In this document: positions 1 through 64,000 of the stretch, in pieces
Numbering within the stretch: position 1 is the first letter of the stretch
Layout of the letters: the number at the start of each line of letters is the position of its first letter
Assembly: GCA_024583055.1 (NCBI GenBank)
Contig: CP102145.1
Location: 1,054,001 to 1,118,000 of the forward strand
Length of the DNA: 64,000 bases
Direction: 5' to 3'
DNA from: Streptococcus suis
GTDB lineage: Bacteria; Bacillota; Bacilli; Lactobacillales; Streptococcaceae
Notes under the pieces: model-generated
Told to the model about the DNA's origin: nothing
Seen by the model: the letters and a program-made list of their open reading frames with translations, nothing else
Databases searched by the model: none
Made by a program: the position numbers and the translations under genes

Positions 1-147
1 CCCGCTGTGATCATGCTCAGCATGATGTTCTTGATGTTGATTCTTATGGTCTCCATGTTCTTCCGTGCTTACGTGCTCATGTTTTGAATGATCCATGTCG
101 CCATGATTATGGTGACAGTGGGATAAATGTTTGTTGTTATTGTTCAT
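1..147 (-). CDS. His-rich N-terminus of a probable copper-translocating P-type ATPase (partial)
   Basis: The first 49 codons of a minus-strand gene run off the left edge. The ATG at 147 has a TAAGGAGGAA ribosome site just upstream. The peptide is extremely rich in His with many Asp and Glu, the usual cytoplasmic metal-binding leader of CopB-type copper or silver ATPases. It lies downstream of copY and a multicopper oxidase on the same strand, as expected for a copper operon. No transmembrane or P-type motif is inside the window, so another His-rich metal protein cannot be excluded. Confidence 0.6.
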   Translation of the reverse strand, partial: MNNNNKHLSHCHHNHGDMDHSKHEHVSTEEHGDHKNQHQEHHAEHDHSG

Positions 148-152
148 TTTAA

Positions 153-304
153 ATTCCTCCTTATTCTTAATGATGATGTAAATGACACTCGCATTGTCTT
201 TCTGGACAATTGCAATCCACTTCTTCTACTGCGAAAGATTTTTTTATCTCTAATATTTTTTCTAGTCGATCTATATCATCGAAGCTTAAGACATGATCTT
301 CAAT
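153..304. repeat. Direct repeat copy A (copY 3' end and following gap)
   Basis: About 150 bp nearly identical to 1760-1910, with a few substitutions and a one-base indel in the gap. It covers the last 46 codons of copY plus the intergenic ribosome-site region. The two copies bracket the multicopper oxidase gene in the same orientation. Confidence 0.9.
167..304 (-). pseudogene. Orphan 3' fragment of copY
   Basis: A copy of the last 46 codons of copY with no start or DNA-binding domain. It still encodes the copper-binding tail CNCPERQCEC and the terminal LHHH, and ends at the same stop as the full gene at 1773-2222. The two versions differ at a few residues (for example D for A before the first Cys, R for G in the CXC spacer). 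It is most simply a recombination scar left when the oxidase gene entered the operon; no function is expected. Confidence 0.85.
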
Positions 305-312
305 ATTATTTA

Positions 313-1755
313 TTATTCTACTTTAATTTGTCCCATCATACCTGCTTCTTCATGTTCAAGAATGTGACAGTGGTACATATAACTACCCTTCTTATTAAAC
401 TTAACTATAAGTCTTACTTTTTCGTTAGGCTCAATATATACAGTATCTTTCCATCCGCTCTCCTCTGGAGAAGGCGCATTACCGTTTCTTGATAGAATTT
501 GAACCTGGGTGCCATGAATATGGAATGGGTGTCCCATTTCATGCATCATAGATCCTGGGTTTGTAATTTCCCAAATCTCTGTATCTCCAAGCTTCACTGT
601 TTCATCAATTCTATTCATATCAAACTTTTTACCGTTTATTGATACCATGTGACCCATACCTTGAAGCTCAAAACTTCTTATCTTAGTAGCTTGTGCTTCT
701 GACATTCTTTCTATATTCGTTAAAGTGCTAGGTACTTCAGTATCATCTTTCCCATCGCCTTTAACATTAAAGGTCATAATGGCTTCCTTATTACTCATAA
801 GTGATAGCTGCGTTCCCTTTTCATACTTTGAAAAGTCCACTATTATCTCTGCTCTTTCCCCAGGTGATAACATAATATTTCTCTGGCTAACCGGTTTTTC
901 TAAAAATCCACCATCAGATGCTATTTGATAGAATCCATCTCTATTATCTAACTTCAAATTAAAGTTACTTGCATTAGCACCATTAACTATTCTAAATCTC
1001 ATCTTGACTCTATTAACCTCTAAATTAGGTTTAATAGCTCCGTTAACTATGATAGTATCCCCTGTTGCTCCATCCATCATATTTGTATTATAAATAAAAC
1101 TGCCGTCCTTGCCAAAGCTTCTATCTTGAATTACTAAAGGTATATCATTTACTCCATATTCCTTAGGAATATTTAAGCTTTTTGATACTTCATCATCCAC
1201 ATAGAATAGTCCTGCTAAACCTTTATAAACTTGGGTAGCAGTATTTCCTCCAAAGTGCGGATGATACCACAATGTTGCAGCCTGTTGATTTACTGTAAAA
1301 CTAGGCTCCCAAGTTGTTCCTGGTTCAATTCCTTGATGAGGGCCCCCATCCTTTTCTCCTTCTACCTCTAGTCCATGCCAGTGAACTGTAGTTGCTTCTT
1401 TTAGCTTGTTATTTACGTGCACATTTACTTGCTCACCTTTACTTACTCTGATGACAGGGCCTAAGAAACTTCCGTTGTAACCCATAGTTCGTGTCTTGGT
1501 ATTTGGTAAAAATGAAGTTTCTCTTTCTTGAGGTTCTAAAGTAAAATCCGCAATATTAGGATCTAGATTTTTATCCTCTAATAGTGGTGGTATAGGAAGT
1601 GTACTTTTTGTTTTACTTGTTTGAATATCTATATTAACTGCACTCTGGTTTATTTTAAAATAACTAATCATTGGTTCTAAAAGTGTAATATATCCAACTG
1701 CAGTTAATACGACTGTAAGTCCAATACCTAATAACATATGTTTATTCTTACTCAT
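313..1755 (-). CDS. Multicopper oxidase (CueO/CopA-like)
   Basis: 480 residues. An N-terminal hydrophobic segment (about residues 7-27) suggests membrane anchoring or export. Cupredoxin-type copper ligands are all present: HWHG and HPHF in the N-terminal domain, HPFHIHG, and a C-terminal HCHILEHEEAGMMG that carries the type 1 site. In this family the enzyme oxidises Cu(I) or phenolic substrates outside the membrane and aids copper tolerance. It lies between copY and the ATPase start on one strand and is probably co-transcribed. Direct repeats of the copY tail flank it, so it looks like an insertion into an older copY-ATPase operon. The exact substrate is not determined by sequence. Confidence 0.9.
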   Translation of the reverse strand: MSKNKHMLLGIGLTVVLTAVGYITLLEPMISYFKINQSAVNIDIQTSKTKSTLPIPPLLEDKNLDPNIADFTLEPQERETSFLPNTKTRTMGYNGSFLGPVIRVSKGEQVNVHVNNKLKEATTVHWHGLEVEGEKDGGPHQGIEPGTTWEPSFTVNQQAATLWYHPHFGGNTATQVYKGLAGLFYVDDEVSKSLNIPKEYGVNDIPLVIQDRSFGKDGSFIYNTNMMDGATGDTIIVNGAIKPNLEVNRVKMRFRIVNGANASNFNLKLDNRDGFYQIASDGGFLEKPVSQRNIMLSPGERAEIIVDFSKYEKGTQLSLMSNKEAIMTFNVKGDGKDDTEVPSTLTNIERMSEAQATKIRSFELQGMGHMVSINGKKFDMNRIDETVKLGDTEIWEITNPGSMMHEMGHPFHIHGTQVQILSRNGNAPSPEESGWKDTVYIEPNEKVRLIVKFNKKGSYMYHCHILEHEEAGMMGQIKVE

Positions 1756-1759
1756 TTTT

Positions 1760-1910
1760 ATTCCTCCTTATGTTAATGATGATGTAAATGACACTCGCAT
1801 TGTCCTTCTGGACAATTGCAAGCCACTTCTTCTACTGCGAAAGATTTTTTTATCTCTAATATTTTCTCTAGTCGATCTATATCATCGAAGCTTAAGACAT
1901 GATTTTCAAT
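1760..1910. repeat. Direct repeat copy B (3' end of intact copY)
   Basis: The matching partner of 153-304; this copy is the genuine 3' end of copY. The pair delimits an inserted segment of about 1.6 kb that contains only the multicopper oxidase. Confidence 0.9.
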
Positions 1911-2222
1911 GATGCTTCCTATTACATTTCCAACTTTCTTATTGCAAATACGGTTAAAAATATCTTCTGCATAATCCCTTACGGCTTCTTTCTCTACAAT
2001 ATTGGCAGTGTAAATAAACTTTCTACCTTCTTGCTCTGTATTTAGTACGCCTTTTTCAACTAATCGACCTAAGATCGTTTTGATAGTGGATTCTGTCCAG
2101 TCCATTTTTTCTTTCAATACAGAGATGACTGTTTTACTAGTTACTCGATCATTTGCCCAAACTACACGCATTACTTCCCATTCAGCATCTGTGATAGAAG
2201 TATTAAGTTCTATTGTGCTCAT
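1773..2222 (-). CDS. copY: CopY/TcrY-family copper-responsive repressor
   Basis: 149 residues: an N-terminal winged-helix BlaI/CopY-type DNA-binding domain (about 8-75) and a C-terminal CNCPEGQCEC, the CXCX4CXC Cu(I)/Zn(II) site of CopY. Known CopY proteins repress the copper-export operon with Zn bound and release DNA when Cu(I) replaces Zn. The gene heads a minus-strand copper operon and has matching operators upstream (2244-2286). The tail ends in HLHHH, which may add metal affinity. Confidence 0.95.
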   Translation of the reverse strand: MSTIELNTSITDAEWEVMRVVWANDRVTSKTVISVLKEKMDWTESTIKTILGRLVEKGVLNTEQEGRKFIYTANIVEKEAVRDYAEDIFNRICNKKVGNVIGSIIENHVLSFDDIDRLEKILEIKKSFAVEEVACNCPEGQCECHLHHH

Positions 2223-2243
2223 TTTCCTTTCCTCCTTGTCGTT

Positions 2244-2301
2244 TACAAATGTAAACGAATATGTTCAAAATAAGTCTACTATTGTAAACGAAATTTGTCA
2301 A
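2244..2301 (-). promoter_or_regulatory. copY promoter with two cop boxes
   Basis: TACAAATGTA at 2244-2253 matches the CopY box TACAnnTGTA exactly. A second site, read on the minus strand at 2286-2277 as TACAATAGTA, has one mismatch. A minus-strand promoter TTGACA (2301-2296), 17 bp, TAGACT (2278-2273) overlaps the second box, so CopY binding would block RNA polymerase. Spacing and placement match streptococcal and enterococcal cop operons. Confidence 0.85.
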
Positions 2302-2469
2302 GTCTTTTTATTAAATTCTCACTTTTTGGGGTCAGTCCCTTAAAACTGAAAGTTTTAAAATGAAATTAGCCATCTACCTATACTGTGAGATGAAGGCTAC
2401 GACTCATTCTGATAAGTCATCGATTTCATTTGATGACAGGTTTGGAGCTGTTAGGCAAATTTGCCAAGG

Positions 2470-2679
2470 CTAATCATAGCCTTGCTTTAGCCCAAAAAAG
2501 ACATCCAAGAGATTTCTCTTGAATGTCTGTAAACGCTGATATAATCGTAGGTCGCTTTGCTTTAAATTATACTTTTTTCTTAAACATTTGATACGAGTAG
2601 GTATTTCTTGTGAGTAATTTTCATCAAAAATTTCATATATAATCTCCCTATAATCATGGAAAAGTAGTAAAAATAGTTG
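2470..2679 (-). pseudogene. Open 69-codon remnant of unknown origin
   Basis: A minus-strand reading frame with no start codon. It begins directly after the cadX stop, in the same frame, and encodes a Lys/Tyr-rich stretch (around REIIYEIFDENYS and KKYNLKQSDLRLY). I do not recognise it. It may be the tail of a lost mobile-element gene, or simply non-coding. The surrounding 2283-2680 stretch holds no other gene I can support. Confidence 0.25.
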
Positions 2680-3018
2680 TTATCCTAGTTGATTAAAAAA
2701 ATCTCTGATTTCCTCATCTTTTATAAAATAATATATAATTTTCCCCTCTCTTCTAGTGTCCAAGATGTTTTGATTGGCTAGTTTACGAAGATGGTGGGAG
2801 GCAGATGCCATACTGAGATTTAATAAACAGGCTATATCGCAGACACAGAGTTCTTCGACGGCAAGGAGATAAAAGATGATATTTATCTGTTTATTATCGG
2901 TAAATTTTGATAAAATGCGAAGTGATTTTTGGACTTTTTCCTTTTCAAGGTAGTTCGTTGCGGTTGTAACATTTTGTTGATTTATAACATCCACTTGACA
3001 GATACTATCTTTTTTCAT
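2680..3018 (-). CDS. cadX: ArsR/SmtB-family cadmium-responsive repressor CadX/CadC
   Basis: 112 residues from the ATG at 3018, chosen because AGGAGAAAAAAT lies just upstream; the reading frame stays open for ten more codons but without a good ribosome site. It is a winged-helix ArsR-type regulator with the CVC motif (ELCVCDIA) of Cd/Pb sensors plus a Cys near the N-terminus. In CadC and CadX these Cys residues bind Cd(II) and release the cad promoter. It lies 11 bp downstream of the cadD remnant on the same strand, the normal cadDX order. Its partner transporter is broken, so it is probably now without a target here. Confidence 0.85.
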   Translation of the reverse strand: MKKDSICQVDVINQQNVTTATNYLEKEKVQKSLRILSKFTDNKQINIIFYLLAVEELCVCDIACLLNLSMASASHHLRKLANQNILDTRREGKIIYYFIKDEEIRDFFNQLG

Positions 3019-3029
3019 TATTTTTTCTC

Positions 3030-3310
3030 CTAGCCTAACACAGCCCATAGCATGTCAAAGCTGTTGTTTTCAATCAGGATATATATCCCCAATCCTAAAT
3101 AAACAACGGCAATAAACCATTTGCTATATTTTTCCAAAGTTTCTCCAACAGAAGGGATTTGTGCCAATTTTTGGGCAGAGAAAACCAAGAGATAAATCAT
3201 GACTAGAAAGGTAAGTAAAGCCACTATCAAATTCGCTAAATTTAAGGTAGTAAAATATGGGACAAAGACACCAATATTGTCAGCACCACAACTTGCAAAA
3301 GTAATCATAG
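3030..3310 (-). pseudogene. cadD: cadD 3' portion, separated by an IS element
   Basis: Encodes the C-terminal half of the CadD cadmium-resistance permease, starting at AMITFASCGADNIGVF and running through two or three hydrophobic segments to the stop. The same AMITFASCG sequence ends the 5' piece at 4425, so the two parts were one frame before the IS inserted. A Met codon at 3308 could start a short product, but it would lack the N-terminal helices and is unlikely to transport. Confidence 0.9.
3284..3310. repeat. 27-bp target-site duplication, left copy
   Basis: CACCACAACTTGCAAAAGTA at the start of the 27 bp, identical to 4425-4451. It flanks the IS directly and lies within cadD coding sequence. 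Confidence 0.92.
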
Positions 3311-4424
3311 TGTAGCGTTACAATAGATGTGAGACTTCTAGAAGTCAAAAAGAAGATTCCCTGATATGATAAGAGTACCACCTACTCATCAAAAAGGAAA
3401 TCTTCTCATGACTAGTATACCACAAAATCTTCGCTATTTGCCACACACTCTGGAAACACGCTACCACGCTGTTAAAACCTATCGAAATGGAGCTTCTGTC
3501 ACCTTCATCTGTCGACGCTACAAGGTCTCAAAAGCCTCTCTCATGCGGTGGAACAAGCGATTCGACGGCACCAAAGAATCGCTGAAAGACCGGTCGCATC
3601 GACCTCTAACACCTCATCCAAAAGCTCATACCGAACAGGAGCTTACCTGGATTAAAAATTGCATCCGAAGAAATCCACAGGCAACCCTCATCGAAATATT
3701 CTACAAGCTCAAAACTAATAAGGGCTATGACCGCCATCCCTGCTCTCTCTTTCGAATCTTGAGAAAACTTGATTTCTTCAAATCCCCTAAAACTAAGCAG
3801 AAAACCTATGTGCCTAGGCCTTACCATACCCCAACTGAACTCGGTATCAAGTGGCAAATGGACGTCAAATATGTACCGACTCACTGCTACACAGGCAAGC
3901 TACCTGACAAATTCTATCAATATACCGTCATTGATGAGGCCAGCAGGGAACGTTTTATCTTCCCTTTCAAAGAGCAATCTTCTCACTCAACTGTTCAGTT
4001 TGTCAAAATGGCTATGAGATACTTTGGATACAAACCCAAAATTATTCAAACGGATAATGGTTTTGAGTTTACCCATTTCAAAGAGACCAAGCAAATTCAC
4101 CCCCTAGACCTACTTTGTCAGGAACTTGGTATTGAGCACAAACTAATTCGTCCTCGAACACCCAGACATAATGGCAAGGTTGAGCGCAGTCATCGAAATG
4201 ATAACCGACGTTTCTACCAGCACTTGACCTTTTACTCCTATGACGATCTGATCAAGCAGATGAAAACCTATCTTTATCGTTCTAATCGACTCCCTATGCA
4301 AACTTTAGGCTGGAAATCTCCTATCGATATCAGAAAAGCTTTACTAGAAGCTAGCTCCTAGTAAAGCTTAACAAATGGATAACTTCAAAATCACCTTTTT
4401 GGTCTCACATCATTGACAAAGGTA
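3311..4424 (+). mobile_element. Insertion sequence, about 1.1 kb, single transposase gene, 27-bp target duplication
   Basis: Bounded by perfect 27-bp direct repeats. Its ends share GATGTGAGAC near the left end (3326-3335) and the complement GTCTCACATC near the right end (4402-4411), within imperfect terminal inverted repeats. The transposase has IS481/IS3-type rve features. A 27-bp duplication is unusual for IS481 but is reported for the IS1202 group, so IS1202-like is my preferred family call. It interrupts cadD. Confidence 0.88.
3408..4361 (+). CDS. IS481/IS1202-like DDE transposase
   Basis: 317 residues from the ATG at 3408 (AAAGGAAATCTTCTC precedes it; an in-frame ATG at 3366 adds 14 residues). 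The N-terminal third is a helix-turn-helix with Lys/Arg-rich flanks. The rve core contains QMDVKYVP, QTDNGFEF and NGKVERSHR, which supply the D, D and E catalytic residues. It is a single intact frame with no programmed frameshift, so it is probably active. It is the only gene of the element. Confidence 0.92.
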   Translation: MTSIPQNLRYLPHTLETRYHAVKTYRNGASVTFICRRYKVSKASLMRWNKRFDGTKESLKDRSHRPLTPHPKAHTEQELTWIKNCIRRNPQATLIEIFYKLKTNKGYDRHPCSLFRILRKLDFFKSPKTKQKTYVPRPYHTPTELGIKWQMDVKYVPTHCYTGKLPDKFYQYTVIDEASRERFIFPFKEQSSHSTVQFVKMAMRYFGYKPKIIQTDNGFEFTHFKETKQIHPLDLLCQELGIEHKLIRPRTPRHNGKVERSHRNDNRRFYQHLTFYSYDDLIKQMKTYLYRSNRLPMQTLGWKSPIDIRKALLEASS

Positions 4425-4451
4425 CACCACAACTTGCAAAAGTAATCATAG
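4425..4451. repeat. 27-bp target-site duplication, right copy
   Basis: Identical to 3284-3310 and immediately outside the right end of the IS. Confidence 0.92.
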
Positions 4452-4683
4452 CGACTAGAAAAATCAGGTTTTTATTATCTTTGCTCAAACCTTCTTTGGC
4501 AATAGCTTCTCCATCAGAATCTCCTAAAAGCAAAACTTTGAGGCCTAGGAAAATTGGAATCAAACCGAGCAAACCTAAAATCTCTTTACTAGGAATATAA
4601 TCTAAGACAAATGCAAAAAGCAAACTTAGCAATATTAGACTAACAGAGCCTAGAAATTGTCCTAAATAGATGTTAATTATCTG
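4425..4683 (-). pseudogene. cadD: cadD middle portion, 5' end deleted
   Basis: Encodes NIYLGQFLGSVSLILLSLL through LVAMITFASCG, the second and third helices and central loop of a CadD permease. The first 40 or so residues are missing: the frame meets a stop at 4686-4684 and joins a different gene remnant. With the IS insertion, cadD is therefore broken twice, and CadD-based cadmium resistance from this locus is unlikely. Confidence 0.85.
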
Positions 4684-4687
4684 TTAA

Positions 4688-5299
4688 AGAATTCATTTAA
4701 AGCAAGAGTCAGTTAATAAGTTAGATAAGATGTTTGAAGCAAAAGTTGACAAAGTTGAATTGTTATTGGCACAGGAAGAAGCTGTAAATGCTATCAACGA
4801 ACAATTATTAAAGGATATTGGAATTAAAGAGGATAAGAATTACCTATTTACAAAAGATTTTAAAGTGGAAGAACGTGGACTAATTGGAAAAAAAGAAAAA
4901 TTCGCTGTTGTACCTTTGAAAATTTTTGAAAAAATGTTATACCAAGTAAATACTAAACCTATGAAACAAATTTTAGACGATTTTATTGATAAAGTCTTTA
5001 ACAATAGTATCGTCAAAGGATTGAAACAGAAAATTAGCCAGTTGACAGGCGAATTAAAAAGAGCCAGGGAGCAGCTTCAACATGAGAGGTCAGTACGAAT
5101 TGCTGAACAAAAAGAAGCTAAGAAAAGAATGGATTCACTATTGAAAGAAGTCCAGCCTGCAATGAACCTATACGAAGATTTTCAAAACTATCTCACTGAA
5201 AATGATAAGAAAAAAGTATTTGAACGCATCGAAAAACACAAAAAATTACACCAAAAACAAATAAGTAAAAATCGCAATACAAATGATTATGAACGTTAA
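4688..5299 (+). pseudogene. C-terminal fragment, probably of a plasmid mobilisation (Mob/Pre-type) protein
   Basis: The frame opens after a stop at 4685-4687 and has a Met codon at 4730 giving 189 residues. The product is Lys/Glu-rich with a long coiled coil (about residues 95-140, around LKQKISQLTGELKRAREQL), typical of the tails of Mob/Pre relaxases; no relaxase catalytic motif is present. It abuts the cadD remnant exactly where cadD loses its 5' end, as expected of a plasmid-derived recombination junction. The family assignment is tentative. Confidence 0.45.
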
Positions 5300-5326
5300 A
5301 AAGTGCAGATCAATTCTGCACTTTTT
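5298..5326. terminator. Bidirectional rho-independent terminator
   Basis: AAAAAGTGCAGA, loop TCAAT, TCTGCACTTTTT: a 12-bp perfect stem with A/T tracts on both sides. It separates the plus-strand mob-like remnant from convergent rlmD. Confidence 0.92.
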
Positions 5327-5337
5327 AATTTATTTAA

Positions 5338-6969
5338 TTACTCAATCATTCCAAACCAAGTTAACGCATCGATGATAGCTTGTTCTTTTTTGGGTGGACA
5401 ATTTGGAACTCTTTGATTTTCTTTCTTAGAGTGATTATAGTTCTCTCGCTCGATTATCCCAAGTTTCCTTTTTACTTGTGCAATGTTAAGGGTAGATACT
5501 TTTAATTCAAATTTTCTAAAGACATAATCTTTGATTTCTGAATAAGTGGCATCCTTCTTGACAGAAATATCTTTGAGATCTTCTTCATTGATTTCAAGAT
5601 CAATATGATGGTTGATATCTCGTTTGGACAATTTCACAACCGCCTCCGTCCGAGCCGTATGTGGAAACATATCAACGGATTGGATGTATTCTACATTGTA
5701 AACCTTGGCCAATTTTGCCAAATCCCGTGCCAGTGTCGACACGTTGCAGGAGACATAGACCATCTTGGCTGGCTTGTAGTGTAAAATGGTGTCCAGCAAC
5801 TTATCATCCAGACCTGTTCGAGGCGGATCTACCACCAAGGCATCTGCCCGGTAGCCTTCCTCATACCATTTTGGAATAATATCTTCTGCCTTGCCCGCCT
5901 CATAGTGGGTATTTTTCAGTCCCAGACGGTCAGCATTTTTTCTAGCATCTTGAATAGCTTCCGGAATAATATCCATTCCCCGAACCGACTGAACCTTTCT
6001 TGCAAAGGCAAAGCCAATGGTTCCGACGCCACAGTAGGCATCAATCAGATGCTCCGTCCCATCAATATCCAGCGCCTTGACAGCCTCGCCATAGAGAACT
6101 TCCGTCTGCTGCGGGTTTAGCTGGTAAAATGCCCGAGGTGACAGTGAAAATTCATAGTCCAAAACAGCCTCGGAAATGGCTTCTTGTCCCCATAAAATCT
6201 CCGTCCGTTCCCCGTAAATCTCGCTGGACTTGGACTGGTTCCAGTTGAGGGCAACGGTGACAATGGCAGGAAATTGCTTCGTCAATTGCTCAATCAATCG
6301 CGTCAAATTGACCTGGCAAGAGGTGACGAAAATCAGCTGCACCTGGCCAGTCTGGCGGGCCCTGCGGACCATCACCGTCCGAATCCCCTGCTCTCTTCGC
6401 TCATTGTAAATAGGAATCCGATGCTTGGTCAGTAAGTCTGACACGGCATTGATAATGGTCTGGGTTTCTTCATCTTGGACTAGACAATCTGTAATCCCAA
6501 TCAAGCGGTGGCTACCTTCTGCGTAGAGCCCAGCAGTCACCTCGCCCTTAAAAGAGCGGGTCTGGAACTGCAGTTTTGCTCGGTAGTGGGTGGGCTGGTC
6601 CATGCCGATGGTCGGACGGATGTCAAAATGTTCATAGCCTGCTGGTTTGAATTTTTTCAGGGCTTGTAGCAGCAAATCTTGCTTGAAGTCCAGCTGCTTG
6701 TCATAGCGGAGGTGCATAATCTGGCAACCACCACAGGCCTGGTAAATCTCGCAGGCTGGCTGGACACGAAACTTGGACTCTTTATTGATTTTCAGAAGCT
6801 TGGCCTGGACAAAATTCCGCTTGACATCGGTAATTTGACAATAAATCTCTTCTCCCTTGAGAGCGCCCGGGACAAAAACGAGAGTTTTCTGGTAAAAGCC
6901 GATACCTTCGCCGTTAATGCCCATGCGCTTGATTTTTAGAGGAATTCGTTGGTTTACTTGTAGATTCAT
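5338..6969 (-). CDS. rlmD: 23S rRNA (uracil-5-)-methyltransferase RlmD with C-terminal extension
   Basis: 543 residues. It has an N-terminal TRAM domain (about 1-60), [4Fe-4S] ligands Cys73, Cys79, Cys82 and Cys162 spaced as in E. coli RumA, the SAM-binding GVGTIGF, the DPPRTG motif (381-386) and a catalytic Cys408 in SCNVSTL. It should make m5U in 23S rRNA. The canonical enzyme ends near residue 450; here about 93 further residues follow, acidic then basic, including [15 protein letters not shown] and a CPPKKEQAI motif. I believe similar tails occur in other streptococcal homologues, but I cannot assign a function to this one. Transcribed divergently from recX with a 37-bp gap. Confidence 0.92.
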
Positions 6970-6994
6970 GTTTCTATTTTACCGAAAATTCCTG

Positions 6995-7000
6995 TATAAT
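6995..7000 (+). promoter_or_regulatory. recX -10 element
   Basis: A perfect TATAAT seven bases before the recX ATG, in the gap shared with divergent rlmD. No good -35 is visible. The short distance implies a very short or absent leader. Confidence 0.45.
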
Positions 7001-7006
7001 GAAAGA

Positions 7007-7783
7007 ATGAGAGTAACAAAGATTGAAAAGAAAAAACGGCTCTATTTGCTGGAGCTGGATAGTTCAGACAAGCTCTATATCACTGAGGACACCATTGTAC
7101 GCTTTATGCTGACCAAGGACAAGGAAATTTCTGAACAGGAGTTGGCGGAGATTCGGGATTTTGCCCAATTTTCTTATGGGAAAAACCTGGCTCTTTATTT
7201 TATTTCCTTTAAGCAGCGGACCAAGAAGGAAGTGGCTGACTATCTGCGAAAGTACGAAATTGATGAGAACACCATCCCAGCGATTTTGCGCAATCTAGAG
7301 GAGGAAAACTGGGTCAACGACCTAGCCTATGCGGAAACTTTTGTTCGGCAGAATAGCTTGAACGGGGACAAGGGGCCAGCTGTCCTTCGGCAAAAATTGC
7401 AGCTCAAGGGTCTTGAAAAATCCCTGATTGACCAGGCACTGACTGATACAGACTTTTCTGAGCTAGCGGCAAAGGTTGGAGACAAGATTCTACGAAAATA
7501 TGGCCACAAATTGCCTCTCCGCGCCCTGCAGGATAAGATTGCCCAAGGACTGGTGACTAAGGGATTCTCCTATGAACTGGCCAAAAGCGTGGTAGCTAAC
7601 TTGGACTTGGACAGTGATGAGGAGGCAGAAGCCGATTTGTTGGAAAAAGAACTGGACAAGCAATACCGCAAATATAGCCGAAAATATGAAGGCTATGAGC
7701 TTCAACAACGTCTGACCCAAGCCCTGGCCCGAAAAGGCTATGATTACGGTGACATTCGTTCGGCTTTACGCGACTATCTATGA
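7007..7783 (+). CDS. recX: Regulatory protein RecX
   Basis: 258 residues from the ATG at 7007. An upstream in-frame Met at 6917 lies inside rlmD and is unlikely to be used. Three-helix tandem repeats of the RecX family are visible ([19 protein letters not shown], then [16 protein letters not shown], then further repeats to the end). In bacteria RecX binds RecA filaments and limits recombination. Its position divergent from rlmD is typical of streptococci. Confidence 0.92.
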
Positions 7784-7811
7784 CAAAAGTTTCGCCAAGG
7801 TGCCAAAAATA

Positions 7812-7820
7812 TGATATAAT
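7812..7820 (+). promoter_or_regulatory. Extended -10 promoter for the DUF402 gene
   Basis: TGATATAAT gives the TGn extension with a perfect TATAAT at 7815-7820, 40 bp upstream of the GTG start at 7860. No clear -35, as usual for extended -10 promoters. Confidence 0.65.
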
Positions 7821-7859
7821 AGTTAAGATAAATTGTAATAGTAGAAAGTTGGTAACAAG

Positions 7860-8393
7860 GTGAAATTACCAAAAGAAGGCGACTTTATTACAATTCAAAG
7901 TTATAAACATGATGGTGAAATTCATCGCGCCTGGCGTGACACCATGGTACTAAAAACAACAGAAAATGCCATCATTGGAGTCAATAATCATACATTAGTC
8001 ACTGAAAATGATGGTCGACGTTGGGTGACAAGAGAACCTGCTATTGTCTATTTCCATAAAAAATATTGGTTCAATATCATCGCCATGATTCGAGATAACG
8101 GGGTTTCTTACTACTGCAACCTTGCCAGCCCCTATGTCCTAGACAATGAGGCTTTGAAGTACATCGACTATGACCTAGACGTAAAAGTCTTTGCGGATGG
8201 AGAAAAGCGATTGCTGGATGTAGATGAGTACGAGCGCCACCGGAAATCGATGAATTATTCGACGGATATTGACTATATCTTGAAGGAAAATGTCAAAATC
8301 CTGGTAGACTGGATCAACAATCAGCGTGGTCCCTTCTCTCCAGCCTATGTCAACATTTGGTACAAACGCTATTTAGAACTGCGAAATCGATAA
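7860..8393 (+). CDS. DUF402 family protein, probable nucleoside tri-/diphosphate phosphatase
   Basis: 177 residues starting at a GTG preceded by AAGTTGGTAACAAG. The sequence matches the streptococcal DUF402 family (Ntdp-type): [17 protein letters not shown] near the N-terminus and an acidic core ([26 protein letters not shown]) whose Asp/Glu residues bind divalent metal in characterised relatives. Those enzymes hydrolyse NTPs and NDPs and affect virulence regulation in some Gram-positives. Its own extended -10 promoter suggests independent transcription. It follows recX, as in other streptococci. Confidence 0.85.
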
Positions 8394-8403
8394 AGTCATT
8401 TAT

Positions 8404-8433
8404 AAAGAAAATCCTGTTTTTCAGGCTTTTTTC
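8404..8433 (+). terminator. Weak rho-independent terminator
   Basis: CCTG-TTTTT-CAGG hairpin followed by CTTTTTTC between the DUF402 and DUF960 genes. The stem is only four to five pairs, so partial readthrough is likely. Confidence 0.45.
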
Positions 8434-8453
8434 TTACCTGAGAGGAGGTCACT

Positions 8454-8771
8454 ATGGCATTTCAAGAGACAAAAGGGCGCTATGCCAGCTTTGGCGTTGT
8501 CACTTCCCTTCCTGGCGAAGTGATTGACCATTTTTGGTTTATCATTGATAATTATTTAAAAGGAGTCCTACCCTTGAAAAAGGTTCTGCGTTTCTCCCTG
8601 AAAAATCGCAAGGGCAAACTCAGCATTACCTTTTCACAGGAAGGCTATAAAGAGGTTCTCACCATTGATTTCCAAAACAAATTCGACCCCTTCTTCCCGT
8701 CAACAGTATTGGTATTCGATAAAGAGGGGCAAGAAACCGTCGCCCTGCCGAAGGAATTGAATTATATATAG
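8454..8771 (+). CDS. DUF960 family protein
   Basis: 105 residues with a strong GGAGG 7 bp before the ATG. It matches the small streptococcal DUF960 family (RYASFGVVTSLPGEVIDHFW at the start). No signal peptide or membrane segment is seen, so it should be cytoplasmic. Function unknown. It may be read through from the DUF402 gene. Confidence 0.8.
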   Translation: MAFQETKGRYASFGVVTSLPGEVIDHFWFIIDNYLKGVLPLKKVLRFSLKNRKGKLSITFSQEGYKEVLTIDFQNKFDPFFPSTVLVFDKEGQETVALPKELNYI

Positions 8772-8802
8772 CAAAAGACTTGAGCCGAAACTCAAGCCTT
8801 TT
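8771..8802. terminator. Bidirectional terminator between convergent DUF960 and DUF896 genes
   Basis: AAAAGACTTGAG ccgaaa CTCAAGCCTTTT: a six-pair core stem with A and T tracts on either side. Confidence 0.8.
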
Positions 8803-8809
8803 CTTTGTC

Positions 8810-9067
8810 TTAGGAATTTGGATCATCCAAACTACGTCCGTGCAAGCCTTTTTCACGTTGGACTTGGCGGAGTTTCTCAGGTGTCACATCGTTGCCATCC
8901 TCATCGACAACCTTGATACCTTCAACGTGGGCACGCACACTACGGCGGTAGCCCTCGATGTACTCCTCACGAAGAGCAGCTTGTTCCTGCAACTCCTCCT
9001 CTGTCAAACCTTCCGCCTTTTTCTTGCGGGCCAATTCATTGATGCGATCAATTTTTGCTTGTTCCAT
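8810..9067 (-). CDS. DUF896 (YnzC-like) small protein
   Basis: 85 residues. The N-terminus has the DUF896 helical hairpin ([21 protein letters not shown], then [22 protein letters not shown]). Relatives such as B. subtilis YnzC are SOS-inducible helical proteins of unclear role. It follows glyS by 9 bp and is probably the last gene of the glyQS operon. Confidence 0.88.
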
Positions 9068-9076
9068 ATCCGCCTC

Positions 9077-11113
9077 CTACTTACTATTCAAGAGATTAAA
9101 GACCGCCACAGCACTTGCCTTATCCGCCAAGGCTTTCAAGAGAGCCAAGCGGTTGGCTTTGACTGCTGCGTCATCTGCCATGACCATGGTGTTGTCGAAG
9201 AAGGCTGCGATGACTGGGCTCAATGCAAAGAGCTTGTCCAAGTTGCCTGCCATGTCTTCCGTCAACTCCAAGCTAGATACTGCTGCAGCAAGGGCCTTCT
9301 CCTGCTCATTTTCAAAGAGCGCCTCGTCAATCGCAGTTGCCTCCGCCTTTTCAGCCAAGTTGAAGACCCGTGACAAGTTTTCCACGGCTTCCTTGTAGTC
9401 AGTCTCTTTTGATTTTTGGAAAATAGCAGAGCTGGCTGCCAGTTGCAGTCTGACCACAAAGGTTGAGCTGGCAAGTACAGCCTCGCGGATGTCTTTCGGA
9501 ATGGCCTTATCCATCATCTTCTCTACACGAGCACGGATGAAGTCCATCACAGCTGGCTGGTTGTCATAAGTCAAACTAGTAAAGTTCAAGCTGTAGAGCT
9601 CCGTAATCAGCTGATCCAATGGAATTTCCCAACCAAACGCTTCCAAGATCCGCACGATACCCTGTGTTGCACGACGAAGAGCATAAGGGTCGTTTGAGCC
9701 AGAAGGAATCAAGCCTACTGAGAAGAAAGATAGGAGGGTATCAAATTTGTCAGCCAGTGCCAAGACCGCACCGACCTTGCTCTCAGGCAATTCGCCTTCT
9801 GCTGAGTTTGGCAAGTAGTGCTCACGGATTGCTGCTGCCACCGCAGGTTTTTCCCCTGCAAGAAGGGCATACTTCTCACCCATAATCCCTTGCAATTCAT
9901 CAAACTCGCCGACCATGCCTGTCAAGAGGTCAAACTTGTAGATGTCCGCTGCACGCGCCACATCTGCCTTTTCATCCGCAGACAAGCCAGCCAAGTCAGC
10001 CAGTTTTTCTGCGATAACCTTTGTACGTTCCATGTGCTCGTAAAGTGAGCCGATTTTCTCATGGAAGGTCACGACTTTGAGGCGTTCCACCAAGTCAGCA
10101 ATCCTGAGTTTTTGGTCTTCACGCCAGAAGAACTCACCATCTTCCAAACGAGCCACCAAGACTTTTTCATTTCCTTTGATGACATTGTCAAGGTACTGGT
10201 CATTCCCGTTACGGACGGAGATGAAGTTTGGCAAGAGTTTGCCAGACTTATCCCGCACCACAAAGTAACGTTGGTGATTTTTCATAGAAGTAACCAAGAC
10301 TTCTTCTGGTACTTCCAAATATTTAGTGTCAAAAGAACCCATGAAGGCAGTTGGGTACTCGACCAAGTTGAGAACTTCATTGAGCAAATCTTCATCAATT
10401 TCGACTGTCACCTTGTGTTTGTCCTCGATAGCCTTGATTTGCTCGATAATCATATTTTGACGCTCTGCGGGGTCTGTAATGACAAACTGTGCACGCAAGT
10501 CAGCCTCGTAAGAATCTGCACTTGCAATCTCTGTTTCATTTCCAAGGAAACGATGACCACGACTGATGCGACCTGATCTAATGTCCAAGAAATCCATATC
10601 CAATGCTTCATCGTCCAAGAGAACGGTCAAGGTGTGGACAGGACGGATGTAGGCGAATTTGTTGGACGCCCAGTTCATGCTGACAGGGAAGGTCATAGCC
10701 TTCAAGACCTCTGGAATGCCCGCCAAAACTGCCTTAGCTGGCTGACCCGCCTCATGCTTGGTCACATAGACATACTCTTCGCCCTTGATCTCGCGAAACT
10801 CGATGTCAGCTGTCGTCAAGCCTTTACCACGGACAAAGCCTTCAGCAGCTTTGGTGAAGTTCCCATCTGCGTCCAAGGCAATCTTCTTAGCAGGACCCTT
10901 GAAATCTTCTGTAAGATCCGTCTGCTGGTCTGCCAAACCACGCACACGAACAGCCAAACGGCGTGGCGTTGAAAAAACATCAATGCTGTCAAAAGCCAAG
11001 CGATTGTCTGTCAAAAAAGTCGCCATGCGGTCACGCAACTGGTGCATGGCTGGGGTTACGATGTAGGCAGGGATTTCTTCCAAACCAAGTTCAACAAGTA
11101 AATTCTTTGTCAT
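9077..11113 (-). CDS. glyS: Glycine--tRNA ligase, beta subunit
   Basis: 678 residues, full length for GlyS. It begins [19 protein letters not shown], the conserved N-terminus, includes an HD-like domain, and ends in an anticodon-binding (DALR-like) region. It forms the alpha2beta2 enzyme with GlyQ and charges tRNA-Gly. The start overlaps the glyQ stop by one base (TAATG), which implies translational coupling. Expression should be controlled by the upstream T-box. Confidence 0.97.
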
Positions 11114-12030
11114 TATTCTGCGTCCTCCTTCAACAATTCTGCTCGTGCTGCTTCGTCTAAAAGTGGGAAGCCTAATTTTTTACGCTCAGCCACAAAGGTC
11201 TTAGCAACGACACGAGCTAGGTTACGGATACGGGCAATGTAGCCTGCACGTTCGGTTACAGACACAGCACCACGGGCATCGAGCAGGTTAAAGGTGTGAG
11301 AACATTTGAGCACATAGTCAAAGGCTGGGTGAACCAAGCCTTCTTCCAAAGCCCGCTCTGCTTCTTTCTCAAACTTGGTGAAGTTTTCAAGGAGCATGTC
11401 TTGGTCGGATACTTCAAAGGAGTATTTTGAATGCTCATACTCTGGCTGGATGAAGATTTCACCGTATTTAACACCGTCAGCCCACTCAATATCGTAAACG
11501 GAGTCAACCTCTTGAATGTAGGAAGCCAAGCGCTCCAAACCATAAGTTACTTCGGCTGTGACAGGGCCTGTCGCCAAGCCGCCAACCTGTTGGAAATAGG
11601 TAAACTGCGTGATTTCCATACCGTCCAACCAAACTTCCCAGCCCAGACCAGCTGAGCCTGTTGACGGGTTTTCCCAGTTATCCTCAACAAAACGAATATC
11701 ATGCTCCAAAGGATTGATGCCCAAACGCTCCAAAGACTCCAAGTAGAGTTCTTGGATATTAGATGGAGATGGTTTCATCACCACTTGGAATTGGTGGTGC
11801 TGATACAAACGGTTTGGGTTTTCTCCGTAACGACCGTCCGCAGGACGACGAGAAGGCTCCACATAAGCCGCATTCCATGGCTCAGGACCAATAGCACGCA
11901 AGAAAGTGTAGGGACTCATAGTCCCCGCCCCTTTTTCCGTATCATAAGCCTGCATGAGCAAGCACCCCTGCTCATTCCAAAATTGTTGTAAGGTCAAGAT
12001 AATTTCTTGAAAAGTAAGTTTTTTTGCCAT
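11113..12030 (-). CDS. glyQ: Glycine--tRNA ligase, alpha subunit
   Basis: 305 residues. The conserved class II start ([19 protein letters not shown]) and catalytic segments ([30 protein letters not shown]) are intact. It supplies the aminoacylation site of the tetramer with GlyS. It begins 19 bp after the metallopeptidase gene and is most likely read from the same T-box promoter. Confidence 0.97.
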
Positions 12031-12049
12031 AAGTTACTCCTGTTTCTTT

Positions 12050-12811
12050 TTAAATTTCTTTTTCTAATAATTCTTCCTGCACAAACCAGTTGAGTAGCGA
12101 AATCCTTTGGTCTGACTGCGCCCATTTATGATAGGTTTCAAAAAGTGCTTGGACTGAACCTACTTTCTCTACTAACTGGTCAATGGTGAGAAAACTTCGC
12201 CAGTACTCGTAAAAAATACTCGCGTAATTTCCTTCGTAAGTGGATTTTCCAAAAGAATCCAAGGAATGCCAGCCGTGTTTTTCTTGAAAGAGGCCAACCA
12301 AGAGCTGATTACAAAACCGCTCTTGAGCAAACTCTTCTTCTGTCAAAAAATACTGTCTGCTGATGTACTCGACCATGCCCTCTTCAAACCAGATGTTTGC
12401 ATCATAGTCCGCAAAGTCATCCAGAAAAAGGTCTGACCAATGCGCCAGCTCATGACCGATAATTTGCAACAGATGATTTTCCGACAAACCTTTGTAGTGA
12501 GCACTCAATGTCTGCAAGTCTGGGCTGTTCTCGTAGCTATCTAGTTGATGCTGGTAAATCTTTTTCCAAACTGCTAAGTCTGGTGTCATGACCATGCGGA
12601 TATCATTAGTGTAGGCTGGTACGGGACTTTGGCCAAGTAATTTTCTTGCGGCTTCTTCATTTGCCCAGATAAGGGCTTGGGGCAAATCACGAACTTGATA
12701 TTCCTTCCTTAGAAAATGGATATAGTCATGCCATTTTGCCTCGTATTTTGAGACAAATTGCTGATAGTTAAACAGCTGTTCTTGGCTATCCACTAGATAA
12801 AAATTCTTCAT
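12050..12811 (-). CDS. Putative zinc metallopeptidase (HExxH) in the glyQS operon
   Basis: 253 residues from the ATG at 12811. A longer frame to 12877 would run into the T-box terminator, so the shorter start is preferred. The motif HELAHW (IIGHELAHWSDLF) with a downstream Glu in IWFEEGMVEYISR gives the HExxH...E zinc site of gluzincins. There is no signal peptide or membrane segment, so it should act in the cytoplasm. It is the first gene after the glycine T-box and so appears to be induced by lack of charged tRNA-Gly; it may release glycine from peptides, but the substrate is unknown. Confidence 0.75.
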   Translation of the reverse strand: MKNFYLVDSQEQLFNYQQFVSKYEAKWHDYIHFLRKEYQVRDLPQALIWANEEAARKLLGQSPVPAYTNDIRMVMTPDLAVWKKIYQHQLDSYENSPDLQTLSAHYKGLSENHLLQIIGHELAHWSDLFLDDFADYDANIWFEEGMVEYISRQYFLTEEEFAQERFCNQLLVGLFQEKHGWHSLDSFGKSTYEGNYASIFYEYWRSFLTIDQLVEKVGSVQALFETYHKWAQSDQRISLLNWFVQEELLEKEI

Positions 12812-12835
12812 ATCTTCTCTTTCATCTCTGGTAAA

Positions 12836-13026
12836 ACAGAAAAAGAACCACCTTCTCTCCCCCCTGCCTTGCGACATAGGGGCGTTGAGAACGCGGTTCC
12901 ACCCTAATTTATTACTTCATTTTATATAATTTTTTCACTGAAAGCGCCAATTATTTCCACCCCGGCTCGGCTCCCACTCTCCCAAGCTCGCTAAACAAAG
13001 ATGCTGAAACAACCTTCTTTCTTGTT
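12836..13026 (-). ncRNA. T-box leader (glycine type) with terminator/antiterminator
   Basis: The minus-strand leader contains the T-box core AGGGTGGAACCGCG (12905-12892), which pairs with the acceptor end of uncharged tRNA. It is followed by a terminator in which GAACC..GTTCTC pairs with GAGAA..GGTTC before TTTTTC (about 12895-12840). The leader is short, as in glyQS T-boxes that lack stem II. A GGC triplet near 12947-12945 next to a CTTTC arm is a candidate glycine specifier, but I have not folded it. It should let transcription continue into the peptidase-glyQ-glyS operon when tRNA-Gly is uncharged. Confidence 0.9.
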
Positions 13027-13030
13027 GAAT

Positions 13031-13059
13031 AGTATAGCAGATTTACTGGGCTTTGTCTA
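13031..13059 (-). promoter_or_regulatory. Promoter of the glyQS T-box operon
   Basis: Minus-strand TAGACA (13059-13054), 17-bp spacer, TATACT (13036-13031), ending just before the T-box leader. Confidence 0.75.
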
Positions 13060-13067
13060 CTACCATA

Positions 13068-14009
13068 TCACAAACTCAAGCTATCCCAGTCTCCTGTCTG
13101 GGCAATCTCTACTCGACTACTGATTTGCTTTGCAGATGCTGCTAGGAGGTCACATTCCTCCTGTGTCAAGTCTAGTCGCACCCTGTCTACAATGCCCTCT
13201 CTGCCGATGACTGCCGGATAACCTAGATAAACCCCGTACTCTTGCTGGTAATGAGAAACCGGTAGCACTGCTCTGCTATTGCCCAAAACCGCCTCAACCA
13301 AGCGTTTGGCTGCCGCTGCGATGGCAAAATTGGTATAGCCCTTGCCGAAAAAGACGGTGTGTCCGCCCATGCGCGCCTCCTCTGCCAGCTGGTCCAGCTC
13401 TTTCTTGGGCAAAAGTGCCTGAATAGGCTGACCCGCCACCACCACCTGGCTCCATGCAGTGAATTGAGAATTGCCATGCTCACCCAGATTGTAGCCTGAG
13501 ATGGCTATCGGAGAGAGTCCAAACCGCCGCCCCACCGCACGCTTCATCCGCGCCGTATCCAGCAAGGTACCCGTGCCAATCACCCGCTCGCGAGGAAAGC
13601 CGGTATAGGTCTGATAGAGCTGACTGATGACATCGACGGGATTCGTAATGACAATCAAAATACCAGAAAAACCTGAAGCAACCAACTTGCTCGAGACTTC
13701 CTTGACCTCTTGACTAGTGAAAGGCAGTTCCGCAAAGCGGCTATTGGTCGCATTGGCCTGGAGACTGATTTTCCCAAGGCTCGACACGATAATATCTGCG
13801 TCCGATAGAGCACTGTAATCATTGGCAATGAAAGTGGCAGACTGCCCCGTATTGGCCACACAATCCTCCATATCCAGAATATCTGCCGCAAGTTTCTCTT
13901 CATTCTTGTCAATCAGGACATAGTCGTCAAAGAGATTGCCTGCCACCAAATCATGCAGGAGGGTGGCTCCGACATGGCCCAGACCTATGATACCGATTTT
14001 TCTAGCCAT
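13068..14009 (-). CDS. Lactate/malate dehydrogenase-family L-2-hydroxyacid dehydrogenase (HicDH-like)
   Basis: 313 residues. It has an N-terminal Rossmann motif GLGHVGATLL, the TNPVDV loop, GTGTLLDTAR and GEHGNSQF with the catalytic His. The substrate loop around SLGKISLQANATNSR differs from housekeeping LDH, where GAPQKPGETR is usual, so L-2-hydroxyisocaproate dehydrogenase or a relative acting on branched 2-keto acids is more likely. Its start overlaps the preceding dehydrogenase gene by 8 bp, so the two are co-transcribed. Substrate specificity is inferred. Confidence 0.8.
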   Translation of the reverse strand: MARKIGIIGLGHVGATLLHDLVAGNLFDDYVLIDKNEEKLAADILDMEDCVANTGQSATFIANDYSALSDADIIVSSLGKISLQANATNSRFAELPFTSQEVKEVSSKLVASGFSGILIVITNPVDVISQLYQTYTGFPRERVIGTGTLLDTARMKRAVGRRFGLSPIAISGYNLGEHGNSQFTAWSQVVVAGQPIQALLPKKELDQLAEEARMGGHTVFFGKGYTNFAIAAAAKRLVEAVLGNSRAVLPVSHYQQEYGVYLGYPAVIGREGIVDRVRLDLTQEECDLLAASAKQISSRVEIAQTGDWDSLSL

Positions 14010-15087
14010 AGACTTCCTCCACCAGACTTTCCAAGGTCAACATGGCCTTAACCACATCCTGAGTTTGAATATTCTGATCAATATTGATGTAGCTTTCCTT
14101 GCTAGAGGTCGCAAACTCAGCCACCTTTTGCATAGCAACTGCCCTATCCTCCGTCACATCCAGCTGTTTCCAAGAATAGATATAGCCGTTCTTTTGGTAA
14201 AAAGGCAGGAGTTTTCTGACCTCATCCCTGTCACCCGTCAGGCATAATTGCACCAAAATCCCATAAGAAACCTTGAGTCCGTGGGCAATGCTGTGGGTTT
14301 CATGGAGCAGGGTCAATCCATTATGAAGAGCGTGAGCCCCCGATACATAGTCGCTGGTTTGACAGCCGACATTAGCCGCAATGGCAAAGGTCGTATCCAC
14401 AATCCGCTGAAAGGCTGGACTGAGTTTGTTCTGGTCAAAATCCGCAACAGCTGTCTCCGTGTCCTGAAGTAAAATATCCAGCGAGACCTTGGCTGTCGCT
14501 AGCGCCAGTTGAACAAGGGCAGGCAGGTCCGCACGATTTTTCCCTCTGTGAATCGCCTCCAGCTCATACCATTTAGCCAGGGTATCCGAAATGCCTGAAA
14601 TGAAAAACTCCCGTGGCGAATCCAATAGCAGGTCATAATCCACCACCGTCATAAAACCCGACCGTTGGCAGTAATCAATAGACTTGAAGGTATGGTCTGG
14701 ATGATAGGCCACCAAGAGCGGGGTCGAGCAGGCACAGGTAGAAACCAGGGTCGGTACAAAAACCGCCTCAATACCCAGACGGTCGGCTATCCCCTTGGTC
14801 GTATCCATGACCTTGCCGCCACCTACGCCAATCAAGACATCTGCACCTAGACTTTTAGCCTTTTCTGCCAAGCGATTCATATCTTCATGACTGGCTGTCT
14901 GGTCATAGAAGAGCACCGGCCAATTGGGTTGATTGCCACCGTGTTTGACAAAGGCCGCATAGGATTTCTGCCCTGTCACAATGACCGGCTGCTTGAAGAT
15001 TACCAATCTTGCTGGCAATTCTTTAATGGCACCGCTGGATGCCACATATTGCCCCGGCTCACCCCGCACTAATTTTTCAAATTCCAT
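14002..15087 (-). CDS. Iron-containing alcohol/glycerol dehydrogenase-family protein
   Basis: 361 residues from the ATG at 15087, after an AAAAGAGGTGAATAGT site. It has the family NAD-binding GVGGGKVMDTTKG, TLVSTCACSTP and metal-site regions with His in GAHALHNG and ETHSIAHGLK. It resembles the glycerol dehydrogenase branch of the Fe-ADH family. The true substrate is unknown. It is followed, with overlap, by the 2-hydroxyacid dehydrogenase; the two may act on successive redox steps. It has its own promoter in the terminator region at 15110-15138. Confidence 0.75.
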   Translation of the reverse strand: MEFEKLVRGEPGQYVASSGAIKELPARLVIFKQPVIVTGQKSYAAFVKHGGNQPNWPVLFYDQTASHEDMNRLAEKAKSLGADVLIGVGGGKVMDTTKGIADRLGIEAVFVPTLVSTCACSTPLLVAYHPDHTFKSIDYCQRSGFMTVVDYDLLLDSPREFFISGISDTLAKWYELEAIHRGKNRADLPALVQLALATAKVSLDILLQDTETAVADFDQNKLSPAFQRIVDTTFAIAANVGCQTSDYVSGAHALHNGLTLLHETHSIAHGLKVSYGILVQLCLTGDRDEVRKLLPFYQKNGYIYSWKQLDVTEDRAVAMQKVAEFATSSKESYINIDQNIQTQDVVKAMLTLESLVEEVYG

Positions 15088-15109
15088 ACTATTCACCTCT
15101 TTTTTATTT

Positions 15110-15160
15110 ATGATATGAAAAAAACAAAGATATATCAACCATTAGCCAACATCTTTGTTT
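15110..15160 (-). promoter_or_regulatory. metI terminator overlapping the promoter of the dehydrogenase pair
   Basis: Arms AAACAAAGAT at 15122-15131 and ATCTTTGTTT at 15151-15160 form a hairpin followed by a minus-strand T run, ending the met operon. Within it lies TTGATA (15138-15133), 17 bp, TATCAT (15115-15110), a promoter for the next gene. Termination and initiation therefore share the same DNA. Confidence 0.65.
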
Positions 15161-15168
15161 TCTGTCTA

Positions 15169-15861
15169 TTAACGATGGTTGATTTTCTTGGTCACAAAAT
15201 CTCCGACAAACTGGATGAAGAAGATCATGATCAAGATGAGGAGTGTCGCAACCAAGGTTACATCATCATCCGAACGGTTATAACCATAGGAAATAGCGAC
15301 GTTACCTAGGCCACCGGAACCAATGGCACCTGCCATAGCGGTGTAACCAACCAGGGAAATCAGAGTCAGGGTTGTTACACGAATCAAGTCTGGCAGACCT
15401 TCGCGTAGGTAAACCTTGATAATATCAGGAATAGTGGCTCCTACTGACTGGGCTGCCTCAATCACACCCCGGTCCAACTCTGACAAGACAACCTGAACCT
15501 GACGGGCATAGAATGGAAATACAGACAGGGACAGAGGGACCAAGGCAGCTTTGAGACCGATACCTGTTCCTACAATCGCACGGGTTACAGGGTTGAGGAC
15601 AGCCAAAAGGATGATAAAGGGAACCGCCCGAAAAAGAGAGGCCACCTTGTCCAAAATCCAGAACGCATACTTGTTTTCCAAAATGCCACGAGGGCCTGTC
15701 AATACCAAAAGAAGACCTCCGACCAAGCCCAAAAGGCCTCCAAAGATAAAGGACCAGAAGGTCATATAAATGGTCGCCTGAATGGCTGGCAACCAACCGT
15801 AAGGCGTATCCCAGCCCATTTTTATAACATTTTCAAATGTTGTTTCAATCCACTGATTCAT
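15169..15861 (-). CDS. metI: Methionine ABC transporter permease MetI
   Basis: 230 residues with about five hydrophobic helices and the MetI signature (SVGATIPDIIKVYLREGLPDLI, the EAA loop that contacts the ATPase). It should form the membrane channel with two copies of MetN. It lies 1 bp after metN and is the last gene of the operon before a terminator. Confidence 0.94.
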   Translation of the reverse strand: MNQWIETTFENVIKMGWDTPYGWLPAIQATIYMTFWSFIFGGLLGLVGGLLLVLTGPRGILENKYAFWILDKVASLFRAVPFIILLAVLNPVTRAIVGTGIGLKAALVPLSLSVFPFYARQVQVVLSELDRGVIEAAQSVGATIPDIIKVYLREGLPDLIRVTTLTLISLVGYTAMAGAIGSGGLGNVAISYGYNRSDDDVTLVATLLILIMIFFIQFVGDFVTKKINHR

Positions 15862-15862
15862 C

Positions 15863-16924
15863 TTACGCTCCCTTCAAAACAGTCACTTCTACCTGTGCCT
15901 CTGCCACAGCCTCCAAGGCATGGTGCAATTGGGCAGGCTCACCTGATAAGATAACAACTAGCTCACCCACTGGCGTGTGGTCCAAAATCTCAATATTTCC
16001 ATAAAGAATATTGGATGTCACCTGGTACATCTTATACAAATCATTGACAATAGCCGTATCCGTGCTGGCACCCGAATACTTGAGTTGGACCAGAAGACTG
16101 TCTTCCGGCAAATTTTGCACAATCCCCTGCTGGTAAATTTTGACTAGTGCTTCATCGATTCCTGTTGCTGTTTTGATAAAGTCCTGGGTCAATTCCTGCT
16201 TAGGATGTGAGAAAATCTCAAGAACAGACCCTTCCTCAATCAACTGACCATCCTGCATCACCGCCACCCGGTTGCAAATGTCTTTAACAATCTGCATCTC
16301 ATGGGTAATCATGACAATGGTCAAGCCCAATTTCTCATTGAGTTCTTGCAAGAGAGCCAGAATCTGCTTGGTTGTTTTAGGGTCCAAGGCAGAGGTTGAC
16401 TCGTCAGAAATCAAGATTTTGGGATCATTGGCAAGGGCACGCGCAATAGCGACCCGCTGCTTTTGGCCACCTGAAAGTTGAGACGGATAGTTTTCTGCTC
16501 GGTCCGCCAAACCAACCAGGTCCAAGAGCTTGGCAACCTTGGCTGCCTTTTCTTCCTTGGTCAAGCCAGAATGCTTGAGGGCAAAAGCCACATTTTCCGC
16601 AGCAGTCATCTGGGCCATCAGATTGAAATGCTGGAAAATCATCCCAATTTCACGGCGTTTGATTCGCAGTTGGGCCGGTGTCAATGTAACCTTATTACCT
16701 TCAAAAATCACATCTTCATCAATAATGATTTTACCTGCTGTCGGCACCTGCAAGAGGTTGATGACACGGACCAGGGTTGATTTCCCCGCCCCAGAATAGC
16801 CGACAATTCCATAAATATCACCTTGATTAATATGGATGGTCACATCCTTAACCGCCTCAATCGTGCGCTTTTTCTGATGAAAGGTCACATCGATATTATC
16901 TAGCTTAATCATTTCCTTACTCAT
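15863..16924 (-). CDS. metN: Methionine ABC transporter ATP-binding protein MetN
   Basis: 353 residues. Walker [10 protein letters not shown], signature LSGGQKQR, Walker [13 protein letters not shown] and the switch His in MITHEMQIV are intact. The C-terminal 100 residues form a NIL/ACT-like domain, which in MetN binds methionine and inhibits transport. The start overlaps the M20 peptidase gene by 8 bp. Confidence 0.95.
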
Positions 16925-18296
16925 AACTTGCTATTAACTCCTCAATTAGTTGAACATGACTATAATAGTCAGCAATTTTTACATTTTCATCGCCCGCATG
17001 GTCTCGGCTATTGGCATTGCCCAGTCCAAATCCAGCAATTGGCACCTGCAGGGCATGAAAGACCGTATGCATAGGGCCTGTCCCCGGCGAGGTTGGCAGC
17101 ACCGAAACCCCGTCAACCGTCAACTTTTTAGCTAACTCGATAACTTTGGCAATGGCTGGCGCAGTCATGTCGCTACGGTAGCTCTTAATGCCTAGGGTGA
17201 AATCGACCTGAACCCTGTCAAAGCCATTCTTCACCAGCTGTTGACGGACCTTGTCCAGCACATCCTGAGGATCCAAATCCGGTACCAGACGAATCTCCAT
17301 CTTGGCAGAAGCCTGGGCTGGAATAATGGTCTTGACTCCCTGGCCCAGATAGCCTGTAGAAAGACCCTCAATGGTAATGGACGGTTCAAAATAAAGGCGT
17401 TTCAAAAATGCTTTTCGCTCTTCCAAGAGTGTTGGCAGGGTCAAGCTGTAAATCTCCGTAAGATTTTCAGGACTGGTTAGGGCGAACTCCTCTACCAAGG
17501 CTAACTCCTGCTCATTCGGCTCCTGAACCTGGTCATAGAGACCATCCACCAGGACACGACCATCTGGACTTCGGAGGGACTGGAGGCCGGACAAGAGATA
17601 CCAGCTAGCGGAGTCAATCACTCCGCCATAGGACGAATGAATGTCCAGCTCTGCCGATTGGACAGAGACATCGAAAGTCACGATTCCCTTGTTTCCGCCA
17701 GCGATTTCTAACTGATTGAGGGCATTTCGGTGACCTTGTTCCCAGATGAGCAGGTCTGCACCTGATAACTGGTTCTTGTACTTGACCAAATACTTATCCA
17801 AATCAACCGATGCCGACTCTTCAGCACCTTCCATGATGAAAATAACATTGACCGGTAGTTGACCGTCGTGCTTAGCCTGATAGCTCTGAAGGGCGGATAG
17901 GCGAGCCGTGATATGCCCCTTGTCGTCATCCACCCCGCGGCCATACATGTGGGTCTCGTCCATTGTCAGTTCAAAGGGTTGCCCCTTGAGCCAAATCTGG
18001 TCACTATCAGCCGGCACTGTGTCATAGTGGTTGTAGAAAATCAGGGTCTTGGCATTGGGCACCGTCGCTGCAAAACGAGCCATGACAAAAGGAGCCGTAT
18101 GAGACTGGTCCAAGATAACCTCTGCCCCTGCACTTTCAAACAAATTCTTGAGGTAAGTAGCAACCTCCAAAAGACCAATCTGCTGGGCAAAGATAGATTT
18201 CATACTAATCAGTTTTCTCAGATGCCCAATCCCCTCCTGGACAATCTTGTCTTCCTGGAATGCTACGATTTGTGCCTGCTCATTTATCTGTCCCAT
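16917..18296 (-). CDS. M20-family metallopeptidase in the methionine operon
   Basis: 459 residues from the ATG at 18296, with GGAGGAGGTAG just upstream (a TTG six codons earlier overlaps that ribosome site and is less likely). Metal-binding motifs of the M20 family are visible: [22 protein letters not shown] and MEGAEESAS. Family members are di- or aminopeptidases or deacylases. Its place between metQ and metN suggests release of methionine from imported peptides or derivatives. This arrangement is common in streptococci. Confidence 0.88.
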
Positions 18297-18328
18297 TTTT
18301 TCTACCTCCTCCAAAAATAGGAAGAGAA

Positions 18329-18345
18329 GCTGGGGGTCTCCCAGC
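18329..18345 (-). terminator. Hairpin after metQ (partial terminator or stabiliser)
   Basis: GCTGGG/CCCAGC stem in the 73-bp gap between metQ and the peptidase gene, with no strong T run. It probably permits readthrough while giving metQ a higher transcript level. Confidence 0.5.
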
Positions 18346-18369
18346 CTCTATCCTGTTGTTTAATTCTTT

Positions 18370-19251
18370 TTATTTTGCTTCGTTCCAGATTGGGAAATCT
18401 GTTTTCTTAGAGCCGTCCTCAATCAACTTACCAACTTCATCAGTGTTGTATGCTTTGACAAGGGCTTTGATAGCGTCAGCCTTGTCTGACTCTTCCCACT
18501 TGTCTTGAGCTGCGATGACATTGTACCAAACTTTTGTATTTGGACCTTTTTCCTCGATATACAAGGCAGTGTCTGTATCAATACCTGCTTCTTGAGCGTA
18601 GTTATTGTTGATAACTGCCCCGTCAACTGATTCCAATGAACGAGCTGTTTGGCTAGCATCCAATTCAGTGATTTTGATATTTTTTGGATTTTCAGTAATA
18701 TCAGCAAGTGATGCCAAGTCACCGTCTTTCACTTCCAATTTGATCAAGCCAAGTGACTCAAGCAAGAAGAGGGCACGGCTACCGTTTGTTGGGTCGTTAG
18801 GAATTGCGATTTCAGCACCTTCTGGAAGGTCTTCGACATCTGCATACTTGTCTTTACCGTCTGCGATACCTGAGTAGAAACGAATTGGGCTGTAAAGAGT
18901 GTAGCCCGCAACCTGCAAGTTTTCACCGTTTTCTGTGTTCCAGTTATCCAAGAAGAAAATGTGTTGGAAGGCATTGACATCCACATCGCCCTCAGCCAAG
19001 GCCTTGTTTGGTTGTGAATAGTCTGTGAATTCTGTGAACTCCAACTTCACACCTTCTTTGGCAGCATTTTCCGTAACCTTGTTCCAAACATCAGTCGTGT
19101 AAGTATTGCGCGTCATGATACCAACCTTCAAGGTTGTTTCCGCTGTATCTGAAGAAGTTGAACCTGATTCAGATGCTGGAGCACATGCTGCAAGTGTCGC
19201 AATGGATAGGGCAGCTGTTGCTGCAAAGGTAAATAATTTTTTAAGTTTCAT
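18370..19251 (-). CDS. metQ: Methionine-binding lipoprotein MetQ (NlpA family)
   Basis: 293 residues. The lipoprotein signal peptide is clear: MKLKKLFTF, a hydrophobic core, and lipobox LAAC with Cys22. The body matches the NlpA/MetQ family (VGIMTRNTYTTDVW, NAFQHIFFLDNW, AIPNDPTNGSRALFLLE). It should bind L- or D-methionine at the cell surface and deliver it to MetNI. It is the first gene of the operon and lies downstream of a MET-box. Confidence 0.94.
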   Translation of the reverse strand: MKLKKLFTFAATAALSIATLAACAPASESGSTSSDTAETTLKVGIMTRNTYTTDVWNKVTENAAKEGVKLEFTEFTDYSQPNKALAEGDVDVNAFQHIFFLDNWNTENGENLQVAGYTLYSPIRFYSGIADGKDKYADVEDLPEGAEIAIPNDPTNGSRALFLLESLGLIKLEVKDGDLASLADITENPKNIKITELDASQTARSLESVDGAVINNNYAQEAGIDTDTALYIEEKGPNTKVWYNVIAAQDKWEESDKADAIKALVKAYNTDEVGKLIEDGSKKTDFPIWNEAK

Positions 19252-19285
19252 AGAAAGTAATCTCCTTAATTTTTGAACTGTATTT

Positions 19286-19353
19286 ATCTTAACACAGAAA
19301 ATGAAATCTGACCAATTGGTATTTTTTATAGATTGTTATAAGTTTTAACTATA
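19286..19353 (-). promoter_or_regulatory. metQ promoter and upstream MET-box
   Basis: Minus-strand promoter TTGGTC (19315-19310), 18-bp spacer, TAAGAT (19291-19286). Eighteen bases upstream of the -35 lies TATAGTTAAAACTTATA, inside a 20-bp block (19334-19353) identical to one at 40162-40181. This fits the streptococcal MET-box recognised by the LysR regulator MtaR/MetR. Confidence 0.8.
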
Positions 19354-19387
19354 CCAAAACCCAGTTTCACTATAGCTTTTGAAAACA

Positions 19388-19468
19388 TGCAAAAACCAAC
19401 CACTCTTACGAGCAGTTGGTTAACTTAAAATCGATCAACAATGTACTGGAAAAGTTCTCTGTGTTGAC
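19388..19468. repeat. 81-bp direct repeat, left copy (glutamine amidotransferase 3' end)
   Basis: About 77 of 81 bases match 23411-23491. It includes the terminator hairpin (AACCAAC/GTTGGTT) and the last codons of the amidotransferase frame. It lies just downstream of the surface-protein gene and can serve as its terminator. Confidence 0.9.
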
Positions 19469-19472
19469 TAAA

Positions 19473-22400
19473 CTATCTCACCTTTTTTCTACGGATAAGT
19501 GCAACTCCGAGCAGGCTGAGACCAACAATTGGTAGACTAATGGGCTCATTACTACCAGTTTTAGGGAGTACCGGACGACCACTATCTACGGAATCTCCTA
19601 CTGACTTAGAAGAAACTTGAGTTCTGTCCTGATTAACAGTAATCTGAGAACCTATATCACTATCCAGTGTTTTTCCGAATTTAATATCTTGTCCTATACC
19701 GATTGAGACAATATTAGTTGGCAACACGTTAGAAATTATTTCATTCGAATCGTCAAGACGATTGCCTACTTCATTAGTACTACTTAAGTCTTCAACTGGA
19801 ACCTTGTTTTCAGTTTCCTTTTCAATACTATCCGAATCATCATTTATTGTTGTGTCATTCGGTTTATCCGTTTCGATTGGTTCTGGGGAAGTTTGTTGAT
19901 TAGGCTCCATTTCCAATTTTTTCAATTGAATTAGAATGTCATAGGAAGGACCATTATAGATTTGGACATCAGTAAAAATGCTTGTGAATTCATTCTTAAC
20001 ATCTATAGAACCTAGAGTGTACAAGTTATTATCAAGACCGGTCAAGATTTCGCGAATCACTTCATCAACAGTTGAATAAATTGTTTGACTAGTATCGCTC
20101 ATCACCTCATCACCAACCATAACTCTCACCCGGAACAAAGCATAGTTGACACTATTATTATCGTAGATAAGTCCCTTAGGCACAAGCGTATTTGTATCTT
20201 CTGGCAAGGGCTTATCAGAAATATTTGTCACAAATTGCTCATAATAACGTGTTATAGCAGTATGAGTTCGATTATCCTCAGTTGTTACCACGGACCTGCC
20301 GGTGCCTCCAGCACCACTCAATTCAAATTTTACCCCATATTCAGCTTCATATGTCGCTATCGCTTCTTCAACTGCGTCTTGCACAGTTTGATAGTCTCCA
20401 ACAACTGTTTTTCGAATCAATACTCGGCGGGTTGCCTTATCAACTATTTTAACGGTAGTTGACGTCTCTTCTTCGATAATTGGTTTTGGTTCCAATTCTG
20501 TTCTAGGATGAATGGTAATAAATTTTCCTAGCGATTCTTCAGGTTGAGAGAAGGACGCTGAATTTCCAAATCTATCCGAAACAAATATATTACCTACATT
20601 CGAAACTCCCTCAGGATAGGTAAAGTGGGCGATACTAGATAAAGTGATTCGTTTTTTATTGCCAGAAAGATGCTCAATCTGCTCGATATTTCCGGCAAAA
20701 TTGTAAATACCATTCTCAGAATTAAAAGATAAATTTACCTCCGCAATTTCTGATTCATCTTCAACATCTATGGTTGCAATTATCTTTTCACCATAGTCGA
20801 ACTCTGACTGATTGAATTGAATATCAAGGATTTTAGGTCCTTCATTATCAGTCATGATAAAATCAGAATCCACTTTAAATGTCGAATGAATGTGGTCGAT
20901 AAGCTTCGGATCTGATACCGTATCTGAACGGCTGTTATTTTTTGCAGCCAAATAAATATAATCTAAATCTAGTTTCGCTTGTGGATAAGATTTCATGAGC
21001 TGAATCGGCACATCGAAGCGATACAGATTTTCACCAACAACCGTATATGAATTTCCTTCTGCTCTTAAAACATATTTATGATTTAATCGATTATCAGACA
21101 GTCCGAAGAAAATCCTTTCCATTTCTTCCGGTGAAAAAACGACGAAACTTGCAGTAACAGTATCACCAGGTTTGTAAGATTCCTTATCAAAGGTTAAGGA
21201 TTGCAAGGATGGAATTGGTCGGTAATAAAGTGTTATCACTTCTTCACCTTCCGATAACCCACGAGTAGCGTAATAATCTACACTTGTGTCTCTATTGTAG
21301 ACAACTCCCTGAAACTCAATAGACTGCTCTAGATATTGGAATATATCGTAATATGGATACAAGCTAATCGGCTCCGAGATACTTTCAGTTCCATCAATAT
21401 AAATTGACTTTTCACGATAACTAACCAAGGTGTCTGGAACAGCCAGGACGGATTCTTTGATTGACTGACCTTCTGGAGTTTGGAATTGGACAAGTACACG
21501 ACCGTATTTCTGGTCAATTTGTTCAGTAGATACTAGATATGGTGTATATGTATAAGTTACCTCACTTATTCCTTGTTTTAAGACTCCTGATTCATCCCCA
21601 TCTACATTTAGCTTATAATATTTTCTACCGTCCAAACCTTCCAAAATCAAGGGAGCCTCTGTACTTGTATCATAAGTAATACCTGTGGCTATTGATTGAC
21701 TAGCACCTGGTGCTAATGTCGCAACAACACCAGATACACGCTTATCCTCCGCAATTTTAGTACCATCTTCAAGTTGATAATGAATAATTACTGCACCCGA
21801 CTGAGTTGAATGTATTTTCAGTTCTATTTCTGAAATATCCTTTCTCTGGGAATCCGTACCGTCATAACGACTAAAAATAGATTCGTTACCAACACTATCA
21901 GTTAGCCTAACATAACCTACTTTGAAACGAGCACTTGGGAGGGTAGTAGGAATTGTATAGTAATCTGTAATTTGATAAGTATCATCGGATAGACTTGTTA
22001 TTTCTCGACTGCTATAGTCACGACTAATGCTATGCGTTGTTGTGATATCTTCACTGTAGAAACTAACATATGTATTTTCTATACCTGTTTCTTCTTGTGC
22101 ATTGATTGTTACACGAATCATTTCTCCGGCCTGATATTCATTTTTATTTGTATAGATAGATAATAATTCAGGTGGAGTCACATCCGTTACACTTCCAATA
22201 ACCGAAATAGAGAGAGTGCCTACCTGTTCCTTTTGTCCCTCTGTTCCATCATAACGACTAATAATAGATTCGTTACCAACACTATCAGTTAACCTAACAT
22301 AACCTACTTTGAAACGAGCACTTGGGAGGGTAGTAGGAATTGTATAGTAATCTGTAATTTGATAAGTATCATCGGATAGCCTTGTTATTTCTCGATTGCT

Positions 22401-23300
22401 ATAGTCACGACTAATGCTATGCGTTGTTGTGATATCTTCACTGTAGAAACTAACATATGTATTTTCTATACCTGTTTCATCTCGTGCATTGATTGTCACG
22501 CGAATCATTTCTCCGGCCTGATATTCATTTTTATTTGTATAGATAGATAATAATTCAGGCGGAGTCACATCCGTTACACTTCCAATAACCGAAATAGAGA
22601 GAGAGCCTACCTGTTCCTTTTGTCCCTCTGTTCCATCATAACGACTAATAATAGATTCGTTACCAACACTATCAGTTAGCCCAACATAACCTACTTTGAA
22701 ACGAGCACTTGGGAGGGTAGTAGGAATTGTATAGCAATCTGTAATTTGATAAGTATCATCGGATAGCCTTGTTATTTCTCGACTGCTATAGTCACGACTA
22801 ATGCTATGCGTTGTTGTGATATCTTCACTGTAGAAACTAACATATGTATTTTCTATACCTGTTTCATCTCGTGCATTAATTGTTACACGAATCGTTTCCC
22901 CGGCCCGATACTCGCTCTTATCAGTCGCTATTGATACTAACTCCGGCGCTGTTCGATCCTCCATCACTGTTGCCGGCAGGTCAGCTGAACGCTCTGTGCT
23001 ATCATTTGCAGAAACCTCGTTGACAAGGTCTGTACCACTTCCATCAATTGCTGTATTCGATTCTGATGTATTAGCAATATTTTCACCAGCATTCGAATCA
23101 ACTGCTGCTCCCTCCGGAATATCAGCAATGGAATCTTCCGAAATCGTTAATCCAGTATCTGATGTAGCTTCTGTCACTACCTCATCCGCAGCGACTACCT
23201 GACCGGCTGAAAAAAGTAAACCTAAAACAAGTATTCCAACTGCTCCATGAATACCTTTTCGGATACTTCCATAACCTTTAAAATCTTGACTCTTCTTCAT
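19473..23300 (-). CDS. LPXTG-anchored repeat surface protein
   Basis: 1275 residues from the ATG at 23300, with AGGAAGG upstream. An export signal of YSIRK-like type (KGYGSIRKGIHGAVGILVLG) ends near AADE. Three tandem 129-residue Ig/Big-like repeats start at residue 119 (PELVSI, PELLSI, PELLSI). MucBP-like segments (GAVIIHYQLEDGTKI, GRVLVQFQTPEGQSI) and further beta-rich domains follow, then a Ser/Glu/Asn-rich spacer. The end is LPKTG, a hydrophobic helix and RRKKVR, so sortase A should attach it to peptidoglycan. It is probably an adhesin; its ligand is unknown. It is flanked by duplicated amidotransferase ends. Confidence 0.92.
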   Translation of the reverse strand: MKKSQDFKGYGSIRKGIHGAVGILVLGLLFSAGQVVAADEVVTEATSDTGLTISEDSIADIPEGAAVDSNAGENIANTSESNTAIDGSGTDLVNEVSANDSTERSADLPATVMEDRTAPELVSIATDKSEYRAGETIRVTINARDETGIENTYVSFYSEDITTTHSISRDYSSREITRLSDDTYQITDCYTIPTTLPSARFKVGYVGLTDSVGNESIISRYDGTEGQKEQVGSLSISVIGSVTDVTPPELLSIYTNKNEYQAGEMIRVTINARDETGIENTYVSFYSEDITTTHSISRDYSNREITRLSDDTYQITDYYTIPTTLPSARFKVGYVRLTDSVGNESIISRYDGTEGQKEQVGTLSISVIGSVTDVTPPELLSIYTNKNEYQAGEMIRVTINAQEETGIENTYVSFYSEDITTTHSISRDYSSREITSLSDDTYQITDYYTIPTTLPSARFKVGYVRLTDSVGNESIFSRYDGTDSQRKDISEIELKIHSTQSGAVIIHYQLEDGTKIAEDKRVSGVVATLAPGASQSIATGITYDTSTEAPLILEGLDGRKYYKLNVDGDESGVLKQGISEVTYTYTPYLVSTEQIDQKYGRVLVQFQTPEGQSIKESVLAVPDTLVSYREKSIYIDGTESISEPISLYPYYDIFQYLEQSIEFQGVVYNRDTSVDYYATRGLSEGEEVITLYYRPIPSLQSLTFDKESYKPGDTVTASFVVFSPEEMERIFFGLSDNRLNHKYVLRAEGNSYTVVGENLYRFDVPIQLMKSYPQAKLDLDYIYLAAKNNSRSDTVSDPKLIDHIHSTFKVDSDFIMTDNEGPKILDIQFNQSEFDYGEKIIATIDVEDESEIAEVNLSFNSENGIYNFAGNIEQIEHLSGNKKRITLSSIAHFTYPEGVSNVGNIFVSDRFGNSASFSQPEESLGKFITIHPRTELEPKPIIEEETSTTVKIVDKATRRVLIRKTVVGDYQTVQDAVEEAIATYEAEYGVKFELSGAGGTGRSVVTTEDNRTHTAITRYYEQFVTNISDKPLPEDTNTLVPKGLIYDNNSVNYALFRVRVMVGDEVMSDTSQTIYSTVDEVIREILTGLDNNLYTLGSIDVKNEFTSIFTDVQIYNGPSYDILIQLKKLEMEPNQQTSPEPIETDKPNDTTINDDSDSIEKETENKVPVEDLSSTNEVGNRLDDSNEIISNVLPTNIVSIGIGQDIKFGKTLDSDIGSQITVNQDRTQVSSKSVGDSVDSGRPVLPKTGSNEPISLPIVGLSLLGVALIRRKKVR
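21861..22946 (-). repeat. Three tandem 387-bp coding repeats in the LPXTG protein
   Basis: Units start near 22946, 22559 and 22172 (minus strand); the third is slightly shorter and diverges at its end. Nucleotide identity is very high, so copy number can change by recombination. Confidence 0.9.
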
Positions 23301-23351
23301 ATAATGATTCCTTCCTAAGGATAAATCGTATTGTATACAACTACAAACATT

Positions 23352-23380
23352 ATTATACATTTTTTACAATTTTTTCTCAA
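23352..23380 (-). promoter_or_regulatory. Promoter of the LPXTG protein gene
   Basis: Minus-strand TTGAGA (23380-23375), 17-bp spacer, TATAAT (23357-23352), about 50 bp before the ATG. Confidence 0.7.
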
Positions 23381-23410
23381 TAGAATTATACATATTTTTA
23401 TTTATAAAGT

Positions 23411-23491
23411 TGCAAAAACCAACCACCCTATCGAGCAGTTGGTTAACTTAAAATCGATCAACAATGTATTGGAAAAGTTCTCTGTGTTGAC
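23411..23491. repeat. 81-bp direct repeat, right copy
   Basis: Partner of 19388-19468 and the genuine 3' end and terminator of the amidotransferase gene. Confidence 0.9.
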
Positions 23492-24137
23492 GGCAATCCT
23501 CAAACAAGAACTCTGGGTGCCACTGAAGGCCAAATAGGGCCTGCTTGCCCTTGCTTTCATAAGCCTCAATGGTCCCATCTCGTGGATCACGTCCTGTTGC
23601 TACTAAACCAGGTGCCAATTCCTTGATCCGCTGGTGGTGGAAGGAATTGATTTGACTACCTTGAGCAAAGAGGTGGCTGACACGGCTATGGGCCTCGACT
23701 TCTAGCTGGTGAGAGGTTCCTGCCCAATCATTCTGCCAATGGTCCTCCAAGGACTGCTCCAGACTACCACCCAGGGCCACATTGAGCAACTGCATCCCAC
23801 GGCAGACTGCAAAAATCGGTTTGCCCTGACGAAGTGCCTCCTTAATCAAGGCCAATTCAAACTCATCACGCGCCAACAAATAATCGTCACTGTCAATCTC
23901 TTTTTCCTGGCCATACAGGCTAGGGTCTACATGCTGACCACCAGATAAAATCAACTTGTCCACCATGTCAATGTAATCCTTGGCCGAATCCGGACTTCCC
24001 ATAGGAATCACGATTGGCAAGCCACCAGCCTGGCGCACACCGTCTGATAATTCACGCGCCACCGTCACATAATGACGGCCCGATTTGCTTGGAAATTCTT
24101 GCTCATTACCCGAAATACCAATCACAACCTTCTTCAT
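23448..24137 (-). CDS. Class I glutamine amidotransferase-like (peptidase C26) protein
   Basis: 229 residues. The nucleophile elbow AVCRGMQLLN carries the catalytic Cys, and LQWHPEF supplies His and Glu, the C26 triad. Closest in layout to gamma-glutamyl-gamma-aminobutyrate hydrolases (PuuD type). Cytoplasmic, with no signal. Substrate is not clear in streptococci. It is followed by a hairpin terminator that is duplicated beyond the LPXTG gene. Confidence 0.87.
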   Translation of the reverse strand: MKKVVIGISGNEQEFPSKSGRHYVTVARELSDGVRQAGGLPIVIPMGSPDSAKDYIDMVDKLILSGGQHVDPSLYGQEKEIDSDDYLLARDEFELALIKEALRQGKPIFAVCRGMQLLNVALGGSLEQSLEDHWQNDWAGTSHQLEVEAHSRVSHLFAQGSQINSFHHQRIKELAPGLVATGRDPRDGTIEAYESKGKQALFGLQWHPEFLFEDCRQHRELFQYIVDRF

Positions 24138-24222
24138 AGGAAATCCTCTCTATCAATTTTTTATTATTCTATCACGAGCAAGAAACATCGTCTAATATAG
24201 ATTTTCAATCTCGTTATAAATT

Positions 24223-25104
24223 TTATTTATCAGGGATTGAAAGGACAAAATGTCCCTCCTCCACCTCTAACCACTGACCTTGAGTGACAAAGTAGTGGCT
24301 CTGCTTATTCTTTGCCAAATCAGCCAATTCCTGCCGGGCCTGAGCTGGATCCAAACTCAGATTGGACTTTAGCAGATAGCGGGTATAGGCGTGCTGGGGA
24401 TTCTGGAAAATAGCTGACGCAGGACCCAGTTCGACCAGACTACCCTTATACATGACAGCAATCCGATCTGCAAAGTGCCGCACCAAGGTCAAATCGTGTG
24501 AGATGAAGAGATAGGTCAAACCAAATTCATCCTGCAAGCCCCGTAGCAAATCCAAAATGGTCGCCTGTATGGAAACATCCAAGGCTGATGTTGGCTCATC
24601 ACAGACCACAAACTGAGGCTGCGAGACGACCGCCCGTGCAATCCCGATCCGCTGACGTTGACCACCTGAAAAGGATTTGGGACGCTTGTGGACCGCATCC
24701 CCACTGATTCCCACCCGCTCCAGAATAGCCAAGGCCCTGCTTTCCGCCTCTTCCTTGGGTAGGGCGTAGAGGGGTTCCTTGACCAATTCCAAGGCTGATA
24801 GGTAGGGATTGAGAGACGAATAGGGATCTTGGTAAATGACCTGCAAGGCCTGTTTTTTCAGCTCCTGATCCGATAGGCTTGGAAAACGAATGTCCCCTTG
24901 GCTGGCTGTTTCCAGTCCCAAAATAATCTTGGACAGGGTTGATTTCCCACTACCTGACTCACCTACCAAGCCCAGGGTTTCCCCCTTGAAAATGGACAGG
25001 TCAATATCTTTCAGGGCCTGAACCACCTGTTCTTGACCCAACCAGGATTTTTTCCGATAGGTCTTGCTGACACCAGCAACTTCTACCATAATATCTTTAG
25101 GCAT
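24223..25104 (-). CDS. Peptide ABC transporter ATP-binding protein (OppF/DppF-type)
   Basis: 293 residues. Walker A GESGSGKST, signature SFSGGQRQR, Walker B FVVCDEPTSALD and FISHDLTLV are intact, with the C-terminal oligopeptide-transporter extension. It pairs with the DppD-like ATPase whose stop it overlaps by 8 bp. It is the last gene of the five-gene peptide uptake operon. Confidence 0.9.
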   Translation of the reverse strand: MPKDIMVEVAGVSKTYRKKSWLGQEQVVQALKDIDLSIFKGETLGLVGESGSGKSTLSKIILGLETASQGDIRFPSLSDQELKKQALQVIYQDPYSSLNPYLSALELVKEPLYALPKEEAESRALAILERVGISGDAVHKRPKSFSGGQRQRIGIARAVVSQPQFVVCDEPTSALDVSIQATILDLLRGLQDEFGLTYLFISHDLTLVRHFADRIAVMYKGSLVELGPASAIFQNPQHAYTRYLLKSNLSLDPAQARQELADLAKNKQSHYFVTQGQWLEVEEGHFVLSIPDK

Positions 25105-25957
25105 CTGCTTGCTCCTTTCTTACCCAATGGTCCGGACCGACCTCAACCAACTGACTGGTCGGACTATCTACTGGCAAGCTGCCGTCAAAGGTTTCCAAAC
25201 GGGCCGCCTTGAGCAGGGCCTGGGTATAAGCATGCTGCGGTTCAGCGAAAATGGTCTCCACATTAGCCTTCTCTACCACCTTGCCCTGACGCATAACATA
25301 GACCTGGTCACAAATGCCAGCAATCACACTGAAATCATGACTGACAATGGCAATGGTCAAGCCAAAGGACTCCTGCAACTCATTGAGGAGGGCCAAAATC
25401 TGAGCCTGAATAGTCACATCCAAGGCCGTTGTCGGCTCATCCGCAATCAAGAGCTCGGGTTTGGCTAATAAAGCCATAGCAATGACAATACGCTGCCGCA
25501 TACCACCTGAAAACTCAAAGGGAAATTGCTTGAGACGTAAAGCTGGATCCGCAATACCAACCTTTTCTAGAATCGATAATATTTCTGTTTCCACCTGGTC
25601 CTTGCTCAAACCTGGCTGGAAACGACGCACCACTTCCCTCAGATGAAAACCAATGGTCCGCAAGGGATTGAGAGAGGTCATAGGATCCTGGAAAATCATG
25701 GACAAGGGCAGAGCTTTTGGATTGTCAACAGCCTGTCCGTTCATCTCAAAGCTGCTATAACTTGCCTCCAAACCTTTGGGCAAAATCCCCATCAGAGACT
25801 TCATGGTCAAGCTCTTTCCAGAACCCGACTCTCCAACGATACCGACGATTTTTCCCTTGGGAATGCTGAGGTCAATACCGTCCACCAAGACCATTTGAGA
25901 GGTCCGTTTCTGATTGGTAATGGTCAGATTGTTTAAGCTAATCAAATTCTCTGTCAT
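25097..25957 (-). CDS. Peptide ABC transporter ATP-binding protein (OppD/DppD-type)
   Basis: 286 residues from the ATG at 25957, which shares its A with the stop of the upstream permease (TAATG). Walker A GESGSGKSL, signature EFSGGMRQR, Walker B LLIADEPTTALD and IVSHDFSVI are present. It supplies one of the two ATPases of the peptide importer. Confidence 0.9.
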   Translation of the reverse strand: MTENLISLNNLTITNQKRTSQMVLVDGIDLSIPKGKIVGIVGESGSGKSLTMKSLMGILPKGLEASYSSFEMNGQAVDNPKALPLSMIFQDPMTSLNPLRTIGFHLREVVRRFQPGLSKDQVETEILSILEKVGIADPALRLKQFPFEFSGGMRQRIVIAMALLAKPELLIADEPTTALDVTIQAQILALLNELQESFGLTIAIVSHDFSVIAGICDQVYVMRQGKVVEKANVETIFAEPQHAYTQALLKAARLETFDGSLPVDSPTSQLVEVGPDHWVRKEQADA

Positions 25958-26790
25958 TAGTAGACCTCTCTTTCTAGGCAATCACGAATCAAGTCACCAA
26001 TATTGTTAAAGGAATAAATGGTCAGAAGGATAAAAAGTCCAGGCAAGATTGCCATATGTGGAGCACTCTGCAAGGTTGACTGGGCATTTTGCAGGAGACT
26101 TCCCCAAGAAGCCAGCGGTTGCTGGATCCCCATTCCCAAGAAACTGAGGGCAGACTCCGTCATAATGGCCGACGAAATGCTGGTCGATGCCGTTACTATC
26201 AAGGTTGGGAGGATTGCTGGTAAAATATGGCGCCAGATGATTTTCCGCTTTTTAACACCGATAAAGGCTGCATAGCCAACATAGTCTGCCACCTTGGCTT
26301 TCATGGTCTCGGCCCGTAAAATTCGGGCAATGCTCATCCAAGAAAAGCCACCAATAACGATGATAATGGTTGACAAGCCAGGTTTCAAGAAGACGCTGAG
26401 CACGATGACCAAAACCAGCCAGGGAATGGAAGACAGAACTTCAACAATCCGCATGATGACATTGTCCCATTTTCCGCCAAGATAACCAGCCGTAATCCCG
26501 ACCAGGCTGCCGATTGTCACCGAGGCGACCATGGCCATGAGACCGACTAAAAGGGAAATCCGTCCACCGTAGATAACGCGGATAAAGTAGTCACGCCCGA
26601 CCTGGTCCGTTCCAAACCAATGCTCCGCACTCGGTCCCTGGTTCATCTGCGTCACATCCGTCAGATTGGGATCGATAGGGATAAGGGGGGCCAAGAGAGA
26701 TAGGACTACCAAAAAGAGGATAAAGATGACTGAAAAGAGATAGAGGGGAGATTCTTTGAGTGTTGCCTTCAATTGTTTGAGTATCAACAT
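25957..26790 (-). CDS. Peptide ABC transporter permease (OppC/DppC-type)
   Basis: 277 residues with an N-terminal OppC helix and about five more membrane segments. The family motif HWFGTDQVGRDYFIRVIYGGR and an EAA loop near SALSFLGMG are visible. It overlaps the preceding permease by one base, and the following ATPase by one base, so translation should be coupled along the operon. Confidence 0.9.
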   Translation of the reverse strand: MLILKQLKATLKESPLYLFSVIFILFLVVLSLLAPLIPIDPNLTDVTQMNQGPSAEHWFGTDQVGRDYFIRVIYGGRISLLVGLMAMVASVTIGSLVGITAGYLGGKWDNVIMRIVEVLSSIPWLVLVIVLSVFLKPGLSTIIIVIGGFSWMSIARILRAETMKAKVADYVGYAAFIGVKKRKIIWRHILPAILPTLIVTASTSISSAIMTESALSFLGMGIQQPLASWGSLLQNAQSTLQSAPHMAILPGLFILLTIYSFNNIGDLIRDCLEREVY

Positions 26791-27749
26791 TAGTTTTCTC
26801 CTCCTTTCCAGACACGGGGATCCACTAGGGCATACAAGACATCCGACAGGAGATTGCCCAGGATGACAAGGCTGGCAGACAGGAGCATAACCGCCATAAT
26901 CACCGGATAGTCCAGGGCCTTGGTTGCTGCTGTCAGATAAGGTCCCACTCCCGGCCAGGCAAAAATGGTTTCTGTAATGATAGCTCCCGTCACCAACATA
27001 GGCAGGGCCATCCCCACCTGGGTGGCTACAGGAATCAAGACATTTCGTGCCACATGCTTGCCGAAGATTTCTGATTTTTTAGCCTTAAAAGCCTCTTGTA
27101 CGGTCACATAGTCCTTGTCCACCTCCACAATGGCTGATGCCCGGATGAAACGAATTAATTCTGGTAGGAAAGCCATGGTCAAGGTCAGATAGGGCAGGGT
27201 GAAATGGGAGAGAAAATCCAGAAAATCCCCTTCCTTGCCCAGAGTATACATACCGATAAAAGGAAAAAGGCGCCACTTATAACCAAAGAGGTAAATCAAA
27301 ATCATGGCAAACCAGAAGGTCGGCATGGCAATCCCGATAGAGGCAAAGGCATCGATAACCTTATCAACCCACTTCCCTCGCTGGGAAGCTGAAATCAAAC
27401 CCAAGGCCACTGCCATGACCAGAGCAGTCAAGTAAGAAGGCAAGACCAGCGAAATGGTATTAGGAATTTTCTCCGCCAAATCCGCGCCAATTGAATGCTG
27501 GGTCATCAGAGAAAAACCAAGGTCCCCTGTCAAGAGGCCCTTTAGCCAGATGCCGTACTGAACCAAGAAAGGTTGGTTGAGCCCATACCGTTCCTTGAGC
27601 AGGTCAATTTGCTCCTGATCCATATTGGGCGTTGTCATGGAATCAATCACATCAAAGGGGGCCAATTGAATCAGGGAAAAGACGATAAAGGAAATGAGTA
27701 ATAAGAGAGGAATGGCCTGCAAAATCCTCTTTACAATATAACGAAACAT
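26790..27749 (-). CDS. Peptide ABC transporter permease (OppB/DppB-type)
   Basis: 319 residues with six predicted membrane segments. The conserved OppB start (FRYIVKRILQAIPLLLLISF), the extracellular GLNQPFLVQYGIWLKGLLTGDLG and the final DVLYALVDPRV are present. It forms the channel with the OppC-type partner. A 291-bp gap with two hairpins separates it from the binding-protein gene. Confidence 0.9.
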   Translation of the reverse strand: MFRYIVKRILQAIPLLLLISFIVFSLIQLAPFDVIDSMTTPNMDQEQIDLLKERYGLNQPFLVQYGIWLKGLLTGDLGFSLMTQHSIGADLAEKIPNTISLVLPSYLTALVMAVALGLISASQRGKWVDKVIDAFASIGIAMPTFWFAMILIYLFGYKWRLFPFIGMYTLGKEGDFLDFLSHFTLPYLTLTMAFLPELIRFIRASAIVEVDKDYVTVQEAFKAKKSEIFGKHVARNVLIPVATQVGMALPMLVTGAIITETIFAWPGVGPYLTAATKALDYPVIMAVMLLSASLVILGNLLSDVLYALVDPRVWKGGEN

Positions 27750-27850
27750 AGTTCCTCCAAAAACACGAAAAGGGAGCCGGCCAAAACCCTAGAACCTATA
27801 TTCACAGCTCGGCACCTTTAGCTAGGGCTATTTTTATGCTACTCAACGTT

Positions 27851-27889
27851 CGTTTTTCTAGAAATATTGTCAGTATTTCTAGAAAAACG
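27851..27889. repeat. Perfect inverted repeat between binding-protein and permease genes
   Basis: Arms CGTTTTTCTAGAAATA (27851-27866) and its exact complement (27874-27889) with a 7-base loop. No T run follows on the minus strand, so it looks like an mRNA processing or stabilising hairpin, or a protein-binding site, rather than a terminator. The rest of 27750-28040 contains no gene. Confidence 0.75.
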
Positions 27890-27984
27890 GCCTTGATGTG
27901 CAAAAAACTATTTCCTATCCAAATGTACTTTACTTGTGAATACAGGTTCTTATAAAGTTCGGACCTAACTTCCCACTATTGTTT

Positions 27985-28017
27985 GAATGGGCTGACTAAG
28001 ATTAGTCAGGCCCATTC
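27985..28017 (-). terminator. Hairpin after the peptide-binding protein gene
   Basis: GAATGGG-CTGACTA paired with TAGTCAG-GCCCATTC, one bulged base, about 14 pairs. It lacks a strong T run, so it probably attenuates rather than ends transcription into the permease genes. Confidence 0.55.
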
Positions 28018-28040
28018 GTCTTGTTGAACAAAAGACTCCC

Positions 28041-29618
28041 TTATTCAATCGTCAATTTAGACGGATCTTCAAAGGTAAAGATTGGAACCAAACCAGCCTC
28101 TTCGACATTTTTCACACGCTTGTTAACAGCCAAGATTTTCTTGTTGTCCACAATTGGGTAGATAGCCGCTTGGTCAGCCAATTCTTTCTGCAAATTGTCA
28201 TAGATTTCTTCACGCTTAGCCTTATCCAGCTCAACCGCGCCTTCTGCAAAGTAGCCGTCAATTTCTGGTGAAGTCAATTTGAAGTAGTTAGACGCTCCAC
28301 CTGACTTGAAGAGACGAGCATATTGGTCTGGGTCATTCCCCATGATGTAGCCACCCAGGAAGAGATTGTAGGCTGTTGAGCCTTCCTTGCGCAATTCTGT
28401 GAAGAGGGCAGATGAATCGCCACCAGCCAATTCAACCGTTACACCGATAGCAGCCAATTGCTGTTGGATCAAGGTTGCTTGTAGGGTTTGTGCTGCGTCA
28501 GATGAGTTGTAACCCAGGTTGAGGGTCAGATTGCTGACACCTGCTTCAACCAAGAGCTCTTTGGCCTTCTCAACATTTTGCTCATATTTTTCAACATCAT
28601 CTGTCTTGTATGGGTTGGCAACTGGAAGGAAGGAATATGGTGTCTCATAGTATTCCTTATCCAAGTAAGCTGCCTGGTTGAATTCATCCTTGTTTAGTGC
28701 AAAGAGAATAGCCTTGCGGACCTTGACATCCTTCAACTCTTCAGTCGTCGTATTGAGACCCAGGTAGCCAACACGGTTTTCACTATAAGCATAAGTTTCA
28801 AGTGTATCTTTGTCCAAGTCCTTGATAACCGCCGGAAGAACAAAGGCTGCATCTACTTCACCTGTTTGAAGAGCAACTTTAGTCGTATCTGGGCTTTCGA
28901 TGATACGAAGGACCAGATTGTCGATTTCTGCCTCACCCTTGTAGTAGTTCTCGTTGGCTTCCAACTTGATATACTCACCATTCTTGTACTCTACAAATTT
29001 GTAAGGTCCTGTACCGACAGGGGTTGCCTTCAATTGGTTAACAGACAGGTCTGCCTCATCTTTAAAGATGTGCTCTGGGATAATGTAGGTCTCTGCTACG
29101 ATATTGTCCAAGGCAGGTGCAGACACTGCTGGAAGGACGAATTTGACCGTATAGTCATCTACCTTCTCAACCGTCACAGGTTGGTCGTTGATATAAAGGC
29201 CGTCTGAACCACCATTTTCTTTCTTCACTTTTTCATTGTAAGTAAAGACAACATCATCTGCGTTAAAGGCTTCGCCGTCTGACCATTTAACATCCTGGCG
29301 GAGTTTAACCGTGATGCTAAGGCCGTCTTCTGCAATCTCGTAAGATTCTGCCAATTCATTGACATAGCTACCGTCTGCCTCGATACGAATCAATGGCGAG
29401 TAGATAAAATTGGTCAAGGTCAAGCCCCAACGGTCGCTGGTGTTAAGCGGGTTGGTCGAACTTGGGTCGCCGTCGATAGCATAGGTAAAGGTTTCCGTAT
29501 CTGCTGATGATGCAGCTTTTGAGCTAGAACCTGTATTGGACGCTCCGCCATTGGCGCAAGCCGCCAAGGTCAAAACTGCTACAGTTGATAAGAGGCCAGT
29601 AAGCCATTTCTTTTTCAT
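28041..29618 (-). CDS. Peptide-binding lipoprotein of an ABC transporter (SBP family 5)
   Basis: 525 residues from the ATG at 29618, which GGAGGAAAATGAC precedes. Lipoprotein signal with lipobox LAAC (Cys21). The SBP_bac_5 fold is clear (DGDPSSTNPLNTSDRWG, VKWSDGEAFNADDVVFTYN, VGTGPYKFVEYKNGEYI). It delivers oligopeptides, or possibly another ligand such as nickel chelates, to the permeases. It is the first gene of the operon; the following hairpins would raise its level above the other subunits. Confidence 0.9.
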   Translation of the reverse strand: MKKKWLTGLLSTVAVLTLAACANGGASNTGSSSKAASSADTETFTYAIDGDPSSTNPLNTSDRWGLTLTNFIYSPLIRIEADGSYVNELAESYEIAEDGLSITVKLRQDVKWSDGEAFNADDVVFTYNEKVKKENGGSDGLYINDQPVTVEKVDDYTVKFVLPAVSAPALDNIVAETYIIPEHIFKDEADLSVNQLKATPVGTGPYKFVEYKNGEYIKLEANENYYKGEAEIDNLVLRIIESPDTTKVALQTGEVDAAFVLPAVIKDLDKDTLETYAYSENRVGYLGLNTTTEELKDVKVRKAILFALNKDEFNQAAYLDKEYYETPYSFLPVANPYKTDDVEKYEQNVEKAKELLVEAGVSNLTLNLGYNSSDAAQTLQATLIQQQLAAIGVTVELAGGDSSALFTELRKEGSTAYNLFLGGYIMGNDPDQYARLFKSGGASNYFKLTSPEIDGYFAEGAVELDKAKREEIYDNLQKELADQAAIYPIVDNKKILAVNKRVKNVEEAGLVPIFTFEDPSKLTIE

Positions 29619-29732
29619 GTCATTTTCCTCCATTTTACAAAAGTAGTACTAGTTTACCAAGAATCAACTGGCTTGACCAATATATAAAATTTATGAAGAC
29701 TTAAAATTTATCTATACAGATCGTCTTCAAAG

Positions 29733-29776
29733 AAAAAACTCTCCGTCCTAGAAGCTACATGTCCAAGACTGAGAGT
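29733..29776 (-). terminator. Rho-independent terminator after mraY
   Basis: ACTCTC..GTC paired with GAC..GAGAGT and a minus-strand TTTTTTC run. It ends the rsmH-ftsL-pbpX-mraY operon. Confidence 0.8.
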
Positions 29777-29785
29777 ATTTGTTAT

Positions 29786-30784
29786 TTATAGATATAAAAT
29801 TGCAAGCGTCAATAGACTCATTCCAAGGCCAAGACCCCAAAGGAAGAAGTCCACCTTCCATTCGCTCCATTTTTCGGATTTGCCAGATAAACCGCCTAGT
29901 TCCAAGTGATGGTGGAAAGGAGTCATGCGGAAAATCCGACGACCTTCTCCAAACTTTTTCTTGCTGTATTTGAAATAGGACACCTGTAGCATAACGGATG
30001 ACGTTTCAAGGACATAAACAAAGCCGATGAGGAGCAGGGTCCATTCCACACGAAGAGCGATTGAAATCGTAGCTAGCATGCCGCCCAGTGCTAGCGAACC
30101 GACATCCCCCATAAAGATTTTTGCGGGTTTTCGATTGTAGGCAAAGAAGCCAAGCAGACTACCAATCATGGTCAGGCAGACCAGTAAAATGTCGAACTGC
30201 CTATTGATAAAAGCAATGATGGAATAGGCTGCCAAGCTAATCACGACCGAAATCGAAGCTAGGCCATCAATACCATCTGTCAGGTTGACCGCATTTGAGA
30301 AGCCGACCAACCAGAAAAGGACAAAGGCAATGTAGAAGGGGCCTAGGTCAAGCAGGTAACCAAAGACATTCAGTTCACCTCCCCCAGTAGCATTGACATG
30401 GACAAAGTAGAACACCAGTCCACCAAGTATTTGCAGAGCTAACTTTTGCTTGGGGTTGAGACCCTCATTGATTTTGCGGAAGATTTTCAAAAAATCATCC
30501 AAAAATCCGACCAGGCCATAGAGAAACAGGATGAATAGAATGGCTAGTAATCCACCAGTTAACAGGTTGCTGATAGTGGCAAAAATCAGACTCGTTACAA
30601 TGGCTGTCACCAGAAAGACAGTTCCTCCCATGGTAGGGGTTCCCGCCTTAAATTGATGCTGTTTCACATCCTCGTGCATCTGTTGCCCTTCAATGCGTTT
30701 CTTTTGATAAAAAACGATAAATCTTGGAATCAAAAGTAGCGTTGCTAGAAAGGCTACCAGACTCGAAATGAGTGCAAATTGCAT
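29786..30784 (-). CDS. mraY: Phospho-N-acetylmuramoyl-pentapeptide transferase MraY
   Basis: 332 residues, ten membrane helices. Catalytic and substrate motifs are present: GTPTMGG, the DDxxK-type FLDDFLK, and [10 protein letters not shown], with HHHLELGG near the C-terminus. It makes lipid I for cell-wall synthesis. The N-terminus reads MQFALISS, with Ile6 and Ser8, positions I recall as variable in beta-lactam-resistant S. suis. It starts one base after the pbpX stop. Confidence 0.96.
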
Positions 30785-30785
30785 G

Positions 30786-33035
30786 TTAATCTCCTAATGT
30801 AATTGTTAATCTCTTGGTTTTCTTCAGCTCTCGACCAAAGGCAACATTCTGGTCCACAACCAGACTTCCCTCTCCCTTATAGACGACTTCGATACCCGTC
30901 CATTCGCTAAAGATGTCCATATTTTCCTTGGTCCATCCGTAAAAATCTGGAATATGGGTAAAGTTATTGGTCAGAAGAAGGATTTGCTGATTGGCTGGGA
31001 GATTGGTCCCTTCTGTAACAGAAACATCCGTTATCTTGTCGCCATTTCCCAAAATAATAGGCTGAATCAATTGTCTACGCAATTCCTCAGCAGTTGTGCC
31101 TGGGCCTTGACCAATAACATCTGGTAACTTAAATTCTGTTTCATTTTCCACAAACTGCAATGAAGGAGCAACATTATCCAAGTTTAAATTATCTTTCAAT
31201 AACATAGCCTCTTTCAGTATTGGATTAAATATATCCTCCCACTCCATTCCAGTATAGGATTCTGGCTCTCTCACGGTTGCATACATAATAAATTCTGGAT
31301 CCTCAGCTGGAACCATGGCTACGACTGACTGAAGGTATCGACCATCAATGTAACCCGTTCCATCTTCCTTGGCAATCTGGGCAGTACCTGATTTTACTGC
31401 CACATCATAACCATTAACCTGAATAACAGGAGACATAGTCCACTTGTTATAGAGCGTACCAAAAACTGGATCAGTCCCAACTGTGATCATGTAATCCCGT
31501 GTATCTGAAGCTGCTTTTTCAGATACAGGATGGCCAACCACTTCAGGTTTGGCAATACGCACCGAATCGGAATTTGGATCATACAAGCCTGAGATGAACT
31601 TGGGTTGCAACATGGTTCCGTCATTACCAATAGCCGAGAAGGCCCGCAACATCTGGACCTGAGTCGCTGAAATACCCTGACCGAATGAAGACATGGTAAT
31701 GGTTACGATGTTGTCGCCCGGCAGGAGGCCTGCACTTTCAGACCCCATTCCAAAACGTGTCGGATAGCCAAAACGGAACTTGGCTAGGTAATCCAACCAT
31801 TTCTCATTGCCCATTTTTTGTTCCAACATGATCATCCCGACGTTACTGGATAGGGCAAATGCCTGGGCCATATTGAGGGAAACAGCAGACTCTCCCCCAT
31901 TGACCGTCCAGTCGTTAACCGTTGCATCCGCAATGGTATAGCCATTATTGACATACATCTGATTAGGATCAAAGACATTGCTATCGATTGCTGATGCCAA
32001 GGTCATGACCTTCATGGTCGAACCTGGCTCCATAGTGGCCTGATACAGAAGGGAGTACTGGAGCAAATCTTTATCAGCTAACCCTTCTTTTGTATCCGCA
32101 TCATAGCTTGGTCGTTGAGTTGTTGCTAAAATTTCCCCAGTTTTGGCTGATACCAAGGTCGCACTGGCGTATTTCCCCTTTGTCTTATCAAAGAAAATAT
32201 CCATGTTGGTTTCTAGCGAACGTTGCAAATCAGCAGATAGAGTCGTATAAACATCTTGACCATCTACTGGCCGAACCCTGATGTCCTCTGTTCCAGGCAG
32301 GATCCGACCCTTGTTATCTTTCTCGTAGATAATCTTGCCATCTTGACCTGCGAGAATGCTATTGAGGTAGTATTCCATGCCTGTCTTGCCGCTCAAGCTA
32401 TAACTTCCATCTTCATTTTCGTCAGGCGTCGCCAATCCAAGGAAATTTGAGGCAAAATTCCCATTTGGATACATTCGCCCAGGGCTCATGTTAAACTTAA
32501 TGCCCTTGATGCCGGCCGCTTCCATTTCCTGACTAATGGTCATCATGGTATTGTAGGAAATATTTTTCCCCTTAGCACCAAAGTAAATGTGGCTCAATTC
32601 TGGCTGCTTCAATTGCTTGAGAGTATACTCCTCATCAATATCTAGAAGATTTTTAAAAATAGAAGCCACCTTGGAGAATTGGCTCGACTCTACATATAAA
32701 ATCTCATTGGAAGCTGATACATAATTCTTATCAACGACTGCATAGACCGTATAGGTGGTCGAATCTTCTGCGATTGGGAAGCCCAGTCGATCATAGATGG
32801 TCCCACGCCTTGCTTGAACTATTACCTCTTGCTGGTGCACACGACTAGCGGCCACTGACAAATCCACTCCGAACTTGGAGTCGGTCCCAATAATGATAGC
32901 AAAGTTGATAAGGAAAACCAAAAAGGTAAAAATACTGAGTAAAATCAGGTTCTGACCGACCCTACGCCTGTTCTGCGAAGGCCGGTAGCGTTGTTTCAAT
33001 ATGTACCGTAATAATTTCTTTCGTCTCGTCTGCAT
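30786..33035 (-). CDS. pbpX: Penicillin-binding protein 2X
   Basis: 749 residues. A single N-terminal membrane anchor (about 28-50), a dimerisation domain, a transpeptidase with S339TMK, S396SN and K548SGT, then two PASTA domains (about 630-749). It is the essential septal class B transpeptidase. Residues near the active site include Leu437, Thr445, Ser467, Phe525, Thr551 and Gln569, several of which I recall as substitutions in low-susceptibility S. suis; the KSGT Thr551 is the wild-type form. The start overlaps the ftsL stop by one base. Confidence 0.96.
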
Positions 33036-33358
33036 TATTCGGCAACCCCTACGTTATTATTGTTTAAGGTCAATCCTTCTTTTTCAGCAATTTCCATCAA
33101 TCGACCCGAGCGCGTCAATTCCTGGATAGCCTGCTTAGTATCGTCAATTTCTACCTGCTTGGAGTTGATTTGCTGATTGACCCGTGCCATTTCGCCCTGC
33201 ACCTGCAAGAGCTTGGTCTGGATGAAGATAACCCCAATAGCCAAGAACAGCGCTGTAAATACCAGGCTAGCATAAAAAGCCTTTTCAACGCGGTTAAAGG
33301 TTTTGATTTTTTCACTAATCAGACGCATGGTCGTTTCTCTACGTTTTTCCTGCAACAT
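33035..33358 (-). CDS. ftsL: Cell division protein FtsL
   Basis: 107 residues. A short basic cytoplasmic N-terminus, one membrane helix (about 29-49), then an extracellular coiled coil (VQGEMARVNQQINSKQVEID). It acts with DivIC/FtsB and DivIB to activate septal synthesis. The ATG at 33358 has AGGAG upstream; an internal Met ten codons in is an alternative. It sits between rsmH and pbpX as in all streptococci. Confidence 0.9.
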   Translation of the reverse strand: MLQEKRRETTMRLISEKIKTFNRVEKAFYASLVFTALFLAIGVIFIQTKLLQVQGEMARVNQQINSKQVEIDDTKQAIQELTRSGRLMEIAEKEGLTLNNNNVGVAE

Positions 33359-33367
33359 AGCTTACTC

Positions 33368-34318
33368 CTACTTATGCACTCTCTTTGCTACGCGCAATTT
33401 GGCTGAATGCGCACGGTTGTTACTGTCTAATTCTTCTTGACTTGGCAAGATTGGCTTTCTTATGACCAATTCAAGTGGTGCCTTCAAATCATCTGGGATA
33501 AAGGGTAAGCCTTTGGGAACATCAATTGTCGAAGCCTCTTTGAACAATTGCTTGGTTAGGCGATCCTCCAGAGAATGGAAGGTAATGACCGAAATCCGTC
33601 CTCCCACCGCCAGCAAATCGATGGCCTGCTGAATGGACTCATCCGCTGCCCCCAGCTCATCATTGACCTCAATCCGAATGGCCTGGAAAATCTGCTTGGC
33701 AGGATGGCCTTTTTTCTTGAGTTCTTTGGCTGGCTTGGCCGACTTGATAAGCTCCGCCAATTCTGTCGTTGTTTCAATCGGCTTGACCGCACGCGCCTGT
33801 TCAATCTTACGAGCAATCTGCTTGGAAAATTTATCCTCACCATATTTAAAGAAAATCCGCACCAGGTCATGGTAGTCATAGCTATTGACCACATCATAGG
33901 CCGTCAAATGCCCTTCTCGGTTCATCCGCATGTCCAGCGGCGCATCTTGTTTATAGGAAAAGCCACGCTCTCGCTCATCCAACTGGGGACTGGAAACACC
34001 CAAATCATAGCAAATCCCATCAATCTCCGTCACACCCAGCTCAGCCAAACGCGCCCTTAGATTGCGGAAATTATCCTTGATAAAGGTAACCTGTCCCTTT
34101 TCAATATAGGGAGCCAGGCGGATGTGGGCATGGTCAATGGCCGTCTGATCCTGGTCAAAGGCATAAAGATGCCCACCTTCTGTCAACTGACTGAGCAGGT
34201 ACTCGCTATGACCTGCTCCACCCAGCGTTGCATCTACGTAAATTCCATTTGGTTTGATGTCTAACATATCGACTGTCTCATGCAAGAGAACAGTTGTGTG
34301 ATTAAATTCCTTGCTCAT
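33368..34318 (-). CDS. rsmH: 16S rRNA (cytosine(1402)-N(4))-methyltransferase RsmH
   Basis: 316 residues from the ATG at 34318; seven earlier codons are in frame but lack a ribosome site. It begins [20 protein letters not shown], the conserved MraW start, followed by the SAM site [14 protein letters not shown] and the C-terminal ITFHSLEDR motif. It methylates C1402 in the ribosomal P site. First gene of the operon running into ftsL, pbpX and mraY. Confidence 0.96.
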
Positions 34319-34379
34319 ATCTTTTCTATTGTACCACAAAACAATACAAAAAGTTGTTGCAAACTTTTTACAAAAAATA

Positions 34380-34509
34380 TGTCAATTATAGTTGACATCT
34401 CTTTAAGATTTTCTTATAATAACATTAGGAAGTATGTCAGATATATTTGACAAAAATAGAGGAGACATCCTCAAAAAATTTTATACAGAGATGTCGCATA
34501 TATGTGACA
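34380..34509 (+). promoter_or_regulatory. Consensus promoter with three TGTC-N10-GACA operators for the HTH operon
   Basis: Three 18-bp dyads: TGTCAATTATAGTTGACA (34380-34397), TGTCAGATATATTTGACA (34435-34452) and TGTCGCATATATGTGACA (34492-34509). A perfect TTGACA (34392-34397), 17 bp, TATAAT (34415-34420) promoter overlaps the first dyad, so a repressor bound there would block RNA polymerase. The downstream Cro/CI-type protein is the obvious candidate. Confidence 0.88.
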
Positions 34510-34525
34510 TAAGATAGGAGGTCAT

Positions 34526-34714
34526 ATGAATCGTGTCAAATCCTTCCGAACGGAACTCGGCCTGTCCCAGCTAGAATTAGCCAAGGCTATCGGAGTCTCA
34601 CGTCAAACCATTAACATGATTGAAAATGACAAATACAACCCCTCGCTGGACCTCTGCATCAACCTAGCCAAGATCCTACAGACCGACCTCAACAGCCTTT
34701 TTTGGATTGATTAA
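34526..34714 (+). CDS. Small Cro/CI-family (XRE) transcriptional regulator
   Basis: 62 residues that are almost entirely a helix-turn-helix (SFRTELGLSQLELAKAIGVSRQTINMIENDKYNPS). It matches the short YozG/COG1476-type regulators that precede membrane-protein genes. TAGGAGGTCAT is the ribosome site. It lies directly after three matched operators, so it is probably autoregulatory. First gene of a five-gene plus-strand operon. Confidence 0.88.
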   Translation: MNRVKSFRTELGLSQLELAKAIGVSRQTINMIENDKYNPSLDLCINLAKILQTDLNSLFWID

Positions 34715-34729
34715 AGAAAGGAGAACACT

Positions 34730-34948
34730 ATGAAAAACAAAAGAACTATCGTACGCTCTAGCCTCTCAACCATTCTCTCCCTTCTTCTGATGGCCATTTG
34801 GAATATCGCTGATTATGGCTTGGACCATTTCCTTGCTCAAGCAAGTAAACCAACCAGTTGGCTTCAGGTTGCCATTATGGGATTGGTCTACTTCCTAGCG
34901 ACTCATCACATCACACCCTACCTCATCAAACGGTACAATCTCAACTAA
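34730..34948 (+). CDS. Small two-helix membrane protein
   Basis: 72 residues with a basic start (MKNKRTIVRSSLSTI) and two hydrophobic segments (about 10-30 and 46-62). Ribosome site AAAGGAG. It is 15 bp after the HTH gene and 11 bp before the DUF3278-type gene. I do not recognise the family; an accessory role in the same operon is all the context supports. Confidence 0.65.
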   Translation: MKNKRTIVRSSLSTILSLLLMAIWNIADYGLDHFLAQASKPTSWLQVAIMGLVYFLATHHITPYLIKRYNLN

Positions 34949-34959
34949 GGAGACAGGCT

Positions 34960-36063
34960 ATGAACAAGGAAACCTTTCAAAACAAGCTCATCAAACGATT
35001 TTACGGCATCGCAGGTCCGCTGGATGAATTTCGCCGAAAAGAGGCCATGAGATTGGGCAATATGGCCTTCATCTTCCTCTTCATCGGACTCCTGTTTACT
35101 CTTCTTCTGGCTCTCTCCTTGTCCGAACGATTTCCGGAGCAGGTTGGCTACGGCTACCCAGTCTTTTTAGAAATCATCTTGCTAGGACTTCAGAGCTATC
35201 TGGCTCTCCAAAGCTATCGCAGCCAGCTGACTGCACTAGATAGGGAGGATTTGTCGGAGAAAGAGGTACGTGGCCTCAAGTGGGCTAGTGTGAAATTCGC
35301 TGTATATTTCACTCTGGTCATGTATCTCTGGAATGCCTTTTTCGGGGCCTGGATGGACAAAGACATGGACTTCATAACCAATCTGACCACTCCTCGCTTT
35401 TTCTTCGCAGCTTGTTTAGGCGGTATCTTCGTGGGGATTGTGACTCACATTCAGTTAGTTTATCGCCAGAAACAGGCTCAAAATCTGACTAGTAGCTCTG
35501 CTATTTCCAAAAAAGAAAAACCCTGGATGACCAAGCTCATCAAACATTTCTACGGTGTGCGAGGTCCCTTGGATGAATGCCGGCGGGAACAGGCTGATGA
35601 AATTGGCGGTCTTACTTTTATCTATCTAAGCTGGTTTCTTTTGATAAGCAATGCTGTCGCTTTTATGCTAGCTGTTCGCTATACAACCGAGGTTGCAACC
35701 TGGTATCCTATCCTGCTCGGTGCCATTCTCTTTATTCTCATCGCTGTGCTCAGCGTCCAGATGCTCAACCGTGATTTTGGTCAATTCGACCCTGAAGAAA
35801 TCAGTCCAGAGGAGCAAGCCCGACCCTATCGCCACCCCTTGCGTTGGGGAATTGGTGTCAGCCTATTCAGCTTGATTTTTTCTAGCGTCTCAGACTTGTT
35901 TGACAGCAATGGTTCTGTCCTCGAAACTCTCTTCCAACCTAAAAACCTCTTCTACGCTGGTTTTATGGGACTATTTGCAAGCATTGTCATTTCTGCTACC
36001 AACTATGTCAAACGACTGGAGGACCAAGAAAACCAACGGAAAATGGAGAGGAGGAAAAAATGA
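34960..36063 (+). CDS. Tandem-duplicated DUF3278-like membrane protein
   Basis: 367 residues from the ATG at 34960 (ribosome site AAGGAGACAGGCT). The two halves are homologous: LIKRFYGIAGPLDEFRR at residue 10 and LIKHFYGVRGPLDECRR at residue 193, each followed by about four membrane helices. Single-unit DUF3278 proteins next to a small HTH regulator are typical of streptococci, so this is probably an internal duplication and fusion. Function unknown. The stop overlaps the next start by four bases (ATGA). Confidence 0.75.
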   Translation: MNKETFQNKLIKRFYGIAGPLDEFRRKEAMRLGNMAFIFLFIGLLFTLLLALSLSERFPEQVGYGYPVFLEIILLGLQSYLALQSYRSQLTALDREDLSEKEVRGLKWASVKFAVYFTLVMYLWNAFFGAWMDKDMDFITNLTTPRFFFAACLGGIFVGIVTHIQLVYRQKQAQNLTSSSAISKKEKPWMTKLIKHFYGVRGPLDECRREQADEIGGLTFIYLSWFLLISNAVAFMLAVRYTTEVATWYPILLGAILFILIAVLSVQMLNRDFGQFDPEEISPEEQARPYRHPLRWGIGVSLFSLIFSSVSDLFDSNGSVLETLFQPKNLFYAGFMGLFASIVISATNYVKRLEDQENQRKMERRKK

Positions 36064-36386
36064 AGAATCACCTATCAACTAAACGACAGTCCATTCTATA
36101 CTGCATCATTTATATCTTCGTTACCAGCATTTGCCTGGTCTCCTATTGGGCCCCAGAGCCCTTTGCCTCTCCTAGCCTCCTCACCGTCCCTATCACCATT
36201 AGCCTGCGTGTGTCACCTAGTCAAGAAGATATTGCCTACTACCTCCTCCAAATCGTCGTCGCTCTGCTAGTCTTGCTTCTGGTATTTGGTATTGGGGTCT
36301 GGCTAGGAAAGGTCAAGCCAATCGGACTCCTGTTCCCATTGGCAATGGGACTCTACCTCGTCTACCTTATTACCAAAAAGGAGTAA
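36060..36386 (+). CDS. Membrane protein of the HTH/DUF3278 operon
   Basis: 108 residues with three hydrophobic segments and a Lys-rich start and end. It overlaps the DUF3278-like gene by four bases (ATGA), so translation should be coupled. No family recognised. Confidence 0.65.
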   Translation: MKNHLSTKRQSILYCIIYIFVTSICLVSYWAPEPFASPSLLTVPITISLRVSPSQEDIAYYLLQIVVALLVLLLVFGIGVWLGKVKPIGLLFPLAMGLYLVYLITKKE

Positions 36387-36390
36387 ACAC

Positions 36391-36726
36391 ATGAAATCGA
36401 AAACACCCCTCCTTCTCTTCGCCATAGGCTACCTGACCATTACTGGTCTGCTCATTGATGGCTTTCTGACCAATCAGCCCAAACCCATGATAATATTGTT
36501 CATCCTGTCTATTCCTATCTTTACTCTCCATTTAGTGGAGACCAAGTCCACAGTGGGGCAGGTTCTATACAGACACAACAGTATTCTTCGTCTTATCGCT
36601 GCATTGGGAATCCTTTCAACCCTGGCAGTGGGCTATGCTACGGGGCATGTTGACCTGCTACTGCTCCTAGCCTCCCTGGTCTGGTTACTACTACTTTTAC
36701 TGCCGTCAATTTTCAAAAGAACCTAG
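36391..36726 (+). CDS. Membrane protein, last gene of the HTH/DUF3278 operon
   Basis: 111 residues, nearly all hydrophobic, with four predicted helices (LLLFAIGYLTITGLLI, MIILFILSIPIFTLH, LRLIAALGILSTLAV, LLLLLASLVWLLLLLL). It follows its neighbour by 4 bp and is closed by a terminator. No family recognised. Confidence 0.65.
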   Translation: MKSKTPLLLFAIGYLTITGLLIDGFLTNQPKPMIILFILSIPIFTLHLVETKSTVGQVLYRHNSILRLIAALGILSTLAVGYATGHVDLLLLLASLVWLLLLLLPSIFKRT

Positions 36727-36754
36727 TTCGAGATGTACAAGCTCGAACTTTTTC
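36725..36754 (+). terminator. Rho-independent terminator
   Basis: AGTTCGAG / CTCGAACT stem (36725-36732 with 36742-36749) followed by TTTTTC. It ends the HTH/DUF3278 operon. Confidence 0.85.
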
Positions 36755-36775
36755 TTTGTCTTCGGACAATTATTT

Positions 36776-37333
36776 CTTATACTTAACAAAAATCAAAAAT
36801 AGTGGCTTAATGGTATTATGACAAACAAACTCACCCCCACTCAAGTTCACGAATTAAAACAAGCCCTCAGAGACAAGACAAATGCTCCACATCACAGAAA
36901 AATTCAGGCTCTCATTCTTTACTCAGAAAACCAGAACCTAACAGCTAGCGCAAAATCAGTGGGCTTTGTCCATTTAGCATGTGGTTGTAATAGTGATTGG
37001 ATGAATGAATTTCTACACCAATTGTCAGAAGCTTATCAGATGACTACATTATTCTAGTCATGGACAATGCCGTCTGGCATAAATCTCAGACATTGAATAT
37101 CCCTGAGAATATAGAATTTACCTTTATTCCACCTTACACACCAGAGATGAACCCTATTGAGCAAGTCTGGGCCGAAATCCGCAAACGTTGTTTCAAGAAT
37201 AAGCTATTTAGAAGCTTAAATGAGGTTATTGATAAACTTCAAGAGGTTATTCAAAACCTATCTCCTTCTCAACTCAAATCAATTGTACGTAGAGATTGGA
37301 GTTTGGCTATTTTTGATTTTAGTTGAGTATGAG
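36776..37333 (+). mobile_element. Decayed IS630-family element
   Basis: Imperfect inverted repeats at 36776-36802 (ACTTAACAAAAATCAAAAAT) and 37307-37333 frame about 560 bp. An intact IS630-Spn1-type element is roughly 0.9 kb, so an internal part is deleted. Confidence 0.75.
36818..37326 (+). pseudogene. IS630-family transposase, internally deleted
   Basis: Two frames. 36818-37057 keeps the N-terminal HTH region (LTPTQVHELKQALRDKTNAP) and then diverges. 37060-37326 keeps the C-terminal DDE part (MDNAVWHKS, IPPYTPEMNPIEQVWAEIRK, which includes the last catalytic Glu). The middle catalytic core is missing and the frames do not join. Not functional. Confidence 0.88.
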
Positions 37334-37403
37334 TATCAAGTGTAAAGTTCCAGAAAATGGCAGAAAAAAAAGAGCTCGGATTTCTCCAAACTCCTACATA
37401 TAA

Positions 37404-38387
37404 TTAAGCATGCACTGGTGCCAAGCTCTCACCAATTGCCTCCAAGCGTGCTGCCCATTCTTCGCGGGTCAAGCCGTTTTCAGAGATGTAACGGTTGCGC
37501 TCATGGGCACGGCATTCTGCAGAACATCCACGAACATACTTGTGCTCATTTTCTTCTGACATGAGGGTGCGGCGATTACAGAATGGATTGCCACAGTTGA
37601 CATAGCGTTCGCATGGTGTGCCGTCAAACCAGTCCTTACCAACAACTGTCGGATCTACGTGGTTGACATCCACAGCGATACGCTCGTCAAAGACATACAT
37701 CTTACCATCCCACAGTTCACCACGAACTTCTGGATCCTTACCATAAGTTGCGATACCACCATGCAATTGGCCGACATCCTTGTAGCCTTCGCGGACCATC
37801 CAGCCAGAGAATTTCTCACAGCGGACGCCACCTGTACAGTAAACCACGACACGCTTGTCCATGAATTTTTCCTTGTTGTCACGGACCCATTGTGGCAATT
37901 CACGGAAGTTGCGAATGTCAGGACGGATTGCGCCACGGAAATGACCTAGGTCATACTCATAGTCGTTACGGGTATCCAAAACAACGGTATCTTCGTCCAG
38001 AAGCGCCTCTTTGAATTCTTTTGGTGACAAGTAAGCACCTGTTGTTTCAAGCGGGTCAATATCACTATCGAAGTTATTGTCTTCTAGACCCAAATGTACG
38101 ATTTCTTTCTTATAGCGAACGTGCATTTTCTTGAATGCTTGTTCATTTTCTTCATCAATTTTAAACCAAAGGTCGCTGAAAAGCGGGTTAGCATGGACAT
38201 AATCCATGTACTTTTGAGTTGTTTCATAGTCACCAGAAACAGTACCGTTGATGCCCTCATCAGCAATCAAGATACGACCCTTGAGACCAATCGATTTACA
38301 GAATTCCAAGTGCTCAGCTGCATAAGCTTCCGCATTTTCGATTGGAACATATTTATAATATAGCAATACGCGAATGTCTTTTGACAT
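37404..38387 (-). CDS. trhO: tRNA uridine(34) hydroxylase TrhO (rhodanese-like)
   Basis: 327 residues from the ATG at 38387 with AAGGAGAATCACACC upstream. An N-terminal acylphosphatase-like region precedes a rhodanese domain with the active-site Cys in [17 protein letters not shown]-terminal Cys-rich segment ([22 protein letters not shown]) probably binds zinc. It makes 5-hydroxyuridine at tRNA position 34. A promoter TTGTAT-17-TATAAT lies at 38513-38485, about 100 bp upstream. Confidence 0.9.
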
Positions 38388-38484
38388 GGTGTGATTCTCC
38401 TTTAATCTTTGCAATAGATTAGCGCTAATCAAGCGATTTGACCAGCTCGAAGCTCTGCTATTTTTCAATAACACAGTCTATAAA

Positions 38485-38513
38485 ATTATACCCCGAATCC
38501 GGCAGAAATACAA
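38485..38513 (-). promoter_or_regulatory. Probable trhO promoter
   Basis: Minus-strand TTGTAT (38513-38508), 17 bp, TATAAT (38490-38485). The rest of 38388-38660 has no gene I can support. Confidence 0.55.
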
Positions 38514-38624
38514 AAATCTTGATTGAAACTATTGGTCTGATAATTCTTCCCTCAATGCCTGTAATTTCCCAAGCTGCTCCGATGGTAGGACTATTTGCAT
38601 GTTATTATGGTTTGAAGCTATAAC

Positions 38625-38655
38625 AGAAAAATACCTGAGAATCTCTTCTCAGGCA
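38625..38655 (-). terminator. Terminator after the UPF0397 gene
   Basis: CCTGAGAA TCTC TTCTCAGG (38634-38653), eight perfect pairs, with a T-rich tract after it on the minus strand. Confidence 0.8.
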
Positions 38656-38661
38656 CATTTC

Positions 38662-39213
38662 TTAATCTTTTGACAAACTTCCAGTTTGAGTTTGTGATTT
38701 GGTATAAACGGCCACCAAAATTGTTCCTGCGATAGCCACTGTTAGGCCATTCACAATACCAGCAACCAAGCCTTGCGCAAAAACCTTATTTGCAGGCTCG
38801 CTATAAACCAGGATATCCAAAACAGGTGCAACTACTCCCCAAGCTACTACGTTAGCAATAATTTGGAAAATGTTGAAGGAAAGAATATCTTTTTTCTCGA
38901 AAATTCCCTCTTGGACACGAAGACGATTTTTGGCAAAACCAAGCACTAAACCAAATACACCTGATGCCAAAACCCATGACCACCATGGTGAACCATACTG
39001 CAATGAATCCTTGAAAGCATGACCGATAAAGCCGACCAAGAAACCAACAACTGGACCAAAGATAACAGAAAAGAGGGATTGGACAGCATACTGAAGCTGA
39101 ATCGAAGTATTTGGTACAACAAGTGTCGGAATGCTGATTAAAATCCCAATTACCACAAAGAGGGCTGCACCAATACCGGTTGCGACAACTGTTTTGATAG
39201 AATTATTTTTCAT
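38662..39213 (-). CDS. UPF0397 family ECF transporter S component
   Basis: 183 residues, five to six hydrophobic helices, matching the UPF0397/ECF S-component family ([48 protein letters not shown]). Such proteins bind a small molecule and use a shared ECF energy module, which is not encoded here. It lies 24 bp after a SAM-hydrolase-type gene with a MET-box upstream, so a ligand linked to methionine or SAM metabolism is likely. The ligand is not known from sequence. Confidence 0.85.
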
Positions 39214-39237
39214 CCTAAATCTCCTTAAAAAATATGT

Positions 39238-40086
39238 TTAGTTAACAATGCGTTTGATTTCAATATGCCAGTTTTGACCGACACCAACGTTGTAGGCTTT
39301 GGCAAATGAACCCTGGTTGATAGCAAGACCAACACGGTAGAGGGAATTGATATACAAGAGTGGCTGACCAATGCGGACATCCGCAAAGGACTTGCCATAG
39401 GTCACTTGGTTTTGGTAGACCAGCATATCGTTGTTGTAAATGGTCACCTCAAAGCGGTCTTCAAACTGCGGGTTGAGGGTATAGAACTCCTCACGGGTAA
39501 TCGAGGTCCAGAGAGAACCGAAGCGAACATCGAGAATGTCGATGGCGCCCTTGACAAAGTCTTGTCCAAGTTCTGTTGGAACGGTTGGAATTTCAACAAC
39601 GTCTTCTACTCGCAGTTCTGGCCCCACTTCTTCAAAAGTGATATGCCCAGATGCCAACTTAGCACCGGTATAAGCATAGACATCGCGACCATGGAAAGTA
39701 TAGGAATGCTCTGTATTAGCTCTGCGATTGGCCACTTCAGAAATCTCGCGTACCGCCTTGATACCAACGTGCTTCTTGATGAAAGACAGAGTACCGTTGT
39801 CAGGGGTAACGATATAGTGATTTTGCTCGGTCAATGCCACCACGCTCTTACGCTTGGAGCCAACACCTGGATCAACAACCGATACAAAAGTAGTGCCTTC
39901 TGGCCAGTATTCCACTGTCTGGAAGAGGCGGTAAGAGCCCTCAAAAATATTGTAAGGGGTGATATCGTGGGTCAAATTATGAACCACAATGTCACGTGAT
40001 TCCTGGAGGGCTACACCAATCATGGCTGAAACCGCTCCGTCAACAAGACCAAAATCCGATTGTAAAACAAGTAAATTATTAGACAT
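39238..40086 (-). CDS. SAM hydroxide adenosyltransferase / hydrolase (DUF62, SalL-like family)
   Basis: 282 residues from the ATG at 40086 (AGGAGAACTT upstream). It has LLVLQSDFGLVDGAVSAM and SVVDPGVGS, with FHGRDVYAYTGAKLASG, the active-site segments of the DUF62 family, which cleaves SAM to adenosine and methionine using water. The gene sits behind a MET-box and promoter that match the metQ regulatory region base for base in spacing. It is probably co-transcribed with the UPF0397 transporter. Confidence 0.88.
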   Translation of the reverse strand: MSNNLLVLQSDFGLVDGAVSAMIGVALQESRDIVVHNLTHDITPYNIFEGSYRLFQTVEYWPEGTTFVSVVDPGVGSKRKSVVALTEQNHYIVTPDNGTLSFIKKHVGIKAVREISEVANRRANTEHSYTFHGRDVYAYTGAKLASGHITFEEVGPELRVEDVVEIPTVPTELGQDFVKGAIDILDVRFGSLWTSITREEFYTLNPQFEDRFEVTIYNNDMLVYQNQVTYGKSFADVRIGQPLLYINSLYRVGLAINQGSFAKAYNVGVGQNWHIEIKRIVN

Positions 40087-40113
40087 AAGTTCTCCTAGAT
40101 TTGATACTGTTCT

Positions 40114-40181
40114 ATGATAACAAAAAACGCTGCAAGAATCCAATAGGTAATTTTTAAGCTCTGTTATAAGTTTTAACTATA
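40114..40181 (-). promoter_or_regulatory. Promoter and MET-box of the SAM hydrolase operon
   Basis: TTGGAT (40143-40138), 18 bp, TATCAT (40119-40114) on the minus strand, with the 20-bp block TGTTATAAGTTTTAACTATA (40162-40181) 18 bp upstream of the -35. The block and both spacings are identical to those before metQ. Confidence 0.8.
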
Positions 40182-40186
40182 ACAAG

Positions 40187-40228
40187 AAAAGGAGCCTGAG
40201 TGTCTGATTAAAAATACACCCAAGTTCC
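40187..40228 (-). terminator. lplA terminator
   Basis: Minus-strand GGAACTTGGGTGT pairs with ACACTCAGGCTCC (one mismatch) and is followed by TTTTC. It lies between lplA and the MET-box of the next operon. Confidence 0.7.
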
Positions 40229-40235
40229 TTATTCC

Positions 40236-41225
40236 TTAGGCTACAATAGCCTTAGCCACTTCTTCTGTCGTCATGCGTGAGAAGTAATGCGTAGTATCGA
40301 TTTCTTGCAACTTGGCAAGGACGTCCGCATATTCGTAGCGTGTACCAATCAGCAATTTCTCAATATCCGAAACATCTCCGATACCAAAGAAGTCACCATA
40401 AATCTTGATATTTTCGATAACAGATTTCTCCGTTTTCACATAGGTTGTGATTTTACCTGCTGGGTAGCGAACGTTGCGCTCCACAGTGTACTCAGGCGTT
40501 TGACCGAAGTTCCAGTCCCAAGTACCAAATTGGGTATCATGTATTTCTTGGATACGAGCCAAGTCCTCGTCAGTCAGGACATACTCGTCCATATCTGGAT
40601 ATTCCTTCTTCATTTGGTTGAGGATGGTATCCTTGAACTCCAGAACAGTCATTTTTTCTGGCAATTCATCATTGATATTGGTCACACGCGCACGGACAGA
40701 TTTAACCCCTTTAGACTCAATCTTGTCCTTGGAAACTTTGAGCGCATTGGCAAGGACGGTCATATCCACGTCAAAGAGGAGACAGCCGTGGTGCATCATA
40801 CGACCTTTAGCATAGGCTTGGGCATTTCCACAGATTTTCTTCCCATCAATCTCAAGGTCGTTACGTCCTGTGAAATTAGCCTCAACACCCAGAGTTGCCA
40901 GCGTGTCAATCACAGGTTTGGAGAAGGTTTTGAAGTCAAAAGCACCTTCTTCAGACTTATTGGAAATAATGGTGTAGTTGAGGTTGTTGAGGTCGTGGTA
41001 TACCGCGCCACCACCTGACAAACGACGAACAACGTGAATGCCGTTTTCATCTGTGTACTCTTTGTTAATTTCTTGAATAGCATTCTGATGCTTACCGATG
41101 ATAATGGCAGGCTCATTGATCCAGAGAATAAAGATTTCATCAATATCGGTCAATTCCTTGAAGGCATAGGCTTCAAGAGCGATATTGTAAGCAGGATTGT
41201 TACTGTTATTTACAATGTATTTCAT
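40236..41225 (-). CDS. lplA: Lipoate--protein ligase A
   Basis: 329 residues. The family motif VVRRLSGGGAVYHDLNNLNYT with the catalytic Lys in NDLEIDGKKICGNAQ is intact, and a C-terminal accessory domain is present. It activates lipoate with ATP and attaches it to E2/GcvH-type domains. Its promoter overlaps a perfect CcpA site, so carbon catabolite control is likely. Confidence 0.94.
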   Translation of the reverse strand: MKYIVNNSNNPAYNIALEAYAFKELTDIDEIFILWINEPAIIIGKHQNAIQEINKEYTDENGIHVVRRLSGGGAVYHDLNNLNYTIISNKSEEGAFDFKTFSKPVIDTLATLGVEANFTGRNDLEIDGKKICGNAQAYAKGRMMHHGCLLFDVDMTVLANALKVSKDKIESKGVKSVRARVTNINDELPEKMTVLEFKDTILNQMKKEYPDMDEYVLTDEDLARIQEIHDTQFGTWDWNFGQTPEYTVERNVRYPAGKITTYVKTEKSVIENIKIYGDFFGIGDVSDIEKLLIGTRYEYADVLAKLQEIDTTHYFSRMTTEEVAKAIVA

Positions 41226-41262
41226 GCTAGACTCCTTGATTTTATAAATTGTTAACCACCTT

Positions 41263-41285
41263 TTATTATATTGGAAACGATAACA
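41263..41285 (-). promoter_or_regulatory. lplA -10 element with overlapping cre (CcpA) site
   Basis: TTGGAAACGATAACA (41271-41285) fits the cre consensus WTGNAANCGNWNNCW at every position. TATAAT on the minus strand at 41268-41263 is directly adjacent. Binding between -35 and -10 would repress lplA on glucose. Confidence 0.7.
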
Positions 41286-41315
41286 AAAAACAAGCGCAAG
41301 GCTTGTCTTTCTGCT

Positions 41316-43369
<2,054 letters not shown>

Positions 43370-43380
43370 ACTAAACCTCC

Positions 43381-43983
43381 CTACTTAAAGTCATAAACCT
43401 TAAAATCATGTGCGGAATCAATCAGTTTTTCAAATCGTATTTGCTCATTTTCAACAGTCAGCTGGCAAATGGCACAGTTGGGCAGGAAGACGCCTGGTGG
43501 GAAGGTGACCTTCAAAACCTGCACCAATCCCCAAATAGCTGCACCGTGACTGACCATGAGGATTGGATCAGCTGGTTCGCTTTCTGCGACAGAGAGAATC
43601 GCCTCTTTGACACGACTTCCAACTGCTCGAATGTCCTCGCCTCCAAATGGCACCAAGAGGTCTTCGAAAGAACGAGCACCTGGACGGTGCTTGGGGAGCA
43701 ATTCTTCCTCTCTGGCTTCAAAAATACCGAAGTTCATCTCCTTGAGCCCCTTGATCTGTTGGTAGGGAGCATCCGTAACTAATTTTAGTGTATCAGTAGC
43801 CCTCTCTTGCGTGGAAGAATAGGCACTGGTAAAGACGATTCCCTGCTCCTTAAAATACTGACCAACGGCTTGGGCTTGGGCGATACCACGTTCTGTCAAG
43901 GGAGAATCCGACCAACCCTGCACTCGTTTTTGCGTATTAAAGAGGGTTTCACCATGACGCATGAGATAAATCGTTTTTGTCAT
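43381..43983 (-). CDS. Histidine phosphatase family protein, copy 2
   Basis: 200 residues, paralogue of its neighbour. Catalytic LMRHGETLFNTQKRVQGWSDSPL and MVSHGAAIWG are intact. It sits 8 bp before a GH1 gene end and 11 bp upstream of the other phosphatase. Tandem duplication followed by divergence seems likely. Confidence 0.88.
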   Translation of the reverse strand: MTKTIYLMRHGETLFNTQKRVQGWSDSPLTERGIAQAQAVGQYFKEQGIVFTSAYSSTQERATDTLKLVTDAPYQQIKGLKEMNFGIFEAREEELLPKHRPGARSFEDLLVPFGGEDIRAVGSRVKEAILSVAESEPADPILMVSHGAAIWGLVQVLKVTFPPGVFLPNCAICQLTVENEQIRFEKLIDSAHDFKVYDFK

Positions 43984-43991
43984 AAGACCTC

Positions 43992-45856
<1,865 letters not shown>

Positions 45857-45902
45857 GAAATTTTTAACCTTTCTTCAAGAAAAACGGCACATTGCCGTTT
45901 TC

Positions 45903-47493
<1,591 letters not shown>

Positions 47494-48408
47494 ATGCAAC
47501 CGCCATTAACGGATAAACAGTTTAAGCACACCATTGACTACGATAGTCGTTTGTTACCCTATAAGTATTACCATACCTGTGTCATGGATGGCATTCCTGA
47601 CATTCTCTTTCATTGGCACAATGAATTTGAAATCAACTATGTTTACGGAGGGACGGCCCGTTACCATATCGACTATGATTATTTCAATAGTCAGGCTGGT
47701 GATATTATCCTGATCCGACCCAATGCTGCGCATTCCATCCATCCGATTGAGCAACGGGGGCACGAAACGGATACCCTTCTCTTTCACTTGGATATGATGG
47801 GGGCGTCTCACCTAGATCAGACCAGTATGCTCTACCTACAACCCTTACAGACAGATGTTTTCAAGTGTATTCCACGCATCCAGCCCCAAGACCCTGCCTA
47901 CGCGGAGATTCGACAATGCCTGCTCACCATTTTTGAGTTGGTCAGACACCAGCCACCTTACTTTGAGCTACCTCTCAAGAGCCGACTCTTTGACTTCTTC
48001 TACCTGCTCTACCGCTACCGCTACATCGTCCGGAAAAATACTGATGATATGTATCGGAAAAATGAAAAACTCCGGTTGTTGATTGAATACATTCAAGACC
48101 ATTATGCAGAAAATCTCTCCATCGAGCAGCTAGCAGAGCAAATGGGCTATACAAAAACCCATTTTATGACGATTTTCAAGCAACAAACAGGAACTTCTTG
48201 TATGGAATTTATCATCCAAGTCCGACTACGGGCAGCCACCGAGCTCCTCACAAACACTCTCAAGCCTGTGATTGAAATTGCGACCGAAGTTGGCTTTAAT
48301 AACCTGTCCAACTTCAACCGCCAGTTCAAGCAATACTACCATACAACACCTAGCAGCTACCGCAAGCAATTGCGGAAGAATAGGACCTATACTAATTTTG
48401 ATAAATAA
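47494..48408 (+). CDS. AraC-family transcriptional regulator
   Basis: 304 residues. The N-terminal cupin sensor (WHNEFEINYVYGGTARYHIDYD, GDIILIRPNAAHSI) is followed by two C-terminal AraC helix-turn-helices (LSIEQLAEQMGYTKTHFMTIFK and IEIATEVGFNNLSNFNRQFK). It is divergent from the GH1 operon and probably activates it in response to a beta-glucoside. Confidence 0.9.
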   Translation: MQPPLTDKQFKHTIDYDSRLLPYKYYHTCVMDGIPDILFHWHNEFEINYVYGGTARYHIDYDYFNSQAGDIILIRPNAAHSIHPIEQRGHETDTLLFHLDMMGASHLDQTSMLYLQPLQTDVFKCIPRIQPQDPAYAEIRQCLLTIFELVRHQPPYFELPLKSRLFDFFYLLYRYRYIVRKNTDDMYRKNEKLRLLIEYIQDHYAENLSIEQLAEQMGYTKTHFMTIFKQQTGTSCMEFIIQVRLRAATELLTNTLKPVIEIATEVGFNNLSNFNRQFKQYYHTTPSSYRKQLRKNRTYTNFDK

Positions 48409-48426
48409 TAGAAAGGACTAGGGCCT

Positions 48427-48609
48427 CCGTATTTGGTTGAACTAAATACGGGCTACGGACTGTGATAAAAAGATAAACGAGAACTCGACGCTTGCATCGT
48501 CGTTCTGTTTCCTACGTCATTTAGTTTTTCTTTTATTACTTCGTTAATTCGCTTTGCCGTACTTCAGTACTGCCTGCAGCTCATTGCCTAGTACTAAAAG
48601 TAAACTAAA
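48427..48609. repeat. Intergenic structured repeat, BOX-like
   Basis: Contains the perfect dyad CCGTATTT/AAATACGG (48427-48451), a CGACG/CGTCG stem near 48485-48502, and long outer arms TTTAGTTTTTCTTTTA (48520-48535) and TAAAAGTAAACTAAA (48595-48609) around a GC-richer core with TTCGCTTTGCCGTACTTCAG. The core recalls BOX elements of streptococci. No gene lies in 48409-48657. Confidence 0.45.
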
Positions 48610-48657
48610 AGACTATATTTTGTCAGTGTCCGCTTAGCGCCCTCTATATCTTATACT

Positions 48658-48987
48658 ATGATCACCATGCACCTCTACTACACTGGACCAGCTAGCAATG
48701 CGCGTGCTTTCGCTCAGGAAATGGAAGCTAGTGGCATTGCTGACCGCATTCGCCAGCAGGCTGGGAATACACATTATCAATACTTTGCACCGCTCGATGA
48801 TCCCCATTCCATCCTCTTGGTCGATAGTTGGATGGACCAAACCGCCTTAGATATCCACCATGCTTCCCCAATGATGCAGGAGATCTTAGACTTGCGAAGC
48901 AAGTACCAGCTGACTGTCACCGCTGAACGCTATCAGAGTGATGAGGCGGGCATTCCTGAGCGAGATAAGGATTTTCTTCATCGCTAA
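48658..48987 (+). CDS. Antibiotic biosynthesis monooxygenase (ABM) domain protein
   Basis: 109 residues with the ABM ferredoxin-like fold (HYQYFAPLDDPHSILLVDSWMDQTALDIHHASPMM). Such proteins are small quinol monooxygenases or heme-related enzymes; the substrate cannot be told. There is no strong ribosome site, so expression may be low. It is convergent with the PTS EIIA gene, with a shared terminator between. Confidence 0.7.
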   Translation: MITMHLYYTGPASNARAFAQEMEASGIADRIRQQAGNTHYQYFAPLDDPHSILLVDSWMDQTALDIHHASPMMQEILDLRSKYQLTVTAERYQSDEAGIPERDKDFLHR

Positions 48988-48995
48988 ACAAGATT

Positions 48996-49033
48996 CAAAA
49001 AAGTGATTGGCACTGCCAACCACTTTATTTTTT
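48996..49033. terminator. Bidirectional terminator
   Basis: AAGTG-TTGGC / GCCAA-CACTT stem (49001-49025) flanked by AAAAAA and TTTATTTTTT. It serves both the ABM gene and the PTS operon. Confidence 0.9.
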
Positions 49034-49509
49034 ATTTCACAGTTGTCAACAGGTAATCACCACTGTTGATTTGGCTTTCTTGGGTTACCAAGATGTCCTC
49101 ATAGTCAGCTGTATTGGTCACGATAATTGGAGTGATGACCGGTAGGTCAGCTGCTTTGATTTGGTGGAGATCAAATTCCAGCAATTTTTGTCCTGCTTCA
49201 ACTTGGTCACCTACTTGGACGAAGGATTCAAAGCCTTTACCAGCTAGAGAGACTGTGTCCATACCAATATGGATGAGAAGCTCTGCCCCATTTTCCGTCC
49301 GAAGACCAATGGCATGCTTGGTTGGGAAAACAAGGGTCACTTCAGCTTTAGCTGGTGAAACAAGAATACCATCTAGGGGATCGATAGCAATTCCTTTCCC
49401 CATAGCTCCTGAAGCAAAGACTGCATCTGGAACATCTTCCAATTTTACAAGCTTACCGATAAGGGGACTTGCAAGAATTTCTTGCTTGATTTCTTTCAAA
49501 GTTGGGGCT

Positions 49510-49517
<8 letters not shown>
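49032..49517 (-). CDS. PTS beta-glucoside EIIA domain (separated from EIIBC)
   Basis: 161 residues read from a GTG at 49517, though no good ribosome site precedes it. Crr-type EIIA: KAEVTLVFPTKHAIGLRTENGAELLIHIGMDTV, with phosphorylatable His in LIHIGMD. In most BglP-type transporters this domain is fused to EIIBC. The frame joins EIIBC exactly if the ribosome shifts by -1 at 49532-49538, giving [13 protein letters not shown] as a natural linker. So it is either the tail of a frameshifted gene or the product of programmed frameshifting. Confidence 0.85.
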
Positions 49518-51070
<1,553 letters not shown>

Positions 51071-51105
51071 TTTGATGAATTTATAATAACACACTTCCAA
51101 AATCT

Positions 51106-51120
51106 TTGCAAGCGCTTTCT
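51106..51120. promoter_or_regulatory. cre (CcpA) site in the PTS promoter region
   Basis: TTGCAAGCGCTTTCT matches WTGNAANCGNWNNCW at every position. It lies just upstream of the RAT leader. Confidence 0.8.
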
Positions 51121-51149
51121 GATATTTTTTTGATTTTTTATAAACTTTT

Positions 51150-51983
51150 TTACATAGGTTTGAGACGCTGAATGTGGATGGTCAGATAGACTTGTTCATC
51201 CTTGGACATTTCAAAGTCGTATTCCGCACTGATGTAGCGACGGATTTTCTTAGTGCATTCAAAGGCGCTCGGATAATTGGCCTTGACTTGTTCATAAAGG
51301 AAGGCATCATTAACCCCTTCGATTTTGCCATTTGCCACCCTCTGTGCAAAATACTGGACATGAGTGACAAAGCGGTGGTAGCTGGTATCATCCTCATCCA
51401 GACCCTGGCCGAAATGCAAGCGCACAATCGATAAAATCTGTCCTACAATCCGACTAATTTTCTGCGTTTCTCGTCCCAAGGAACCATTCTTCTGAGCATT
51501 GATAATATGGAGGGCGATAGAAACCGCCTCTACCTTGTCCAAATCCAAACCTAGTTTATCTCTGATTAAATCTAGAGAATCCAAACCAATCTGGTATTCT
51601 TGGGGATAGAATTTACGCACCTCCAAAGCCAATGGATTTTCCATCTCTAGGCCTTCCCGACTACGCTGGAAGACAAAGTTAAGATGATCACCCAGGGCAA
51701 TGTAGAAAGACAAATCCAGTTGAATATCCAAGGTCTGCTCAGCCATAAGAGCAATCTGATTGACCACTTCCAACTCTCCTGGCTTCATGGTCAAATTGAG
51801 GGCCAACAAGTCCTGGACCTGATGATCATTTTGTGAGGCGAAAGTCTTTTCGATTTTGCTTTCGTCTAGGTCATCACCCGTACGCTTTTGAAAACATAGT
51901 CCCTTCCCCATGACAATCAATTCCCGTCCATGATTATCCAGAACTTGAACCACATTGTTATTGTAGACCTTATCAATCTTCAT
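51150..51983 (-). CDS. licT: BglG-family transcriptional antiterminator LicT
   Basis: 277 residues. N-terminal RNA-binding CAT domain (MKIDKVYNNNVVQVLDNHGRE, about 1-55), then PRD1 and PRD2 with conserved His residues (LGDHLNFVFQR, VEAVSIALHIINAQ, HVQYFAQR, YLTIHIQRL). PTS phosphorylation of the PRDs controls binding. A RAT precedes this gene and the PTS gene, so it should antiterminate both. Confidence 0.94.
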   Translation of the reverse strand: MKIDKVYNNNVVQVLDNHGRELIVMGKGLCFQKRTGDDLDESKIEKTFASQNDHQVQDLLALNLTMKPGELEVVNQIALMAEQTLDIQLDLSFYIALGDHLNFVFQRSREGLEMENPLALEVRKFYPQEYQIGLDSLDLIRDKLGLDLDKVEAVSIALHIINAQKNGSLGRETQKISRIVGQILSIVRLHFGQGLDEDDTSYHRFVTHVQYFAQRVANGKIEGVNDAFLYEQVKANYPSAFECTKKIRRYISAEYDFEMSKDEQVYLTIHIQRLKPM

Positions 51984-52009
51984 GTCTAACCCCTTCCCTA
52001 CTGGAAAAT

Positions 52010-52095
52010 AAAAGCCCTCAACCCCATAGTAAAGAATGGCCTAGGCCAAACTAGCTATGAAGTTGAGGTTTTGCCTGCTTACCAGTAACAATCCT
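52010..52095 (-). promoter_or_regulatory. RAT and terminator before licT
   Basis: Second RAT at 52095-52066, differing from the first in one base of the 30. It overlaps a terminator whose arms include AACCTCAACTTCATAG and CTATGGGGTTGAGG before a T-rich tract. It allows licT autoregulation. Confidence 0.88.
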
Positions 52096-52112
52096 GAGAT
52101 TATTCTAACAGA

Positions 52113-52127
52113 TTGAAAGCGTTTTTG
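52113..52127. promoter_or_regulatory. Possible cre site upstream of licT
   Basis: TTGAAAGCGTTTTTG matches the cre consensus except at the C near the end. The rest of 52128-52272 has no feature I can support. Confidence 0.4.
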
Positions 52128-52272
52128 CAAGCCTCTTAAAAAGGCAATTTAAATTTAAAATTTATCGTCACAGCTTTCGAAAGTTCTATAATGAAGTTAG
52201 CCACCCCAACCTAGCCAAAAATCAGCTGTTTCAACTGGTTCAGCTGTCTGTTCTGGTTTCAAGTGAACGCTC

Positions 52273-53115
52273 TTAGTCTAACAACCCCAATTTTTCAAAG
52301 GCATTGTAGAGGCCATCCTCCTCCACATCGTCTGTCACCATATCAGCCATGACTAGAATTTCAGGACCGCCATTTCCCATGGAAACACCAATCGCACAGT
52401 ATTCCAACATCGGAATGTCAATTTTAGCATCGCCGAACGCAATGGTATCTGCCTGCGAGGCTCCCAAATGCTCCAGGAGAACCTCAACAGCATGGGCCTT
52501 GTCAATATTGGCTACTCCCAGGTCACCGAACAAGGCCGTCTCGCCGCGTCCTCCCCAAGTATTGGCCTTCAAGTGCGGAAAGGCTGCTTTTGAATCCAGA
52601 TGATCCTGATAAGAATCGAGGACAAAGCTGACTTTATTGAGGTCATTGCGATAGAGCTGACCACCAAATACCATGCCATGCATGACATCTTCTACTTCTT
52701 GATGAGCCACCTCTTCGGCCGTTTTCCCCTTAGACATACTGTAAATCTTGAGCGTTTCACGCGCACGTTCACGGAAATTCTCGCTGGCAAATAGACCGTT
52801 GTTGCTTTCCAAATAAAATTCCAAGCCACGGCCTTGGAGCCAATCCACAATGGCCTTGGAATCCTCTTCTGAAATCATTTGGTGCATGACCACTTCCTCG
52901 TGGTGCTCTACATAGGATCCATTGCCACCAATCATGCCATCCAAGCCGATATCCCACAATTCTGGCTGCATTTCAGCTCGGCTGCGACCTGTACAGACAT
53001 AGACAAGGTGCCCATTTTGGCGTGCCTGCTGGATGGCCTTGATAGCCGATTGAGGAATACGATTGTGGTAATCAACCAAGGTACCATCTACATCTAGAAA
53101 AATAATTTTTGACAT
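52273..53115 (-). CDS. Cof-type HAD-IIB family hydrolase
   Basis: 280 residues. HAD motif I DVDGTLVD at residues 7-14, motif II CTGRS, and motif IV GDAKIDIPML, with a type IIB cap. Such enzymes dephosphorylate sugar phosphates or flavin phosphates. Its position between licT and a ROK kinase suggests a sugar-phosphate role, but the substrate is not clear. Confidence 0.87.
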   Translation of the reverse strand: MSKIIFLDVDGTLVDYHNRIPQSAIKAIQQARQNGHLVYVCTGRSRAEMQPELWDIGLDGMIGGNGSYVEHHEEVVMHQMISEEDSKAIVDWLQGRGLEFYLESNNGLFASENFRERARETLKIYSMSKGKTAEEVAHQEVEDVMHGMVFGGQLYRNDLNKVSFVLDSYQDHLDSKAAFPHLKANTWGGRGETALFGDLGVANIDKAHAVEVLLEHLGASQADTIAFGDAKIDIPMLEYCAIGVSMGNGGPEILVMADMVTDDVEEDGLYNAFEKLGLLD

Positions 53116-53203
53116 TTCTTCACCTCATGTTTTTCTTAATTCTAGTATAGTATGTATTTATAGAAAAAAATAGTGAAAAAATGTGACAAAGTGATACTAT
53201 TCT

Positions 53204-53235
53204 ATGAAAAAAACTAGACACATGGGTCTAGTTTT
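53204..53235 (-). terminator. Terminator overlapping the ROK gene stop
   Basis: AAAACTAGA / TCTAGTTTT (53210-53218 with 53227-53235), nine pairs, with a minus-strand T run. The stop codon of the kinase lies in the stem. Confidence 0.8.
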
Positions 53236-54127
53236 CCTGCAATAATTGATACAAAGAACCCATTAGGTTCGCATCACCGCCAAATTTACATGGTAAAATT
53301 TCCACCGGAGTAATCATAGCCCCTACAAAAGGCAGGCCTGCTAGCAGGTCTCTATATTGCTTTTCAATTTCTTGGAGCAAAATAGGCTGGGCGCTAATGC
53401 CTCCCCCGATTACAACCCTCTGGGTATCGATAATCGCTTGGGTATTATAAATGAGAATAGCCAAGTATTTACAAAATTGCTTAAAGATAGCAAGAGCTTC
53501 TTCATTTCCTGCGTTAATGTACTCAAATACTTTTCGGCCGTCCTTCTTATCTGGCAAGCCAAGTACATCTGCAATTTTCCCAATCATTTGCACAGGCGAA
53601 TAACGGAAACCAGCACCGTGTTCACCATCTGGATGTTCATCATTTGGAAGGAGAAAACTGAATTCTCCAGCCTGGAAATGGTGGCCCTGCAAGAGATGAT
53701 TATTCAAAATAATCCCTCCTCCAAGCCCTGTTCCAAGGACAAGAGCCATACCATTTTCAACGTCTGCTAAATTTCCCTGCCATTTTTCAGCTAGGGCAGC
53801 AGCCTTGCCATCATTGATAGCGACGACAGATTTGCCACTCAAATTCTTCATGAAATCTGCGATAGGAAATTGATGAAGATAGGTCAGCGCTCCACCATAA
53901 TAAACGACTCCCTCCCGGCTATCTACCTTGCCTGGACAGGAAATGGCAATTCCTTCCAGCTCCTCGTTATCCGCAATCTCACGATAGATAGACTCCAGCG
54001 CCAGCTTCATTGCTTCCAAGTCTGAAGGTGTTGGTCTATCCTTCTTATAAAGTAGCTCCCCGGTCTCTAACAGCACCCCATATTTAATTAGAGTGCTCCC
54101 AATGTCAATGGAAAGATATTTTTTCAT
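53228..54127 (-). CDS. ROK family kinase (probable beta-glucoside kinase type)
   Basis: 299 residues. ATP-binding DIGSTLIKYG at the start, catalytic Asp in VAINDGKAAALAE, and LGTGLGGGIILN. The usual ROK zinc motif (CxCGxxGC) is absent; GFRYSPVQM lies in its place, as in BglK-type kinases that phosphorylate cellobiose or aryl-glucosides. Context next to beta-glucoside genes supports this, but a glucokinase role cannot be excluded. Confidence 0.82.
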   Translation of the reverse strand: MKKYLSIDIGSTLIKYGVLLETGELLYKKDRPTPSDLEAMKLALESIYREIADNEELEGIAISCPGKVDSREGVVYYGGALTYLHQFPIADFMKNLSGKSVVAINDGKAAALAEKWQGNLADVENGMALVLGTGLGGGIILNNHLLQGHHFQAGEFSFLLPNDEHPDGEHGAGFRYSPVQMIGKIADVLGLPDKKDGRKVFEYINAGNEEALAIFKQFCKYLAILIYNTQAIIDTQRVVIGGGISAQPILLQEIEKQYRDLLAGLPFVGAMITPVEILPCKFGGDANLMGSLYQLLQEN

Positions 54128-54325
54128 AACTTGCTCCTTTCTCTTTTCATTCTATTGTATCAAAAGCTAGGTAAATGACAAGACCGTGATACAGCGCTTC
54201 ATTCCCTAAATTTTGGTAACAATTGATACAAAGAGTATTTCCTGATGCAATCATTTTCTTGACACAATTTTGCCTTTTTTGTTTCAATCAATATATATTG
54301 CTTTTTTTGTTTATTGGAGGATTTT

Positions 54326-54391
54326 ATGATGATAAATAATTTACAATATTTCATTGCTAACAGAATAAAAATGTTAGAATTAAGTTTGTAA
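54326..54391 (+). pseudogene. Possible N-terminal remnant of an XRE-type regulator
   Basis: A 21-codon frame with a strong TTGGAGG site. The peptide FIANRIKMLELSL resembles the first helix of an XRE protein (IANRIKxLR..), then stops. Just upstream of the integrase remnant, so probably a mobile-element relic. Confidence 0.3.
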
Positions 54392-54400
54392 TAATGAACC

Positions 54401-54712
54401 ATGCAAACCCCTGAACAATATCTTTTCACTTATATAGACACAAAAGGTAATGTAAATAAACCTGTACATATTGATTATCTTAACTATAAAATGAGGTCTG
54501 TGGAGAATCGACATAAGTTGAGACATGCTACACCGCATATGTTACGCCACACTGGAGCAACACTAGCTAAACAAGCAGGTACTTCCATTGAAGTAATTTC
54601 TGAAGCTCTAACTCATAGCGATACATCAACTACAAAATCGTATATAAATACATCTAACGTAGGCCCAATTGCAATGGGAGAAATCGCCTATCGAAACCTT
54701 AAAAAAATTTAG
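54401..54712 (+). pseudogene. C-terminal fragment of a tyrosine recombinase (integrase)
   Basis: 103 codons with HMLRHTGATLAKQAGTSIEVI (HxxR) followed by LTHSDTSTTKSYIN, the His and nucleophile Tyr of phage/ICE-type integrases. The N-terminal arm-binding and core domains are missing. It ends 97 bp before a copy of the rpsI 3' end, the place expected for an element integrated there. Confidence 0.85.
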
Positions 54713-54746
54713 GGGAAATTTTAGGGGAAACTTTTCAAAAAATCAC

Positions 54747-54782
54747 GAAAAAAGCACCCGTAGGGGAAACCCTGCGAGTGCC
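54747..54782 (-). terminator. Terminator next to the rpsI-like attachment site
   Basis: GCACTCGCAGGG / CCCTACGGGTGC on the minus strand, then TTTTTTCG. It lies after the rpsI 3' end copy, as if to end rpsI transcription. Confidence 0.75.
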
Positions 54783-54808
54783 TTGAAACGTTGATATATC
54801 GCGGTATA

Positions 54809-54856
54809 TTAACGTTTTGAGAATTGTGAAGCTTTACGTGCTTTCTTAAGACCTGG
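54809..54856 (-). other. Copy of the rpsI 3' end, probable attachment (att) site
   Basis: On the minus strand the last 15 codons and stop read PGLKKARKASQFSKR, the conserved C-terminus of ribosomal protein S9. Upstream codons do not match S9. It is therefore a duplicated target core left by an integrative element, next to an integrase relic. Confidence 0.82.
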
Positions 54857-55119
54857 TTGGAGCATTGTTTATTTCAACTAATTTTAAAAGCCTTTAGAAT
54901 CAACGTTTTTACGGGTTTTCAAAACTTAATATTTCATCCAATTTCAACTAATTTCATCAAAATAAGGTAAATTTTCAAGCAAAATAAGCAAAATCGAACC
55001 AGAAAATATAAAAGTTTACCTTACTATTGATTCTAGAAAATGCACCACCCCAAAGTATTCATTTTTAATTTTCACACATTCTATGTATAATATAGTTACA
55101 AAATTGGGAGGCGTAGCTA
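54857..55119. other. Intergenic region with possible integrase arm sites
   Basis: AT-rich, no gene seen. The 13-mer TTTCAACTAATTT occurs at 54872-54884 and 54942-54954 in the same orientation, as arm-type sites for an integrase might. A TATAAT at 55086-55091 precedes the small gene at 55120. Confidence 0.4.
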
Positions 55120-55281
55120 ATGAATGTTCCACTGAGTATCAGTACTACAAAAGTTTGCAAAGAGGAACCGAATGTAGAAACCAGCATTCTCAAAGCTGGG
55201 CCAACTTTTGACTTTGACAAAGAATTAGAAAATGCTAGGAATCAATACGATGAATTATTGAAAGAATTAGCGGATAAGTGA
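55120..55281 (+). CDS. Small hypothetical protein (53 residues)
   Basis: ATG at 55120 with GGGAGG seven bases upstream and a TATAAT at 55086-55091; a hairpin terminator follows. The product (MNVPLSISTTKVCKEEPNV to ELLKELADK) is acidic with a C-terminal amphipathic helix. No family recognised. It has all the signals of a real gene despite its length. Confidence 0.6.
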   Translation: MNVPLSISTTKVCKEEPNVETSILKAGPTFDFDKELENARNQYDELLKELADK

Positions 55282-55323
55282 AAAAAAGTGGTTATCGACC
55301 TGATTGTTGATAACCGCTTTTTC
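55281..55323 (+). terminator. Terminator of the small gene
   Basis: AAAAAGTGGTTATC / GATAACCGCTTTTT (core GGTTATC 55290-55296 with GATAACC 55309-55315). The decamer array begins in its T run. Confidence 0.85.
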
Positions 55324-55640
55324 TGTATTCTACTGTATTCTACTGTATTCTACTGTATTCTACTGTATTCTACTGTATTCTACTGTATTCTACTGTATTC
55401 TACTGTATTCTACTGTATTCTACTGTATTCTACTGTATTCTACTGTATTCTACTGTATTCTACTGTATTCTACTGTATTCTACTGTATTCTACTGTATTC
55501 TACTGTATTCTACTGTATTCTACTGTATTCTACTGTATTCTACTGTATTCTACTGTATTCTACTGTATTCTACTGTATTCTACTGTATTCTACTGTATTC
55601 TACTGTATTCTACTGTATTCTACTGTATTCTACTGTATTC
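55323..55640. repeat. Perfect decamer tandem array, about 32 copies of TACTGTATTC
   Basis: 318 bp of an uninterrupted 10-bp unit. All three plus-strand frames are open only because the unit lacks stops, so apparent proteins of the YCILLYSTVF repeat are not genes. It lies between a terminator and the end of the truncated AlbA-type gene. Copy number is probably variable. Confidence 0.97.
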
Positions 55641-55667
55641 TTATTACTAATAGTATCCTGACTGCAA

Positions 55668-56414
55668 TCATTTATCAACTAAAAGATAATACTGATTGCG
55701 GTCATTCTTACTTGAACCAAACCAAGTAATGATTTCTAGGTCACGAAGATTATGAAGTAATTTAACAACAAATGATCGACTCCTACCTGTAAGCTCAATA
55801 GCTTTTGCGGTTGTCATTTTATTGCCTGAGTTATACATATAGTGGACAATCAATTGCTCGTCTGCTGTTAATTCACCAAAATCAGAGAACTGTTTTTCCA
55901 AGCTGTCTCTTGTACGGAGATGTCGGCTGACAATGTTGTTCTCAAGCGCCAGGACAACCTTATTCCCAGGTTCTGAGAATTTAGGTTCATGGAGAAAAGC
56001 AGATTCCATCTCAGAATAGATACGCTTTACTCCTTCATTCATCTCACGTACCCAACCGAACTCTGTCAAGGTTCTGGCAATGCGAGGGTTTCGTGAAAAT
56101 CGTTCATGCTTGATATTGTCAACGGTAACGATATTGGGTAATTTCCCTGGGCTATGAATCTCTAGTCGATCATCAAACATAAGCACACGAATGTGATCGC
56201 CATAGACGGAATAATCACGGTGCGTTACAGCATTGACAACACCTTCAAACCAAGCAAATTCAGGATACTCAGGTAAAATTTTGAATTGCCCACTGTCATC
56301 CAAATACTGAAATTCCCGAAGCTGGGTGCGAATAAAATCTCGAACTTTGATAATCAAGGTAGACAAAACACCGTCAAATAGTGTCACAATAAAGAAAAAG
56401 GAATGATAAACCAC
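55668..56414 (-). pseudogene. N-terminally truncated AlbA_2/COG2865-type ATP-binding regulator
   Basis: 248 codons from a GTG whose ribosome site is too close. The body matches the C-terminal part of RecG-like/AlbA transcriptional regulators: EFAWFEGVVNAVTHRDYSVYG (GHKL-like ATP site), RLEIHSPGKLPN and NEGVKRIYSEME, then a winged helix. The N-terminal AlbA_2 DNA-binding domain is missing and the first dozen residues look unrelated. Probably inactive. Confidence 0.7.
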
Positions 56415-56455
56415 TCCCCCTTCTTTAACTATAAAATCTTAATCAATGTCTATTT

Positions 56456-56905
56456 CTAGTCATCAAAACCAATAAAAGTAATCAAATCATTCTCCTGAAT
56501 TATTTCAGCAAAATTCATAACTGGTAATGTATATACTGGGAATTGATTCCCTAAATTGGTCAACGCAGAAATATAGGTGCGCACATAAGGGTAGAGAATA
56601 GCTACAGCATTCTTCCCTAAAACATCTTTTAAATCATTATTTGTTTCAAAATCTTCTGACTGATAACCATAGATTCCTCTAACAGAAACTTTACAAGTAA
56701 AAGGAATGTGTTTTTCTGATTCTTCTTCCAATTCACCTAAGGCAACATTGATGATGACATAGGCTTTTTCTTGAGATTTATTTATACCGATTTCTGCAGA
56801 AAACGATACAGGCATACTCAGTTTTTCCTCTGTATTTTCAAATAAATCATTAACCCTGTAATAAGATTCATCAATTACATAATTTTCAAATGATATAACT
56901 GCCAC
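56456..56905 (-). CDS. SecB-like chaperone of a toxin-antitoxin-chaperone (TAC) operon
   Basis: 149 residues. The C-terminal half AVAILYPYVRTYISALTNLG with QFPVYTLPVMNFAEI matches the SecB signature (YPYxRxxISxLT and PVNF), after a beta-rich N-terminal half. Streptococci generally lack housekeeping SecB, so a single SecB-like gene here points to a TAC chaperone, which protects its antitoxin from degradation. The start overlaps the antitoxin stop by one base. Third gene of the operon. Confidence 0.82.
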   Translation of the reverse strand: MAVISFENYVIDESYYRVNDLFENTEEKLSMPVSFSAEIGINKSQEKAYVIINVALGELEEESEKHIPFTCKVSVRGIYGYQSEDFETNNDLKDVLGKNAVAILYPYVRTYISALTNLGNQFPVYTLPVMNFAEIIQENDLITFIGFDD

Positions 56906-57168
56906 TATGCTACCTGCCCTCCAGTTAGTTGATAATCAATAAAACTAGGCATTGTGTTTGAGTATTCTTTTGTTTTTACAGTTGGTTCTGAAAAATTTTT
57001 CTTATCAAAAGTTTCTAGTTTGTATTGGCTATTTTTAAATGATTGCATTTCAATCGGGGTCTTTGCATGAGTTTTAATGATCTCAACAATCTCATCAATT
57101 GCTTCTTGAGGAAACCAGGAATCAACATCAAGAATTGAATCGTCTAAAATAATATTTTTATATGTCAT
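56905..57168 (-). CDS. Putative antitoxin of the TAC operon
   Basis: 87 residues, acidic N-terminal half (DDSILDVDSWFPQEAIDEIVEIIK) and a Ser/Thr/Lys-rich C-terminal half ending FIDYQLTGGQVA. No known domain recognised. It lies between the toxin-like and chaperone-like genes with one-base overlaps on both sides. In TAC systems the antitoxin has a C-terminal chaperone-addiction stretch; the low-complexity tail here could be that. Assigned by position only. Confidence 0.65.
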   Translation of the reverse strand: MTYKNIILDDSILDVDSWFPQEAIDEIVEIIKTHAKTPIEMQSFKNSQYKLETFDKKNFSEPTVKTKEYSNTMPSFIDYQLTGGQVA

Positions 57169-57755
57169 TATTCTACCTCCTTAGTAGCTTCCCAATTTAT
57201 TGCGTCAGTATTTCTCAAACAAAGTTCTCGACCATTTGGAAAATTAGATAATGTACTTCTTGAACTATAAAAAGGTGTATAGGTGTCTTTCACAACCCCA
57301 TCAACCTGAATTTTTAGCCCATGCTGAATAAGATACTCTATAAATATACCATCCAAATTAGCCCGTCTCAACGAATTAGTCTCTTTGAAAGTCGTCAAAC
57401 TCTGTTCTATTTTCCGATATAGCTTATCACGAAGCTTTACAAATCGTTTAAAGTTCTCCGGCTCGTTAAAATCTAGAATATAGAGAGTAGTCTCATCAAA
57501 GCAAAATTGAATAAGTGCTGTTTTATTCCTATCACTTTTCCATTTCTGTGCATATTGCTTTGCGCATTTTTTCCCGTCAAATTCTAGTAATTCATTGTCC
57601 AAAAAAAGATATAATCCTTGACCTAAATCATTCGGTAAACGCTGCCCAGGAGGTATAACTACATCAGATTTTATAGAAAACGGTTTAATTTTTACTTCTT
57701 TTGTTTGAATAATAGCTTGAGCATTTTGAGGAGTGGTGCCATGATAACCTTCCAA
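57168..57755 (-). CDS. ADP-ribosyltransferase-like toxin of the TAC operon
   Basis: 195 residues from a TTG at 57755 (AAGGAG 6 bases upstream). The N-terminus GYHGTTPQNAQAII has the YHGT motif of ART/PARP-like folds with His5; LGQGLYLFL supplies Tyr49, and NGRELCLRN supplies Glu177, giving a plausible H-Y-E triad. Such toxins transfer ADP-ribose from NAD to protein or RNA. First gene of the operon, directly behind a consensus promoter and a palindrome. Activity is inferred. Confidence 0.7.
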   Translation of the reverse strand: MEGYHGTTPQNAQAIIQTKEVKIKPFSIKSDVVIPPGQRLPNDLGQGLYLFLDNELLEFDGKKCAKQYAQKWKSDRNKTALIQFCFDETTLYILDFNEPENFKRFVKLRDKLYRKIEQSLTTFKETNSLRRANLDGIFIEYLIQHGLKIQVDGVVKDTYTPFYSSRSTLSNFPNGRELCLRNTDAINWEATKEVE

Positions 57756-57775
57756 CAGTATCTCCTTACAGCCTC

Positions 57776-57838
57776 AATTTACTGTAGTAAGCTCTGCTTA
57801 CTACAGTAAATTATAATATTTTTATTGTATCTTGTCAA
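57776..57838 (-). promoter_or_regulatory. Consensus promoter with 17-bp-arm palindrome before the TAC operon
   Basis: Minus-strand TTGACA (57838-57833), 17 bp, TATAAT (57815-57810). The perfect inverted repeat AATTTACTGTAGTAAGC, loop of three, and its complement (57776-57812) overlaps the -10 and the start region. It is a likely operator for autoregulation by the antitoxin. Confidence 0.88.
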
Positions 57839-57879
57839 AAAAGATACAGATTATTATGACTCTGAATCTCTATCCACAA

Positions 57880-58017
57880 TCATTCCACCATCTCCCTCAC
57901 TTTACTCTCAATAAATTCAATATCATCATCCGAAAGTCCATATTTTCGATAGAGTTGTGCGTCTAACTCAGCTATTGATTGTGACCAATCAATGTCCGAG
58001 TTAGACGCATCATCTAT
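57880..58017 (-). pseudogene. Alternative or duplicated C-terminal fragment of the restriction-methylase protein
   Basis: 45 codons encoding DIDWSQSIAELDAQLYRKYG then DDDIEFIESKVREMVE, parallel to IIDWSKSVEEIERQLYDYF..NVRRMD, the last residues of the 1454-residue protein that stops at 58019. It is a diverged second copy of that C-terminus with no start. A recombination scar, or a store of alternative ends. Confidence 0.75.
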
Positions 58018-58018
58018 T

Positions 58019-61000
58019 CTAATCCATCCTTCTAACATTCACTTTCAGTTCAGCAATAATGTTATCTGGCACATTAAAGTAATCGTAAAGCTGTCTTTCA
58101 ATTTCTTCAACAGATTTCGACCAGTCGATAATAGAATAATCACTAAAATCAAACCACGGAACATTGCTCCAAACTTCTTTAGATTGATTATGTTGAGTCA
58201 CTTTAAGTGTACCTAACATTGCGCGAGCTACGTCTGTTTTGATATACTTCAAACAATTCTCAGCTTCCCTCTCGGTATCAAAAGCACCAAAAGAAATAAA
58301 GGTTTGTGTGTGACCCACGAGTGGGGTACCCACGAGTGGGGTCGATAGAACTTCGCCTATCGCCCCACTTCCGTTTGAAGCAGGCAAAAATACTTTGTAT
58401 TTATTCAAATTAGGGTGTTCTTCAACTAAATCAGATTCTATCCACTTTGTCACACGTTCGTTATTGATACGTCCGTATATTCCAATTTGATTATCTGATT
58501 GTTTTTCATCTAAAAATACTTCAGGTAGTTTCTCAAAAATGTTGGAACTGATTGATTTTTCTTCTGCTACAGAAACCCTCCCCTTCAACTCTGGATAACT
58601 ACTATATAAATTATTGCTAAATTTATAACTACTCTTTCCAAATAGATATTCATTAAATGATCTTTTAACCTTATGACGAACTAGATGTAACAAGTCATTT
58701 AACCATTCTATTGGCGTAAAGGTTTCAATAGCTCCAAAGTTTTCCTTAACATCTCGATAAGTTACAGCTACGCCACCCTTTATGTCTGTATTTGGAAAGA
58801 CTTCATCTGACTTTTGAGAGAAGTAAATCACTTTAAGATGTTCATCAGCCAACATTTTTTGATTCCATGCTTTCGGAGTTTGACCTGCATTAAAGAGAAA
58901 ACGAGCCGGTGTGATTAAGACCGCCTTATCCGCAACTTCATAAGCCAAATCCATAAACTTATGATAGATTGGCTCATCACGAGCAACATCTCCGATCCCT
59001 TCATTTTGATACGGAGGATTTCCGATCACTACATCAAATTTCACCTTATTAAATGCCTCCTCAACTAGTTTTTTACCTTGTTCACTATCTGTTTTTAGGG
59101 TATCTGTCAGGCTTTCAATGTAAGTTACATTGGTTTTGTACTTCCGATAGCCTGTCAGTGTACGTTCAGTAATGGTTTTTGCCATTGGCGTTTTAGCAAT
59201 AGCGTAGATATTATTCGCTAAAATCTCTTGATAGACTTGGTCAGCTTCAAAATGGTTGTCATCATTTTCTGCCACTCGTTGATAATACAAGCTAATGGCG
59301 CTATGCAGAGGGTAGAGACCTGTCTTTGAGTTAATGTCTAAGATTTTTGTATCTCGTTGATAGATTGATGGAGTCACTTCATTAGACACCCAGTGAAGAT
59401 TTGACGTCGCACCATCTGTCACCGACTCAAAGTTATCATCATAGAAGTTCAAACCACCGACAGACTTAGATACTTGGAGATTGACCACGCGCCATGGTGT
59501 CAGTACCGTTTCCTTATCAGGGTTTTTAAAGGTCCCAAACAGCTCTGCAATCTGTTCCGCACGCTCGATGAAGTCCAGATCATCAAAGGATTTGGCACGC
59601 TGACGAATGATACGACCTGCTTCGATAAAGACCTCAGCATCATAATACTTGGTAATCTCACTAAACATTCCCTTGGTGAAACCTTTTGGCATGAACTCTT
59701 TCCACGATTCATCATCCACCTGCTTGATAAAGTCTTGAATGGTAATATCTTTTGATAAATCGACCGCCATGCCGTAAATCATCATTGGAATACGGATAGA
59801 AACCCCGCGTAAAATAGAAATCATATTTTTCCGCTGTTTCTTAGCTTCTTTTTGCTTTTCGATAACCTCTAGATCTTCTGCTGTTCGTTTAGCTTTTGGT
59901 TTCTTTTTAGCTTTTTCAGCTTGCTCATGCTCTTCAGTTGTCAACCCATTTTCATTGATTACAACTTTCTTAGGCGTTTTTTGACTCTGTGTCTTACCAA
60001 CGATAGCATTGAGTTTGGTAAACATGCTCGCATCATCAGCAGTTAAAGTTAAAAGATTGTCATTATATAGACTGTCGTCTTCAAAACCTGACCGCACTGC
60101 CTTTTCAGCATAAACTTTCTTGAGCTGTGTCAGCATTCTATCCACATCGTAGGTCTTCATTCCATTGTCTGAAGCGCCTAAGATTGGCATAAAGTTTAGA
60201 AGACGAGCCATAGCTTGTTTTTGTGCTTGCGTATTTTTCTTCCCTACACCTGAGTTAATCTGGGCACTCTCCGCCATGACAGTCAAGGCTCTATCAGGGG
60301 CAAAATCAAAAACATAACAATTCGTCTTCATTCCCAATTTCTCATGAGAAAAAGGCGTCTGAGCACGAAAGGCAGCTTGTAGGTAGTTCATGGCACTATT
60401 GGTATTAGACAAGAAGAGAACAGCTGTCCACTCTGGGATATTGACGCCTGTTGTCAGCTTACGAACAGTCAAGGTAATGGTTTTTGTCTGCGAAGGGTCT
60501 TCACCAATAGCAGAACGAACTTTCTCTATGTCCGCATCGTTAGCAATTCCATCATCACTACTTGCACCTCGAACAACGTTAACAATTTTATATTCTTTCC
60601 CGAAAACAGGGTGTTCTTTAAGCAAGTCCTCAAAAGCATTTGCTTCCTTAACACCTGGCATGAGCCAAAGCGTATGACGCAACTCTTCACGATAAGACTT
60701 CGTTGAAAAAGGGTAGTTCGTACGACTATCTGGATGTGTGATATTATCTAAGAATTGGCGAACCTCTTGCTTATAAACAAGTTTACCATCCTCAGCCACA
60801 CGGAAAAATTCCCTAAAGTTAAACGACTTACTCTCATCAGAAAAACGTTCCTTATGCTTCATTTCAAAAGTGTACATTGATACTTTTGGCAAAGTTTCAT
60901 AAGGATTTGGCTCACTTGGACGTTCTAATTCCCACTTCTTCTTAGCCTGTTGTTCCATGACATAGTCCCAAGTATAAACTTGCTCCTCGTCAAATTGATC

Positions 61001-62383
61001 CAGAAGATTGAAGGGGGTTCCTGATAATTCAAGTATCTTTGTATGCTCTTTGACCAATTCTTTCATAACGGTGTCACTGAGCTCGGTTTGCGTTCCCTCG
61101 TGCGCCTCATCAATGATAATCAAATCCCAATCCACATCTGCAAAATCTTTCAGATTGGTTTGTCCGCCATTGTACCGAAGCAATTGGATTGAAGCAAAAT
61201 ACACAAAAGGTTTTTCTCCTCGCTTCAGGTTTTCAAGCGTTTCTCCTTGATTGACTGAGCCATAATCATACCCATCAGCGCTCATCTTCATTTTCTTGAA
61301 ATCATCAAACCAAGAATCCGCCACAACAGGGCGATGAGTCATGATGAGAACTTTTTGAAAAGCCTCATTCTTGACTAATTGCAAGGACGTCAGAGTTTTG
61401 CCAAAACGCATTTTAGCATTCCAGAGCATTCGGTCTTTTTTCTTAAAGACTTTTTGCGTCTGCTCGACCGCTGCCTCTTGTTCTGGACGAAGGGTGATAA
61501 CTGGTTCTTCAATAAATGATTCTTTGGCAGTAATATTTAGATAATTTCTACCTTCTTTAACAGCTTTAATAGCAGCCTTAGCTGTCTCTAAATCCGTCTT
61601 GAACCACTCTGTTCCTTCCAGTTGTTCAGCCTGTTTAATCCCTGAACGCTTCAAGACATTATGCACATCATAATCATGAAACCAGGACTTGGTCGCCTTT
61701 TTGTAAGCAAGCTCTACCCAACCAAGCGTGTAAGGCAGACCAGCTGTTTTCATGTATTGATTAATACGTTTTGGGGCAACAGTACGTAAAAAGTCACTAT
61801 TTGGCGACCAATCTGTCTCAATATCATCCGAAGAAACGCTACCCTCACCAATTTTTTGAGTTCCTTCGAAGGCATTAAATAGTCCACTTTCATTGTTAAC
61901 TGTTTGAATATAGATAAACTTCCGCTCAGCCGTAGTGTACATTTCTTGTGCTCTCGGTTCTAAAAACTGACCAATTGCACTGGCTTTAATATCCGGTTCA
62001 ATATAGGTCAGCATGACCCAAGCTAGTATGTCAAAGACTTGTTTTAGTGATTTTAAGGCATTTTCTTTTGTCGCATCTTCTGGATTAAGGACATGGGCAG
62101 AATTATTCCCCTTTCCCTTGATATCATAAAAGTGATCGACGATTATTTTATTGGGAATAAAGTCTCTTATCTCTCTTAGTACGTCATTAAAGGTGGCGCG
62201 CTCACTAATATCTAAATATTCTCTATCGGCAACCAACCTCGCTGTATTCTCAGCAACTTTTCTCACCTTAGTCAGCGTGCCTTCATAGTCCCCATGTGTA
62301 TAGTTTTCTTCAGCCATGTTTATGGTTCTAAAAAGCTCGGCTGTATCTATATCAATTGCCAAAAATTCAAAATTTGAAATCAT
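58019..62383 (-). CDS. Large HEPN/GIY-YIG-like/SF2 helicase/Eco57I-type methyltransferase fusion protein
   Basis: 1454 residues. N-terminal helical HEPN/DUF4145-like region (about 1-135). Next a segment (about 150-275) with KIGEGSV, HDYDVHNVL and GTEWFK, resembling T5orf172/GIY-YIG nucleases. Then SF2 helicase motifs: NAKMRFGKT (323-330), DEAH (425-428), SGTPFN (454-459), later motifs to about 700. The C-terminal part is methyltransferase-like with NPPY at 1122-1125 and a degenerate motif I (DINSKTGL). It should restrict DNA using ATP-driven movement. It lies 3 bp after a short methyltransferase gene. Domain borders are by eye. Confidence 0.82.
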   Translation of the reverse strand: MISNFEFLAIDIDTAELFRTINMAEENYTHGDYEGTLTKVRKVAENTARLVADREYLDISERATFNDVLREIRDFIPNKIIVDHFYDIKGKGNNSAHVLNPEDATKENALKSLKQVFDILAWVMLTYIEPDIKASAIGQFLEPRAQEMYTTAERKFIYIQTVNNESGLFNAFEGTQKIGEGSVSSDDIETDWSPNSDFLRTVAPKRINQYMKTAGLPYTLGWVELAYKKATKSWFHDYDVHNVLKRSGIKQAEQLEGTEWFKTDLETAKAAIKAVKEGRNYLNITAKESFIEEPVITLRPEQEAAVEQTQKVFKKKDRMLWNAKMRFGKTLTSLQLVKNEAFQKVLIMTHRPVVADSWFDDFKKMKMSADGYDYGSVNQGETLENLKRGEKPFVYFASIQLLRYNGGQTNLKDFADVDWDLIIIDEAHEGTQTELSDTVMKELVKEHTKILELSGTPFNLLDQFDEEQVYTWDYVMEQQAKKKWELERPSEPNPYETLPKVSMYTFEMKHKERFSDESKSFNFREFFRVAEDGKLVYKQEVRQFLDNITHPDSRTNYPFSTKSYREELRHTLWLMPGVKEANAFEDLLKEHPVFGKEYKIVNVVRGASSDDGIANDADIEKVRSAIGEDPSQTKTITLTVRKLTTGVNIPEWTAVLFLSNTNSAMNYLQAAFRAQTPFSHEKLGMKTNCYVFDFAPDRALTVMAESAQINSGVGKKNTQAQKQAMARLLNFMPILGASDNGMKTYDVDRMLTQLKKVYAEKAVRSGFEDDSLYNDNLLTLTADDASMFTKLNAIVGKTQSQKTPKKVVINENGLTTEEHEQAEKAKKKPKAKRTAEDLEVIEKQKEAKKQRKNMISILRGVSIRIPMMIYGMAVDLSKDITIQDFIKQVDDESWKEFMPKGFTKGMFSEITKYYDAEVFIEAGRIIRQRAKSFDDLDFIERAEQIAELFGTFKNPDKETVLTPWRVVNLQVSKSVGGLNFYDDNFESVTDGATSNLHWVSNEVTPSIYQRDTKILDINSKTGLYPLHSAISLYYQRVAENDDNHFEADQVYQEILANNIYAIAKTPMAKTITERTLTGYRKYKTNVTYIESLTDTLKTDSEQGKKLVEEAFNKVKFDVVIGNPPYQNEGIGDVARDEPIYHKFMDLAYEVADKAVLITPARFLFNAGQTPKAWNQKMLADEHLKVIYFSQKSDEVFPNTDIKGGVAVTYRDVKENFGAIETFTPIEWLNDLLHLVRHKVKRSFNEYLFGKSSYKFSNNLYSSYPELKGRVSVAEEKSISSNIFEKLPEVFLDEKQSDNQIGIYGRINNERVTKWIESDLVEEHPNLNKYKVFLPASNGSGAIGEVLSTPLVGTPLVGHTQTFISFGAFDTEREAENCLKYIKTDVARAMLGTLKVTQHNQSKEVWSNVPWFDFSDYSIIDWSKSVEEIERQLYDYFNVPDNIIAELKVNVRRMD
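58315..58345. repeat. 15-bp tandem duplication in the restriction-methylase gene
   Basis: CCCACGAGTGGGGTA is followed directly by CCCACGAGTGGGGTC. In the protein this gives TPLVGTPLVGH, an in-frame five-residue duplication. Confidence 0.9.
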
Positions 62384-62386
62384 AGC

Positions 62387-63082
62387 CTAATCTCCTAGTA
62401 AATACACTTTTTGAATGGTTATCTCTTTTATCACATCTGCTTTTTCAACAGATTTATTCTCAATAACAAATTCATCATCTATATCAAAAAAACTCAGTTG
62501 TCCTTCCACGACTTTCCGATCGTCTTCTACTTCCTTACCCAAAAGTTCTGAAAGTGCAAAAGGAATTTTTCTTACCAAACTTGGATGACCTTTGACCAGT
62601 TGCCACTCATTGAACCTGATAGGCTCCCCTGTAACTGGATGCTGCTGAGTCAAGGTATTTCCTCTCACAATATTTTTATGAATAAGATAGTGTGCTGATT
62701 GATAGATATCATTTTTGCTATTTAGTCTAGTTCCAAAAGCTTGCTCATACCAGTCTAAATAACAAAGAAACATCCGTGAACGTGCCACTTCCAAATTATC
62801 TTCTAAAAACTCTATGCCATATATGGACGAGAGAGCAATCAAAGACTTTGTTTTCCAATTTCGTTTGTCATACTGTCTGACCACAGCCTCTAGCTTTCTC
62901 TCTAAAATAGCTTGCAAAAAATTGCCATCGCCTGCAGATGGCTCTAAAAAGGTCTTATATACACTTTCACAAGCTTCTTTCACTCCAGGAGTATCCAGCA
63001 TTTTCTGAACCATCCAAGCAGGTGTAAAGACTTCTCCATGTTTTTGAACACGTTGTTTTGATTTAATTAAGCTCTCTTCCAA
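62387..63082 (-). CDS. N6-adenine methyltransferase-like protein, SAM-binding half only
   Basis: 231 residues from a TTG at 63082 with AAGGAG upstream. It has motif X-like GEVFTPAWMVQ and motif I FLEPSAGDGNFL, typical of gamma-type N6A methyltransferases, then a GIEFLEDN segment, but no NPPY catalytic motif. The NPPY lies in the downstream 1454-residue protein, which in turn has a degenerate motif I. The two may form one enzyme. First gene of the operon. Confidence 0.78.
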   Translation of the reverse strand: MEESLIKSKQRVQKHGEVFTPAWMVQKMLDTPGVKEACESVYKTFLEPSAGDGNFLQAILERKLEAVVRQYDKRNWKTKSLIALSSIYGIEFLEDNLEVARSRMFLCYLDWYEQAFGTRLNSKNDIYQSAHYLIHKNIVRGNTLTQQHPVTGEPIRFNEWQLVKGHPSLVRKIPFALSELLGKEVEDDRKVVEGQLSFFDIDDEFVIENKSVEKADVIKEITIQKVYLLGD

Positions 63083-63116
63083 AACCTACTCCTTGAAAAC
63101 GTTTATATCTCCACCT

Positions 63117-63145
63117 ATTATACCATTTTCTATGCCTAACTTTAA
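63117..63145 (-). promoter_or_regulatory. Promoter of the restriction operon
   Basis: Minus-strand TTAAAG (63145-63140), 17 bp, TATAAT (63122-63117). The remaining part of 63146-63463 is AT-rich and has no gene I can support apart from the terminator at 63278-63307. Confidence 0.6.
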
Positions 63146-63277
63146 TTATTTCTGAGAGTGTTTGAAGTTCCCTGAAATAATGTAACTTAGCTCTCAAAAA
63201 AGTCAAAGCATGAACAGAACTTAAATTTCATTTACAATACATGGTGTCTGATACTGACAGATAATCAGAATACAAGA

Positions 63278-63307
63278 AAACCGCAGATAATTTACTGCGG
63301 TTCTTTT
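63278..63307. terminator. Rho-independent terminator
   Basis: AACCGCAG / CTGCGGTT stem with TTTTT after it on the plus strand and a weaker T-rich tract on the minus strand. It lies between the gene at 63464 and the restriction operon. Confidence 0.75.
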
Positions 63308-63463
63308 TACATATTTTGTATTTACTAAACTTCTTTTTGACATTCACCCAAAGTCTCACAATCCTTCATAAATCTAAATACCATCTGATCTAGTTCCATA
63401 AAAATCTGTCCTAATACTCTGTACCACTAGTTTTTTACTAAACCTCTCTTGCAACAAACAAGA

Positions 63464-63874
63464 TTATAAATTTTGATACTTCTCAACAAATCTTACAAAT
63501 CCAATAACTTCCATTTCTGCCATCGCTTCTGTCCATAATCCAATCACATAATGTTCCAAAATAATTTTCATAGCAATGCGAAATTGATGAAAATCATTTT
63601 TCCAATTTGAAAAATTAAATTTCACATGGATTGATTCGTGCAATCCGTCTTCTAAATCAATTGTAACAAAACAATCCGATTCTTCCGTTTCATAATATAT
63701 TTTAAAGTGAATGTCACAACCATCATTTTCAAGTAACAAATCATAATAATCATCATCAAATGTTCCCGGGATAATCGCAAAATCTTTTTCATGACCATAA
63801 TCCATTGCTTTAATGTCTGTTTCTAAAATTGTTTGCTTTATAAATTTGATAATAGCTTTATCCGTTTCTAACAT
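63464..63874 (-). CDS. Hypothetical acidic protein
   Basis: 136 residues, ATG at 63874 with AAGGAG upstream. Rich in Asp, Glu and aromatic residues (FDDDYYDLLLENDGCDIHFKIYY), no membrane segment or signal. No family recognised. It lies upstream of the restriction operon on the same strand but is separated by a terminator, so it is probably a separate accessory gene. Confidence 0.65.
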   Translation of the reverse strand: MLETDKAIIKFIKQTILETDIKAMDYGHEKDFAIIPGTFDDDYYDLLLENDGCDIHFKIYYETEESDCFVTIDLEDGLHESIHVKFNFSNWKNDFHQFRIAMKIILEHYVIGLWTEAMAEMEVIGFVRFVEKYQNL

Positions 63875-64000
63875 ATTCTATTCTCCTTTTCTAAATTTAA
63901 TTTTTATACGAACGTCACAAAATTGTATTGTATATATCACATGATATACCTCCTTTAGCTTCTAAAATCAGTATGCCACTTTTTCAAAAACAAAAAAATC

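What the first reader, a model, noticed from the sequence alone, without database searches (positions are those of the whole stretch)
56456..57838. Toxin-antitoxin-chaperone operon with an ADP-ribosyltransferase-like toxin and SecB-like chaperone in a Gram-positive host
Three genes overlap by one base each in the order toxin (YHGT...GLYLF...NGRELCLR), antitoxin, SecB-like chaperone (YPYVRTYISALTN, PVMNF). A perfect TTGACA-17-TATAAT promoter and a 17-bp-arm palindrome precede them. The order and gene types resemble CmdTAC, an E. coli phage-defence TAC whose toxin ADP-ribosylates mRNA. Streptococci generally lack housekeeping SecB, so the chaperone is most likely dedicated to the antitoxin. It sits in an island next to a restriction system. 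I do not know of a described streptococcal version, but I cannot search.
Basis: partly seen in the sequence, partly recalled or inferred. Interest (0 to 1): 0.92.

Follow-up and report, generated by a model that had tools for sequence, protein, structure and literature searches.

The report
Streptococcal ADP-ribosyltransferase toxin-antitoxin-chaperone operon
A streptococcal three-gene operon looks like a relative of the E. coli phage-defence system CmdTAC (toxin, antitoxin and guardian chaperone), but its toxin belongs to a separate branch with a different catalytic residue, and its function is untested.

Summary
On the minus strand, three genes overlapping by one base encode T (195 aa), A (87 aa) and C (149 aa), behind a 12/12 sigma-70-type promoter and a 17-bp-arm palindrome unique in the genome. 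C passes Pfam's SecB cut-off and matches PADLOC's CmdC profile (2.5e-16). T matches no curated family, but its AlphaFold model (pLDDT 87.9) has PARP, exotoxin A and related folds as nearest, if weak, PDB neighbours, and profile comparison ties it to CmdT-like toxins (99.4%). It is a distant CmdTAC relative. T's branch (support 100/99) has Glu at the third catalytic position in 23 of 23 sequences; the CmdT-like set has Gln in 34 of 38, Glu in none. The same order follows T in all 18 T-bearing genomes of 284 streptococci, and in phage and viral contigs. Antitoxins vary greatly but end in Ala in 19 of 19 distinct cases with a chaperone; at two chaperone-less loci they lack tail and Ala. This fits a chaperone-addicted, ClpXP-degron mechanism like CmdTAC's. 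Toxicity, phage defence, trigger and target are inferred. CmdTAC in Gram-positives is already in print, so this is a new variant, not a new kind.

The parts
57810..57838 (-). Promoter-like TTGACA-17-TATAAT upstream of T
   Evidence: 12 of 12 consensus matches; a like element at a like place in L002
57776..57812 (.). Perfect 17-bp-arm inverted repeat with 3-nt loop between the -10 element and the T ribosome-binding site; possible operator or 5'-UTR hairpin
   Evidence: arm found only here in the genome at up to 1 mismatch; not found in L002
57168..57755 (-). T: 195-aa ADP-ribosyltransferase-fold toxin; H5, Y49, E177 (plus branch-specific E140)
   Evidence: AlphaFold pLDDT 87.9, pTM 0.84; Foldseek PDB neighbours mostly ART/PARP, best E 4.3e-3; hhalign 99.4% to eight CmdT-like toxins; HMM 51.4 bits; PHROG 14664, unknown function, 4.2e-30
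56905..57168 (-). A: 87-aa antitoxin, hypervariable, with presumed chaperone-addiction tail, ending ...GGQVA
   Evidence: position and overlap; C-terminal Ala in 19 of 19 distinct antitoxins of the branch with a chaperone; only weak, probably chance, family hits (best 0.0028)
56456..56905 (-). C: 149-aa SecB-like chaperone of CmdC type
   Evidence: Pfam SecB 30.6 bits against cut-off 26; PADLOC PD-T4-9_C 2.5e-16, matched by 14 of 14 members scanned, the window's included; below the cut-offs of all NCBIfam housekeeping-SecB models it touches
58019..62383 (-). Neighbour: ResIII helicase plus Eco57I-type methylase, 1454 aa (restriction system); context, not part of the operon
54401..54712 (+). 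Neighbour: phage-integrase C-terminal fragment on the other side; context
   Evidence: Pfam 3.2e-9

Best explanation
A mobile, chaperone-addicted toxin-antitoxin module that works like CmdTAC. T is an ADP-ribosyltransferase. A binds T through its N-terminal part and carries a disordered C-terminal tail with an ssrA-like end that ClpXP would recognise. C, a SecB-like chaperone, holds that tail and protects A. An incoming phage protein (in CmdTAC, newly made capsid) takes C away, A is degraded, T is released and ADP-ribosylates something essential (in CmdTAC, mRNA), stopping translation and aborting infection. Shown here: anatomy, SecB family, ART fold by prediction, homology to CmdT-like toxins, conserved operon, tail-chaperone correlation, phage-linked contexts of some relatives. 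Inferred: toxicity, neutralisation, which part of A binds what, protease, phage trigger, target.
For: C: Pfam SecB above cut-off, CmdC profile 2.5e-16. T: ART-like fold and homology to CmdT-like toxins (99.4%, 164 columns, 21% identity; 51.4 bits against 10.1 for the best of 460 shuffled sequences; the reverse profile finds 38 of 38). T-A-C at all 18 T-bearing genomes of 284; SecB domain detected in 17 of these 18, and the 18th (L016) has a C by ORF reading. Antitoxin C-terminal Ala 19/19 distinct against 4% Ala overall, 0 of 30 T and 0 of 19 distinct C in the branch. Chaperone-less loci L029 and L155 carry tail-less antitoxins without it. The genome's own tmRNA tag ends ALAA and ClpP-family genes are present. 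Contexts: after lysin genes in L019, L024, L037, L044; beside a small-terminase gene in L040; beside an integrase gene in L025. Published CmdTAC mechanism (PMC11618068, passages).
Against: T is not matched by PADLOC's CmdT models. The third catalytic residue differs from the CmdT-like set. The window's A ends VA, not LAA. ECOR22 CmdTAC itself was not obtained, so the link runs through other CmdT-like toxins, only some of which were checked against PADLOC. PDB fold matches are weak (no E below 0.001). L018 has Tyr for His, and L016 lacks the N-terminus. In the CmdT-like set 5 of 31 antitoxins do not end in Ala. No model of C or of the complex was obtained. No experiment.
Confidence: 0.8

Rival explanations
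1. It is a true CmdTAC in function: T modifies adenine in single-stranded mRNA exactly as CmdT does, and C senses phage capsid.
For: Homologous T and C, same order; C matches the CmdC profile.
Against: T lies in a separate well-supported branch with Glu instead of Gln at the third catalytic site and an extra invariant Glu (E140), neither seen in any of the 38 CmdT-like sequences; no PADLOC CmdT match.
Confidence: 0.3
2. A chaperone-stabilised addiction module that maintains a mobile island or prophage, with phage defence secondary or absent.
For: Several relatives sit in phage or viral contigs; the window copy lies near an integrase fragment. TA modules generally stabilise mobile DNA (recalled).
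Against: Relatives also sit among what look like ordinary chromosomal genes (L021, L022, read by eye); here it adjoins a restriction system; CmdTAC and MqsRAC defend E. coli (PMC9519451 passages).
Confidence: 0.2
3. Degenerate or silent locus: the toxin fold is kept but the operon is inactive.
For: TTG and GTG starts; the palindrome overlaps the presumed transcription start region and could block expression.
Against: All three frames open, Shine-Dalgarno-like stretches and perfect promoter present; catalytic residues conserved among relatives at 26-74% identity, with L016 and L018 as exceptions.
Confidence: 0.05

Closest known systems
CmdTAC (PD-T4-9), E. coli ECOR22
   Same: Toxin-antitoxin-SecB-like chaperone order; ART toxin with His and Tyr of the triad; small variable antitoxin with an Ala-ended tail; chaperone matches the CmdC profile
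   Different: Toxin in a separate branch with Glu at the third site and not matched by PADLOC CmdT models; about 21% identity to a profile of CmdT-like toxins; defence, trigger and target untested; ECOR22 sequence itself not compared
Other TACs (M. tuberculosis HigBA-Rv1957, MqsRAC)
   Same: SecB-like chaperone gene with a TA pair
   Different: Their toxins are not ART-fold (recalled); antitoxins of TACs are typically homologous to canonical ones (PMC9519451 passage); profile A7 reaches Rv1957 only weakly, E 0.16
PARP / exotoxin A type ADP-ribosyltransferases
   Same: Fold neighbours; H-Y-E residues
   Different: Pfam PARP matches only sub-threshold, in 7 of 21 relatives and not in the window protein; no sequence hit in PDB
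PHROG 14664 (unknown function)
   Same: Window T matches over nearly full length, 4.2e-30
   Different: The family has no assigned function; this reading would give it one

Membership tests
CmdTAC (PD-T4-9) | Toxin matches the CmdT model | tested here: not met
   No PD-T4-9_A hit for the window T or for any of the 21 members of A2 (window included) at E<=10. Distant homology to CmdT-like toxins is strong. The DefenseFinder model was not available.
CmdTAC (PD-T4-9) | SecB-like chaperone as third gene, matching the CmdC model | tested here: met
   PD-T4-9_C 2.5e-16; 14 of 14 members scanned
CmdTAC (PD-T4-9) | Order toxin, variable small ORF, chaperone | tested here: met
CmdTAC (PD-T4-9) | H-Y-[E,D,Q] triad in an ART fold | tested here: met
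   H5, Y49, E177; model (modest E-values). Third residue differs from the Gln of most CmdT-like sequences fetched here.
CmdTAC (PD-T4-9) | Antitoxin with ClpXP-type C-terminus | tested here: inconclusive
   Ends QVA; all 19 distinct antitoxins of the branch with a chaperone end in Ala; the published CmdA ends LAA. Degradation not tested.
CmdTAC (PD-T4-9) | mRNA ADP-ribosylation, capsid-triggered abortive infection | not testable with these tools
   needs bench work
SecB (PF02556) | Score above Pfam's gathering cut-off | tested here: met
   30.6 bits against 26
SecB (PF02556) | SecB tetramer fold | not tested
   Prediction never started: machine busy
Housekeeping SecB (NCBIfam equivalogs) | Score above the curated cut-off | tested here: not met
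   Best 31 bits against cut-off 180; TIGR00809 27.5 against 102.8
PARP catalytic domain (PF00644) | Score above Pfam's cut-off | tested here: not met
   Not among the window T's matches; best E 0.005 among 7 of 21 members

The most novel reading that the evidence does not exclude
The toxins of this branch are a distinct class of bacterial defence ART with the full PARP-type H-Y-E triad, using a different chemistry or target from CmdT (another nucleic acid, a protein, or chain elongation), carried by lactic-acid-bacterial prophages, satellites and islands as phage-against-phage weapons whose chaperone senses structural proteins of Gram-positive phages.
Probability: 0.25. Interest if true: 0.75.

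Novelty: new variant of a known kind. Interest (0 to 1): 0.55.

Why it matters
It adds a branch of ART-type TACs that the PADLOC toxin models miss, and suggests that the rare SecB-like proteins of streptococci are nearly always dedicated to an ART-like toxin: in the 284 genomes searched, 22 of 23 SecB-domain places have an ART-like gene and a small ORF upstream. The absence of the Ala-ended tail together with the chaperone at two separate loci is a natural test of the chaperone-addiction idea. The Glu/Gln split gives a direct question about what the third catalytic residue does.

Tried and rejected
Plain family searches of T: only chance-level hits in Pfam and NCBIfam, none in PADLOC; PHROG 14664 is a real match without function. 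Sequence searches of T against PDB: single sequence nothing, profiles only unrelated hits at E 0.08 or worse. Plasmids: no T match. Attempts to reach the E. coli CmdTAC through the DNA of three CmdT-like relatives in the E. coli collection (20,395 records): no match. Family-wide search with the A2 profile: 9 of 97 genomes, of which three outside the genus had only weak hits (2e-4 to 4e-4) to frames of about 570 aa, not followed.

Palindrome as a conserved operator: rejected as a family feature, not found in L002; kept as an unexplained local feature. Aromatic spacing in antitoxin tails: suggestive, but tail and N-part have about the same aromatic content (0.108 against 0.114), so not claimed. 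Idea that the S. pneumoniae-rich SecB group of PMC4257090 (158 of 196, passage), placed there within the solitary-SecB core, are chaperones of these operons: not established; the pneumococcal-type C scores below Pfam's cut-off, so it may be another group.

Limits of the counts. Glu/Gln: one of the two patterns that fetched relatives contains the Glu; rows from full-length search are free of that, and all of them show Glu. The CmdT-like set ('M', 38 rows) is a working set: 13 toxins of it were scanned against PADLOC; 9 match PD-T4-9_A below 1e-3 and 4 (L082, L135, L139, L141) only at 0.002-0.012; the others were fetched as relatives and not scanned. Of the eight in A6, four were scanned and all four match. 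Rows dropped: toxins under 140 aa after trimming and identical copies; L045 (frameshifted toxin) was not given; L142 gave no toxin by the script. Antitoxin counts use loci where the script parsed both A and C; the choice of A was automatic and in L111 is doubtful (a 45-base gap before C); L075, L080 and L131 had no A parsed; loci without a parsed C (mostly cut by a contig end) are not counted; the five exceptions are L072, L082, L108, L115 (near-copies of each other) and L119. L132 has a toxin-like gene with no recognisable partners. L016 (truncated) reached only 14.9 bits.

Full report
Host. The window is a stretch of a 2.19-Mb genome in 3 contigs. The species was not determined.

Anatomy. 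Three minus-strand genes overlap by one base at each junction: T 57755-57168, A 57168-56905, C 56905-56456, each with a Shine-Dalgarno-like stretch. The promoter at 57838-57810 is perfect. The 37-nt palindrome at 57776-57812 has arms found nowhere else in the genome and is not seen in the nearest relative. On one side is a restriction system (1454-aa ResIII/Eco57I protein, and a 231-aa frame with a sub-threshold MmeI-methylase match). On the other are a gene with a HATPase_c_4 domain, a perfect 32-copy 10-bp repeat and an integrase fragment.

Chaperone. C passes Pfam's SecB cut-off (30.6 bits against 26) and is the only SecB-domain match in this genome at E<=0.001. It falls far below NCBIfam's cut-offs for housekeeping SecB. 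PADLOC's best match is PD-T4-9_C, i.e. CmdC (2.5e-16), and 14 of 14 chaperones scanned, the window's included, match that profile. A profile of 19 chaperones, six of them from the CmdT-like set, finds solved SecB at 3.2e-11. No fold prediction of C could be run.

Toxin. No curated family matches. PHROG 14664 matches, without function. The AlphaFold model is confident (pLDDT 87.9, pTM 0.84). Its best PDB neighbours are a Vibrio toxin of a TA pair (8gug), PARP2, PARP1 and, at rank 12, exotoxin A domain III; viral neighbours include proteins named ART-PolyVal. The PDB E-values are modest (best 4.3e-3, none below 0.001, TM-score about 0.40), so the fold assignment rests on the run of ART neighbours plus the motif. 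H5, Y49 and E177 lie in strands 2-7, 48-52 and 175-180.

Relation to CmdT. Upstream of CmdC-like chaperones in other Bacillota lie toxins that match PADLOC's PD-T4-9_A (of six ART-like toxins given, five at 3.8e-9 to 1.4e-6, the sixth at 0.011). A profile of eight CmdT-like toxins (four scanned against PADLOC, all four matching) aligns with the window's family over 164 columns at 99.4% probability (a pairwise comparison, so its E-value is not that of a database search). An HMM of 38 CmdT-like toxins gives the window T 51.4 bits, against 10.1 for the best of 460 shuffled sequences, and the reverse search finds 38 of 38. In a maximum-likelihood tree of 61 toxins the window's branch (23 rows) is one side of a branch with support 100/99; the root is not known. 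At the third catalytic position the branch has Glu 23/23, the others Gln 34/38 (I, T, V, V in the rest). E140 is also invariant in the branch and absent in the others. His is kept in 21 of the 22 branch rows that have the position (L018 has Tyr; L016 lacks it), Tyr in 61 of 61.

Distribution. T occurs in 18 of 284 streptococcal genomes; ORF reading found A and C after T in all 18, though T is truncated in L016. Named relatives include S. sanguinis, S. infantis, S. mitis, S. parasanguinis, S. australis, S. pneumoniae-labelled genomes and Fructobacillus, and Lactobacillus phage LJ. SecB-domain matches in the genus number 23 places in 21 of 284 genomes: 17 belong to this branch, 5 more follow other ART-like toxins with Ala-ended antitoxins, and one (L069) has no ART-like gene upstream. 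In L019, L024, L037 and L044 the operon follows a lysin gene; in L040 a terminase small subunit gene; in L025 an integrase gene.

Antitoxin logic. Antitoxin sequence is hardly conserved (mean column identity 26%), yet all 19 distinct antitoxins of the branch that precede a chaperone end in Ala, and 26 of 31 in the CmdT-like set, against 4% Ala overall. Controls in the same call: T ending in Ala 0 of 30 (copies included) and distinct C 0 of 19 in the branch; 1 of 43 and 1 of 34 in the CmdT-like set. The counts include close relatives, so they are not independent events. The genome's tmRNA tag ends ALAA. In Fructobacillus broussonetiae (L029) no chaperone gene follows and the 67-aa antitoxin lacks the tail. 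In L155 a CmdT-like toxin is followed by two 69-aa antitoxins without tail or Ala end and without a chaperone; that genome's only SecB-domain match is elsewhere. This is what chaperone addiction predicts: the tail is kept where its keeper is present.

Mechanism. Read with the published CmdTAC mechanism (PMC11618068: passages), the likely working is: A folds and blocks T, C protects A's tail, a phage protein withdraws C, ClpXP removes A, T modifies its target and stops the cell. Only anatomy and homology are shown here. As CmdT alone is not toxic and CmdT+CmdA is, tests should use T with A.

Novelty. CmdTAC homologues in Gram-positive bacteria are in print. Searches for CmdTAC, for TAC with Streptococcus, for SecB-like chaperone with ADP-ribosyltransferase, for SecB with Firmicutes and chaperone addiction, and for CmdT with Streptococcus listed no paper that I recognised as describing this branch (listings only; passages were read in four papers). 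Most subscription papers are not held, among them the Mets 2024 TAC study, seen only as a citation. Verdict: new variant of a known kind.

Noticed in passing
L155 (reverse strand 1450-2495): CmdT-like toxin followed by two tandem tail-less 69-aa antitoxins and no SecB gene: an ART toxin-antitoxin without chaperone in a streptococcus.
   Followed up: partly
window 55323-55641: Perfect tandem array, 32 copies of the 10-bp unit CTGTATTCTA, beyond the operon's HATPase_c_4 neighbour gene; origin unexplained.
   Followed up: no
window 57880-58038 (-): 52-aa open frame that by eye resembles the C-terminus of the adjacent 1454-aa restriction protein, perhaps the remnant of a second, related restriction gene.
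   Followed up: no
L054 and L068: A further ART-like toxin lineage in streptococci (NGFEYCIR motif, antitoxin ending GLAA, SecB-like gene); scores somewhat higher with this branch's HMM than with the CmdT-like one.
   Followed up: partly
control genome Methanocaldococcus jannaschii: Matches to both the CmdT and CmdC profiles in an archaeon; not looked at further.
   Followed up: no
L109 and L110: Records of streptococcal satellite phages Javan245 and Javan248 carry a CmdT-like toxin, a small ORF and a SecB-like gene towards one end.
   Followed up: partly
L132 2477-3076: Toxin-like gene in a GC-rich viral contig with no recognisable antitoxin or chaperone.
   Followed up: no
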